A DNA stretch of 43,511 nucleotides, from NCBI GenBank assembly GCA_017501175.1, contig JAFVXK010000006.1, positions 1 to 43,511 of the forward strand, given 5' to 3'. Position numbers and translations under genes: made by a program. The notes under the pieces were generated by a model. It ran no database searches. It was not told the DNA's origin and saw nothing but the letters and a program-made list of their open reading frames with translations. The DNA is from Clostridia bacterium. Lineage in GTDB: Bacteria > Bacillota_A > Clostridia > Oscillospirales > CAG-272. Shown here piece by piece: positions 1 to 43,511 of the stretch (positions are counted from its first letter, which is position 1; each line of letters opens with the position of its first letter).

Positions 1-1
1 G

Positions 2-1591
2 GCGCCCTTCTCGAACATCACGCTTGACTGGACCGTCCCCGCAGACCTTGCAGAGCTTAACTGTATCGTCGGCGGCAAGGAGATGGACTTCAAGTATAAG
101 GACTGTAAAAAGGAAATGGATATGGTCAACAAGGCCTTCATCGAAACGATGATTGAGGGCGACGCCAACGGACGCGGCTTCCAGTATCCTATTCCTACCT
201 ATTCTATTACCCGTGAGTTTGACTGGTCTGATACTGAGAACAACAGACTCCTCTTCGAGATGACCTCGAAGTACGGTACTCCCTACTTCTCGAACTACAT
301 CAACCCGGATATGGAGCCCAACGACGTCCGTTCAATGTGCTGCCGTCTTCGTCTTGACCTTCGTGAGCTTCGTAAGAAGTCGGGCGGCTTCTTCGGCTCG
401 GGCGAGTCCACCGGCTCTGTCGGTGTCGTTACCATCAATATGCCGAGAATTGCATACCTCGCAACCGATAAGGCTGACTTCTACCGCCGTCTTGAGCATA
501 TGATGGACGTTTCGGCTCGTTCTCTCAAGGTTAAGAGAACGGTTATCACAAAGCTTCTTGACGAGGGACTTTATCCCTACACCAAGCGTTACCTCGGCAC
601 GTTCAATAACCACTTCTCGACCATCGGTCTTGTAGGTATGAACGAGGTTGGTCTTAACGCAAAGTGGCTCGGCAAGGATATGACTAACCCCGAAACTCTT
701 GAGTTCACCAAGGAGGTTCTCAACTTTATGCGTGAGAAGCTCTCCGACTACCAGGAGAAGTACGGTGACCTCTATAACCTTGAGGCTACTCCCGCGGAGT
801 CCACGAGCTACCGTCTTGCAAAGCACGACAAGAAGTTCTATCCCGACATTCTCACCGCGTCCGACACGGCAAACGGTGAAACTCCCTACTACACCAACTC
901 AAGCCACCTTCCCGTTGGCTACACCGACGATATCTTCGCGGCTCTCGACCTTCAGGACGAGCTTCACACCCTCTACACCTCGGGAACAGTATTCCACGCC
1001 TTCCTTGGCGAGAAGCTTCCGAGCTGGCAGAGTGCGGCAACCCTCGTTCGTACCATTGCCGAGAACTACAAGCTTCCTTACTACACCCTCTCGCCTACCT
1101 ATTCGGTATGCAGAAGCCACGGCTACATTCCCGGTGAGGTTTACGAGTGTCCTCACTGTAATGCAAAGACCGAGGTTTACAGCCGTATAACCGGCTACTA
1201 CCGCCCCGTCCAGAACTGGAACGACGGTAAGTCGCAGGAGTTCAAGGCAAGAAAGGTCTATGCAGAGGGTAAGCTTGCAGGCAAAAAGCCTCTTTACCTC
1301 AATGAAACCAGAAGCGGCGAGGCAGAGGAGAGCTGTGAGTGCGCCGGCGAGGACAGAACCATTCTCTTCGCAACGGCGTCCTGCCCCAACTGCAAGATGG
1401 CGGCTATGTTCCTCGATAAAGCAGGCATCTCCTACGAGAAGCTTCTTGCAGAGGATAACAAGGAGCTCGTCGAAGAGTTCGAGATAAAGCAGGCACCCAC
1501 CCTCATTCACATCTCGGGCGGTAAGGCAGAGAAGATTGTAAACGCCTCTAACATCAAGGCGTTCTGCGAGAAGGCAGCAACCGCAAAGTAA
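2..1591 (+). CDS. nrdD: Anaerobic (class III) ribonucleoside-triphosphate reductase, 5'-truncated, with fused C-terminal redoxin domain
   Basis: The reading frame is open from base 2, so the gene begins before the window; 529 residues are visible. Class III reductases make dNTPs anaerobically with a glycyl radical. Visible hallmarks are the PFSNITLDW segment near the left edge, the MCCRLRLDL segment expected to carry the active-site cysteine, a four-cysteine zinc site (CRSHG...CPHC) and the glycyl-radical loop SRITGYY. After the radical loop about 75 extra residues form a thioredoxin/glutaredoxin-like domain with a CPNC motif (SCPNCKMAAMFLDKAGI). That fits NrdD enzymes reduced by a redoxin rather than by formate. 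The thioredoxin-reductase-like gene 56 bases downstream would supply the electrons. The activase NrdG is not in view. Confidence 0.96.
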   Translation, partial: APFSNITLDWTVPADLAELNCIVGGKEMDFKYKDCKKEMDMVNKAFIETMIEGDANGRGFQYPIPTYSITREFDWSDTENNRLLFEMTSKYGTPYFSNYINPDMEPNDVRSMCCRLRLDLRELRKKSGGFFGSGESTGSVGVVTINMPRIAYLATDKADFYRRLEHMMDVSARSLKVKRTVITKLLDEGLYPYTKRYLGTFNNHFSTIGLVGMNEVGLNAKWLGKDMTNPETLEFTKEVLNFMREKLSDYQEKYGDLYNLEATPAESTSYRLAKHDKKFYPDILTASDTANGETPYYTNSSHLPVGYTDDIFAALDLQDELHTLYTSGTVFHAFLGEKLPSWQSAATLVRTIAENYKLPYYTLSPTYSVCRSHGYIPGEVYECPHCNAKTEVYSRITGYYRPVQNWNDGKSQEFKARKVYAEGKLAGKKPLYLNETRSGEAEESCECAGEDRTILFATASCPNCKMAAMFLDKAGISYEKLLAEDNKELVEEFEIKQAPTLIHISGGKAEKIVNASNIKAFCEKAATAK

Positions 1592-1603
1592 TTAAATCAA
1601 AAA

Positions 1604-1626
1604 GAGGGGCTGCCCGTCAGCCCCTC
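1604..1626 (+). terminator. GC-rich stem-loop between nrdD and trxB
   Basis: A perfect 9-bp stem (GAGGGGCTG paired with CAGCCCCTC) with a five-base loop lies just after the nrdD stop. It is not followed by a T-run. It is more likely an mRNA-stabilising or partial attenuating hairpin within an nrdD-trxB operon than a full terminator. Confidence 0.5.
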
Positions 1627-1647
1627 AATCTATAAGAGGACGAAATT

Positions 1648-2562
1648 ATGTATGACATTATAATAGTCGGCGCAGGTCCTGCGGGACTTACCGCCGCAAT
1701 ATACGCGCGCCGCGCAGAGAAGAGCGTAATGGTTATTGAGAAATCGACCTTTGGCGGTCAGATTACCCACTCGCCGAGAGTTGAGAATTACCCCGGCTTT
1801 GCCTCTGCCAGCGGAAGCGAGATAGCCGATAAAATGTTCGAGCAGGCGCTCGGTCAGGGCGCTGAAATTGAGCTTTCCGAGGTCACGGGCATTGAGCCCT
1901 GCGATGCGGGATATAAGGTCGTCACCACAGACGGTGAGTTCGAGGCAAAGAGCGTCATTATCGCCGCAGGCTCAAAGCACAGAATGCTCGGCATCGCTCG
2001 TGAGGAGGACTTCGTCGGAGAGGGCGTGTCCTATTGCGCGGTATGTGACGGCGCATTTTATAAGGGAAAGACGGTTGCTATAATCGGCGGCGGTAACACC
2101 GCGCTTCAGGAGGCAAATCTTCTTGCCGACGGCTGCACCAAGGTTTACGTAGTTCAAAACCTTGCCTTTATGACGGGCGAGAAGAGCCTTCTTGCAAGAC
2201 TTGAGGAGCGAGATAACGTCGAGATTATATACTCGGCAGTGGTTGAGGAGCTTCTCGGCGATAAGACCTTTGCGGGTGTGAAAATCAAGAGCACCGAAAC
2301 CGGCGAGACGAGAGTTCTCGACGTTGACGGCATCTTCGTCGCTATCGGTCAAGTGCCCGAAAACGAGCCATTTGCAAGCGTCGTCGGACTTAACAACTAC
2401 GGCTACGTCGAGGCAGGTGAAGATTGTCTGCCGAAATCCGATTGCAAGGGAATCTTCGTTGCAGGCGACTGCCGTACAAAGTCGGTAAGACAGGTCACCA
2501 CGGCAACAGCCGACGGCGCAGTTGCGGCTCTTGCTGCTTGCAGATATATAGACTCTCTTTAA
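1648..2562 (+). CDS. trxB: Thioredoxin reductase-like FAD protein lacking the usual NADPH motif
   Basis: This 304-residue protein has the length and domain order of low-molecular-weight thioredoxin reductases. It has an N-terminal FAD motif (GAGPAGLTAAIYARR), the redox pair CAVC at about residues 131-134, a second Rossmann motif (GGGNTALQEA) and a C-terminal FAD-binding segment (GIFVAGDCR). In NADPH-dependent enzymes the second nucleotide domain carries HRRxxxR to bind the 2'-phosphate; here that stretch reads VVQNLAFMTGE. This suggests NADH, ferredoxin or flavodoxin as the electron donor, as in ferredoxin-type clostridial relatives; the donor is inference. The gene follows nrdD, whose C-terminal redoxin domain is a likely substrate. 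A GAGGA ribosome site precedes the ATG. Confidence 0.88.
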   Translation: MYDIIIVGAGPAGLTAAIYARRAEKSVMVIEKSTFGGQITHSPRVENYPGFASASGSEIADKMFEQALGQGAEIELSEVTGIEPCDAGYKVVTTDGEFEAKSVIIAAGSKHRMLGIAREEDFVGEGVSYCAVCDGAFYKGKTVAIIGGGNTALQEANLLADGCTKVYVVQNLAFMTGEKSLLARLEERDNVEIIYSAVVEELLGDKTFAGVKIKSTETGETRVLDVDGIFVAIGQVPENEPFASVVGLNNYGYVEAGEDCLPKSDCKGIFVAGDCRTKSVRQVTTATADGAVAALAACRYIDSL

Positions 2563-2590
2563 TTTCAGCAATATAATTTTGAATATGAAA

Positions 2591-2619
2591 AGGACAGAGA
2601 ATTTTTCGTTCTCTGTCCT
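2591..2619. terminator. Bidirectional intrinsic terminator between convergent genes
   Basis: An 11-bp perfect stem (AGGACAGAGAA with TTCTCTGTCCT) and a seven-base loop lie between trxB on the plus strand and the PHP gene on the minus strand. T-rich tracts follow on both strands, so it can end both transcripts. Confidence 0.85.
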
Positions 2620-2635
2620 AAATTTCTTCTGTTTT

Positions 2636-3652
2636 TCACATAACCTCGTCCTCAAAGTATGCGTTTGAGTAGGCGCACTTGCCGCCCATATCGGTGACGG
2701 TGACGCGGAAATAGTAGAGGTTAGGTATTCCGTTCAAATCGAACTCGGCTCTAGTGACGGGTGTGCCGTCCTTGTTATACGCCATGTCGGCGTGGCGTGT
2801 GCCGGTGGTTACGCGGATACTAGCGGCGGGTGAGCTCTCAACCACAAGACGCCCGTCCTCGATATAGAGTGTCTTGATTTCGGGACCCTCTGTGGCGTAG
2901 AAATCACCGCGTATGAGCGCGTCGGTAACCGCCCTGTACTCAAGCTTGTCTGCAAGTATCACTGTTATACCGCCAAACATTCCGTCGGCGTGATGGCAGT
3001 CGTCGGCGGCTATGCAATAGATGCGCTTGCCGACGTTCAGCATATCGTCGTAAACTCTCTCGTTATGCTCGGCAAAGCCGTTTACAAGGTTCTGGTAGTT
3101 TACCATCTCCATCGCGTGCATACCGTGGTAGTTCGTGTAGTCGGTATAGTCCTCGGTTGACCAGGTCGGGTGGTTGTAGGTGACGAAAAAGCCGTTATCT
3201 CTGCCGAGCATCATCATCTCGGAGATACACTCGCCGGTGTATTCTCTGACAAAGTCGGGAAGGCTTTCGTCGTTCTTAACTTGGTCACGGTAATTTATGC
3301 CGTTTTTTATGAAGTAGTTCTCTCTGTGCCAGCAGACAGGCGTTACCTTGTCGGGCTCGAGCGCGATAAGGCACATATGACACGCCTTTTTGACGCCCGA
3401 CGCGAGCGTTATCTGGAATTTCTTCTGGTTTATCTCCATCTCGTAGCCGTTGAGCGCGAGAAAGCTCCCGTCGGTGAGGTCGTTGTGCTGAAGAAATACG
3501 TCGTGGTCGGTAAAGGCAACTATCGAATAGCCCTGCGCTTTATAAAGCTCCTTCAGCTCCTCGGGTGAAAAATCACCGTCGGAGCAGGTGGAATGTGAGT
3601 GCAGGTTTGCCTTGTAGGCGTGCTTTCCCTCGGGAAGAAGATATTTTCTCAT
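2636..3652 (-). CDS. PHP-domain phosphoesterase
   Basis: This 338-residue protein opens with the metal-binding motifs of the PHP superfamily: HSHST (first H at residue 18), a following SDG, and TDHD at residues 48-51. Further conserved-looking His/Asp motifs (TYNHPTW, AADDCHH) lie downstream. Family members hydrolyse phosphoesters with a two- or three-metal centre. The substrate cannot be read from the sequence. It is the last gene of the TRAP operon: the permease stop lies 23 bases upstream and an AAAGGAA ribosome site precedes the ATG. The link to a TRAP carrier suggests it acts on an imported or related compound, which is speculative. Confidence 0.85.
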   Translation of the reverse strand: MRKYLLPEGKHAYKANLHSHSTCSDGDFSPEELKELYKAQGYSIVAFTDHDVFLQHNDLTDGSFLALNGYEMEINQKKFQITLASGVKKACHMCLIALEPDKVTPVCWHRENYFIKNGINYRDQVKNDESLPDFVREYTGECISEMMMLGRDNGFFVTYNHPTWSTEDYTDYTNYHGMHAMEMVNYQNLVNGFAEHNERVYDDMLNVGKRIYCIAADDCHHADGMFGGITVILADKLEYRAVTDALIRGDFYATEGPEIKTLYIEDGRLVVESSPAASIRVTTGTRHADMAYNKDGTPVTRAEFDLNGIPNLYYFRVTVTDMGGKCAYSNAYFEDEVM

Positions 3653-3675
3653 TTTGATATTCCTTTGGTGGCGGA

Positions 3676-5691
3676 TTAAGCCGCACTCGGCTTCGCGCCG
3701 GCTTTTTTCTCAATAACCTGCCATATTATTACTGCAGCTATTGCCGCAAGTCCGACAATATCGGTTATCCAGTTCGGGTCGATAAGGAGTATGCCGCCGG
3801 CAGCTGCAAGAATACGCTGGAAGACGTTCATATTCTTGAGAAGATAGCCCTCAAGAGCAGAGGACACACCAAAGATACCGACAAGCGAGGTCGATATTAT
3901 CAGGACGACCTTGAGAATCTGCATTCCAACAGAGCCCTCGAGCCCCTCAAAGAGCATAACGGGGTTAAGCGCGAACACGTAGGGAACGATGAACGCCGCG
4001 ATAGCGAGCTTTGTCGATTGGAGCGCCGTTTTCATCGGATTTGACTGCGCGATAGCCGCGCCCGCATACGATGCAAGGGCGACGGGAGGAGTAAGGTCTG
4101 CAACGATACCGAAGTAGAATACGAAGAAGTGCGCCGCAATAGCGGGAACACCCATTTCCATAAGTATCGGGGCGCAGATTGTAGCCATAATACAGTAGTT
4201 AGCGGTTGTGGGAACACCCATTCCGAGAATGATACAGCAAAACATAGTGAGGAAGAGGGCGACAATGACCTGATTTCCTGCGAGATTGATTATTCCGCCG
4301 AGGACTATGTTTGCAAGACCGGTGGCAGAAATTACGCCCGAAATTATACCCGCTATTCCGCAGGCGGCGGCAATAGCAATTGAGCCCTGAGCTCCTGCAG
4401 CAAGAGATTCAAGTATTTTTTTGGGAGTTATTCTGTTCTCTTTATTAAAGAGTCCGACGATTATAACCGCCGCGATAGCAAGCGCCGCCGAATACTGAAT
4501 AGTAAAGAGGTTGAATGAAACGAGCGCTATAAGCAGACAAAGCGGGATAAGAAGATAAATCTTCTTAACAAGGGGACGCCAATCGGGAAGCTCTGACTTT
4601 GAAAGACCGCGGAGATTGTTCTTTTTCGCCTCGAGGTGAACCGTGACGAAAACGCCCACAAAGTAGAGAAGTGCGGGAAGAATGGAGGCAAGAACTATTC
4701 TGCCGTATCCTACGCCGACGTACTCTGCCATAAGGAACGCCGCCGCGCCGAGAATGGGGGGCATTATCTGTCCGCCCGTAGATGCGGAGGCCTCTGCCGC
4801 CGCGGCAAACTCGGGGCTGTATCCCGTCTTTTTCATCAGAGGAATGGTAACCGCACCGCTTCCAACCGTGTTGGCAACCGACGAGCCCGAAACCATACCC
4901 TCAAGAGCACTCGCGACGACTGCAACCTTTGCAGGACCGCCCGAGAACCGTCCGACTATGAGGTTTGCTGCCTTTATGAAGAAGTCTGAAATTCCCGTGC
5001 GCTCAAGGAACGCGCCGAAGATTATAAAGACAACTATAAATTTAGCACAAGCGCCTATCGGAATAGACATAATTCCGCCGCCGTCTCCAACAGAGAAGAC
5101 GATGGTGTGAATGAGCTTCGTGAGCCTTCCCAAAAGCGACGGGTTCATAAGACCAAAGAAAAGCGCGTACAGGATAAGAACGCCTGCCACGATAAGAATC
5201 GGTAAGCCTACCGCGCGTCTGCAAAGCTCGGCAAGCACAAGAATCGCGAGAATTCCTATAATAAGCTCATAGACGGCTATATTAGAGCTCTGGTCTATGA
5301 GCTTCTGATAGAATACCGTCATATATAAGAAGCAACCGCTTCCGACAGCCATCAGCACAACGTCGTACCATGGGATATAGTTAGGTCTATGAATTCCCTT
5401 TTTTGCAGGGAAAACGAGAAAGCCTATAACGATTATGTACGCCATAAAGAGCGGCAAACGGAAATGCTCGCTCCAGGTTGAAAGAAGAGCGATATAAAGG
5501 CAAAGAATTGAGAATGAGGCAAGGACGGCAGTAACCACCCACTTCGGAGCGCCGTTCCAAACACGAACGTTGGACTCTCTGTCGTATTTTTTCATAACCT
5601 CGTCAACTCTTGACGCCATCTGCTCTTCGGTTAGTGTTTCTTCACTCGAATTAACGGCAGACTCTGCCGTTTCGTCCTGATTTCTTTTCAA
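3676..5691 (-). CDS. TRAP transporter fused permease (4TM/12TM, TAXI type)
   Basis: This is a very hydrophobic protein of 671 residues with many membrane segments. It fuses the small and large TRAP permease subunits, as is usual for TAXI-type systems. Motifs typical of the large subunit include GSSVANTVGSGAVTIPLMK, TGGQIMPPILGAAAFLMAEY and GMGVPTTANY. It imports a carboxylate or amino acid using an ion gradient, together with the binding protein upstream. The frame is open back to a GTG at 5748. I prefer the TTG at 5691: an AAAGGAGAG ribosome site sits six bases before it, and the longer start would put codons 1-11 inside a stable stem-loop. The C-terminus (about 40 residues) is variable. Confidence 0.93.
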   Translation of the reverse strand: MKRNQDETAESAVNSSEETLTEEQMASRVDEVMKKYDRESNVRVWNGAPKWVVTAVLASFSILCLYIALLSTWSEHFRLPLFMAYIIVIGFLVFPAKKGIHRPNYIPWYDVVLMAVGSGCFLYMTVFYQKLIDQSSNIAVYELIIGILAILVLAELCRRAVGLPILIVAGVLILYALFFGLMNPSLLGRLTKLIHTIVFSVGDGGGIMSIPIGACAKFIVVFIIFGAFLERTGISDFFIKAANLIVGRFSGGPAKVAVVASALEGMVSGSSVANTVGSGAVTIPLMKKTGYSPEFAAAAEASASTGGQIMPPILGAAAFLMAEYVGVGYGRIVLASILPALLYFVGVFVTVHLEAKKNNLRGLSKSELPDWRPLVKKIYLLIPLCLLIALVSFNLFTIQYSAALAIAAVIIVGLFNKENRITPKKILESLAAGAQGSIAIAAACGIAGIISGVISATGLANIVLGGIINLAGNQVIVALFLTMFCCIILGMGVPTTANYCIMATICAPILMEMGVPAIAAHFFVFYFGIVADLTPPVALASYAGAAIAQSNPMKTALQSTKLAIAAFIVPYVFALNPVMLFEGLEGSVGMQILKVVLIISTSLVGIFGVSSALEGYLLKNMNVFQRILAAAGGILLIDPNWITDIVGLAAIAAVIIWQVIEKKAGAKPSAA

Positions 5692-5716
5692 AAGAATCTC
5701 TCCTTTCAGATAAATG

Positions 5717-5742
5717 TCCGCTGCCGACGAGTCGGCAGCGGA
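5717..5742 (-). promoter_or_regulatory. Intercistronic stem-loop between TAXI binding protein and permease
   Basis: A 12-bp perfect inverted repeat (TCCGCTGCCGAC and its complement) has a two- to four-base loop and lies between the binding-protein stop and the permease ribosome site. No T-run follows. Such hairpins commonly stabilise the upstream message, so the periplasmic-type binding protein is made in excess of its permease. Confidence 0.7.
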
Positions 5743-5772
5743 ACTCACGTTTTTGATTACCTTTTAAAAGGA

Positions 5773-6726
5773 TTACTGCGCGTTTACGGTCACGTTCTTT
5801 TCAGCAAAGTATTTTGCCGCACCCTTGTGGAAGGGAACTGCCATACCCGAGGTAGCGTTCTCGATTGAAAGCTCTGCACCCTTTGCGTGAACGCCCTTGA
5901 TAGCCTCAATGTTATCAAAGATAGCCTTGGTGATGTTATATACGGTATCCTCGTCGAGATCTGCGGATACGATGAGGGTTGCCTTAACGGTGATGGTGGT
6001 AACGTCCTCGGTCTGACCGCTGTAGGTGCCGGCGGGAATCTTATACTCGGTGTAGTAGGGGCAGCTTGCCATAATGCTTGCCGCAATCTCACCGTCGATG
6101 GGAACGAGGTACGCCTGCTTTGCAGCCATAAGGTCCATTACAGCGGGAGTGGGAGCGCCTGCAACCACGAATGCCGCGTCAATAGTTCCGTTCTTGAGAG
6201 CCTCTGCACTGTCGTTGAAGCTCTGATATGTAGGAGTTATATCCTCGAGCGCGATGTCTGCTGCGGAGAGGACGTCGATAGCGTTAAAGTAAACGCCCGA
6301 GCCTGCAGCTCCGATGGAAACGGTCTTGCCTTTGAGGTCCTGTACCGTCTTGATGTCGGGGTTGGTGGTAATAAGCTGAACAGCCTCGGCGTAAAGGCCG
6401 CCGATAACGCGGAAGGAGCTTATCTTTCCGTTGCTCTCGAAGGTTTTAGCACCCTCCCAAGCATAAGCCATAACGTCAGACTGAACAGTACCGAGCTGAT
6501 AGTCGCCCTGATGAATACCAAGGATATTAGCCTTTGAGCCGTCGGTAGAAACCGCATTGCAGGTCATACCGGTAGAGGCCTTGATTTGATTTCCGAGAAC
6601 CGCTCCGAATGCGTAGTAAGTACCGCCTGTACCTCCCGTACCCATAGCGAGTCTTGTGCCTCCGCAGGAAGCAAGTGCCATAACGAGCACGAACAGGAGC
6701 GCGACAGCTGCAATAATTCTTTTCAT
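5773..6726 (-). CDS. TAXI-family TRAP transporter solute-binding lipoprotein
   Basis: The 317-residue protein has a lipoprotein signal peptide (positive MKR, hydrophobic core, lipobox ALASC with the acylated Cys near residue 20). It is followed by the characteristic TAXI opening MGTGGTGGTYYAFGAVLGN. It should be anchored outside the membrane and hand ligand to the fused permease encoded next. TAXI proteins often bind glutamate or other carboxylates; no specificity can be assigned here. It heads the operon, has its own consensus promoter and a GGAGG ribosome site, and is separated from the permease by a stem-loop. Confidence 0.94.
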   Translation of the reverse strand: MKRIIAAVALLFVLVMALASCGGTRLAMGTGGTGGTYYAFGAVLGNQIKASTGMTCNAVSTDGSKANILGIHQGDYQLGTVQSDVMAYAWEGAKTFESNGKISSFRVIGGLYAEAVQLITTNPDIKTVQDLKGKTVSIGAAGSGVYFNAIDVLSAADIALEDITPTYQSFNDSAEALKNGTIDAAFVVAGAPTPAVMDLMAAKQAYLVPIDGEIAASIMASCPYYTEYKIPAGTYSGQTEDVTTITVKATLIVSADLDEDTVYNITKAIFDNIEAIKGVHAKGAELSIENATSGMAVPFHKGAAKYFAEKNVTVNAQ

Positions 6727-6768
6727 AATAAACCTCCGAAAAATCGTATTTTTTAATAACTACTTGAT

Positions 6769-6797
6769 ATTATACAATATATTTTATGATTTTGCAA
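6769..6797 (-). promoter_or_regulatory. Sigma-A promoter of the TRAP operon
   Basis: On the minus strand TTGCAA (6792-6797) and TATAAT (6769-6774) are separated by 17 bases. They lie 42 bases upstream of the binding-protein start. Confidence 0.85.
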
Positions 6798-6933
6798 GTC
6801 TTTTTTGGAAAATGGGGTAAAAAATTCAAAATTCTTATATCAAAAGGCGCAAAATGACTGTTTTGCATGTATTAGAGTTCATAGCGGAAAACAAAGCTTA
6901 ACCGATGCCTGCCTTGATTTTTTACCTCGCGTA

Positions 6934-6962
6934 TTGACAAAGAGCGAGAGTAGTGATAAAAT
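6934..6962 (+). promoter_or_regulatory. Sigma-A promoter of the PAP2/hydrolase operon
   Basis: TTGACA (6934-6939), a 17-base spacer and TAAAAT (6957-6962) with an upstream TG extension lie about 33 bases before the PAP2 start. Confidence 0.87.
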
Positions 6963-6995
6963 ATTATTACAAGGAAAAGAAGGACGGATAGCGGA

Positions 6996-7493
6996 ATGGA
7001 AGGCTACAAGCGTTTGTTGACGCGTGTTAATGAAAGACCCGTGGCTGTGCAGCTGCTTAAGTTTATTGATACGTTTGCGGTGTGCTTTACCGTGTGCGCC
7101 TATGCCGCATCTATCGTTGCGGTGGGCACGGCGGACCTTTATATTGCTGTCAGGCTTATTCTGATTTCGGGTATTCCATTCGTTTTGGTGAGCCTTGTGA
7201 GAGGGCTCATAGACGCACCGCGTCCCTACGAGGTATATACTGATATATATACCGCCCCGCCGAAAAAAAGAGAGGGTAATTCCTTTCCCTCGCGCCACGC
7301 CTTTTCGGTTTTTGCGATAGGGACGGAGCTCCTCTTCGTCTATCCCGCGGTGGCGGCGGTGATACTTATTCTCGGAGCGTCCCTCGCGGTGTCGAGAGTT
7401 CTTCGGGGAGTGCACTTTTTGCGCGACGTTCTTTTCGGAGCTCTTCTCGGAGCTTTCAGCTCGGCTCTTGGAATGATTATACTGTATTTATGA
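6996..7493 (+). CDS. PAP2-family membrane phosphatase
   Basis: This 165-residue integral membrane protein has the phosphatidic-acid-phosphatase type 2 signature: APRP (residues 74-77, motif 1), FPSRH (97-101, motif 2) and SRVLRGVHFLRD (133-144, motif 3). The two histidines (101 and 140) are the expected catalytic residues. The lysine normally opening motif 1 appears to be replaced by arginine. Substrates in bacteria include undecaprenyl diphosphate and phosphatidyl lipids; which applies here is unknown. It is followed after 40 bases by the UlaG-like gene and probably cotranscribed. Confidence 0.9.
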   Translation: MEGYKRLLTRVNERPVAVQLLKFIDTFAVCFTVCAYAASIVAVGTADLYIAVRLILISGIPFVLVSLVRGLIDAPRPYEVYTDIYTAPPKKREGNSFPSRHAFSVFAIGTELLFVYPAVAAVILILGASLAVSRVLRGVHFLRDVLFGALLGAFSSALGMIILYL

Positions 7494-7533
7494 TTTTTAC
7501 AGCCGCGCTGTGCGGCGGAACGGAGAATAAATT

Positions 7534-8223
7534 ATGAAGGTAACTTGGCTTACACAGGCAGGACTGCTTTTCGACACGGGAAAGCTTAAAATTATGGTTG
7601 ACCCCTATCTTTCGGACTCGGTTGGCAATAGCTGCCCCGAAAAGAAGAGAAGAATACCCGTCGACGAGAAATATTTTGACGCCGTCCCCGACGTTATACT
7701 CATAACTCACGACCACCTCGACCACCTCGACCCCGAAACGCTGGGGGAGCTTATTGCAAGGGCGAAAAAGCCGATAACCTTCCTCGCGTCAGAGAAGGCC
7801 TACGGCAAGCTTCTTGCGCTTGGCGGCGGACACAACTACGTTCTTCTCGCGCCCCACTCGGTATGGAGTCAGGGCGGTGTGACCTTCTACTCGGTCAAGG
7901 CGGAGCACAGCGACAGAACGGCGGCAGGCTTTATTATCGACGACGCGAAGAAGACCTACTACGTCAGCGGCGACACGCTCTATAATTACGACGTTATCGA
8001 CGACGTGCTCGACCTCGTTGAAAACGGCGTTGACTACGCCTTCCTTCCAATCAACGGCGTCGGCAACAATATGAATGCGAAGGACGCTGCTGATTTTGCC
8101 TACGAGATAGGGGCAAGATGCGCCGTTCCCGTTCACTACGGGCTATTCGATTCTATTGACCCCTCGGAGTTCGATTTCGAGGACGCTCTGATACTTATGC
8201 CCTACGAGGAGCGTAAGCTGTAA
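7534..8223 (+). CDS. UlaG-like metallo-beta-lactamase-fold hydrolase
   Basis: The 229-residue protein has the metal-binding THDHLDH motif at residues 58-64, preceded by MVDPYLSDS. Later ligands are suggested by KAEHSD, YVSGDT and VPVHYG. The architecture fits the MBL-fold family that includes L-ascorbate-6-phosphate lactonase (UlaG) and uncharacterised metal-dependent hydrolases. No sugar phosphotransferase genes are nearby, so the ascorbate role should not be assumed. A GGAGA site precedes the ATG. Confidence 0.9.
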   Translation: MKVTWLTQAGLLFDTGKLKIMVDPYLSDSVGNSCPEKKRRIPVDEKYFDAVPDVILITHDHLDHLDPETLGELIARAKKPITFLASEKAYGKLLALGGGHNYVLLAPHSVWSQGGVTFYSVKAEHSDRTAAGFIIDDAKKTYYVSGDTLYNYDVIDDVLDLVENGVDYAFLPINGVGNNMNAKDAADFAYEIGARCAVPVHYGLFDSIDPSEFDFEDALILMPYEERKL

Positions 8224-8240
8224 TATTTTTCGAAAAAACG

Positions 8241-8273
8241 GCACGGACTGTTGACAAATTTCGCAGTCCGTGC
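8241..8273. promoter_or_regulatory. Ten-base inverted repeat overlapping the B12-leader promoter
   Basis: GCACGGACTG (8241-8250) and CAGTCCGTGC (8264-8273) are perfect inverted arms. The -35 box lies in the loop, and the right arm runs up to the -10 hexamer. It could be the end-of-transcript hairpin of the upstream hydrolase (no T-run) or an operator. Confidence 0.55.
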
Positions 8274-8279
8274 TATAAT
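8251..8279 (+). promoter_or_regulatory. Sigma-A promoter of the cobalamin riboswitch operon
   Basis: TTGACA (8251-8256) and TATAAT (8274-8279) are separated by 17 bases, with a TGC extension before the -10. The start would fall at about 8286, exactly at the 5' edge of the riboswitch. Confidence 0.9.
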
Positions 8280-8286
8280 GTTTTCG

Positions 8287-8399
8287 CAAAGCGATAGCGA
8301 GTATTCGCTCAAGCAGGGAAAGCGTGGTGAAAATCCACCGCAACAGCCATTGCCGTAATGGAATCAGCCGTGTCCTAAGTCGGAAGGCCTGCCGCTTTG
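8287..8399 (+). ncRNA. Cobalamin riboswitch aptamer
   Basis: The RNA contains the conserved GGTGAAAATCC segment with its closing GTGG/CCAC helix, then the core GCAACAGCC...GCCGTAA, and near the 3' end a good B12 box (AGTCGGAAGGCCTGCC, 8378-8393). The outer helix closes with CAAAGCG (8287-8293) paired to CGCTTTG (8393-8399). It is a compact member of the class. The downstream lipoprotein and ECF S component make B12 uptake the controlled function. The proposed terminator is about 350 bases further on because two repeat elements follow the aptamer directly. Confidence 0.9.
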
Positions 8400-8539
8400 T
8401 TTTGGAACGTCATTTTGCGTAAGAACGAAAAGACAAAAGCCTTGTCTTTCCTATCGCCGTTTCCTCCCTCTCGACGTATGTAGATACGCCTTCGGGTCGG
8501 AAAGCGACGATTCTTCCTGCAAACTGACTGTCCCGAAAG
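8400..8539. mobile_element. MITE-like element, tandem copy 1
   Basis: First of two tandem 140-bp units, about 96% identical. It begins with GTTTTGGAACGTCA and ends with an imperfect inverted copy (complement CTTTCGGGACAGTCA). It has no coding capacity; the apparent minus-strand ORF across it shifts frame between copies. It is inserted exactly at the 3' edge of the riboswitch P1 helix. Confidence 0.7.
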
Positions 8540-8679
8540 TTTTGGAACGTCATTTTGCGTAAGAACGAAAAGACAAAAGCTTTGTCTTTCCTATCGCCGT
8601 TTCCTCCCTCTCGACGTATGTAGATACGCCTTCGGGTCGGAAAACGACGATTCTTCCTGCGAACTGACTGTCCCAAAAC
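8540..8679. mobile_element. MITE-like element, tandem copy 2
   Basis: Second 140-bp unit. Its ends, GTTTTGGAACGTCA at the left and the complement of GTTTTGGGACAGTCA at the right, form 14-15 bp terminal inverted repeats. The sequence just after it starts TTTGGAA again, as expected if that string is the duplicated target or shared junction. Confidence 0.7.
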
Positions 8680-8749
8680 ATTTGGAAGCATTCCTTGGGC
8701 AAACGGAGGAAAAAGCTTAGCGGACGGTATATTCACGCCCGTTTTGCGT

Positions 8750-8784
8750 CCCCGCGCCGAGTGGTGCAGGGGCTTTCTTTTTTT
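8750..8784 (+). terminator. Intrinsic terminator, probable expression platform of the B12 riboswitch
   Basis: CCCCGCGCC pairs with GGTGC-A-GGGG (nine pairs, one bulged A, four-base loop) and is followed by a T-rich run. It lies between the repeats and the lipoprotein ribosome site, so it can gate expression of the uptake genes. Confidence 0.75.
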
Positions 8785-8830
8785 ACTCGGAATGTCTCCC
8801 TGAAATCAAAAAAGAAAAGGAGACAAAAAA

Positions 8831-9292
8831 ATGAAAAGGATTTTATCACTTATTCTCGTAGCAGTTATGCTGCTCTCGCTCGTAGCCTGCGGCGGAACGC
8901 TTGCAGAGCAGGGCGACGTCAGCGTCGTTATCGAGAACCGCGACGGTACTTATACTGTCTACAAGGCATACCTTGAGGATGTAGAAAACAAGGGAGAGGG
9001 CGTTTACGGCGTCATTCAGTACCTGATGGAGAGGGAGAATAATCCCCTCACCGCAGACATCGTTGACTCTACCTACGGCGCGTACGTCAACGCGATAGGC
9101 TCGCTCACCCCCGACGTAACAAAGAACGAATACGTTTGCCTCTATACCTCGCTTGAGCGCGATTTCGATACCAGCGATTACGTTAAAGAGCTTGAATACG
9201 AGGGTATTACGCTTAAGACCTCGGGATTTGGCTTCACTTCTATGTCGGCTGAAAAGGGAACTGTGATTCTCTGCAGGATAGAGAGCTATTGA
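8831..9292 (+). CDS. DUF4430-like lipoprotein, candidate cobalamin-binding protein
   Basis: The 153-residue protein has a lipoprotein signal (lipobox LVACG, Cys near residue 20) and a single small extracellular domain. The pattern GAYVNAIGS...NEYVCLYTS followed by a late GFGFTSM resembles the DUF4430 fold, related to the C-terminal domain of intrinsic factor and transcobalamin. It is the first gene behind a cobalamin riboswitch and ends one base before an ECF S component. A role as surface corrinoid receptor is therefore a reasonable inference; ligand binding is not proven by sequence. An AAAAGGAGA site precedes the ATG. Confidence 0.68.
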   Translation: MKRILSLILVAVMLLSLVACGGTLAEQGDVSVVIENRDGTYTVYKAYLEDVENKGEGVYGVIQYLMERENNPLTADIVDSTYGAYVNAIGSLTPDVTKNEYVCLYTSLERDFDTSDYVKELEYEGITLKTSGFGFTSMSAEKGTVILCRIESY

Positions 9293-9293
9293 T

Positions 9294-9842
9294 ATGAAAT
9301 CAGCACCTAAAAGGAGAGCAATCTCGGGTGCTAAGGCTATCGCGCTCGTCGGTATTACGGCTGCTACCGTCGAGTGCGCAAAGCTTGCGCTCTCGGCTAT
9401 CCCAAACGTAGAGGTCGTCACTCTCCTTCTTGCCCTTTACGGCTACGTTTTTGGCTGGTACGGAGTGCTTTCGGCTGTCGTTTTCGTCAGTATAGAGCCT
9501 ATAATCTACGGCTTTGGCACTTGGGTTGTTTCCTATTATATTTATTGGCCGCTTGTGGCATTCACTTTTATGCTTCTCGGTAAAATAAGGCTGAAAAACC
9601 GCTGGCTTCTGACTGCCGCGGCACTCGTCTTGACATTCTTCTTCGGGGTTCTCTCCTCGCTTATAGACGTTGGGCTTCTTTCAGGAAATTTCGACAATTT
9701 TATATATCGCTTCGGCGTGTACTATGCGCGCGGAATAGCCTTTTACGCGATACAGCTCGCCTGCAACGCGGTGCTTTTCCCGCTTGCGTTTAATTTCCTC
9801 GCCGATAAGCTCTCGCGGCTTCGGGTGCAGTTTTTCAGGTAA
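9294..9842 (+). CDS. ECF transporter S component, predicted cobalamin-specific (CbrT-like)
   Basis: This is a 182-residue membrane protein with about six hydrophobic segments and a basic N-terminus. It has the length and layout of energy-coupling-factor substrate-binding subunits (short loop GYVFGWYGVLSA, conserved-looking SSLIDVG). The general ECF module (two ATPases and the T protein) is not in the window and is normally encoded elsewhere. Position directly behind the riboswitch-controlled lipoprotein indicates vitamin B12 or a precursor as substrate. Confidence 0.78.
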   Translation: MKSAPKRRAISGAKAIALVGITAATVECAKLALSAIPNVEVVTLLLALYGYVFGWYGVLSAVVFVSIEPIIYGFGTWVVSYYIYWPLVAFTFMLLGKIRLKNRWLLTAAALVLTFFFGVLSSLIDVGLLSGNFDNFIYRFGVYYARGIAFYAIQLACNAVLFPLAFNFLADKLSRLRVQFFR

Positions 9843-9863
9843 TTATATCTAAAGTGAATAACG

Positions 9864-9908
9864 CCTCTCTTTTCCGTCAACGCTTGATTTTGGGAAAGAG
9901 AGGTTTTT
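9864..9908 (+). terminator. Intrinsic terminator of the B12 operon overlapping the spoIIR ribosome site
   Basis: CCTCTCTTT (from 9864) pairs with AAAGAGAGG (9895-9903), followed by TTTTT (9904-9908). The 3' arm supplies the AGAGAGG ribosome site of spoIIR, whose ATG is at 9911. Any message entering from upstream would hide that site in the hairpin. Confidence 0.72.
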
Positions 9909-9910
9909 AT

Positions 9911-10498
9911 ATGAAAAAAATTCTGACTATGGCGCTTTCGCTTCTCACGGCGGCACTTCTTATGGGAGCTATGCCTACCGAGGCGGACGCTGAGATTTAC
10001 TCGGACACACTGCGGCTACATATCCTTGCCGCCTCGGATACCGAGGAGGACCAAGCCTTGAAGCTTTTGGTACGCGACGCAATTCTCGCCGAATACTCGG
10101 CACAGCTTTCGGGACAGGACGGGCTTGACGCGGCACTTGCCGAGGCAGAGGCGCTTCTTTGCGACATTAAGGCGACGGCAGAGCGCTGCATTAAGGAAAA
10201 CGGCTACGATTACTCCGTCGAGGTGTCGCTCGGCGAGGAATGGTACGACACGCGCGAGTACGAGGATTTTTCGCTTCCGCGCGGAGTGTATAGCTCGCTT
10301 ATAGTCAAAATAGGCGAGGGCAAGGGTCGAAATTGGTGGTGCGTGATGTATCCGCCGATGTGTCTTGATATGGCGCTCGACGCGCCGAGCGACGACTGGG
10401 TGTCGGACTATACCGAGAGCGAGCTTTCCTTGATTTCGGGCGGAAAATACAGGGTGAAATTCAAGCTTCTTGAGCTTATTTCGGATTTTATTGACTAA
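9911..10498 (+). CDS. spoIIR: Stage II sporulation protein R
   Basis: This 195-residue secreted protein has a signal peptide ending near TEADA. Family hallmarks are LRLHILAASDTEEDQALKL near the start of the mature part, and RGVYSSLIVKIGEGKGRNWW followed by CVMYPPMC. SpoIIR is made in the forespore, crosses into the intermembrane space and triggers SpoIIGA to activate sigma-E in the mother cell. It marks the host as an endospore former. I take the ATG at 9911 because it starts the signal peptide; the frame extends to an unlikely GTG at 9854. The ribosome site lies in a terminator hairpin. I could not identify a convincing sigma-F promoter. Confidence 0.93.
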   Translation: MKKILTMALSLLTAALLMGAMPTEADAEIYSDTLRLHILAASDTEEDQALKLLVRDAILAEYSAQLSGQDGLDAALAEAEALLCDIKATAERCIKENGYDYSVEVSLGEEWYDTREYEDFSLPRGVYSSLIVKIGEGKGRNWWCVMYPPMCLDMALDAPSDDWVSDYTESELSLISGGKYRVKFKLLELISDFID

Positions 10499-10502
10499 AC
10501 GG

Positions 10503-10531
10503 TTGATTTTCTCTCCCGTTTGTGATAAAAT
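10503..10531 (+). promoter_or_regulatory. Probable smpB promoter
   Basis: TTGATT (10503-10508), 17 bases, TAAAAT (10526-10531) with a TG extension. It starts four bases after the spoIIR stop. The next element, a 282-bp inverted-repeat unit, begins four bases after the -10, so the predicted transcript starts inside it. Confidence 0.75.
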
Positions 10532-10534
10532 ATC

Positions 10535-10816
10535 TTAGGTTAACAAGAGTAATCAGAACTCGCTCTAAAGCCTGAATTTTCAGCGCTTTCGGCACTTATC
10601 ACTCTTGCCAAGTGCGCACTTGGCGGCGAGCGCAAAGCACCAAAATCATCTAAAAATTAATGCTTGAGAGTTCGTCTCGAATTTTCGAGATAGCGAATTT
10701 TGTGGAAGACGAGGTTAAAATTCAAAATAATATGCGGATATTATAAGGATTTTTACCGAAGTATTACACGAAATTCGCATCTCTAAAACGGGTTCGGATT
10801 GCTCTTGTTAACCTAA
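10535..10816. mobile_element. MITE with 27-bp terminal inverted repeats
   Basis: TTAGGTTAACAAGAG and the following bases (10535-10561) are repeated inverted at 10790-10816 with 24 of 27 positions matching. The interior is non-coding and holds a perfect 18-bp palindrome at 10607-10624. TA lies at both outer edges, as for MITEs mobilised by IS630/Tc1-type transposases; the transposase family is inference. The unit fills the 5' leader of smpB, ending just before its ribosome site. Confidence 0.82.
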
Positions 10817-10834
10817 AAACGAAAGGAGCGCACG

Positions 10835-11299
10835 ATGGCAGAGAAGAGCGCAACCAAAATAATAGCCGATAACAGAAAGGCGCGCCACGACTATTTCGTC
10901 GAGGAAACCTACGAGGCGGGCATTGAGCTTTTCGGCACAGAGGTCAAGTCGCTCCGCGCGGGCGGCGTCAATCTGAAGGACTCCTACTGCGAGATAGACG
11001 GGGGCGAGATGTTTGCCCTCGGCGTACATATAAGTCCCTACGAGCAGGGCAACATCTTTAATCGCGAGCCGCTCCGCCCGAAGAAGCTCCTTATGCATAA
11101 GCGCGAGATAATGAAGCTGACGGGACTCGTTTCGCGCGAGGGATACACCCTCGTACCGCTTTCGCTTTATTTCAAGGGCTCGTACGTCAAATGTGCCGTA
11201 GGACTTTGCAAGGGTAAGAAGCTCTACGACAAGCGCGACGTCGCCGCAAAGCGCGACGCTGACAGAGTTATTGAGCGCAGTATGAAGGACAGATTTTAA
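10835..11299 (+). CDS. smpB: SsrA-binding protein SmpB
   Basis: The 154-residue protein matches SmpB in length and motifs: NRKARHDYFVEETYEAGIEL, GTEVKSLRAG and NLKDSYCEI in the N-terminal barrel, and a basic C-terminal tail beginning KGKKLYDKRD that enters the ribosomal decoding site. It works with tmRNA in trans-translation to rescue stalled ribosomes. tmRNA itself is not in the window. An AAAGGAG site precedes the ATG. Its promoter is separated from it by the MITE. Confidence 0.97.
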   Translation: MAEKSATKIIADNRKARHDYFVEETYEAGIELFGTEVKSLRAGGVNLKDSYCEIDGGEMFALGVHISPYEQGNIFNREPLRPKKLLMHKREIMKLTGLVSREGYTLVPLSLYFKGSYVKCAVGLCKGKKLYDKRDVAAKRDADRVIERSMKDRF

Positions 11300-11336
11300 A
11301 ACATAAAAAAATATTGAAAAATTTTTCAAAAAAGGT

Positions 11337-11365
11337 TTGACAAACGACGTAAAGAGTGCTATAAT
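11337..11365 (+). promoter_or_regulatory. Sigma-A promoter of the antiporter gene
   Basis: TTGACA (11337-11342), 17 bases and TATAAT (11360-11365), with a TG extension before the -10. It lies about 100 bases upstream of the antiporter start. Confidence 0.87.
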
Positions 11366-11388
11366 CATTTGCGTTAATAAAGAACTTA

Positions 11389-11419
11389 CCGGTCGGGCAG
11401 GCTCTCGACCGGAATTTTT
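11389..11419 (+). terminator. Leader terminator/attenuator of the antiporter gene
   Basis: CCGGTCGGG (11389-11397) pairs with CTCGACCGG (11404-11412), with a six-base loop, followed by AATTTTTTT. It sits between the promoter and the coding start, so full transcription requires read-through. No known riboswitch class was recognised in the roughly 20-base sequence before it. Confidence 0.72.
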
Positions 11420-11467
11420 TTGGGACTTTCGTCATAAGATGCCAAAGATGGCGTCAAGGAGGCTTCT

Positions 11468-12745
11468 ATGGAAATTTTACTATCACTTTCGGTGTGTCTG
11501 CTCGCGGGACTTCTTTTGTCCCGACTTGCAAAGCTTTTGTCGCTGCCGGCGGTAACGGCGTATCTCGTCGCGGGAATTCTCGTCGGCCCGTTCGTGCTCG
11601 GACGTCTTGGCATCGAGGGTCTTGGCTTTATCTCACTTGAGTCCGTCGAGGATTTTTCGCTTCTCTCCGACCTCGCGCTCGGCTTTATCGCCTTTGCCAT
11701 CGGTAACGAGTTCCGCGTGTCACAGCTTAAGGAGATAGGAAAGCAGGCTACCGTTATAGGCATTCTTCAGGCGGTTATCACAACGCTTCTCGTTGACGCC
11801 GTGCTTATCGGGCTTCACTTCGCAATGCCCAAGGTGCTTTCGCTCTCGGTTGCGATAACGCTCGGCGCTATTGCCGCAGCTACCGCGCCTGCTGCAACCC
11901 TTATGGTTGTCAAGCAGTATAAGGCAAAGGGGCCTGTCACATCAACGCTTCTTCCCGTCGTCGCGCTTGACGACGCGGTGGGACTCGTTATCTTCGCTAT
12001 ATCCTTTGGAATTGCAAGAAGCATCGAGGCTGGAAGCGTAAATATCCTCTCGGTTGTGCTTGAGCCGCTGCTTGAGGTTGTCGGCTCGCTACTGCTCGGT
12101 GCGGTTATGGGCTTTCTCTTCAACCTCACCGAGCGCGTTTTCCATTCGCGCTCAAAGCGTATGGCGGTTTCGGTCACCTTCGTGCTTCTCACCGTTGCGC
12201 TTGCCAAAATCGAGATTCCGATTGCAGAGGGCGTAACGCTCGTATTCTCCTCGCTTCTCACCTGTATGATGCTCGGCACGGTGTTCTGCAACGTCTGCGA
12301 CTTCTCCGAGGAGCTTATGGAGCGTGTCGATAGATGGAGCGCCCCGCTTCTTGTGCTTTTCTTCGTGCTCAGCGGTGCGGAGCTTAATCTTGAAGTGCTC
12401 TCAAACGGTATAATAGTGCTCGTCGGAGTGATTTACATAATCTCGCGCTCTGCGGGAAAGCTTCTCGGCGCATTCACAAGCGCAAAGATGTCAAGGTGTG
12501 AGCCGAACATCGTAAAGTATCTCGGTATCACGCTTCTGCCGCAGGCGGGCGTTGCGCTCGGTATGGCTAACACGGCAAACGACTATCTTCTTGGCGGTGA
12601 GCTTGTACTTAACATTACGCTCTTCGCGGTGCTCGTCTACGAGATAGTTGGTCCGTTTATGACGAAGAAGGCGCTCGAGGCGGCGGGCGAAATCGACCCC
12701 GAGGGCAAGGTCAGCGCAAGAGCTGTGAAAACCAAAGAGAAATAA
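11468..12745 (+). CDS. CPA2-family cation/proton antiporter
   Basis: This 425-residue membrane protein is built of a dozen or so hydrophobic segments. Motifs of the monovalent cation:proton antiporter-2 family (KefB/NapA-like) are visible: LPAVTAYLVAGILVGPFVLG near the N-terminus, the unwound-helix segment TAPAATLMVV, and a likely ion-binding DDAVG in ALDDAVGLVIFAISFGIA. There is no C-terminal TrkA-N or TrkA-C domain, so it is not a full KefB/KefC. It probably exchanges Na+ or K+ for protons. A strong AAGGAGG site precedes the ATG, and a promoter-attenuator leader lies upstream. Confidence 0.9.
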   Translation: MEILLSLSVCLLAGLLLSRLAKLLSLPAVTAYLVAGILVGPFVLGRLGIEGLGFISLESVEDFSLLSDLALGFIAFAIGNEFRVSQLKEIGKQATVIGILQAVITTLLVDAVLIGLHFAMPKVLSLSVAITLGAIAAATAPAATLMVVKQYKAKGPVTSTLLPVVALDDAVGLVIFAISFGIARSIEAGSVNILSVVLEPLLEVVGSLLLGAVMGFLFNLTERVFHSRSKRMAVSVTFVLLTVALAKIEIPIAEGVTLVFSSLLTCMMLGTVFCNVCDFSEELMERVDRWSAPLLVLFFVLSGAELNLEVLSNGIIVLVGVIYIISRSAGKLLGAFTSAKMSRCEPNIVKYLGITLLPQAGVALGMANTANDYLLGGELVLNITLFAVLVYEIVGPFMTKKALEAAGEIDPEGKVSARAVKTKEK

Positions 12746-12765
12746 GACCTATCTTAAACAACTAA

Positions 12766-12793
12766 AAAAGGCGACCTTATGGGGTCGCCTTTT
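12766..12793. terminator. Bidirectional intrinsic terminator
   Basis: An 11-bp stem (AAAAGGCGACC with GGTCGCCTTTT) lies between the convergent antiporter and hpf genes. T-runs are available on both strands. Confidence 0.88.
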
Positions 12794-12806
12794 CTGTATT
12801 CCGGAA

Positions 12807-13334
12807 TTATTCCTTGGTCGGTACGATTAGTCCGTAGCTGCCCGCTTTTCTCTTGTAAACCACGCACACCTCGCCCGACTTGTCATCGGTAAATGCATAG
12901 AAGCTGTGCCCTATGAGGTTCATCTGGAGAATTGCTTCCTCGGGACTCATTGGCTTTAAGGGGAAGGTCTTTACTCTTATCTCAAACTCGCCCTCCTCGA
13001 CGTACTCATCATCGTCCTCATCGCCTATGACGAATGCACCGCGCTTTAGGTTCTTTTCTATCCGCGTTTTGTTTTTGCGTATCTGTCTTTCAAGACCTTC
13101 GACAGCGCGGTCAAGGGCGGTCATAAAGGTCTCACCCTCGTCCTCACATCTGAAAACCGTGCCGTTATAATTTATGGTAATCTCGATGATTTTCGTCCCC
13201 TTGCGCGTTTTACAGGTGACAAGCGCCGCGGTGTCGTCGCCAAAGAACTTGTCGAATTTTGCAAGCTTCTTTTCCACGAGCGCTTTTAGGCTTTCACGAA
13301 CTGTCATCTGTTTTCCGTAAATCGAAATCTTCAT
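12807..13334 (-). CDS. hpf: Ribosome hibernation promoting factor, long form
   Basis: The 175-residue protein has the two-domain layout of long HPF. The N-terminal ribosome-binding domain includes MKISIYGKQMTVRESLKALV, and a C-terminal dimerisation domain carries KTFPLKPMSPEEAILQMNLI and HSFYAFTDDKSGEVCVVYKR. It dimerises 70S ribosomes into inactive 100S particles in stationary phase. I start at the ATG at 13334, where the family begins; the frame extends ten codons further. Its leader carries two stem-loops, one next to the ribosome site. Confidence 0.96.
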   Translation of the reverse strand: MKISIYGKQMTVRESLKALVEKKLAKFDKFFGDDTAALVTCKTRKGTKIIEITINYNGTVFRCEDEGETFMTALDRAVEGLERQIRKNKTRIEKNLKRGAFVIGDEDDDEYVEEGEFEIRVKTFPLKPMSPEEAILQMNLIGHSFYAFTDDKSGEVCVVYKRKAGSYGLIVPTKE

Positions 13335-13345
13335 ACCGATTACCT

Positions 13346-13464
13346 TGCTCCACTGTCGGAGCACCCTTTCATTGATGTTGCGGAGTTCCGTACGGTGTAA
13401 TTAAGATTACCCTGCGGATACCTATCCGCATCTATATTATAGCACGTTTTTTGTGAAAAATAAA
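13346..13464 (-). promoter_or_regulatory. hpf promoter and structured leader
   Basis: On the minus strand a TGC-extended TATAAT (13436-13441) has only a weak -35 (TTTATT, 13459-13464). Two hairpins lie in the leader: an 8-bp palindrome TGCGGATA/TATCCGCA (13413-13430) and TGCTCC/GGAGCA (13346-13363), whose arm borders the ribosome site. From 13465 to 13622 I see only AT-rich spacer. Confidence 0.6.
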
Positions 13465-13622
13465 TAGTTTTTCAAAAAAATTCACACATTTTTTAAGAAT
13501 TATGCACAAGAAACAAAATCCCACCGTTTAGTTACCTCATTTTGCACAAAAGTTTTCGGAATACTTACAGCGTCTTGACGCATATTATGTGACACCCGTG
13601 TTAAATTCTAGCGACAAAAAGA

Positions 13623-13656
13623 AGAAAAGCAACCGCATTTTTGCGGTTGCTTTTCT
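13623..13656. terminator. Intrinsic terminator downstream of the small membrane protein gene
   Basis: A 15-bp perfect stem (AGAAAAGCAACCGCA and complement) with a TTTT loop. It lies 20 bases after the stop of the minus-strand gene that begins at 13906. Confidence 0.88.
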
Positions 13657-13675
13657 ATGTAAGCTTTAGTTTACA

Positions 13676-13906
13676 TTATGCGAGCTTCGGGTGCTTGTAA
13701 AGAAGAGTGGTGACAAGGTCCCAAACCCAAGTAATAGTACATCCGCCGATAACCCAGATGATGCCGACGATGATAAGAACTGCATCGTTGTTAGCAACGC
13801 CCTTGATTATTCTGTAAATAGCCCAAACGATGTCAAGCACGGGGATACAGAGGATAATTTTTGCTATCCAAGGAAGATTGTCAAAGGATTTGATTAAGTC
13901 TTTCAT
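13676..13906 (-). CDS. Small two-helix membrane protein of unknown function
   Basis: The protein has 76 residues: a short amphipathic start (MKDLIKSFDNLPW) and two hydrophobic segments, AKIILCIPVLDIVWAIYRII and VLIIVGIIWVIGGCTITWVW. I do not recognise a characterised family; small proteins of this type are frequent in Clostridia. The ATG at 13906 is chosen because AGGAG lies nine bases before it and the upstream extension would cover the promoter. It is a monocistronic unit with its own promoter and terminator. Confidence 0.75.
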   Translation of the reverse strand: MKDLIKSFDNLPWIAKIILCIPVLDIVWAIYRIIKGVANNDAVLIIVGIIWVIGGCTITWVWDLVTTLLYKHPKLA

Positions 13907-13946
13907 TTCGTTTCTCCTAAAGTTTTTTTGGCATAACACCATTATC

Positions 13947-13975
13947 AGTATATCATATTCAGATTGATAAATCAA
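13947..13975 (-). promoter_or_regulatory. Promoter of the small membrane protein gene
   Basis: On the minus strand TTGATT (13970-13975), 17 bases and TATACT (13947-13952) with a TGA extension, about 40 bases upstream of the start. Confidence 0.8.
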
Positions 13976-14051
13976 GTGACAAAGCGAAAAAAGTTAATAC
14001 TTTTTAATAATTTTCGCGACTGGCGGACTTTCGAAAAGCGGGGGATAAAGG

Positions 14052-15032
14052 TCACTTAAAGAGCAAAAGAAGCGCCGCCTCGGCGTTTTTTCTCGCCTCG
14101 CGCTTGCTTTTTCCGATGCCGAGGGCGCGCTTGCCGAGAAGTCGGCACTCGCATCTGTACTCCCTCTCGGACGCCGTCGAGCGCTCTGTTTCACCGAGGT
14201 CGGTGTATTCGGGGGGAGAGGTATGCGCCTCGGCGGCGATATGCCTTAGGCTTTCGGTATATTCGGGCGCGTCGGCTCTTTTTTTCCGCTCGTCTTTTAG
14301 CTTTGCAAGGGCTGCTGCCGCCGCTGCGGTATCTGCCGCCTTTGTGTTTTTGCCCTCGCCCGTGCCGTAAAGCTCACAGCCTATGTAACAGCCTCTTGTG
14401 AAGATTTTTTGGTGGTCGGGGCCGCTCTCCGAGAGCGTCTTATATACGGGCGCGGGAAGCCTTACCGTCTTTTTCGCGCACCATTCCTGAAGCTCGTTTT
14501 TCGCGCTCTGGGGGACGGCACGTCTTGCGTCGGTAAAGTCGTACACCGAGGTGTCGAGCATTTTCTCAACCGAGGCGATGACAGGCTCGATGGACATTCC
14601 CGAATCGACGAAGACTGCGCCGATAATGCTCTCAAAGAGGTCCTCCATAACCGACGGCTGCGACCTTATGCCGAGCCTTTCGTCGCCCTCGCCCATAATG
14701 AGATATTTTTCAAGACCGAGCCTACCTGTGCTGACTGCGAGATTATGCTTATTGCTCAGCGCCGCCTTGATATTCGAAAAATCGCCCTCCTCAAGCGTGG
14801 TGCGAAGTCCGCCCGCGTCACGCGTTGAGCGCTCCTTCATAAGCAGGGTGATTATTGCCGTTGACAGCGCGCTGTCGCCTATAAATTCGAGCACCTCGTT
14901 TGACTGCAGAGAAAGACGCCCCTGCTCGTTGCAAAAGCTGCTTCTTGTAAACGCCTGCCTGAGAAGCGACCTGTCGCGGAAGCGGTAGCCGATTATCTCT
15001 TCGATTTTCTCGATGCTTTCGTCAAATTTCAC
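14052..15032 (-). CDS. rnc: Ribonuclease III with two dsRNA-binding domains
   Basis: This 326-residue protein is longer than the usual 220-240. The catalytic domain carries the signature NEVLEFIGDSALS (usual form NERLEFLGDAVL) and the second acidic motif EDLFESIIGAVFVDSG. The first dsRBD is complete (QSAKNELQEWC to AAAAAALAKLKDE). A second copy follows at the C-terminus: ESLRHIAAEA as helix 1, PPEYTDLGE, REYRCECRLLG and GIGKSKREARKNAEAAL, the classical SKKxAKxxAA motif. RNase III matures rRNA and cleaves structured RNA. The start is GTG with GGGAGA before it, and a consensus promoter lies upstream. Confidence 0.93.
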   Translation of the reverse strand: MKFDESIEKIEEIIGYRFRDRSLLRQAFTRSSFCNEQGRLSLQSNEVLEFIGDSALSTAIITLLMKERSTRDAGGLRTTLEEGDFSNIKAALSNKHNLAVSTGRLGLEKYLIMGEGDERLGIRSQPSVMEDLFESIIGAVFVDSGMSIEPVIASVEKMLDTSVYDFTDARRAVPQSAKNELQEWCAKKTVRLPAPVYKTLSESGPDHQKIFTRGCYIGCELYGTGEGKNTKAADTAAAAAALAKLKDERKKRADAPEYTESLRHIAAEAHTSPPEYTDLGETERSTASEREYRCECRLLGKRALGIGKSKREARKNAEAALLLLFK

Positions 15033-15061
15033 GGTGGCTCTCCCTTCATTTTGTTACTAAC

Positions 15062-15090
15062 ATTTTAGCACAAGCACCCACCCGTGTCAA
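15062..15090 (-). promoter_or_regulatory. rnc promoter
   Basis: On the minus strand TTGACA (15085-15090), 17 bases and TAAAAT (15062-15067) with a TGC extension. Confidence 0.87.
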
Positions 15091-15128
15091 GTAAAATAAA
15101 AAAAGTTTGGGTAAGTTTGCCTTAAATC

Positions 15129-15157
15129 TTGAAAAATTATATAAAGTGTGCTAAAAT
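15129..15157 (+). promoter_or_regulatory. Promoter of the MATE transporter gene
   Basis: TTGAAA (15129-15134), 17 bases and TAAAAT (15152-15157) with a TGC extension, 33 bases before the start. It is divergent from the rnc promoter. Confidence 0.82.
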
Positions 15158-15189
15158 AAATATTTAGAATAACTTTAAAGGACAGACAA

Positions 15190-16578
15190 ATGAGCACAAC
15201 CGCAATCAAGGATTTCACAAAGGGCAGTATCACAAAGCAGCTTATAGTATTTTCGCTTCCGCTTTTCCTATCCAATCTGTTACAAGTAGTTTACAATATG
15301 GTCGATATGATAATAGTGGGCGCGGAGCTTGGCAACCCCGGAATTTCGGCGGTGTCGGTAGGCGGCGACGTCGTAACGCTCTTGACCTTTGTGGCTATTG
15401 GCTTTTCAAACGCAGGACAGGTCCTGATAGCGAGGTATATAGGCGAGAAAAGACGCGACAAGATAGGCAAATTCGTCGGCACGATGTCAGCCTTTCTTCT
15501 TATAAGCTCGGCGGTTATAAGCGCTCTGTCCCTCGTTTTCCGCGACGGAATACTCCTGCTTATGAATACTCCCGACGAGGCGTACAGCGGAGCTCTTGAA
15601 TATTCAACCGTGTGTATGATTGGTCTTGTATTCATTTACGGCTACAACACCGTCAGCGCGGTTTTGCGCGGAATGGGCGACTCAAAGCACCCCTTCGTAT
15701 TCATAGCCATTGCGGCGTCGGTGAACGTCGTGCTCGACCTTATATTCGTTTTCGGCTTACACTGGGGCGCTTTCGGTGCGGGCCTTGCAACCGTAATCAG
15801 TCAGGCGACAAGCTTCGTTATCTCGCTTGTATTCCTTGCTAAAAACCGCGAGCGCTTCTCGCTCAATATCGGGGCGCGCGACCTTATCTCCTTTGACGGT
15901 GAAATGCTGAAAGACCTCGTCAAGCTCGGCACGCCTATGGCAATAAAGATGGCGGCAATACAGGTGTCGCGCCTCTTTGTAAATTCTTGGGTAAACTCTT
16001 ACAGCCTTGCAATATCCGCCTTTTCGGGAATTGCCAACAAGATAAACAGCTTCGCAAACCTTATTTCCGCGGCAATGAACACCGCAGGCTCTACGATAGT
16101 CGGACAGAATATCGCGGCAGGGAAGACCGACAGAGTAAAGCGCACCCTCGGCGTGCTCTCGGTTATAATGCTCTCGCTTGCAACGGCAGCCTCGGTTCTC
16201 GTGTGTATAAGCCCCTATCCGCTCTTCTCGCTCTTCACTGACGAGCCCGACACCCTTGCGATAGTTGACGGATATCTGCCGATAGTCGTGCTCCTCTTCT
16301 TCGGAAGTGCGCTTCGCGCGATAATGAACGCCCTTCTTAACGGAAGCGGAAACTACAAGGTCAACTTTGCGACGGCAATTTTCGACGGCATAATTATGCG
16401 AATAGGGCTTTCACTGCTGTTTGGCTTGGCGCTTGATATGAGGCACTACGGCTTCTGGCTTGGCGACGCGCTCGCAGGCTTTACGCCCTTCGTTATCGGT
16501 ATTTTCTTCTACTTCTTCGGCGATTGGCGAAAGAAGGATAAAAGCCATAAGCTTAGAACGGTTGACAAACGCTCCTAA
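15190..16578 (+). CDS. MATE-family transporter
   Basis: This is a 462-residue membrane protein with the twelve-helix layout of MATE/MOP exporters. Family-typical segments are SLPLFLSNLLQVVYNMVDMI near the start, GFSNAGQVLIARYIGEKR, and GYNTVSAVLRGMGDSKHP before helix 5. MATE proteins export cationic drugs in exchange for Na+ or H+. Because it directly precedes an exopolysaccharide biosynthesis set, and MATE proteins share a superfamily with Wzx flippases, a lipid-linked sugar flipping role is possible. The MATE assignment is firm, the role is not. Confidence 0.92.
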   Translation: MSTTAIKDFTKGSITKQLIVFSLPLFLSNLLQVVYNMVDMIIVGAELGNPGISAVSVGGDVVTLLTFVAIGFSNAGQVLIARYIGEKRRDKIGKFVGTMSAFLLISSAVISALSLVFRDGILLLMNTPDEAYSGALEYSTVCMIGLVFIYGYNTVSAVLRGMGDSKHPFVFIAIAASVNVVLDLIFVFGLHWGAFGAGLATVISQATSFVISLVFLAKNRERFSLNIGARDLISFDGEMLKDLVKLGTPMAIKMAAIQVSRLFVNSWVNSYSLAISAFSGIANKINSFANLISAAMNTAGSTIVGQNIAAGKTDRVKRTLGVLSVIMLSLATAASVLVCISPYPLFSLFTDEPDTLAIVDGYLPIVVLLFFGSALRAIMNALLNGSGNYKVNFATAIFDGIIMRIGLSLLFGLALDMRHYGFWLGDALAGFTPFVIGIFFYFFGDWRKKDKSHKLRTVDKRS

Positions 16579-16590
16579 AGGTGTTATTAT
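16562..16590 (+). promoter_or_regulatory. Promoter of the exopolysaccharide genes
   Basis: TTGACA (16562-16567) lies inside the end of the MATE gene; 17 bases on is TATTAT (16585-16590), and the sugar transferase starts 33 bases later. The group can thus be transcribed separately from the transporter. Confidence 0.78.
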
Positions 16591-16622
16591 ATATTTAAAA
16601 GTATTTTGGGAAGGAAGCTACT

Positions 16623-18113
16623 ATGAAATCCGAAAGACCGGGCATTTTGTACCTGCTTGAGAATTTTATCGATATAGTTTTAAACTTCGCTATTATGATA
16701 GCGTCCTATATGCTCACCGTCGTAGTTATGAACAATGCGGCACTCAACATCTTCGAGTACACCGTCATTTTGCCTATGTTCGTGTCGGTTTTGCTTCTTT
16801 CGTTTATTTATCAGGCGTTCAATATCTACCGCCCCGTACCCCACGTGAGAGTATCGCACTTCATTCACCATATAATCAGAGCCAATTGCGTATTTTTCTC
16901 GCTTGCGGTCATATTCAATTCGGTTTTGCTTGAGGGTGAGGAGAGAAAATTCGTATTCGTATGGATTGCTATTTTCACGGTAATCAGCACGGCGTTTCTG
17001 CTCCTTAAAAAGCGCATAATAGTCAACATTATCCTCGCGTGGAGAAAAAATCAGTTCAAGCTTCAGAAGGTCATAATCGTCGGCGACAACGTCACGACGG
17101 CAAAGGAGTATATAAATCAAATATCCGAAACTCCCGACAACGGAATTGAGGTAATAGGCGCTGTCGGAAGAAAAATGGGCGCCGATGTCGGCTGCGAAAG
17201 GCTCGGAGATTTCGAGGACCTCGAGTCAGTGCTTGACGAGCACCGTCCCGACTTCGTCGTATTTGCGATAGATTCCTATGATAAAAAAAGCCTCATAAAG
17301 CTCGTCAATATGTGTGACGACAGATGCATCAAGGTTTACTTCCTGCCCGTCATTTACGGCTTCCTAAAAACCGCACGTCAGATAGAGCGCGTCGGCTATA
17401 TGCCCATAATTAATATCCACAGCACCCCGCTTGATAACCCTGCAAACGCCTTCGTGAAGAGAGCGATTGATATCGCGGGCTCGACGGCGCTCATTCTGGT
17501 AACGCTCCCCATTATGATATTTGCCGCCGTCGGAGTGTTTATCTCGTCGCCGGGTCCCGTCCTCTTCAAGCAGAGAAGGGTCGGCAAGATGGGCAAAATA
17601 TTCACTATGTATAAGTTCCGCTCAATGCGTCTTAACAAAGAGTCAACGAAGGCGTGGTCGCACAAGGGCGACCCGAGAAAAACCAAGTTCGGCGCGTTTA
17701 TCAGAAGCACGGCAATAGACGAGCTTCCGCAGCTCTTCAACGTTCTTTTCGGCGATATGTCGCTCGTAGGACCAAGACCCGAGATACCTCACTTCGTTGA
17801 GGAGTTCAAGCAGACGATACCGCTTTATATGGTAAAGCACTACGTAAAGCCGGGTATGACGGGACTTGCGCAGGTCAAGGGACTTCGCGGTGACACCTCG
17901 GTGGAGAAGCGCATACGCGAGGACATAGAGTATATAGAGAACTGGACGCTTGGTATGGACCTTGCGATACTCTTCGCAACACCCTTCAAGGCGTTCAACA
18001 AAAATGAGATGTACACCGTTCCGACAGAGGAAAGCACCGACGAGGCGGACGCGAAGGACGGCGCAGCGGATAATAACGACGAGGAAAAGAGCGAGACAGA
18101 GAATAATGAGTAA
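16623..18113 (+). CDS. Exopolysaccharide polyprenyl glycosylphosphotransferase
   Basis: This 496-residue initiating sugar transferase has four N-terminal membrane helices, a middle nucleotide-binding-like domain (KVIIVGDN near residue 145), a further helix and the catalytic bacterial sugar-transferase domain. Catalytic landmarks are KRAIDIAGS, FKQRRVGKMGKIFTMYKFRS, IRSTAIDELPQLFNVLFGDM and SLVGPRPE. It transfers a sugar-1-phosphate from a nucleotide sugar to undecaprenyl phosphate, starting repeat-unit assembly on the inner face of the membrane. The acidic C-terminal tail (EESTDEADAKDG onward) is low-complexity. Its stop overlaps the next gene's start region. Confidence 0.94.
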   Translation: MKSERPGILYLLENFIDIVLNFAIMIASYMLTVVVMNNAALNIFEYTVILPMFVSVLLLSFIYQAFNIYRPVPHVRVSHFIHHIIRANCVFFSLAVIFNSVLLEGEERKFVFVWIAIFTVISTAFLLLKKRIIVNIILAWRKNQFKLQKVIIVGDNVTTAKEYINQISETPDNGIEVIGAVGRKMGADVGCERLGDFEDLESVLDEHRPDFVVFAIDSYDKKSLIKLVNMCDDRCIKVYFLPVIYGFLKTARQIERVGYMPIINIHSTPLDNPANAFVKRAIDIAGSTALILVTLPIMIFAAVGVFISSPGPVLFKQRRVGKMGKIFTMYKFRSMRLNKESTKAWSHKGDPRKTKFGAFIRSTAIDELPQLFNVLFGDMSLVGPRPEIPHFVEEFKQTIPLYMVKHYVKPGMTGLAQVKGLRGDTSVEKRIREDIEYIENWTLGMDLAILFATPFKAFNKNEMYTVPTEESTDEADAKDGAADNNDEEKSETENNE

Positions 18114-19173
18114 GATACTTTACGCAGCCTCGAATATGACGCACATAAACAACTTCCATCTCGGCTATATAGCGGCGCTGCGCGAAAACGGACACACGGT
18201 GTCGGTTATGGCTCGCGGCGAGGGCGCGGATTACGATATCCCCTTTGAGAAAAAGCTCTTTTCGGCAAAGAACACCGCCTGCCGCAGAAGGATTAGAGAA
18301 ATAATAAAAAAAGAGCGCTTTGACGCCGTTATTCTTAATACAACTCTTGCGGCATTTCATATAAGACTTGCCCTGCCGCGCTCTGCGCGTCCGAGGGTTA
18401 TAAACATAGTCCACGGATATCTGTTTTCGAAAAACACGGGTTTTATCAAAAAAACACTTCTTTCGCTTTGCGAGAGGCTAGTCGCAAAAAGAACCGACGC
18501 TATAATAGTAATGAATTCAGAGGACCGCGGAATAGCCGAGAAAATGAGGCTTTGCCGTGGGAAAATATCTTCGGTTGACGGCGTCGGCGTTGCGGTCAGG
18601 GATATAATAACTCCGCCGAGCGAGATAAAAAAGGCGTACGGAGAGGGAAAATACTCGCTTCTTTTCGTCGGTGAGCTCTCGGCAAGGAAAAATCAGGAGC
18701 TCCTTATTCGCGCCTTACCGAAAATCAGAGAGAAAATTCCAAACGCAGTGCTTTGGCTCGTAGGTGACGGTGCTCTTCGAGAGGAGCTTGAAAAGCTCGC
18801 AGAGAAGCTTGGCTGTGCCGATTTTGTGACCTTTTTCGGCAAGCGGGTCGATGCCTGCGATTTTATGCGTGCCTGCGACCTCTACGTCAGCGCCGCAAAA
18901 ATAGAAGGGCTGCCCTTTAACGTAGTCGAGGCGCTTGGCTGCGGCTGCTATACCGTTATCTCGGATATTAAGGGTCACTGTGACGTTGTAAATTCAACAC
19001 GGGTGGGCACATTATACCCCGAGGGAGATGCCTCGGCGTTTACAGAGGCGGTTTGTACGGCTCAAAAAGCGGGGCTTTCGGGCTCTTCTGCATCGCAGGA
19101 AAGATACGCATTTTTCGAGAAAAAGAGGGTTTTCCCTCTCGTTTTGGAAACAATAGAAGCCGAGCTTAAATAA
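18106..19173 (+). CDS. Glycosyltransferase, GT-B fold (family 4-like)
   Basis: The 355-residue protein starts MSKILYAASN and has the two Rossmann domains of GT-B enzymes. The C-terminal half contains LLFVGELSARKNQELLIRAL, LWLVGDGALREEL and the donor-binding EGLPFNVVEALGCG (E-x7-E), typical of family 4 retaining transferases. It should add a sugar to the lipid-linked intermediate made by the preceding enzyme. The ATG at 18106 overlaps the upstream stop, implying translational coupling; the frame extends upstream but that part is a shadow of the transferase gene. Confidence 0.9.
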   Translation: MSKILYAASNMTHINNFHLGYIAALRENGHTVSVMARGEGADYDIPFEKKLFSAKNTACRRRIREIIKKERFDAVILNTTLAAFHIRLALPRSARPRVINIVHGYLFSKNTGFIKKTLLSLCERLVAKRTDAIIVMNSEDRGIAEKMRLCRGKISSVDGVGVAVRDIITPPSEIKKAYGEGKYSLLFVGELSARKNQELLIRALPKIREKIPNAVLWLVGDGALREELEKLAEKLGCADFVTFFGKRVDACDFMRACDLYVSAAKIEGLPFNVVEALGCGCYTVISDIKGHCDVVNSTRVGTLYPEGDASAFTEAVCTAQKAGLSGSSASQERYAFFEKKRVFPLVLETIEAELK

Positions 19174-19195
19174 TTTTTAAGAGAGGGGAGAAGAT

Positions 19196-20617
19196 ATGCA
19201 TAGACAAAACGCCGTAGAAATTCGCGAGCTGTTAAACGGCTTCTTTATGGGTAAGCTCTATCCTCTCGTGTTTGCCGCGGTAGTAACGCTTGGGCATATC
19301 ACAGGACTTGAATTTTACTTCAATTTCGTAAGCCTCGCTCTCGCGGTGACAGCACTGCTTGTGTGTCGCTCGGTAAGACCAATGCTCATAACGATACCTG
19401 TCTTTGTTTGTCAGGTGTCGAGAGGACATTCTCCCGCAAACCCCGACTACTCCGATTATTACTTTACAGAATGGCGGCTTCCCGTGCTATTTATTCTCGG
19501 TGCGATAGCGGTTTTTGCGATAGTTTTCTTTATCCTGCGCAACCGCCTTTATAAAAGGATAAGCATTAGCAAAACTGCGCTTCTTTTGCCGTCGCTTCTT
19601 CTCTCGGCTGCATTTTTGACAAACGGTCTTGGCTCGGAGAGCTGGCGGCCCGAGGCTCTTGCCTTCGGCGCAGGTCAGCTTTTGATATACCTTTTAGTCT
19701 TTTATCTTTTTTACCTAGGTCTTGCGGAGGAAAAAAACGCAGAGGAGCTCATTGACTACTTCACGTATATAACGCTCGTTATCGCCTATATGATACTCGT
19801 GCAGATGGGACATATGTTCCTGTTTGGCGGTGTCATTTCGGAGGAGGGCTCTATAATCAAGGATAATATCCATCTCGGTTGGGCTATCAGCAATCCCCTC
19901 GGCTCGATTCTCGTTGGACTTATCCCAATGCTCTTTTACGGAGCAATGAAGGCTCGTCAGGGCTGGCTTTATCTTCTGACAGCGCTCCTCGTTTACGTGG
20001 GAGCTGTCGTTACCTGCTCGAGAAACGCGCTTCTTTTCGGAACGCTGATGATGCTTGTCTGTATCGTCGTTGCCTGCTTGAAATCGGGAAAAAGACGCCC
20101 GATGTTTATAGCAACGCTCGCGCTTGGCGCAGTAGCGGTAGCAGTGCTTGCGGTGATACTGAGAGAGAAGCTCGCCTTGCTTCTTAATAGCTTCGTAAAG
20201 TACGGCGCGAGCGATAACGGACGCTTTGCCCTTTGGGGATACGCTTGGGATTTGTTCACGGAGAATAAGCTTTTCGGCGCGGGATTTTTCTCGCTCGACG
20301 ACGTCTATGACGGAGTTTACGTATCAATAGCCATAATGCCGTCGATGGCGCATAACACGGTATTCGAGCTTCTCGGCTCTACGGGACTTTTTGGACTTTC
20401 AGCCTATGCCGTGTACGTTTGGGATACGGCGAGCCTTTGCTTTAAAAAGCCCTCGCTCATTAAAACGATGCTCGGACTTTCAACCTTTGCGATAGTGCTT
20501 GGAAGCCTTCTTGACGTTTTCGTCTTCTGCTTTTATCCAATGCTTTATCCTCTCGCGGCACTTGCCATTGTTTGTCACCTTGAGGATATGCGAAAGGTGC
20601 AGTCGAAAGCGTCCTAA
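19196..20617 (+). CDS. O-antigen ligase/Wzy-like polysaccharide polymerase
   Basis: This 473-residue protein has eleven or twelve membrane segments and a large late loop. The loop region contains GASDNGRFALWGYAWDLF, NKLFGAGFF and MPSMAHNTVFELLGSTGLFG, matching the O-antigen ligase/Wzy superfamily (arginine in NGRFxLW and the HNxxxE motif). It would polymerise or ligate lipid-linked repeat units at the outer face. It ends the exopolysaccharide set begun at 16623. A GAGGGGAG ribosome site precedes the ATG. Confidence 0.9.
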   Translation: MHRQNAVEIRELLNGFFMGKLYPLVFAAVVTLGHITGLEFYFNFVSLALAVTALLVCRSVRPMLITIPVFVCQVSRGHSPANPDYSDYYFTEWRLPVLFILGAIAVFAIVFFILRNRLYKRISISKTALLLPSLLLSAAFLTNGLGSESWRPEALAFGAGQLLIYLLVFYLFYLGLAEEKNAEELIDYFTYITLVIAYMILVQMGHMFLFGGVISEEGSIIKDNIHLGWAISNPLGSILVGLIPMLFYGAMKARQGWLYLLTALLVYVGAVVTCSRNALLFGTLMMLVCIVVACLKSGKRRPMFIATLALGAVAVAVLAVILREKLALLLNSFVKYGASDNGRFALWGYAWDLFTENKLFGAGFFSLDDVYDGVYVSIAIMPSMAHNTVFELLGSTGLFGLSAYAVYVWDTASLCFKKPSLIKTMLGLSTFAIVLGSLLDVFVFCFYPMLYPLAALAIVCHLEDMRKVQSKAS

Positions 20618-20660
20618 TACCGAGGAAAACAAAAAAGCCATAAAATCTTTAAAAAAGCTC

Positions 20661-20689
20661 TTGACAATTGAAAACAGTTGTGGTATAAT
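20661..20689 (+). promoter_or_regulatory. tRNA promoter
   Basis: TTGACA (20661-20666), 17 bases, TATAAT (20684-20689) with a TG extension. It is 28 bases upstream of the first tRNA. Confidence 0.9.
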
Positions 20690-20717
20690 AGCAAAGCGAG
20701 ATTTGAAAGTCTTGTTT

Positions 20718-20794
20718 GGCGGATTAGCTCAGCTGGCTAGAGCGCCCGGTTCATACCCGGTAGGTCGTTGGTTCAAATCCGACATCCGCTACCA
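20718..20794 (+). tRNA. tRNA-Met (CAT anticodon)
   Basis: A 77-base cloverleaf with encoded CCA. The acceptor GGCGGAT pairs with ATCCGCT (one G-U at the end), the anticodon CAT is at 20752-20754, and the T-arm reads GGTTCAAATCC. A CAT anticodon could also be the lysidine-modified tRNA-Ile; elongator Met is more likely. Confidence 0.93.
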
Positions 20795-20826
20795 GAATGT
20801 CGAAGCCTACTTCGGCTTCGACATTC
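20795..20826 (+). terminator. Stem-loop between the two tRNAs
   Basis: A 13-bp stem (GAATGTCGAAGCC and complement) with a six-base loop starts immediately after the tRNA CCA end. It is followed only by CTTTATT. It may be a processing signal or partial terminator. Confidence 0.6.
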
Positions 20827-20834
20827 TTTATTAA

Positions 20835-20909
20835 GGCCCGTTGGTCAAGAGGTTAAGACACGGCCCTTTCACGGCTGTAACATGGGTTCGATTCCCGTAC
20901 GGGTCACCA
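20835..20909 (+). tRNA. tRNA-Glu (TTC anticodon)
   Basis: A 75-base cloverleaf with encoded CCA. The acceptor GGCCCGT pairs with ACGGGTC, the anticodon loop CTTTCAC contains TTC, and the T-arm is GGGTTCGATTCCC. Confidence 0.95.
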
Positions 20910-20919
20910 ATAAAAAAAT

Positions 20920-20952
20920 GCAGACACTCCACAAGGGGTGTCTGCGTTTTTT
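20920..20952 (+). terminator. Intrinsic terminator of the tRNA operon
   Basis: GCAGACACTCC pairs with GGGGTGTCTGC across an ACAA loop, then GTTTTTTG. Confidence 0.88.
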
Positions 20953-21296
20953 GTTGTGCTCCGCACAACCTCGAACCCAGCGCACATACAGCTACGGCTT
21001 GATTTTGCAGTTTCTGCATTTTTAGGCGTTTGTTTTCTTTTTTTATGGTAACCGTGCGCTTGGGTTCGCATACCGCCGCAGGCGGTATCCTGCGTCGCGC
21101 GGCGCTATTCGTTATCATAGATATTCAGGGAACGCTTCCTGCAAATTCTCCCCGCGCAGCAGATTCCCGTACTTGTTTGCCGCTCGGGGTGTAGTCCCCG
21201 GTAATTGTTCCGCTTCATTCTTCTTGAAACTCGCATCTCCTCGCACGGCAATATACCGCTTACGCGGTATGCACCAAAATAGACGGTAGATTATGG
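20953..21296. repeat. Non-coding, palindrome-rich spacer downstream of tRNA-Glu
   Basis: No gene is supported in this 340-base stretch. It contains short hairpins (TTGTGC/GCACAA; ATACCGC/GCGGTAT twice, near 21069 and 21251) and a longer inverted repeat: CGAACCCAGCGCAC (about 20973) against GTGCGCTTGGGTTCG (about 21053), differing by one inserted base. It looks like decayed or nested small repeat elements at a tRNA-adjacent integration site. Confidence 0.55.
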
Positions 21297-21324
21297 AAAA
21301 AGCACTCCGCGAGGAGTGCTTTTT
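21297..21324. terminator. Bidirectional terminator, left edge of lipoprotein/regulator cassette
   Basis: A 12-bp stem AAAAAGCACTCC with a GCGA loop and T-rich flank. The same stem sequence recurs at 22327-22358, at the other edge of the cassette. Confidence 0.8.
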
Positions 21325-21357
21325 TGTGATTGTTTTACTTTATTGAAAATGTCTTGG

Positions 21358-21822
21358 TTATTTTTTGTCAGTAAAGGAAATAAGTTCGGATACTTCGATT
21401 TCGACATCAGTAGTGGTATCGTTCAATTTGTAAGCAACTTCTACGCTTAAAGAAGCTCCCTTCTTAATTTCTTTGGTTTGATTCTCTGCCGAGTAATTTG
21501 CAGATTCGTCAACAAAATAGCTTTCGTTCAAGCCAACGCCGTCTTGAAAAACGTCACAGCTCAGCGACCAAGCAAAGCAAGCGGGCTCATCGTCGTTATT
21601 GGTAAATTCGTATTTAACAATAACAATAGGTTCGCCTTCATAGTCGGTTGCAAGGCGGCAGCTTTCAATGATTACTTCATAATCTCCCAAAGTGGAATTG
21701 GAAGAACCGTTCTGCGAGGCGCTTCCGCTGCCTTGGTCTTGAGTGCTACCTGTGTCTATGCAGGAGCAAAGAGTTAATAGAACTAATGCGAATAGGGTTA
21801 TAAATATTATTGCCTTTTTCAT
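21358..21822 (-). CDS. DUF5067-like lipoprotein
   Basis: The 154-residue protein has a lipoprotein signal (MKKAIIFITLFALVLL, lipobox LCSC), a Ser/Gly/Asn-rich linker and an immunoglobulin-like extracellular domain. The segment GEPIVIVKYEFTNNDDEPAC resembles the DUF5067/telokin-like proteins common on Gram-positive anaerobes. Function is unknown. The ATG at 21822 is preceded by AGGAG; the frame extends upstream across the promoter and should not be used. The promoter has an operator in its spacer, shared in sequence with the divergent XRE gene. Confidence 0.8.
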   Translation of the reverse strand: MKKAIIFITLFALVLLTLCSCIDTGSTQDQGSGSASQNGSSNSTLGDYEVIIESCRLATDYEGEPIVIVKYEFTNNDDEPACFAWSLSCDVFQDGVGLNESYFVDESANYSAENQTKEIKKGASLSVEVAYKLNDTTTDVEIEVSELISFTDKK

Positions 21823-21857
21823 AGTGTTTTCTCCTATCATTTTTATTTGGCTATTCA

Positions 21858-21886
21858 ATTATAACGCAAATGCGTTCTAATGTCAA
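21858..21886 (-). promoter_or_regulatory. Promoter of the lipoprotein gene with operator in the spacer
   Basis: On the minus strand TTGACA (21881-21886), 17 bases, TATAAT (21858-21863). The spacer contains ACGCAAATGCGT (21864-21875), a dyad with ACGC/GCGT arms, so a bound regulator would block polymerase. Confidence 0.87.
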
Positions 21887-21907
21887 TAGGTTTGCGTTTT
21901 ATTTTTT

Positions 21908-21927
21908 GCGCAAATGCGTAGTATAAT
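21908..21927 (+). promoter_or_regulatory. Second operator and -10 of the XRE regulator gene
   Basis: GCGCAAATGCGT (21908-21919) repeats eleven of the twelve operator bases, directly before TATAAT (21922-21927) of the regulator promoter. The layout suggests autorepression plus repression of the divergent lipoprotein. Confidence 0.75.
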
Positions 21928-21954
21928 AAAAAAAACGAATATTTGGAGAAAAAT

Positions 21955-22254
21955 ATGGATATAAACAAGAAAATTGAACAACTCCGTTTTCAGCGAGGCT
22001 GGTCGATGTATGAATTGGCACAGGAAGCGGGAATTACGCAATCAACTTTGACGTCAATGATTAAAAGGGGCAATCCGCCAAAAATAGATACATTAGAATG
22101 CATTTGCGAAGCGTTTGGAATAACGCTTGCTCAATTTTTTATGGAAGATGAACAATTAGAGGCTTTGAACAAGAGGGAAAAAGAAATTATCTCTTTGTTT
22201 AGAAAATTCTCGGACGTTAAGCAGCAAGCCTTAATTGATTTGCTGAAAAAGTAA
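21955..22254 (+). CDS. XRE-family helix-turn-helix regulator
   Basis: The 99-residue protein has a Cro/CI-type DNA-binding domain over residues 1-65 (WSMYELAQEAGITQSTLTSM as helices 2-3, then the recognition region IKRGNPPKIDTLECICEAFG) and a short C-terminal helix rich in charged residues. No metal or ligand domain is visible. The ATG at 21955 has GGAGAA before it; the TTG further upstream is part of the ribosome site region. It probably binds the two CGCAAATGCGT sites in its divergent promoter region. Confidence 0.9.
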   Translation: MDINKKIEQLRFQRGWSMYELAQEAGITQSTLTSMIKRGNPPKIDTLECICEAFGITLAQFFMEDEQLEALNKREKEIISLFRKFSDVKQQALIDLLKK

Positions 22255-22326
22255 AGTGTTGATAAAAGCAAGGGCTGACGCGCTCTGATAAAAGCATATA
22301 ATTTATAGGATAGTAAAGCTCTGAAA

Positions 22327-22358
22327 ATAAAAAGCACTCCTCGCGGAGTGCTTTTTAT
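22327..22358. terminator. Bidirectional terminator, right edge of lipoprotein/regulator cassette
   Basis: A 14-bp stem (ATAAAAAGCACTCC and complement) with a TCGC loop. It separates the XRE gene from the convergent small membrane protein gene. Confidence 0.85.
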
Positions 22359-22403
22359 TTTCGGCTTCGTGGTGCTTTTTGTCTTTTCGATATTATCTTT
22401 TGA

Positions 22404-22694
22404 CTATCCCTTATCCTTATCACCCTTCAGGCGCTCCTTGAGCCTTAGGACGCGCTCGTGGACGTCCTTAGCCGAGAAGAAAATGATGAAGAAGAGGGCG
22501 TATATGGCGGTGATGCCGAGCATAATTTCGCTCACTATGGCAAAGTGTGAGAAGAAGTGGTCGCAAAGACCGCAAAACGAGAGAAGAACGACGAAAATGC
22601 CGTGCATTCTGTCGTGGGTATCCTTTCCGGTGATTATAGTGAATACTCCAACAAGTCCTATAACTATTTCGCAAATCAGCATAAGAATTTTCAT
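22404..22694 (-). CDS. Small membrane protein, unknown
   Basis: This is a 96-residue protein with three hydrophobic helices and a basic C-terminal tail (VHERVLRLKERLKGDKDKG). I do not recognise a family. It lies 57 bases downstream of the helicase gene on the same strand, has a GGAGA ribosome site, and may be cotranscribed with it. Confidence 0.7.
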   Translation of the reverse strand: MKILMLICEIVIGLVGVFTIITGKDTHDRMHGIFVVLLSFCGLCDHFFSHFAIVSEIMLGITAIYALFFIIFFSAKDVHERVLRLKERLKGDKDKG

Positions 22695-22751
22695 ATTGAA
22701 TTTCTCCGTTCAGCCGCATGGCTTTTTAAAATTGTCAAACGGCGAGGGATG

Positions 22752-25139
22752 TCAGTATGCCTCGCGCCAGAAGTCTTCAAGCGCTACCTTCAGCTCCTTT
22801 GGGTCGGATATGAATTTAATTCCGCGCCAGAGCTTTGGAAGGCTTTTTTTGTATATTGGGTCGTCAAATCGGTCATCTATCAGCACTATAACGCCGCGGT
22901 CCTCCTCGCGTCTGATAACTCTGCCCGCTGCCTGAAGAACGCGGTTCATACCGGGATATACGTAGGCGAACTCGCGTCCCTTTTCGTATCTATCGTCAAA
23001 GTAGGCGGCGATTGCCTCGCGCTCGTAGGAGAGCTGCGGCATACCTATTCCAACGACGACAGCGCCGATAAGTGAGTCGCCGACAAGGTCAACGCCCTCG
23101 GCAAATATTCCGCCCATAACGCAGAAGGCGACGAGATACGAGCCGTTTTTCTCGCTGAATGCCGAGAGGAAGCTTGTCTTTTCCGTCTGCGACATGTTTT
23201 TCTCTTGGACGAGGGTTTTGATGTGCGGATATTTTGATTTAAATATGCCCGAAAGTGCCTCGGAATAGGCAAACGAGGGCGAGAAAACGATGTAGTTTCC
23301 GCGCTTTGCCGAGAGCGTTGCCGCAATAGCTCGGCATACCGAAAGAAGAGTGTCCTCTCGCTCGGAGTATCTCGTGCTTATTCTGTCCATCACGCAGACT
23401 GCAAGCTGCTCGGGCGCAAAGGGCGAGTCCGCTTCCATAATCTCCGAGCCCCTGTCCCCGCCGAGAACCGCACGGTAATAGTCGAGCGGCGAGAGCGTTG
23501 CGGAAAAGAATACGGCAGAGCGTCCCTTTGATATGGCGTCGGAAATCCGCCTGCCCGTGTCTATGCAATAAAGCTTGAAGCGAAGCTCGGCGTGCTCGTA
23601 GAAGATAAAGAGCTGATAATCGGAGTCAAACGCAACCATAGCGTCATATACTCGCTTTACCCTGTAATAGTAGTCGCGCAGAAGCCTAAGGCGAGGCTTT
23701 TTTTCCTCGTCGCGTGCGCGGAGTGTGTCGGTAATTTCTTCCTCACAGACCGAAAGAAGCCTTTCGAAGATGCCGAAAAGCGCACTCGGAAGCTCTGAAA
23801 GATGCACAGCGCCGACCTCGCCCTCGCCCGTCAGGCGTATCTCGTCCTTGACGAGTGGGTAAAGTGCTGTAAAGAGCGCGTGACTTGCCTCGACTGATAC
23901 GAGCTTTACCTGCGAGAGCTCTCCGAGAAGCTCCGAGCCTGATGGCGAGGCAAGCTCCTCTGCCGATATTTCGGCGGAGAACATCTCTCTTGCTCTGTCG
24001 GGGAGATTGTGCGCCTCGTCGATGAGAAAGGCATAGTCGCCCCCTTCGTCAAAGAAGCGTCTTATATACACTCTTGGGTCGAAAAGATAGTTGAAATCGC
24101 ATATAATGACGTCGCAAAGCTCGGCGTAGGTCAGGGCGAGCTCGTAGGGGCAAACGGCGTATTTTCTCGACACGGGTGCCACGTTATCTGCGGTAACGAC
24201 GGGAATATTCATAGAATAAAGCTCAAGAACGGCGTCGCAAAGTCTATTGTGGGCGGAGTTCTCGCAAAGGTCAAAGCCGTCACGGCAGCGAAGACCGTTT
24301 TTGCATACGCGCTCCTTTGCGGTGAGGATTGTAGCCTTGATGCTTGCGCCCTGTCGCGTCATAAGCTCGATACATTCCTTTGCCGCTTTTGCCGTGGTGG
24401 TTTTTGGCGTGAGGTAGAATACCTTCGTGCATTTGCCCTCGCCCATCGCGCGTATGGCGGGGAAGAGCGCCGCTACGGTTTTACCCGTGCCCGTGGGCGC
24501 AAGCGCAAAGAGAGAGCCGCCTCGGCACAAGGTCTTATAGGCGCGCCTTACGAAGTCGCTCTGTCCCTCGCGCACCGTCTTGTAGGGGAATTTCAGTGAG
24601 CGCATAGTAGGCAGCCTGAGGCTTACTCTTTCGCGCTCGGGACGCGCATAAATCGACACGGTTGCCATACATTTGTTGAAAAAGCGTTCTGCTGAGGAAA
24701 AGGCTATCTCCTCTTTTGCCTCGGTTCGCTCACCCGTTACAGCGTTAATGTAAACTAAAGTTAGCGAAATTTTGTCAAGCTTGTCCTCGCGCGAAAGAAG
24801 ATAGGCGTAGATAAATCCCTCGCCCCTTGTCTTTTCGCAAAGCTCACGCGAGGGCTTGCCCCTCATTCTGTCGGTTTCTTTGACTATCACTATGCCGCCG
24901 TCGGAATTGAGCGTCACGCGCCCTGATATAACGAGAGCGCCCTCGCCCTCACCGAGAGCGAGAAGAAGGCTTCTTTCGGTGAGTGGAATTCCCAGTGAGC
25001 GAAGCTCGATTTTAGAGGGGGAGCTGTCACGCGGCTCGTCCTCGTCCTTCGGGACGGAGGGAGATATACCGCGTCTTGCTATGCTTACAAGCTCAGATAC
25101 GCCTATCCGCACGGCAGAAAGCTTTTCATCGTATATCAT
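22752..25139 (-). CDS. DinG/XPD-type Fe-S DNA helicase
   Basis: This 795-residue superfamily 2 helicase has Walker A APTGTGKT at 214-221 and DEAH at 374-377 (FLIDEAHNLP). Between them are clustered cysteines (C279, C285, C292, C301 and C330), of which four probably hold the 4Fe-4S cluster of Rad3/XPD/DinG helicases. Motif III-like VFFSATLSPLDYY and motif VI AAGRVIRREEDRG follow. The N-terminal 180 residues form a beta-rich domain of unknown role. These enzymes unwind DNA 5' to 3' and resolve R-loops, G4s or repair intermediates. It has its own promoter, immediately after the last gene of the phage-like cluster. Confidence 0.92.
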   Translation of the reverse strand: MIYDEKLSAVRIGVSELVSIARRGISPSVPKDEDEPRDSSPSKIELRSLGIPLTERSLLLALGEGEGALVISGRVTLNSDGGIVIVKETDRMRGKPSRELCEKTRGEGFIYAYLLSREDKLDKISLTLVYINAVTGERTEAKEEIAFSSAERFFNKCMATVSIYARPERERVSLRLPTMRSLKFPYKTVREGQSDFVRRAYKTLCRGGSLFALAPTGTGKTVAALFPAIRAMGEGKCTKVFYLTPKTTTAKAAKECIELMTRQGASIKATILTAKERVCKNGLRCRDGFDLCENSAHNRLCDAVLELYSMNIPVVTADNVAPVSRKYAVCPYELALTYAELCDVIICDFNYLFDPRVYIRRFFDEGGDYAFLIDEAHNLPDRAREMFSAEISAEELASPSGSELLGELSQVKLVSVEASHALFTALYPLVKDEIRLTGEGEVGAVHLSELPSALFGIFERLLSVCEEEITDTLRARDEEKKPRLRLLRDYYYRVKRVYDAMVAFDSDYQLFIFYEHAELRFKLYCIDTGRRISDAISKGRSAVFFSATLSPLDYYRAVLGGDRGSEIMEADSPFAPEQLAVCVMDRISTRYSEREDTLLSVCRAIAATLSAKRGNYIVFSPSFAYSEALSGIFKSKYPHIKTLVQEKNMSQTEKTSFLSAFSEKNGSYLVAFCVMGGIFAEGVDLVGDSLIGAVVVGIGMPQLSYEREAIAAYFDDRYEKGREFAYVYPGMNRVLQAAGRVIRREEDRGVIVLIDDRFDDPIYKKSLPKLWRGIKFISDPKELKVALEDFWREAY

Positions 25140-25169
25140 CTCCGTCCCCCTTTTTTACAGTATCAATTT

Positions 25170-25198
25170 ATTTTACCATATTTAAGGGTAAATGTCAA
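25170..25198 (-). promoter_or_regulatory. Helicase promoter overlapping the stop of the phage-like cluster
   Basis: On the minus strand TTGACA (25193-25198), 17 bases, TAAAAT (25170-25175) with a TG extension. The TGA of the upstream gene (25195-25197) is part of the -35 hexamer. Confidence 0.85.
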
Positions 25199-26034
25199 TG
25201 CTCCGAGGGCTCGGTATTCTCGGAAAGAAAGGCTTCGAGAAGCCGTGAGCGCACCTCAAGCCAGCCTGTGCGGGTTTCCTTTGAGTAGGAGAGCCCCGAA
25301 AGATAACCGCGTATTCCGACAATGGGAAGCGTTGAGAGCTTCATTATGCCCTCGAATATCTCGGCTGTACCAAGTCCTTCCTTAGTGCTGAGCACTACCG
25401 AAACCGTGACGAGCATACAGAGCGTCGTCGGAATGAGCTGCAATATCATTTTGAGGTGCTTTTGCCGCGACGGGTCGCTAAGCTCGCTTCTTTTTGCTCC
25501 GCGCTCACGCGAAAGAAGGGTCGCCGCCGAAATCGGCATAGGCTTGATTTTGCGAACCCTTGACAAAGCGCGCGAGGCTTCACGTTCTTTCAGCTCGCCC
25601 CTTTCGTAAGCCAGAAAATCCTCGGTGCTGTATCCGAGCCGTAAGAGCTCGCAGCGACGTCTGTATTCAGCCTCGGCTTTAGCATATTTCTCTGCGAAAT
25701 CGCGCAGGGCGGGAATTAGCTCGGGGGTGATTTTCTCGGTGAGCGACGTGTGGCGCGCAAGAGCCTCGGTGTATTCGCGGGTTTCCTCTCCCTGCTTTTC
25801 TCCCGCCTCCTCAAGCGAAAAGTAGATTACGTAGGACGCGATAAGAAGGACCGTAAGCGTTGTCGTGACCTCGTATGCCCCAAGAGATGCAAAGCTCACC
25901 TCGGTAAAGGTCACCAGCACCGCAACGACGGCGGTAATGGCGGCTATAACCTTGCTTAAATTGGCGGCGAGGACGGATATGCCCTGCTTAAAGGAGCTTC
26001 CTTCCTCAAGAAGCCTTTTGTCAAACTCGCTCAT
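25195..26034 (-). CDS. Membrane protein with coiled-coil middle region, last gene of phage-like operon
   Basis: The 279-residue protein has two hydrophobic segments near residues 27-72, a charged helical middle rich in Glu/Arg/Lys (residues about 75-190), and two more hydrophobic segments near 205-250. The topology with paired helices around a cytoplasmic helical domain is visible, but I recognise no family. It follows the preceding membrane gene with a 14-base overlap and has an AAGGAG ribosome site. Its role in a virion gene cluster is unknown; lysis, membrane attachment and a non-phage function are all open. Confidence 0.72.
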   Translation of the reverse strand: MSEFDKRLLEEGSSFKQGISVLAANLSKVIAAITAVVAVLVTFTEVSFASLGAYEVTTTLTVLLIASYVIYFSLEEAGEKQGEETREYTEALARHTSLTEKITPELIPALRDFAEKYAKAEAEYRRRCELLRLGYSTEDFLAYERGELKEREASRALSRVRKIKPMPISAATLLSRERGAKRSELSDPSRQKHLKMILQLIPTTLCMLVTVSVVLSTKEGLGTAEIFEGIMKLSTLPIVGIRGYLSGLSYSKETRTGWLEVRSRLLEAFLSENTEPSEH

Positions 26035-26398
26035 CTTTTTTCTCCTTCGCTAGCTTAAAGCATACAGCGCCGAGCGCGTTTCCGACAAAGCCGGTAAAGG
26101 ATATTATTACCATCTCGTCGGCAATTCTCGAGAGAAGAAGAAAGGCTATAAAGATTATGAGCCATACCGTGTAGGCGGCAGGCGAGCGAAGCGCCTCCTT
26201 AATCGTCTTGTAAAGAGGGAGAATTGCAAGAAGCAGCAGAAGCAGCGCAATTCCCGAGAGCAAAACCTCGCCTCCCCTTGCCTGCCAGACGGGAAAGTAA
26301 AGGAAAATGCACACCGTAACCGGCACGACGCAGAGGATAAGCCCAAGCGATTTCAGTATAATCGAGCGCACGGCTTTACTTTTTTCCTTGCCCGTCAC
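26021..26398 (-). CDS. Small membrane protein with three to four helices, phage-like operon
   Basis: A 125-residue protein with hydrophobic segments ILCVVPVTVCIFLYFPVW, LLSGIALLLLLLAILPLY and AYTVWLIIFIAFLLLSRIA, plus a weaker fourth. Size and topology would suit a holin, but there is no endolysin gene near. The start is GTG overlapping the upstream stop (GTGA), indicating coupling. Confidence 0.72.
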   Translation of the reverse strand: MTGKEKSKAVRSIILKSLGLILCVVPVTVCIFLYFPVWQARGGEVLLSGIALLLLLLAILPLYKTIKEALRSPAAYTVWLIIFIAFLLLSRIADEMVIISFTGFVGNALGAVCFKLAKEKKDERV

Positions 26399-27027
26399 TC
26401 ACCCGTCACCTCTTTCATATCGCGAACTCTTTCGCTGACGGCGTCCTTCTGATACTGCGGTAAGGACGAGGTCATAAAGATATCGTAGAGCATATCAATC
26501 TGCGCTGTCATAAGGGCCTTCATTTCGGCTCTGTCGCGCGCGGCGTGCTCGCCGCTTTCGCACTTTTCTGCTATCTCGGCAACCGCCCTTTCGAACTCTT
26601 CGAGAGTTTTCTCGGCGTGGCAAAGCCTCTCGGACATAAGATTGAGAAGCTCCTCGCTCTGCTTTGCATAGCTTTCTGTGCTTTCCTTCATTGAGCCTAT
26701 GGCGTTTCCTATCGCGCCTATGCCGTTTTTAACGGTGGGCAGAAGCCCGCGTCTGTACGCGAAGGCGATGAGCAGAGAGCCGATAAAGGAGAGAGCGCAA
26801 AGTATCTCGGACGAGAAGCCCTCAAGGGCTGTGAAGGCATCCTCGAAGATGTTCGTAGCGCCGAGCTCAGCGTTCTCCTTGTCCTCGGTCTGAAGGCTCT
26901 CCGGCTCTTCTGCCATCTCGGCGTCGGCTTTTGAGCCCTCGGCGGATACCGCTACTAACGAGAGGGAGAAGAGAAGGATAACGCAGGCGAGTATCATAAG
27001 AAGCCTTTGAATAAATTTTCTTTTCAT
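26395..27027 (-). CDS. Secreted/anchored protein with signal peptide, one internal helix and coiled coil
   Basis: A 210-residue protein. The N-terminus (MKRKFIQRLLMILACVILLF) is a signal peptide or anchor, followed by an acidic stretch, a membrane helix (ILCALSFIGSLLIAFAYRRG) and a long amphipathic helical region (AEKTLEEFERAVAEIAEKC). I start at 27027, with GAAAGGAA upstream; the frame runs 81 codons further but that part overlaps the preceding gene. Role unknown. Confidence 0.75.
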   Translation of the reverse strand: MKRKFIQRLLMILACVILLFSLSLVAVSAEGSKADAEMAEEPESLQTEDKENAELGATNIFEDAFTALEGFSSEILCALSFIGSLLIAFAYRRGLLPTVKNGIGAIGNAIGSMKESTESYAKQSEELLNLMSERLCHAEKTLEEFERAVAEIAEKCESGEHAARDRAEMKALMTAQIDMLYDIFMTSSLPQYQKDAVSERVRDMKEVTGE

Positions 27028-27049
27028 AATTTTTCCTTTCGTGAATTTT

Positions 27050-27442
27050 CTAAAATAGTCCCTTACCGAACACGTACTCCTCAAGAGCCTTGTACTTCTC
27101 GCCAAGCTCTCGGCAGGCTCTTTTAAGTCTGCGAACCTCGTCGAACTTCTCGCAAAGCTCGGGAGTTGTGTAACCGATAAAGGTGATTTTGTTTCCGCAT
27201 TTTCGCAGCGTGGGGAGAGCTGCTTTTTTGTCCCTTGACAAAAGGTAAGGGGTGTAAATTCCGTCGGCAAGACCTGCCGCTGTGATGCTCACCCTTCCTT
27301 GCTTTAAGGGGTAGGCGTGAGAGCCGAGATAAAGCTCGCCCGAGGTTTCCTTCGGAAAGGCAAAGGCAGCGCCCGAGCCCTCCTCGCTGTAGGCTATAAG
27401 CTCCCACGAGCCGCCCGAGAGTGCATATCTGAAGCTGCTCAT
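27050..27442 (-). CDS. Small phage-cluster protein, unknown (130 aa)
   Basis: The N-terminal 90 residues look beta-rich (GSWELIAYSEEGSGAAFAFP, ELYLGSHAYPLKQGRVSI) and the C-terminus is an alpha-helical, charged segment (FDEVRRLKRACRELGEKYKA). Beta-domain plus coiled coil suits a small tail or head-closure component, but no family is recognised. ATGA overlap with the upstream gene and GGGAGGG ribosome site. Confidence 0.75.
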   Translation of the reverse strand: MSSFRYALSGGSWELIAYSEEGSGAAFAFPKETSGELYLGSHAYPLKQGRVSITAAGLADGIYTPYLLSRDKKAALPTLRKCGNKITFIGYTTPELCEKFDEVRRLKRACRELGEKYKALEEYVFGKGLF

Positions 27443-27807
27443 ATACCCTCCCCGAAAACAGCCGTCATAAGACGGTTGAGAATGGAATAAAGAGTTTTGT
27501 CGCCGACCTTGAGATAGGACGCGAGGTTTCCGCTCTCTATGTCGCCGAAAAGGTCGGAAAGCGTGTGCTCCTCGAAAAGTCCGGTCGGCACGGAATTTGC
27601 AAGCGAGCCGTCGCCAAGCGCGGAAATATCGTCAAGCAGAAGATTGTATCTTTCGGCAAGAAGCATAGGAAGCCTGTCAAAAGCCTCCTTCATCTCGGCG
27701 GCTGTGTAACCGCGTCCGCCGTAAGAGGCGGGAGAGGTAGGTCTTGTCGGGAGCGAGGCAACCTTTGCCTCGTTTAGCTCTCCGTCGGTTATTTTAGTTG
27801 CGTTCAT
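27439..27807 (-). CDS. Small phage-cluster protein, unknown (122 aa)
   Basis: A mostly helical protein with a flexible Pro/Ser/Thr-rich N-terminus (SLPTRPTSPASYGGRGYTAA). It lies between the nozzle-like protein and the preceding small gene in the tightly packed operon, with GAAAGGAA before its ATG. No family recognised. Confidence 0.75.
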   Translation of the reverse strand: MNATKITDGELNEAKVASLPTRPTSPASYGGRGYTAAEMKEAFDRLPMLLAERYNLLLDDISALGDGSLANSVPTGLFEEHTLSDLFGDIESGNLASYLKVGDKTLYSILNRLMTAVFGEGI

Positions 27808-27826
27808 AGCGTTTCCTTTCGTTTGT

Positions 27827-30505
27827 TTATTGTGGGTCGGGGTTTCCCGCCGCCTTGTAGCGATAGCTTACCGAATAGACGCCCATCGGCGAGCGGAACT
27901 CCTCTGATGAGAGCGAAATGCTCTTTTCGGTAAAGCTTCGGAGCTTTTCGTCGGGCAAAATGACCGTGCTGTCCGACGATGCAAACGTGAAGCTGTCAAA
28001 TCCAAGCGAGGCTGGGTCGAGAGCCGACGCATTGTATTCTCCGAGAGGAATATACCCGTCGTTGTCGTACTCTACGGCGCATTTAACGCGCGAGCCAATA
28101 AAGCATTTGAGCTTTATTGCAAGAGAGCCGGGCAGAGTTTTTTTCGCCATATGGGGAAGACCGCAGTCGTCGGGGGCGGTTTTGATAGAGTACCTCGGCG
28201 CGTGAGATGCAAAGTCATAAAAATCAGGGTGGATTTTGTTGCCGAAGACGCGCGCGTATTCGAGTGCGTCGAAGTCCTCTGCCGATGAAATTCTCTTTGG
28301 CGGAACACCGCGCATATCGCTGTTGAATACGCATAGGTCGCCCGCGCCCGTCGAGAACATAAGAAGTCCGTCGAAGGAGAGTATCCTTTCCGCAGGACAG
28401 AACTCGCCACCGCGCATTTCTTCGGTGGGATAGACCTCAACCTTCTCATCTCCGTCATAGACAAAGTAAACGAGCCCCGCGCCCCTGTCCTCGCTATATA
28501 CCGTTCCCTCTGCCACAGCGTCGGGAGTGAGTGAAGTCCCGTAGCCGTCGTGTGCCGCAGCCGAGTAGCGATAAACGCGCTCGTCGTCCCTGTAAGTTCC
28601 TATACCGTCGAGCACGAACCACTCGTACTCCTTACCGAAAGTGCCGTCGTAGGTTACACGGGAATCGGCGAGATACATTTTTCCGCCGCACGAGAGAACG
28701 AGGTAGCCTCGCCATAGGGCGAGCTTTGATGAGGAGAGGTCCTCGCGGGTAAGCGCCGCGTCTATCGAGGACGAGCGTGAAGAGATGCTCTTTGAGAGGT
28801 AAAGCGGCTTCGTTCCGATGCCGAGAAGACCTCTGTCGGATACGAAGACGGGGTCGTCGCCGAAATTCAGCGACTCTCCGACAGCGCCGTCGCCTATGTG
28901 AACCTCTGATACGGGATAGGCTCTGTCCTGCACGCCGCTTTTGTCCTTTGGCGTGTGAAAATATACCGACTCCGCGCCGCCCTTGGCAGAGGTGAATACC
29001 GCAATTCCGTCGGTGAGGCCCAAGACCGAAACGACCCTTTTGTCGCCGTCGCCCTCGCGTATGTAGTCAAGCGAGCCGAAATACAGAGCCGAGCCGTAGT
29101 CCGAGCCGCGCTTTGAGTAGAATACCACCGAGGGAAAGCTGGGGTGTCCCCAGAGGAATACTCTGCCGTCTATTACTCTTGCCGCTGTGCAGGCTCTTAT
29201 GACCGACGAGAAGTTCAGAGTGATTTTTTCGGTGTAAAGCGTAAAGTCCACGCCCTCGTCGCTTGGAGAATAGGAGTATTCCCACATACCTCCGAGAAGC
29301 TTCAGGACTGCACCCGTAATAGCGCTTTTATCGGTAAGCGAAATAATAATTTCGGTGATAAAGCCGTCTTGGTCAGTTGCGGTGGTGTAGGTATGCTTCA
29401 CACCGTCAAGGGTTACCGAAATAATGTTTTTCGTCGGAGTTTTCAGCTTGTAGCCGAGGGTTATTTCCTTGACCTTTTTTCCGTAGGAAACCGAATTTGA
29501 GGGCTTGCCGTCTATGTTATTGAAGTCCTCTTGACCAAGCTCGTAAAGAATAACCGTTCTCGTAGGCACAGAGGCAGTCCCGAAGCGCTTAAAGCCTGCG
29601 GGAATGTAGATTTCGCCAAGTCCCGACGAGGAAAACGCCGAATCACCGATTTCGGTAAGAGCGTCACCCGACACGACGCGGCTCAGCGCCGAGCAGGAGT
29701 AAAACGCGCCGTTTCCTATCCTTTTAACCGTGTCGGCAAGAGTTACCCTCGTTATAGAGGAGTTGCCCGAAAAGGCGGAATTGTCTATCTCGGTGACGGT
29801 GTAGTATTCACCGCCGAGAAGGACTCTTCCCGGAATAAAAACGGTGGTTGCCGCCTCGGATATACCGCTGACGGCGCACTCGCGGCGCGACTTGTCCGTA
29901 ACCCTGTAACGAAGCCCCGGAGTTCCGTAGGCGTAGTCCGAGGGCGTGAGAAGCTCGGCACTTTCAATGAAGCGCGAGGTGACGAGGTTTCTCTCCTCAA
30001 AGGGCTTTCCGTTTTTGAACACCGTGGGAATGTAGGGCGCTGAGCTGACGCTGTCTATTACCGATTGGAGCTCGCCGCTGTCGTTTATTCTGTATATATT
30101 CCTGTCGTTGATGAGATAAAGATAGTTGCCGTAGTTGAAGAAAAAGCTCTCCTTATCCGACACGAGCGGTTTAATCGCAAGGTCTGCTATTTCCTCGGGT
30201 GCGCTCGGCTTGAAGCGCCTTACGGTTTTTCCGTCCTGCACTATGACGAAAACCTCGCCGTCGGCTGTTCTCTGAAGGAAAAGACCGTTGATTTTGCCCG
30301 CGCCGGAGTATATTTTTCTGAAGCCGGGAATACTTTCGATAGCTCCTGCCTCGCCTGAGTCGTAGTCGCGGTACATATTTTCCGAATAGGCAAGGCGCTT
30401 TCCTACCGACCCCTCTCTTTGCGAGAGGTCAACGCCGAGAAATTTTGGGTATGAACGGGTATATACGTTTTTTTTGCTCGTTGGAGCTCTTCTGTTTATT
30501 CCCAT
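27827..30505 (-). CDS. Large tail/nozzle-like protein with embedded BspA-type leucine-rich repeats
   Basis: The 892-residue protein opens with a segment (YPKFLGVDLSQREGSVGKRL, AYSENMYRD) like the N-termini of podoviral tail-nozzle/stabilisation proteins, and most of it is beta-strand rich as for a propeller. Between residues about 218 and 310 lies an insert of BspA-like (LRR_5) repeats: VTEIDNSAFSGNSSITRVTL, VKRIGNGAFYSCSALSRVV, LTEIGDSAFSSSGLGEIYIP. Such repeats bind surfaces or carbohydrates in other proteins. The ATG at 30505 overlaps the upstream TGA by one base; a GTG nine bases earlier is possible. Nozzle assignment rests on position and overall character, so it is moderate. Confidence 0.7.
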   Translation of the reverse strand: MGINRRAPTSKKNVYTRSYPKFLGVDLSQREGSVGKRLAYSENMYRDYDSGEAGAIESIPGFRKIYSGAGKINGLFLQRTADGEVFVIVQDGKTVRRFKPSAPEEIADLAIKPLVSDKESFFFNYGNYLYLINDRNIYRINDSGELQSVIDSVSSAPYIPTVFKNGKPFEERNLVTSRFIESAELLTPSDYAYGTPGLRYRVTDKSRRECAVSGISEAATTVFIPGRVLLGGEYYTVTEIDNSAFSGNSSITRVTLADTVKRIGNGAFYSCSALSRVVSGDALTEIGDSAFSSSGLGEIYIPAGFKRFGTASVPTRTVILYELGQEDFNNIDGKPSNSVSYGKKVKEITLGYKLKTPTKNIISVTLDGVKHTYTTATDQDGFITEIIISLTDKSAITGAVLKLLGGMWEYSYSPSDEGVDFTLYTEKITLNFSSVIRACTAARVIDGRVFLWGHPSFPSVVFYSKRGSDYGSALYFGSLDYIREGDGDKRVVSVLGLTDGIAVFTSAKGGAESVYFHTPKDKSGVQDRAYPVSEVHIGDGAVGESLNFGDDPVFVSDRGLLGIGTKPLYLSKSISSRSSSIDAALTREDLSSSKLALWRGYLVLSCGGKMYLADSRVTYDGTFGKEYEWFVLDGIGTYRDDERVYRYSAAAHDGYGTSLTPDAVAEGTVYSEDRGAGLVYFVYDGDEKVEVYPTEEMRGGEFCPAERILSFDGLLMFSTGAGDLCVFNSDMRGVPPKRISSAEDFDALEYARVFGNKIHPDFYDFASHAPRYSIKTAPDDCGLPHMAKKTLPGSLAIKLKCFIGSRVKCAVEYDNDGYIPLGEYNASALDPASLGFDSFTFASSDSTVILPDEKLRSFTEKSISLSSEEFRSPMGVYSVSYRYKAAGNPDPQ

Positions 30506-31335
30506 CACGCCCACCCCGTAACGTCGGTATATTCAGTGCCACCGCGCACCCGTCGGGCTAAAAGACCGTTTATTAAGCCCTTTGCAAGCGAGAGGTATTC
30601 CGCAGCTCTTTCGGCATCTGCCTCAAGGGTGAGAAAATACGCAGTCAGAAGAGGCAGAGCCGCAGCGGCGTCGGGCTCGGCGTCGATTGTTGCCGTGTTC
30701 TCGCTGATAGGCTCGGGGCGTCTTTCGTAGCATACCGTTGCAAGTCCCGAGAAGTCCTTCGGGAAAATGTAGCTTCTGCCGAAAATTCTTGCGCCCGAAA
30801 TCAGCCTTCCCGATGCGTCCTTCGGCATACCGCGAAGCGAAAGAACGTCGTCGGCGTAGTCGTCTGCGCGGATTATGCTTTCGCCTGCGGCGTCGGGAAT
30901 GTCCTCGGCGCGTCCGCTTCTGATACCGTCAAATACTGCAAGAGAGAATACCGTGTAGCGATAATCGCCCTCGAAGATAATCTCGCCGCCGCCCTTGATA
31001 AAGCCGCGGAACGTGGAAAGCTGCGTGTCGAAATCTCTCGTAATCTCGCCGTCAGCGTCGCGCACGGTGTAGCTGCCGACACCCGAAGCCTTGAAGGAGT
31101 ACGCGCCACCCGTGAGGGCAAAGGCGTTTTTATCGCCGCCCCTGTGCTCGATTTTTTCTGCAACAACAGACGAGCCCGTTTTTGTCACGGGAAGGGTCAG
31201 AGCCTTCAAGGAGGGAAGCTCGGCAAAGAGCATATCGAGCGAGCTGTTTGCCGAGCCGATGAATATCGGGTCGCGCTCGCTCACCGTTTCCGAGAGCAGA
31301 GCCGAAACCGCCGATTTAAGTTCGTTTAGAGTCAT
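30505..31335 (-). CDS. Head-tail adaptor-like protein (podoviral gp11/tail-tube A-like)
   Basis: The 276-residue protein has an N-terminal helical region (TLNELKSAVSALLSETVSER), a beta-rich middle and a C-terminal helical domain (LLTAYFLTLEADAERAAEYL, SLAKGLINGLLARR). The order major capsid, this gene, then the large beta-rich protein matches podoviral adaptor and nozzle genes. Assignment is by context. The true start is the ATG at 31335 with AAAGGAG ahead; fourteen upstream in-frame codons lie in the hairpin. Confidence 0.62.
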   Translation of the reverse strand: MTLNELKSAVSALLSETVSERDPIFIGSANSSLDMLFAELPSLKALTLPVTKTGSSVVAEKIEHRGGDKNAFALTGGAYSFKASGVGSYTVRDADGEITRDFDTQLSTFRGFIKGGGEIIFEGDYRYTVFSLAVFDGIRSGRAEDIPDAAGESIIRADDYADDVLSLRGMPKDASGRLISGARIFGRSYIFPKDFSGLATVCYERRPEPISENTATIDAEPDAAAALPLLTAYFLTLEADAERAAEYLSLAKGLINGLLARRVRGGTEYTDVTGWA

Positions 31336-31352
31336 ATTTTTGCTCCTTTCCT

Positions 31353-31389
31353 GTCGGAGCCGCCGCAGATTTTTCAAGGCGGCTCCGAC
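31353..31389 (-). terminator. Stem-loop after the major capsid gene
   Basis: A 12-bp perfect stem (GTCGGAGCCGCC and complement) with a 13-base loop lies between the capsid stop and the adaptor ribosome site. There is no T-run; it probably stabilises the capsid message. Confidence 0.65.
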
Positions 31390-31434
31390 GCCTTGATTAA
31401 GGTGTTAGGGCTTCTTTAAAGCCGCTGTCCGTTA

Positions 31435-32493
31435 TCAAAGCTTGGTTGCACCCTCTACCGTGCTTGCAGAGTCAACAGCGAGAAGAATGTGCTTGTAGCT
31501 GCCAAAGCCTACGCCGAAGCGGCATCTGCCGTTCCAGATGTAGTTGCCGGTGTGGTGGTCAACCCAGTTGGTTACGGTGAGTGGAACGCGGTTGAAGAAC
31601 ATATTGCCGGCAAGGTTCTTGTTAGCCTCGCTCGACATTATCATAACTCTGTCGTCCTCGGTCTGCCAGTTGGGCATAATGACGATGTTCCAGTTTCCGT
31701 ACTGAAGGTTGATGTCGTTGTTTGCATTACCGAGTGTGAACTCCGTACCGCAGACCTTCTTTGCGATGGACTCGGAAACGAGGCGGTTGCCGGGGAGAAT
31801 TATAGTGTCGGCGGTGTAGCCGAGAATGTCGCCGCTTTCGTCCTTCATATTTCTGATTTTAGTCGAGAGCGCGGCGAGAGCCTCCTCGAAGACCTCAACT
31901 CTTGCGGTTCTTGCGCTGTCTGCGCCGGTTTTGAAGATATCGCCCCAGAAGAAGTTCGACTGTGTGCCGCTCTTTTCGGCAGTACCCCAAATATGCTCGG
32001 AGTTGAAAAGAGAAAGTCCGTCGGGAGAGGTGAGGTCGAGCTTTGCCTTTGCGAAAACGCCCTCGGTTTCGGTGGCGTTAGAGAGCGCGTACTCGCAGAT
32101 TTTGTTTATGGTTTTGTAGTAGGCTCTCGTGAAGTTTTCTGCGCGGCGCTTGGTGTCCTGCGCGACGCCGTAGTTTGCGTCCTCCATCATCTCTGCGGTG
32201 ACGGTGAACTCCTTCATAAACTGAATATGCTCGATGAACTTGCGGTAGGTTTCGACTATGGTGTCGTTTTCAGCGCCCGCGCCCTCAAGAGCCGCGTTGA
32301 ATACGTCGAACTCGTTCTGACCTATAATGGTCTCGCCGAACTTGTTGCTACGCTCTACGTTGAAGAGCCAAGAGCAGATGCCTCCCTTCTTTGAGAGAAT
32401 ATCGCTTTCGTGCTCGATGACCATCTTGATGGGAGTTTCGAGCTTACCGTATGCTCCGGAAGTAAGACCGGAGGATTTTGAATAAACTATCAC
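31435..32493 (-). CDS. Major capsid protein
   Basis: A 352-residue protein with the size and texture of an HK97-fold capsid subunit related to Mu gpT-type proteins: an N-arm, a helical spine segment (VETYRKFIEHIQFMKEFTVT), a conserved-looking peripheral region (TADTIILPGNRLV) and a C-terminal beta section (NYIWNGRCRFGVGFGSYKHI). It lies behind a scaffold-like and a decoration-like gene, as expected. The start is GTG with AAAGGAA before it. The frame is intact. Confidence 0.82.
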   Translation of the reverse strand: MIVYSKSSGLTSGAYGKLETPIKMVIEHESDILSKKGGICSWLFNVERSNKFGETIIGQNEFDVFNAALEGAGAENDTIVETYRKFIEHIQFMKEFTVTAEMMEDANYGVAQDTKRRAENFTRAYYKTINKICEYALSNATETEGVFAKAKLDLTSPDGLSLFNSEHIWGTAEKSGTQSNFFWGDIFKTGADSARTARVEVFEEALAALSTKIRNMKDESGDILGYTADTIILPGNRLVSESIAKKVCGTEFTLGNANNDINLQYGNWNIVIMPNWQTEDDRVMIMSSEANKNLAGNMFFNRVPLTVTNWVDHHTGNYIWNGRCRFGVGFGSYKHILLAVDSASTVEGATKL

Positions 32494-32511
32494 TTGATTT
32501 TTCCTTTCTTT

Positions 32512-32919
32512 TTATATAAATGATACGTAAACGGTATCGCCGCTCTTGACAGCGCCGTTCATATCGACGATAAGGGCAACGCCGCCCTCGACCTCGTCGG
32601 AGCACTTTGAGTAGCCAAAGCCTTCGTTACAGAGGCGGATTTTCTTACCCTTGCTGAGTGCCGCAACGTTGTCGCCGACAACCTCTACCTCAAAAATCAT
32701 ATTGGGATATATTTTGTAGCAGAGAGCCTCGGTTTCGCCCTTATCCTTGTTTCGAAGGAGCACGTGCGTGGGAATGGTGCTTTCGCCGCCGGGGGAAATC
32801 AGGCCGTCCTTGCAGTAGGCAGTCGAGCCCGCCTTCAAGAAGACCGACAGCTGTGACGAAAGCAGCTCCGGCTCGGGTACGTTTGCACCGGAGTTTACTA
32901 TTCTTTTTAATTTAAACAT
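32512..32919 (-). CDS. Head decoration-like protein
   Basis: This 135-residue, beta-rich protein has Gly-rich turns (KAGSTAYCKDGLISPGGEST, GGVALIVDMNGAVKSGDTVY) reminiscent of small capsid-decoration or head-stabilising proteins. It sits directly before the major capsid gene. Function is inferred from order and fold character only. Confidence 0.6.
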   Translation of the reverse strand: MFKLKRIVNSGANVPEPELLSSQLSVFLKAGSTAYCKDGLISPGGESTIPTHVLLRNKDKGETEALCYKIYPNMIFEVEVVGDNVAALSKGKKIRLCNEGFGYSKCSDEVEGGVALIVDMNGAVKSGDTVYVSFI

Positions 32920-32940
32920 TGATTTTTCCTTTCCTGTGTT

Positions 32941-33378
32941 TTAGACGCTTACTTTCTTGTAAAGGCGTCTTATTTCGGCGTCGCTCATTCCGAAGAAGAG
33001 CTCCCTGCAAGCGCGAAGCTCGCCCTCGGGCATCGCCGAGTGAGGACCCCTTGTCTCTTTTGTCACGGTGGGAGAGAGGTGCGCGCGGTTGTCCTCGCGC
33101 CTTACGGCGCGTCTTGTAGCCATATATGCCTCTCGCTCGGTGAGCCCAAGCGCGCGAAGCTCTGCGTATCTTTCGAGGTTTATAACCTCATCGGGATTTT
33201 CCGCGGCAAGAATTTCAGGGAAGCTCTCGGCGAGCGATAAAAGCTCGCTCTCGGTGGACGCACGGCACTCCTCGCAGGCAGAGGGCTCGTATTCGCCGTC
33301 GGCGGCAGGAGCCGCCTCGCTCTCGGGCAAGGGGTGGGTATCTTCGGCGAGGTCGCCGCTTTCAAGAATTTCTTCCAT
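32941..33378 (-). CDS. Scaffold-like acidic protein
   Basis: A 145-residue protein with a strongly acidic N-terminal half (DLAEDTHPLPESEAAPAADG) and a basic C-terminal helix (FFGMSDAEIRRLYKKVSV). Acidic body and basic tail just upstream of the capsid gene are typical of scaffolding proteins whose tail binds the capsid subunit. No catalytic protease motif is visible. Confidence 0.62.
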   Translation of the reverse strand: MEEILESGDLAEDTHPLPESEAAPAADGEYEPSACEECRASTESELLSLAESFPEILAAENPDEVINLERYAELRALGLTEREAYMATRRAVRREDNRAHLSPTVTKETRGPHSAMPEGELRACRELFFGMSDAEIRRLYKKVSV

Positions 33379-33382
33379 TTTA

Positions 33383-33514
33383 TCAGCCCCCCTTCACGCG
33401 AAGGTCGGATTTCGCCTTTATGGCTCTTACACGGGGCTCGTCCTTCGGCTTGCTTTTCGCGGGGACTTTGTCAAGCCCGAGCTGTCTGTATCCGGGGTTT
33501 TTAGTTTTCTTCAT
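33383..33514 (-). CDS. Very small basic protein in the phage-like operon (43 aa)
   Basis: A 43-codon frame starts 14 bases inside the end of the portal gene and ends five bases before the scaffold-like gene. It has a good GAAAGGAAG ribosome site and fills the only gap in the operon. The product is Lys/Arg-rich (MKKTKNPGYRQLGLDKVPAK onward). Unknown role. Confidence 0.7.
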   Translation of the reverse strand: MKKTKNPGYRQLGLDKVPAKSKPKDEPRVRAIKAKSDLRVKGG

Positions 33515-35246
33515 AATTCTTCCTTTCTTCGAGTTGTGCTGTAAAATACTCTACGTTTTCACGCGCATAGGGATAGTGAGCGCGCTCTTGGCTCTGCCAA
33601 TAGCGGAGCAGTGTTGCGGGCGCGGCGGGGTCGCCGAGTGTTCCGGCTCTGAGGTTTTCGAGATTTCTCTCCCAGAGCGCGTCGCGCTGGTATTCGTCGC
33701 CCGACGAGTCAGACGAGAAAAGATATGCGTCGGAATACGCAAGAGCGCCCGTCGCTCTGTCAAGCTCGATAAAGTCGCGGCGGTTGAAGAACTCGGTGTG
33801 CACCCTTCCGAGCGAGTCGGCGTATGAAAGCTCCCTCGGCTCGTCGGCAAAGGCGAGATAGTGCTCGAATATAACCTTGTATATGTCGGCATAGGCTGCC
33901 TTTTTCATTCGCCTCTTGGAGTCAAGACGGCTGTTTGCCTGCGAAATTCGGAGCTGCTTTGCGTAGCCCGACTCGCCAACAAGAGTGTCGTTGCCGAGGA
34001 AGGCGTCGGAAATTCCGAGAATTCTCTTTGCCTGCTCGTAGAGCCTGTCAGCCTCGATAATATCCTGAGATATATCGGGGGTCGTGTCCACCTTTCCGTA
34101 CATATCCGCGCTCTCGCCTGGCTTCATTCTTATCACCTGACCGAAGACCGCGTTGTTTAAGGACACCGTCGCGTCCTCGGGGATTATCGGGGTAATGCCC
34201 GCGCGAAGAAGCTTTTGAAGTATCCTTGACTCAACCTTGTTTATCGCCTGCTGAAGAGGACGGATATACTCGCAGTCGGACTGACCGAGAAGCATACCGT
34301 CGGCAGAGGTGTTCTTCCTTACGATTATAGGGAAGTGCTTCGGCAGATAATAGGGCAAGGAAAGCTCAATAGGACGGGATACCGTGTGACCGAATATCCT
34401 TGTAGCCTCCTCGGCTGTGAGAGCTACGCTCTCGTATTCGACCTCGCTGACGGCAGGCTCTGAGCCCTCGCAGGAGCAGTTTCCGTAAGCGCCGCCGCAC
34501 ACCGAGCAAGAGATGAGCTTTCTTGCGTAGTAGCGCGGAAGGTCGGATAGGGTGACCTCGCCCGAAAAGACAAATCTTCCCACCTCGCCGTCGTCAGAGC
34601 GATAAAAGCAGGTGACGACGGTTACAGCGTCCCCCTCGCACTCGGCATCGTCTGCCGAGTATTCGCACTCAAGGCGCGAGAGGTCGTCCTCTTTTACTAA
34701 ATAGCGTCTTTTTACGTCGCCTCTTGTCGTTGTTCTTTTAATGAAGCAGTATTCCATATCCTCGGGCGAGAAGACGCAGGGCTCGGGTATGAAGTCAAGC
34801 GGTGAGATGACGCGCACCTGCACGCCGCCCCTTTCGTTTCCGACGGTGATGGAGCTGTCCCATTCGACGAGCCAAACGCTTCCGCCGTATATGTAGGTGT
34901 AGCGCTCGTCAATGTCGTTCATTCGCTCGAAGGGAAGTCTGTCCCTCTGCGACGCGAGAAGAAGCTCAATCGAGCGAGCGTTATTGTCGCGGCTCTTGCT
35001 GTAAAGGTCTGCATCGACCTTTGGCATCGGAATTTCAGAGGAAATCTGGCTTTCTATCATCTCGTAGGTGATGTTTCTGACCGTCAGCGCCTCCTCTGAC
35101 GAGCCGTCTATCTCGCGCGAGCCCTTATACTGTGCAAAATGTCGGTCAAGCTCCCCGTAGAGCAAAAGGGCAGCCGACCTTGCGCGCTCGTAAAGCTCGG
35201 AAAAGAACTGAAGGCGCGCTTCTTTAGATGTTGTTTCGGTTTTCAA
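33501..35246 (-). CDS. Portal protein
   Basis: The 581-residue protein follows the large terminase with a four-base overlap. It has the helical/acidic character and length of podoviral portals (ITYEMIESQISSEIPMPKVD, long crown helices near NSRLDSKRRMKKAAYADIYK). The portal is the dodecameric gate for DNA packaging. Oddly, the middle contains a four-cysteine cluster, CSVCGGAYGNCSC, that could bind zinc. The start is TTG with CGGAGA ahead. Confidence 0.82.
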   Translation of the reverse strand: MKTETTSKEARLQFFSELYERARSAALLLYGELDRHFAQYKGSREIDGSSEEALTVRNITYEMIESQISSEIPMPKVDADLYSKSRDNNARSIELLLASQRDRLPFERMNDIDERYTYIYGGSVWLVEWDSSITVGNERGGVQVRVISPLDFIPEPCVFSPEDMEYCFIKRTTTRGDVKRRYLVKEDDLSRLECEYSADDAECEGDAVTVVTCFYRSDDGEVGRFVFSGEVTLSDLPRYYARKLISCSVCGGAYGNCSCEGSEPAVSEVEYESVALTAEEATRIFGHTVSRPIELSLPYYLPKHFPIIVRKNTSADGMLLGQSDCEYIRPLQQAINKVESRILQKLLRAGITPIIPEDATVSLNNAVFGQVIRMKPGESADMYGKVDTTPDISQDIIEADRLYEQAKRILGISDAFLGNDTLVGESGYAKQLRISQANSRLDSKRRMKKAAYADIYKVIFEHYLAFADEPRELSYADSLGRVHTEFFNRRDFIELDRATGALAYSDAYLFSSDSSGDEYQRDALWERNLENLRAGTLGDPAAPATLLRYWQSQERAHYPYARENVEYFTAQLEERKNYEEN

Positions 35247-36604
35247 TTTGGTTCTCCGTATCTTCGTCTTAAATAATTTTTCTCCTCCTCGGTTGCCCTA
35301 TGGTAGTCCTCCCACATATCGCGCGACCAATAAACCTTAGGCGCTTTTGTCTGAGCGCCCTCGGGCCTTGCGTGATAGATTGCAAAGCCGCGCAGAGCGT
35401 CGGGCGCGTGCGTTATTGCGTGAGGCTCTGTCGAGCAGTCGGTTGGACGGAGCTTGTCAACCACAAGAGCGGGCAGACAGCGTATAATTTCGGAACAGCA
35501 GTCGAAGAAGAAAAGGCGCATTTTCCCCCCGCCGCAAAGAAGCTCCTTTACGGCAAGCCAGCCGCACTCTCTGTCGTTTGAGGTTTTGGTGAAGCAAACG
35601 CCGAACTCTGCGAAAAGTCCCGCCTTGGTCTTTCCTGTTTCCTGACTTCTCGACCAAAGGTCAGGGGGGGCGAGGGTTGCGTATATGTTCTCCGACGGCG
35701 GAGTTCTCTCGGTTATGGCGCGCGCCGCCTCGCTTATCGGAAGATTTGACTCGCAGTATTCACGGTACACGTAGGCGCACCCGTCGGGGCTTATGGCAAT
35801 CCACAGACACGCAAGGCGGTCAAGACCGTAGTCAATAGTCCTGTACTTGCGCCACTCGCGCGGTATCTCAAAGGGAGCTACAACGTGGCGGGCTCTGTCG
35901 AATTCGGTGAAGTATTGTCCCTCGAAAATGTCCCAGTCGCCAAAGAGGAGCGCGCGCCTCTCGCGCTCGGGAAGAGCAAGCAGCCTATCACGGTAGGACG
36001 GGTCGCGCTCGGTGAGGAAGCGGTTGTCGTCAAGAAAAGATGGGATAAATATCCTCTTCATACCGTCCCGCCCGACGAATGTCGTGTTTTTCGGCGCTGT
36101 GTCAACGAAGCGAGCCTTGACCCACGAGTGTCCGACGCCGCCGGGGTTGGTCGAGGACTTTATCTGCTTTGGGTAGGAGTTTGCGCCCCTCACACGCGAT
36201 ATCAGATAAAGGTACTGCGACTCGGTGAAGTGCGTCAGCTCGTCAAAGCGCACGGCGTCGTATTCAGCCGACTGATACTGATAAACGTCGTTTTCGGCAG
36301 CGCAATAGCCGAAATCGAGAAGCGAGCCGTTTTTGAACCTGCCCGTGTGCGAGGAAGAGTTCAGCGTGAAAATTTCGCGCGGATAAAGAGCGAGAGCAAG
36401 TCTTATCAGCGACTTGTCAAGCTCGGCGAAGGTGCGCCTGAGTATAAGCTGCTTTGAGCCGGGGTGCTTGAGTGCGAAGAGCAGAGCGTCCACAACCTGA
36501 CCGTAGGATTTTCCGCCGCCGGCTGCCCCACCGAAGAGAACCTCGGACTCCGTAGCGTCAATAAAAGCCTTTTGCTTTTTGGTTACCGTCAGATTTAGCG
36601 TCAT
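35243..36604 (-). CDS. Terminase large subunit
   Basis: A 453-residue packaging motor. The ATPase half has a Walker A of the terminase type (FGGAAGGGKS, residues 24-33), Walker B YDAVRFDELTHF (115-126) and the coupling motif STNPGG (151-156). The C-terminal nuclease begins at TIDYGLDRLACLWIA (256 onward). It cuts and pumps DNA into the prohead through the portal. Start ATG overlaps the small-subunit stop (ATGA). All motifs are intact, so the motor is likely functional. Confidence 0.93.
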   Translation of the reverse strand: MTLNLTVTKKQKAFIDATESEVLFGGAAGGGKSYGQVVDALLFALKHPGSKQLILRRTFAELDKSLIRLALALYPREIFTLNSSSHTGRFKNGSLLDFGYCAAENDVYQYQSAEYDAVRFDELTHFTESQYLYLISRVRGANSYPKQIKSSTNPGGVGHSWVKARFVDTAPKNTTFVGRDGMKRIFIPSFLDDNRFLTERDPSYRDRLLALPERERRALLFGDWDIFEGQYFTEFDRARHVVAPFEIPREWRKYRTIDYGLDRLACLWIAISPDGCAYVYREYCESNLPISEAARAITERTPPSENIYATLAPPDLWSRSQETGKTKAGLFAEFGVCFTKTSNDRECGWLAVKELLCGGGKMRLFFFDCCSEIIRCLPALVVDKLRPTDCSTEPHAITHAPDALRGFAIYHARPEGAQTKAPKVYWSRDMWEDYHRATEEEKNYLRRRYGEPN

Positions 36605-36918
36605 TCTATCACCTCTAAAAGCACCGAGAGCTTTGCGCCCTCACCGCCGCCGTCGCCTTCACTCTCCGAGAGAAGAAACTTTGTAAACGACGGGTCAAAG
36701 CGTCTTGAGAGCGCCGAGTCAATAAGATAATCTCTTCTGATTTCAAGACATTCGCGCCACGCTCGGTCAAAGTGAGGCCTCTTTCTGAAAGCCTGAAGCT
36801 CTGCCGTCGTAGCACCTATGCTTCTCGCAAATTTTTGAAAGCTCGGCGCTCCCACGCCGTCCGAGTACCCTGTAAAATAAAGGTACATTTTTCTCGGTAA
36901 ATCCTTCGAATACTTCAT
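36601..36918 (-). CDS. Terminase small subunit-like protein
   Basis: A 105-residue, mainly helical protein with a probable helix-turn-helix region (SFQKFARSIGATTAELQAFR) and an acidic C-terminus. Position directly before the large terminase and size fit TerS, which recognises the packaging site. I start at 36918, where GAGAGGAG precedes the ATG; the frame extends 17 codons upstream. Confidence 0.78.
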   Translation of the reverse strand: MKYSKDLPRKMYLYFTGYSDGVGAPSFQKFARSIGATTAELQAFRKRPHFDRAWRECLEIRRDYLIDSALSRRFDPSFTKFLLSESEGDGGGEGAKLSVLLEVIE

Positions 36919-37227
36919 TTTTTCTCCTCTCTCGCCCGAGGGCGACTTTTTTGGCTTGGCATTTGCCACGCCTTGCCGCGCGCTGTATGCGCCGTTTTTT
37001 GCTCACCTCGTTTGCAACCGAGTGAGCGTCGGCAGAGGGTTGCCTTTTCGGCTTTCCGCCTGCCGTTTTGCCTTGGCAAGACCATTATACAGCAATTTTT
37101 CCGCCGTGTAAGTATAGCTGCCTTCCAAAAAAATGGCATATCAAAACCAAAAACTTGTGCAATCTGCACAACTCACGGCAAATAAAAATGAGCAACCCTT
37201 AAGGTTACTCACGGTATAGCATTTGGC
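36919..37227. promoter_or_regulatory. Upstream region of the phage-like operon
   Basis: No gene is supported in this stretch. On the minus strand TATAAT (37084-37089) with a poor -35 (CTTACA) is the best promoter for the virion operon. A hairpin TCGCCC/GGGCGA near 36938-36951, followed by a T-run on the plus strand, could stop plus-strand transcription. Confidence 0.5.
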
Positions 37228-37461
37228 TTGGTGTTGCCTTTCGTTATAGGCTCGAGAAATCTCACTAACGTTGACTTGGCGTCCTATATATCGAAGGAAG
37301 TGAATGAAATTCCGCCCGCCCTTTCCCCAAAAAAAGTTTTGAACAGCTTTCAACAGCTCCTAACAGCTTTCAACAGACAAAATGTCAACTTTCAACAGAC
37401 AAAATGTCAACTTTCAACAGACAAAATGTCGCGAAAGAGCGACAAAATGTCGCACATATAA
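37228..37461 (+). pseudogene. Possible remnant of a phage replication protein containing iterons
   Basis: A 77-residue frame ends in NRQNVNFQQTKCQLSTDKMS and a repetitive tail encoded by the iteron array. Phage replisome organisers in Firmicutes often have comparable Asn/Gln/Met/Ser-rich linkers because the origin lies inside the gene. Here no N-terminal DNA-binding domain, ribosome site or normal start is visible. It is either a relic or a chance frame. Confidence 0.3.
37342..37451. repeat. Iteron-like array (CTTTCAACAG + GACAAAATGTC)
   Basis: GACAAAATGTC, itself a GACA/TGTC dyad, occurs at 37376, 37398, 37420 and 37441 (spacing 22, 22, 21). CTTTCAACAG occurs at 37347, 37367, 37389 and 37411. 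AACAG recurs every ten bases from 37342. Regular two-turn spacing indicates a protein array as at iteron origins, partition sites or operators. Confidence 0.8.
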
Positions 37462-37463
37462 TG

Positions 37464-37500
37464 AAGTATAATTAAGATTATAATTAAGCTTATAATTAAG
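37464..37500. repeat. Three AT-rich 12-mers next to the iteron array
   Basis: TATAATTAAG plus two bases is repeated three times in tandem, directly beside the iterons. AT-rich direct repeats beside iterons are the usual form of a DNA-unwinding element. From 37501 to 37572 I see only AT-rich sequence. Confidence 0.7.
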
Positions 37501-37572
37501 TATTTATACTACTACAACCAATAATAACATTATTACTTACTTGTTAGCGCACGCGCGAGGAAGAAACGGAAA

Positions 37573-37630
37573 TAGGCTACACCTCATCCGTCGCGTTCCG
37601 CGCCACCTTCTCCCGAGGGAGAAGGCTTTT
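37573..37630. repeat. Interspersed repeat, copy 1
   Basis: A 58-base unit starting TAGGCTACACCTCATCCGTC and ending in a GGAGAAGG-type hairpin. It recurs in direct orientation at 38262-38319 with only a few differences. The two copies flank the structured-RNA/51-codon element. Confidence 0.75.
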
Positions 37631-37680
37631 ACTTTAAGAGCGGCTTTTAATTAACTATAAAAACTTACTTGTCGCTCCTA

Positions 37681-37709
37681 TTGACAATTTAAGCAAATAG
37701 TGATATAAT
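37681..37709 (+). promoter_or_regulatory. Consensus promoter of the structured leader RNA
   Basis: TTGACA (37681-37686), 17 bases, TATAAT (37704-37709) with a TG extension: a perfect sigma-A promoter with no large ORF behind it. Confidence 0.9.
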
Positions 37710-37714
37710 TAACA

Positions 37715-37933
37715 CGCCCAACAAAATCGAATATATTGAATTAAGGTATTTTGCCATTTGGGGATATTATACCTTTTTTTCGCACATTCTACCTTTAGAA
37801 TTTGGTAAAAGCGCAGATTCCACGGGTAGAATGATTACGGTTATGCCTTAATTCTATTCGATTTTGTTGGGCGACAAATCGGAGTCTTGCGTTTTTCGGT
37901 GCGGTAGCTTCGGTTGCCGCACTTTTTGTTTTT
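37715..37933 (+). ncRNA. Predicted structured RNA ending in a UUCG-loop intrinsic terminator
   Basis: The transcript should start near 37716. CGCCCAACAAAATCGAATA (37715-37733) and a further nine bases pair with 37846-37873, giving 28 bp with one four-base bulge. Inside the loop CATTCTACC and GGTAGAATG form a nested stem. The RNA ends with a 10-bp stem capped by a C(UUCG)G tetraloop (37899-37922) and TTTTTGTTTTT. The roughly 220-base product fits no class I recognise. Unlike 6S RNA, its 5' end pairs to its middle, not its 3' end. Confidence 0.65.
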
Positions 37934-37959
37934 ATACAGATTTTTATGGGGAGTAAATT

Positions 37960-38115
37960 ATGGAAAATTCTAATAAAAATCCCGAGATAAGCGAGGAGAA
38001 AAGAAAGGAATACCTCGAGCTTTTCAAGCAAGCGCTATGCGAGGGTATATCCGCGAGATTTGATATGATAGCAAAAGAAGCAGAGAATATCGAATTACCA
38101 AATCCCTGCGATTAA
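37960..38115 (+). CDS. 51-residue acidic helical microprotein, left copy
   Basis: An ATG-started frame with a GGGGAG ribosome site eight bases upstream. The product is charged and predicted mainly helical (EEKRKEYLELFKQALCEGIS, ARFDMIAKEAENIELP). It lies 27 bases after the terminator of the structured RNA. An inverted copy at 43230-43385 keeps the frame and length and differs at five residues (Y18N, M36K, N43D, N48E, C50R), which supports real coding. No family is recognised. Confidence 0.65.
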   Translation: MENSNKNPEISEEKRKEYLELFKQALCEGISARFDMIAKEAENIELPNPCD

Positions 38116-38167
38116 ATCAAGAAAACTTCCCGTCTTCAAGATGCGTACGGCTAATGGTACGAGTGAT

Positions 38168-38191
38168 GCCCCGTGGATTTACCCACGGGGC
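38168..38191. terminator. Invariant GC hairpin at the end of the left element
   Basis: GCCCCGTGG pairs with CCACGGGGC across ATTTAC. The hairpin and the 17 bases after it (to 38208) are identical in the right copy. It resembles the end hairpins of IS200/IS605-type elements as well as a terminator. Confidence 0.65.
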
Positions 38192-38236
38192 GTGTTAAAT
38201 TTCAGGCTGTATTAGCGTAATAGAAATTTGTCGTAA

Positions 38237-38262
38237 GGGAGGCGTTTCGCCTCCCGTTTTTT
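38237..38262 (+). terminator. Intrinsic terminator
   Basis: GGGAGGCG pairs with CGCCTCCC across TTT, followed by GTTTTTT. It is downstream of the left microprotein gene. Confidence 0.8.
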
Positions 38263-38319
38263 AGGCTACACCTCATCCGTCGCGTCCCGCGCCACCTTCT
38301 CCTAGAGGAGAAGGCTTTT
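38262..38319. repeat. Interspersed repeat, copy 2
   Basis: Direct copy of the 37573-37630 unit. Here the outer TTAGGCT also has an inverted partner AGCCTAA at about 38332-38338, which may mark the full element. Confidence 0.72.
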
Positions 38320-38344
38320 TTCTCCCGGAGAGAGCCTAAAATGA

Positions 38345-38443
38345 AATCCACCGCTTTTGCGGTGGATTAAATCTCGAAGAGATGAAGTCTGTCTGTGGCA
38401 GATGAAATCCGCGCACAGCGCGGGTCAAGCGGCAGAGCCGCTT
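38345..38443. repeat. Array of five consecutive mini-hairpins
   Basis: Five palindromes follow each other: AATCCACCGC/GCGGTGGATT, ATCTC/GAGAT, TCTG/CAGA, CCGCGC/GCGCGG and AAGCGGC/GCCGCTT. They are separated by GATGAA-like linkers, and the last overlaps the ABC-F stop codon. It is a repeat island rather than a gene. Confidence 0.7.
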
Positions 38444-40364
38444 ACATAACAAGCTCGTATAGGGCGAGAAGCTCTTCCTCTATTTCGGCTTTTCGCTTGT
38501 CTATTTCGGCGGCTCTGACGTAGTTTGTTGCCGCCTCGCCGAAGAGCTCGGCTTCGAGCCTTTCGGTTTCTGCCTCGAGCTCGGCAATTCTTTCCTTTGC
38601 ACGCTCAATTTTCTTTTCTTCCGAGCGGCGCTTTGCGTTCTCGCGCTTTTTTTGCTCGTAGTCGGTCTTCGCGTCGGTGGGGGCTTTTTCGGGTGTCGCT
38701 TTGGCAAGGTCCTCTGAACGAAGGCGGCGAAGCCTCATATACTCGGTAAAGGCGTCGTCGTAATCCTCAAGCGAGTAGTCAAGCATTCCACGCTCTCTTT
38801 CGGTGTCAAGCTCGATAATTCTTGTGGCAATTCGGTTTATGAAATATCTGTCGTGCGACACGGCGATTATCGTGCCGGAAAAGGCGAGAAGCGCGTTTTC
38901 AAGAGCCTCGCACGAGCCAATGTCGAGGTGGTTTGTCGGCTCGTCCATTATGAGAAGGTTGACCTTTTTCATTATCAGCTTTGCGAGGGTCAGCCTCGCG
39001 CGCTCGCCGCCCGAGAGGGTGGAAATCTGCTTTGTTATATCGTCAGCGCCAAAGAGGAAGAGCGCGAGTGTGCTCCTGATTTCGAGGTCGCTTCTGTCGG
39101 GGTACTCGTCGTGAAGCTCGTCAAAGACGGTTTTCGACGCGTCGAGCCCTCGGTTTTCCTGGTCGTAGTAGCCTATCTTGATGTTGTAGCCGAGCGTCAG
39201 CTTGCCCGCTTTCGGCGTGAGCTGTGAGTTGATGAGCTTCATCAAGGTCGATTTGCCGCAGCCGTTAGGGCCGAGGAAGAGGACGCGCTCGCCCCGTCGT
39301 ACAAGGAAGGATAGGTTTTTGATAAGGTCGCCCCCGCCGTAAGAGAAGGAAAGCTCCTTTACGGAAAGCACGTCGCCCGCACTCTCCTCCTCGGCAGAGA
39401 ATGAGAGCCTGATGTCGCGCGGTGCGTTTGGCATAAGCTCGACCTTTTCCATTCTGGCGAGCTGCTTTTCCTTCGAGCGAATGGTGACGAAGTTGTGCTC
39501 GCGGTTGCAGCGGCTCTGGAACTCGATGTTCGCGCGGATTTTGGCAATTTCCTTCTGCTGCTCGCGATAGCGCTTCTCAACTGCGGCGCGCTCGCGCTCC
39601 TGCTCGTCCTTGCAGGCGGTGTAGCTGCCGTTATAGAGCCGCGCTTTACCGTACTGGAGTTCGAGCGTTTTCGAGGTCGTTCTGTCAAGAAAATATCTGT
39701 CGTGCGATATGATAAGCACCGTCTTTTTGTATGAGGCGAGGAAGCCCTCGAGCCATTCGAGAGCGTCAATATCGAGGTGGTTTGTCGGCTCGTCGAGCAT
39801 CAGAATATCCGGCTCTGTCGCAAGAAGTCTTGCAAGAGCAAGTCTTGTGTACTGACCGCCCGAGAGCGTTTTAATCTTGCGCTCTATCAGCTCCTCTGTG
39901 AAGCCGAGGCGCAAAAGCATTCCCCGACAGCGCGAGCGGAATTCGAGCCCGCCCCCCTCGGAAAAGACGCGGTTGAGCTCGGCAAGGCGCGCCGTCAAGA
40001 CGAGTATGTCCGCCTCTGATGAAGCCAGGGAAAGCTCGCCCTCGCACTCGGCAATTCTTTTTTCAAGGTCTAAAAGCCCCGAAAACGCCGTGTACATATA
40101 TTCAAGGCAGGTTATCTCGCTCGGCAGACGCGAGAGGTCGGGGTTCTGCTCAAGGCAGCCGACGGTGTGTCCCTTTTGTATGTAAACTCCGCCCGTGTCG
40201 GCAGGGTATTCGCCTGTTATAACTCTGAACAGCGAGGTCTTGCCCGCGCCGTTGACGCCGATTATTCCCACTCTGTCGCCGTCGTTCAAGGCAAACGTGA
40301 CGTCCTTCAGTATCACGTCCGTGCCAAAGGACAGACAAAGCTCGGAAACCGATAAAGCTATCAT
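38442..40364 (-). CDS. ABC-F family ATPase
   Basis: This 640-residue soluble protein has two ABC domains in tandem and no membrane helices. The first has GVNGAGKT, LSGGQYTRLALARLL and LMLDEPTNHLD; the second has GPNGCGKST, LSGGERARLTLAKL and LIMDEPTNHLD. A linker region rich in Glu/Arg/Lys separates them and a C-terminal coiled coil (KRRSEEKKIERAKERIAELE) follows. ABC-F proteins act on the ribosome as translation factors or antibiotic-resistance factors; which kind is unclear. A short leader with a hairpin precedes it. The gene lies between two inverted microprotein elements. Confidence 0.93.
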   Translation of the reverse strand: MIALSVSELCLSFGTDVILKDVTFALNDGDRVGIIGVNGAGKTSLFRVITGEYPADTGGVYIQKGHTVGCLEQNPDLSRLPSEITCLEYMYTAFSGLLDLEKRIAECEGELSLASSEADILVLTARLAELNRVFSEGGGLEFRSRCRGMLLRLGFTEELIERKIKTLSGGQYTRLALARLLATEPDILMLDEPTNHLDIDALEWLEGFLASYKKTVLIISHDRYFLDRTTSKTLELQYGKARLYNGSYTACKDEQERERAAVEKRYREQQKEIAKIRANIEFQSRCNREHNFVTIRSKEKQLARMEKVELMPNAPRDIRLSFSAEEESAGDVLSVKELSFSYGGGDLIKNLSFLVRRGERVLFLGPNGCGKSTLMKLINSQLTPKAGKLTLGYNIKIGYYDQENRGLDASKTVFDELHDEYPDRSDLEIRSTLALFLFGADDITKQISTLSGGERARLTLAKLIMKKVNLLIMDEPTNHLDIGSCEALENALLAFSGTIIAVSHDRYFINRIATRIIELDTERERGMLDYSLEDYDDAFTEYMRLRRLRSEDLAKATPEKAPTDAKTDYEQKKRENAKRRSEEKKIERAKERIAELEAETERLEAELFGEAATNYVRAAEIDKRKAEIEEELLALYELVM

Positions 40365-40393
40365 TATATAATAAAAAGCCTCTCCCGAGGCAT
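40364..40393 (-). promoter_or_regulatory. Leader hairpin and nine-codon frame before the ABC-F gene
   Basis: GCCTC pairs with GAGGC across a GGGA loop (40378-40391), followed by TTTTTATT. A nine-codon frame (MPREAFYYI) covers it, and its TAA overlaps the ABC-F ATG (TAATG). GGAGG is only one base before this frame's ATG, so its translation is doubtful. The layout recalls leader-controlled ABC-F resistance genes. Confidence 0.45.
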
Positions 40394-40415
40394 ACCTCCG
40401 TGTGATTTCCTATAT

Positions 40416-40444
40416 ATTTTACCATAAATCAAGCGGAAAATCAA
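40416..40444 (-). promoter_or_regulatory. ABC-F promoter
   Basis: On the minus strand TTGATT (40439-40444), 17 bases, TAAAAT (40416-40421) with a TG extension, giving a leader of about 45 bases. Confidence 0.8.
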
Positions 40445-40454
40445 TAGCGGCGTA

Positions 40455-40670
40455 AAACGCATATTTATGCACATATAAATGCATATTTGGTTATGCATAT
40501 TCGGTGAATATATGCATAAAAAGACGGCTCAATCAAATAAAAAACAAAGCCTCCACACTGCTACAAGTCTGTTTTTTGTGCGAAAGCGCTGTAAAAGCAG
40601 GTAAATATGCACAAAACAAATGTGTATAATAGAGCAAAAGTGCATAAAATTTACAAAAATGAATTTTCTT
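40455..40670. promoter_or_regulatory. Divergent control region with repeated TGCATA/TGCACA motifs
   Basis: This AT-rich stretch contains many TGCATA, TATGCA and TGCACA hexamers. Several are arranged as dyads within 40460-40525, and others lie near 40607, 40640 and 40690. It separates the ABC-F promoter from the amino-acid transporter promoter and is probably an operator cluster for an unidentified regulator. Confidence 0.5.
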
Positions 40671-40681
40671 GCAAAAAACTC

Positions 40682-40710
40682 TTGACTTTATGCATTCGTT
40701 AGTGTATAAT
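40682..40710 (+). promoter_or_regulatory. Promoter of the amino-acid ABC transporter operon
   Basis: TTGACT (40682-40687), 17 bases (containing TGCAT), TATAAT (40705-40710), 57 bases before the binding-protein ATG. Confidence 0.87.
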
Positions 40711-40767
40711 TATGACATCACAAACACAGGGGAACACACCCCCCTGAAAAGAAAGAAGGAAAAAACA

Positions 40768-41565
40768 ATGAAAAAAATTATTTCACTCATTCTCGCAGTC
40801 GTGCTTTGCTTCGGCTGCGCAGCAGCTCTCGCTTCCTGCGGCGGTACCAGCAACAAGCTGGTTGTTTACACTGAGGCCGGCTTTGCTCCCTACGAGTTCT
40901 TCTATAACAACGAGATCGTAGGCGTTGACATCAAGATTATGGAAGCAGTTGCCGCAAAGCTCGGTAAGGAGCTTGTTATCGAGGACGTTGCCTTTGATTC
41001 CATCATCGGTGCAGTTAAGAGCGGTAAGGCAAATGCAGGCGCTGCCGGCATCACCATCACCGCCGAGCGTGCTGAGGAGGTTGATTTCTCCATCCCCTAC
41101 TCCTCCACCGAGCAGTATGTCATCGTTAAGGCTGACAACACCGCGATCACCAATCTCGAGACCTTGAAGGGCAACAGAGTCGGCGTTCAGCAGGGTACCA
41201 CCTCCGATTTCCTCGTTTCCGAGCTTATTGAGGATGGCTCTCTTGCAGGCTCCGAGCTCACTCCCTATGACGCTCCTGCCATTGCAGCAGCAGCTCTCGG
41301 CACTAAGATTGATGCAGTTGTAACCGATAAGCTCACCGCTCAGGTTATCGTTGATAGCAGCAACGGTGCATACAAGACCTTCAAGTTTACGAAGGCTGAC
41401 GGATCCGATGTAGCTGAGGTTGAGGAGTACGGTATTGCCGTTCAGAAGGGCAACGCAGAGCTTCTTGCAGCTATCAACGAGGTTCTTGAGGGTCTCATTG
41501 CAGACGGTTCCATCGCTAAGTGGGAGAAGGAATACAACGATATCTACGCGCAGATTGAGGAATAA
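40768..41565 (+). CDS. Polar amino-acid ABC transporter substrate-binding lipoprotein
   Basis: The 265-residue protein has a lipoprotein signal (MKKIISLILAVVLCFG, lipobox ALASC) and the family 3 binding fold: YTEAGFAPYEFF, GVDIKIMEAVAAKLGKELVI, ITAERAEEVDFSIPYSSTEQ and VGVQQGTT. It binds a polar amino acid (Gln, His, Cys or Arg type) outside the cell. The ATG at 40768 has AGAAGGAA upstream; upstream in-frame codons belong to the promoter region. Confidence 0.94.
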   Translation: MKKIISLILAVVLCFGCAAALASCGGTSNKLVVYTEAGFAPYEFFYNNEIVGVDIKIMEAVAAKLGKELVIEDVAFDSIIGAVKSGKANAGAAGITITAERAEEVDFSIPYSSTEQYVIVKADNTAITNLETLKGNRVGVQQGTTSDFLVSELIEDGSLAGSELTPYDAPAIAAAALGTKIDAVVTDKLTAQVIVDSSNGAYKTFKFTKADGSDVAEVEEYGIAVQKGNAELLAAINEVLEGLIADGSIAKWEKEYNDIYAQIEE

Positions 41566-41582
41566 ACCATACATGGTATATG

Positions 41583-41606
41583 GGAGGGACAGATGTTTGC
41601 CCCTCC
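41583..41606 (+). promoter_or_regulatory. Intercistronic stem-loop after the binding-protein gene
   Basis: GGAGGG (41583-41588) pairs with CCCTCC (41601-41606) across a 12-base loop between the binding protein and permease genes. There is no strong T-run; likely an expression-balancing hairpin. Confidence 0.55.
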
Positions 41607-41651
41607 TATTTCCGCTTTTATAAAGTGTAAGAAAGGAAAGCTTTAGCATCC

Positions 41652-42347
41652 ATGGATTTTTTAAACTATCTGGTACAGGCGTTTGAAAAGACCTTTATAA
41701 GAGAAGCACGTTACAAGATGTTTCTCGATGGCCTTGGCAAAACGCTTCTTATAACCGCCGGTGCAACGCTGCTCGGCGTTATCATCGGTGCCTTGATTGC
41801 CGTCGTTAAAACGATCAACAAGCAGTCGGGCAAGCTGAAGATACTGAACGCCTTTTGCGAGGTGTATACCACCGTTATTCGCGGCACGCCCGTAGTGGTG
41901 CAGCTACTGATCATGTATTTCATTGTGTTCGTCAATTCCACCAACAGTGAGTTGGTAGGTATTTTATCGTTCGGTATCAACTCAGGTGCGTATGTTGCTG
42001 AGCTGATGCGTGCAGGTATCAACGCGGTGGATATCGGTCAAACAGAGGCAGGGCGCTCTCTCGGTCTTTCTGGCGGTGTCACGATGCGCTCCATCGTGTT
42101 GCCTCAGGCCATCAAGAACGTGTTGCCCGCAATCGGTAACGAGTTTATTTCATTGTTGAAGGAGACCTCGGTTATCGGCTTCCTCGGCGTTATCGACCTC
42201 ACCAAGGCGGCACAGCGCGTTATTTCCCGTACGGCAGACCCCTATTTCCCTTATATAGCTATCGCCTTGATCTATCTTGGTTTGGTCTGCGTTCTCAACT
42301 ACTTTGTAAAGAAACTGGAAAAGAGGTTGGCAAAAAGTGACAGATAA
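41652..42347 (+). CDS. Polar amino-acid ABC transporter permease (HisM/GlnP type)
   Basis: This 231-residue protein has about five membrane helices and the permease EAA-like loop [40 protein letters not shown]. It also has the N-terminal [20 protein letters not shown]. It forms the channel with a partner copy and the ATPase encoded next. The AAAGGAAAG ribosome site is slightly far (about 13 bases) from the ATG. Confidence 0.94.
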
Positions 42348-43116
42348 TATGATCGCACAGAAAAAGCAAGCGCAGGGTGAGAAGAGTATCATTATCAGCA
42401 CGCGCAAGCTGTGCAAGTCCTTCGTGAAGGATAAGCCCATTCTGCAGGGCATTGATTGTGATATTTACCGTGGCGAGCAGGTTGTTGTGGTTGGTCCCTC
42501 CGGCAGCGGAAAGAGTACCTTTTTGCGCTGCCTCAACATGTTGGAGATACCTACCTCCGGTCAGGTTTTCGTAAACGGCGAGGAGATCACGGCAAAGGGC
42601 GTGAATCTCGATAAGGTGCGTGCCCGTACGGGTATGGTGTTCCAGCACTTCAATCTTTTTCCGCATTTCACGGTGTTGAAGAATATCACCTTCGCTCCCA
42701 TACAGCTTAAGTTGCAAACACCCGAGGAGGCAGAGGCAAAGGCAATGGAGCTTCTTCGCCGTATAGGACTAGAGGACAAGGCTGACGTCTATCCCTCGAC
42801 GCTCTCGGGCGGACAGAAGCAGAGAGTTGCGATAGTCAGAGCGCTTGCGATGAACCCGAAGGTTATCCTCTTTGACGAGCCGACCTCGGCGCTTGATCCC
42901 GAGATGGTCGGTGAGGTTCTTGACCTCATGAAAGCTCTCGCCAACGAGGGAATGACGATGGTCATAGTAACTCACGAGATGGGCTTTGCCCGCGAGGTCG
43001 CAGACAGAATTCTCTTTATGGACGGCGGTAAGATTGCCGAGGAGGGAACGCCTGACGAAATCTTCGGAAATCCGAAGCACCCGCGCCTAAAGGAATTTCT
43101 CTCAAAGGTGCTCTAA
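42337..43116 (+). CDS. Polar amino-acid ABC transporter ATP-binding protein (GlnQ type)
   Basis: A 259-residue ATPase with Walker [11 protein letters not shown]-loop [12 protein letters not shown], signature [11 protein letters not shown] and Walker [13 protein letters not shown] followed by the switch His in VTHEMGFA. The GTG start at 42337 overlaps the permease by 11 bases, with AAGAGG ten bases before it; an ATG at 42349 is an alternative. Codon choice changes along the gene: the first 380 bases resemble the two preceding genes, the remainder resembles the rest of the window. Confidence 0.95.
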
Positions 43117-43155
43117 GCCCGCACACCGCAAAAAAAAGAGCCTGAAATTTAACAC

Positions 43156-43179
43156 GCCCCGTGGGTAAATCCACGGGGC
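43156..43179. terminator. Invariant GC hairpin at the end of the right element
   Basis: Same hairpin as at 38168-38191, inverted. It lies 39 bases after the transporter ATPase stop and may also end that transcript. The element edge is at about 43139. Confidence 0.65.
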
Positions 43180-43229
43180 GTAGCTTATGCCATTAGCCGT
43201 CGCATCTTGAAGATGGGAATTTTCTTGAT

Positions 43230-43385
43230 TTAATCGCGGGGCTCGGGTAATTCGATATCCTCTGCTTCTTTTGCTATCTTATCAAATCTCGCGGATATAC
43301 CCTCGCATAGCGCTTGCTTGAAAAGTTCGAGGTTTTCCTTTCTTTTTTCCTCGCTTATCTCGGGATTTTTATTAGAATTTTCCAT
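43230..43385 (-). CDS. 51-residue acidic helical microprotein, right copy
   Basis: Inverted paralogue of the frame at 37960-38115: same start, same length, five residue changes and three silent changes. GAGGAG precedes the ATG. Upstream (on its strand) is the identical UUCG-loop terminator hairpin. No family recognised. Confidence 0.65.
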   Translation of the reverse strand: MENSNKNPEISEEKRKENLELFKQALCEGISARFDKIAKEAEDIELPEPRD

Positions 43386-43423
43386 AATTTACTCCTCATA
43401 AAAAATCTGTATAAAAACAAAAA

Positions 43424-43447
43424 GTGCGGCAACCGAAGCTACCGCAC
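43424..43447 (-). terminator. UUCG-loop terminator upstream of the right microprotein
   Basis: Identical 10-bp stem and C(UUCG)G loop as at 37899-37922, followed on the minus strand by TTTTTGTTTTT. The RNA it would end starts outside the window or near its edge. Confidence 0.75.
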
Positions 43448-43511
43448 CGAAAAACGCAAACCCCGATTGTCGCGAAACAAACTTTAACAGAAACGGGGAT
43501 TTTCAATCTCA

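Follow-up and report, generated by a model that had tools for sequence, protein, structure and literature searches.

Organization of the locus

A stretch of 43,511 nucleotides from a Clostridia bacterium (contig JAFVXK010000006.1), referred to here as the window, contains a promoter, a structured RNA of ~213 nt (37715–37927), an intrinsic terminator, and a 51-codon open reading frame (ORF), in that order (Table 1). The promoter agrees with the consensus at every position, as a sequence-only reading of the window had claimed, and the RNA, put at ~220 bases in that reading, is predicted to fold far more stably than shuffled sequence: the fold of 37716–37940 was calculated at −88.4 kcal/mol, compared with −48.8 ± 4.5 kcal/mol for 200 shuffles (z −8.85), none of which reached the native stability. 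The 28-bp long-range stem described in the same reading was about right, amounting to 19 bp plus 12 bp in the fold, and the nested hairpin, the UUCG terminator, and the ORF with its ribosome-binding site are all present. A second copy had also been reported within the window; its inverted repeat arms were found, and its RNA part was matched by a covariance model, R1.

Table 1. Features of the element and of its second copy in the window
Feature	Position	Strand	Basis or remark
Promoter: −35 TTGACA (37681–37686), 17-nt spacer, extended −10 TGATATAAT (TATAAT, 37704–37709)	37681–37709	+	consensus match, 12/12
P1 closing stem, 5′ strand	37715–37733	+	fold; partner 37855–37873 (19 bp)
P1 closing stem, 3′ strand	37855–37873	+	fold and covariation
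P1b, 5′ strand	37738–37749	+	fold; partner 37843–37854 (12 bp)
P2, weak hairpin, then U-tract	37760–37780	+	covariation
P3 stem-loop with the conserved a:b hairpin as its cap (strand a, 37797–37804)	37785–37833	+	fold
Strand b, AAAAGCGCAGAUUCC; partner of strand a (cap hairpin) or strand c (pseudoknot)	37807–37821	+	
Linker strand c, AAUCGGAGUCUUGCGUUUUU; partner of b (proposed OFF) or of the terminator 5′ arm (proposed ON)	37877–37896	+	
Intrinsic terminator, UUCG loop	37898–37927	+	
Terminator 5′ arm and loop; antiterminator partner of strand c	37898–37912	+	
Ribosome-binding site of the 51-codon ORF, Shine–Dalgarno (SD)-like TGGGGAG	37947–37953	+	sequence
51-codon ORF, downstream gene of this copy	37960–38115	+	codons 37960–38112, stop 38113–38115
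Second RNA copy, 5′ part lost at the window end	43419–43511	−	R1, 85.2 bits, E 1.3e-16; not fully independent, because the matched 3′ part is largely that of copy 1, itself part of the source of R1
51-codon ORF of copy 2, 90% identical	43230–43385	−	

Distribution of the RNA family

Searches starting from the ORF were of little use: a protein search with the 51-residue product gave one related database cluster only, and no relative was found in viral contigs or, with two peptide patterns only, in genome contigs. DNA searches of plasmids and phages gave no match to the element, and two exact patterns were likewise absent from viral contigs. Entry to the relatives was instead provided by the neighboring ABC-F gene, which led to three Clostridia metagenome-assembled genomes (MAGs) from roe deer with 50–52% identity in the ABC-F protein. 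When these three genomes were searched at the DNA level, one of them, MAG RGIG4259 (G002, reached through locus L002), gave several matches, which covered the RNA and not the ORF, and five aligned copies—that of the window and four from RGIG4259—were the source of R1.

In the large searches with R1, in which six candidates were scored per genome, matches were obtained in 139 of 394 genomes from the order of RGIG4259 (E ≤ 0.01) and in 91 of 391 genomes drawn from the class (E ≤ 0.001), compared with 1 of 398 drawn from the phylum, the one being the centre genome itself. The covariance-model check proposed in the sequence-only reading has been run, with homologues found at the order-level frequency just given and with covarying stems. 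A fuller search of ten genomes picked for having matches gave 2–13 copies per genome (E ≤ 1e-4). A search by DNA alone gave matches (E ≤ 1e-10) in 41 of 146 genomes of the family, and none of the listed matches extends more than 4 bases into the ORF. Among the 80 named loci L001–L080, R1 matched none at E ≤ 1.

The RNA occurs in two forms, found side by side in some genomes: a long form of 194–236 nt (95 full copies) and a short form of 137–184 nt (61 copies). The first 20 short loci, inspected by eye, contain the promoter, P1, strand b, linker c, and terminator as in the long form. Long-form copies within one genome have a median identity of 58–63% (four genomes, 20 copies), and one pair, in genome G389, is 95% identical.

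Position between a promoter and a gene start

A −10 box lies 5–9 nt upstream of P1 in 155 of 156 copies (at exactly 5 nt in 136), compared with 58.7 for letter-shuffled upstream sequences, and a −35 box is also present in 130 of the 156 (shuffled, 10.0). On the other side, 121 of 152 usable copies—81 of 93 long (a set including the partial window copy) and 40 of 59 short ones—carry an SD sequence and start codon 10–100 nt past the terminator, where an ORF of at least 50 codons was needed and 5 of 157 copies, cut too short, were left out. The corresponding control, looking outward on the 5′ side, gave 6 of 35 (long) and 3 of 16 (short), and shuffled sequence gave 2%. The median distance from terminator to start is 25 nt in the long form and 20 nt in the short form. 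The remaining 31 of 152 usable copies are without an adjacent start codon, which argues for some copies being orphans or working in another way; in some of these, by eye, another hairpin or RNA copy comes next. Tandem RNA copies, each with its own promoter, precede a single gene at L086 (1508–1981) and at L234, an arrangement like that of tandem riboswitches.

Nested structure and covariation

RNAalifold, applied to a plain MAFFT alignment of the five sequences, predicted 46 pairs, 16 of them with double changes. In the larger long-form alignment A6 (96 rows, being 95 full copies and one partial), 34 nested pairs are paired in 90.2% of cells, compared with at most 50.8% when slid, and 31 of the 34 show double changes; these counts are biased toward the structure, since A6 was aligned by R1, which includes P1, P2, and the cap, and they are partly fitted, since a column-pair analysis of A6 itself was used to select the columns of P1b and P3. 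None of 500 shuffles scored as high, the shuffle controls leaving the relatedness among copies in place.

Helix by helix, P1 is paired in 98.1% of cells, with both-side changes in 11 of 13 pairs; such changes were also seen in 6 of 6 counted pairs of P1b and in 3 of 3 of P2, which is paired in 84.9% of long-form cells. The cap hairpin a:b is 93.1% paired, and P3, where the alignment is imperfect, 71.9%; the loop of the P3 cap is conserved in sequence. Pairs of P1, P1b, P3, and the terminator are top-ranked in the column-pair analysis, along with some subtype-linked columns. Linker column 302 (A or U) tracks the P1 pair 9–290 (A-U or U-A), a linkage that may reflect either a base triple or a mark of subtype.

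Alternative pairings of the linker

Strand c can be paired in two ways. With the interior, A-rich strand b it forms a predicted pseudoknot of 14 pairs, of which 98.6% of cells are paired, compared with at most 58.9% when slid, and double changes occur in 6 of the 14; in the window copy, b has an A-to-G change and c the matching U-to-C change. With the arm and loop of the terminator it forms a predicted antiterminator, paired in 93.0% of cells compared with at most 52.8% when slid, with double changes in 7 of 13 pairs. The alignment was not fitted to either helix, because the structure of R1 contains neither. Two features expected of a riboswitch are seen in the comparison: a conserved, covarying structured domain in the 5′ leader, and folds that would be mutually exclusive, b:c and c:terminator sharing strand c and both covarying.

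The linker–terminator pairing was first indicated by the fold of 18 short forms aligned with plain MAFFT; no counts were taken from this alignment, in which the coordinates of one row (L200) were wrong and from which L207 and L209, two of the 20 fetched, were excluded. The pairing was then examined by swapping partners between copies, after identical linker–arm pairs had been removed (95 to 90 long, 61 to 57 short). Strand c pairs better with its own terminator arm than with swapped ones in both the long form (−10.80 versus −9.47 kcal/mol, n = 90, z −6.9) and the short form (−13.24 versus −10.75 kcal/mol, n = 57, z −7.9), with 0 of 2000 permutations as low in either case. Mirroring the arm gave a smaller effect that is not null (z −2.7 for long and −3.6 for short), and hence part of the c:terminator signal is relatedness. 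For the interior with c, the swap test was weak in the long form (z −2.4, 12 of 2000 permutations as low) and gave z −6.9 in the short form, compared with mirror controls of z −0.3 and −0.5, respectively. The automatic terminator caller was wrong for at least L138, L181, L205, L242, L244, and L257, rows that were kept in the swap tests.

The CUUCGG loop is absent in 29 of 156 copies. Linkers matching the altered terminators are found in L183, L185, L239, L241, L242, L244, L245, and L248 (the terminators of L242 and L244, both mis-set by the script, were read by eye from the sequence), and in four of these the two sides have diverged together: L242 (linker GAGGGAAC, terminator GUUCCCUC), L239 (ACAUGAGUU and GGCUUAUGU), L245 (GCAAAAGU and GCUUUUGC), and L183 (CAAUAGGAG and CUCUUAUUG). 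The unusual terminator loops of L111, L114, L153, L161, and L166 are mismatched to their own linkers.

Downstream genes and the 51-codon ORF

The genes following the RNA are unrelated to one another and include those for lipoproteins, BspA-type repeat proteins, zinc ribbons, and small proteins. Among 82 downstream proteins of the long form, for which 25 of 54 Pfam families were listed, BspA-type LRR occurs seven times, MazE/AbrB-like four times, and Zn_Ribbon_1 three times, with many single occurrences, among them Peptidase_M23, CHAP, SLH, trypsin-like, AMP-binding, and one TnpV. Simple pattern tests, applied to proteins of at least 100 residues after long and short forms, detected a signal- or membrane-like N-terminus in 51 of 87 downstream proteins and 14 of 78 other genes from the fetched stretches (Fisher p 9e-8); a lipobox-like motif was likewise detected in 21 of 87 and 5 of 78 (p 0.002). 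The putative regulon is thus weighted to exported proteins, yet does not constitute one pathway.

The product of the 51-codon ORF itself gave no family above the cut-off. A profile comparison aligned it with the N-terminal half of small-protein family A9 (probability 90%, E 1.6e-6; the copy 2 product pairwise at E 2e-7), which follows the same RNA family in several other genomes, and, as judged from these alignments, it is a shortened relative of this uncharacterized family. At E ≤ 0.01 the database contains 152 relatives of A9, and no Pfam domain was found in the 120 of them listed. The predicted structure of A9 is poor (mean pLDDT 63.8, pTM 0.25). Of 197 genomes from the order to which G161 (itself from the order draw) belongs, 5 gave A9 matches, and three of the seven matches carry internal stops. 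The small basic A9 protein as a general regulator was rejected on these numbers, and its rarity indicates that the 51-codon protein is one downstream gene among others rather than the RNA's general partner.

Small Cys-rich proteins (GIEL.PG...C.GNG...CCCDEC) recur after the RNA in several genomes, at L238, L240, L243, L123, L149, L182, and L192; those of the long-form loci have no family name among the listed Pfam and NCBIfam hits.

Proposed mechanism and rival explanations

The promoter, the structure, both alternative pairings, and gene adjacency are each supported by sequence comparison, and from them we infer that the pairings would switch in the cell, that a ligand would be the signal, and of what kind it might be. 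The RNA family is probably a cis-acting transcription attenuator of the riboswitch type. RNA polymerase would start at the built-in promoter and transcribe a compact domain closed by P1, after which linker strand c could pair back to interior strand b to form a pseudoknot. With c taken up by b, the terminator would fold and the gene would be silent; with b kept in its own cap hairpin (a:b), c would be free for the rising arm and loop of the terminator, and the resulting antiterminator would allow read-through into the adjacent gene. The balance would be set by a signal, for which a small molecule or second messenger binding to the domain made up of P1, P2, P3, and the pseudoknot is the most likely candidate, and the several copies per genome would place unrelated, often exported, proteins under one signal. 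We lean toward a default OFF state, because in the window b:c is a stronger duplex than the cap (−19.5 versus −6.3 kcal/mol). On its own, the antiterminator has a median stability of −11.9 kcal/mol (−11.1 in the window), whereas the terminator reaches a median of −15.8 (−17.0 in the window), so antitermination would have to win kinetically. Against this reading, the downstream genes share no pathway, whereas those of most metabolite riboswitches do.

That same diversity, weighted to export, would suit a global factor better than a metabolite, and, together with the conserved sequence of the P3 cap loop, it lends something to a leader acting via a protein—an RNA-binding antiterminator or a polymerase-modifying factor, for which put/EAR RNA and LoaP leaders, with processive antitermination across several terminators downstream, are models—rather than via a small-molecule ligand. 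Such a leader, differing from the riboswitch-type attenuator in its signal alone, is nevertheless rather unlikely: the set of terminator, antiterminator, and anti-antiterminator would be needless for a polymerase-modifying RNA, and A9, often encoded downstream, occurs in too few genomes (5 of 197) to be the general factor. A free-standing small RNA acting in trans, for which read-through into the next gene would be incidental, would explain why nearly every copy of the RNA has a promoter at one end and a terminator at the other and why 31 of 152 usable copies have no adjacent start codon. It is improbable, however, given that in 121 of the 152 an SD sequence and start follow the terminator, mostly too near for another promoter, and that the linker covaries with the terminator arm, as expected of an antiterminator.

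Several copies per genome, the inverted arms of P1, and the opposite orientation of the two window copies would also be compatible with a mobile, MITE-like repeat whose inverted ends merely resemble an RNA stem. Same-genome long copies are, however, only 58–63% identical (median; four genomes, 20 copies), the promoter lies outside the arms at a fixed spacing, and most usable copies keep one orientation relative to the gene that follows, making this explanation very improbable. The sequence-only reading had offered either a type III toxin–antitoxin locus or an attenuated leader, of which the latter has held up, with homologues, covarying stems, and start codons soon after the terminator (121 of 152), and the former has not. 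ToxI-like candidates upstream of ToxN are reported in PMC8040213, and the element does share with type III loci the order of promoter, RNA, terminator, and small ORF. The RNA is, however, without tandem repeats: no array was found in 37640–38330, and 37700–37940 has just two weak two-copy repeats (20–21 nt, 75–76%). Neither the window ORF nor the 25 of 54 Pfam families listed for the 82 downstream proteins includes a ToxN/CptN/TenpN-like endoribonuclease. The downstream gene, moreover, differs between loci, and since these genes are unrelated the RNA would be a cis-acting leader; a type III locus is hardly credible.

Relation to known riboswitches and leaders

At the gathering score, Rfam 15 found only two tRNAs in the window and only tRNAs in 40 relative loci, and known Rfam families, including the T-box, were rejected accordingly. 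Lax scans of three members gave matches all far below gathering, the best at E 0.0054 and 25.5 bits, where 83 would be needed.

In its putative mechanism the element works like a terminating riboswitch, and its membership in that class is likewise putative. Terminating riboswitches with a pseudoknot aptamer include preQ1, SAM-II, and similar types, with which it shares a closed domain, a pseudoknot capturing the downstream linker, and a terminator/antiterminator platform. Unlike these, it has long (194–236 nt) and short (137–184 nt) forms and no Rfam match, carries its own promoter at a fixed spacing, and precedes genes that are often for exported or uncharacterized proteins rather than of one pathway. 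The c-di-GMP riboswitches also occur several to a genome, preceding genes for surface and secreted proteins, and in both respects the element resembles them; its architecture differs, and no Rfam hit at the gathering score other than tRNAs was obtained in the window or the 40 relative loci. T-box leaders are 5′ leader attenuators with a terminator and antiterminator, as is proposed here, but the same loci gave no T-box match, and no amino-acid genes are among the 25 of 54 downstream Pfam families listed.

On comparative grounds, then, the element is a conserved family of RNA control elements of uncultured gut Clostridia, not in Rfam 15. No description of it was found in the titles and abstracts searched or in passages of PMC8040213 and PMC11109978; an earlier listing as a nameless candidate in supplementary material is possible. 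The chances are about even for a broader reading, in which the family would be a widespread riboswitch class outside Rfam, built on a pseudoknot and possibly a U.A-U triple helix, sensing a global signal, a second messenger for example, and governing an exported-protein regulon via self-contained cassettes of promoter, aptamer, and terminator that could be placed before any gene. The triple helix is suggested as a possibility by the A-tract of strand b lying between two U-tracts. An as yet undescribed family of leaders numbering hundreds of copies, with several to a genome and a complete putative switching platform, would be uncommon. Were its ligand found, many uncultured gut Clostridia would have a regulon of exported proteins readable from sequence, and the cassette form, with promoter and switch in one, would offer ready-made test reporters.

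Second copy and surrounding repeats

Copy 2 is inverted relative to copy 1, with arms of 94%, 100%, and 88% complementarity spanning 43134–43459. The two copies are near-identical from the linker before the terminator onward (37887 and 43459), with terminator and ORF 94–100% alike, and differ in the upstream part of the RNA, as if the putative sensing part had been swapped and the terminator and ORF kept. The codon changes between the two ORFs are three synonymous and five non-synonymous.

Other repeats lie around the element. A hairpin, CCCCGTGGATTTACCCACGGGG, is found 3′ of the ORF in both copies (38169–38190, and 43157–43178 on the reverse strand). A terminator-like hairpin, GGGAGGCGTTTCGCCTCCC, at 38229–38259 has, with its flanks, many relatives of 93–100% identity in genome G001. 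A 58-nt interspersed palindromic repeat occurs on both sides of the element (37573–37630 and 38262–38319; 91% identical), and relatives of its second copy are numerous in G001 and present in RGIG4259. Farther away, at 8399–8678, a 140-nt stretch is duplicated head to tail with 97% identity.
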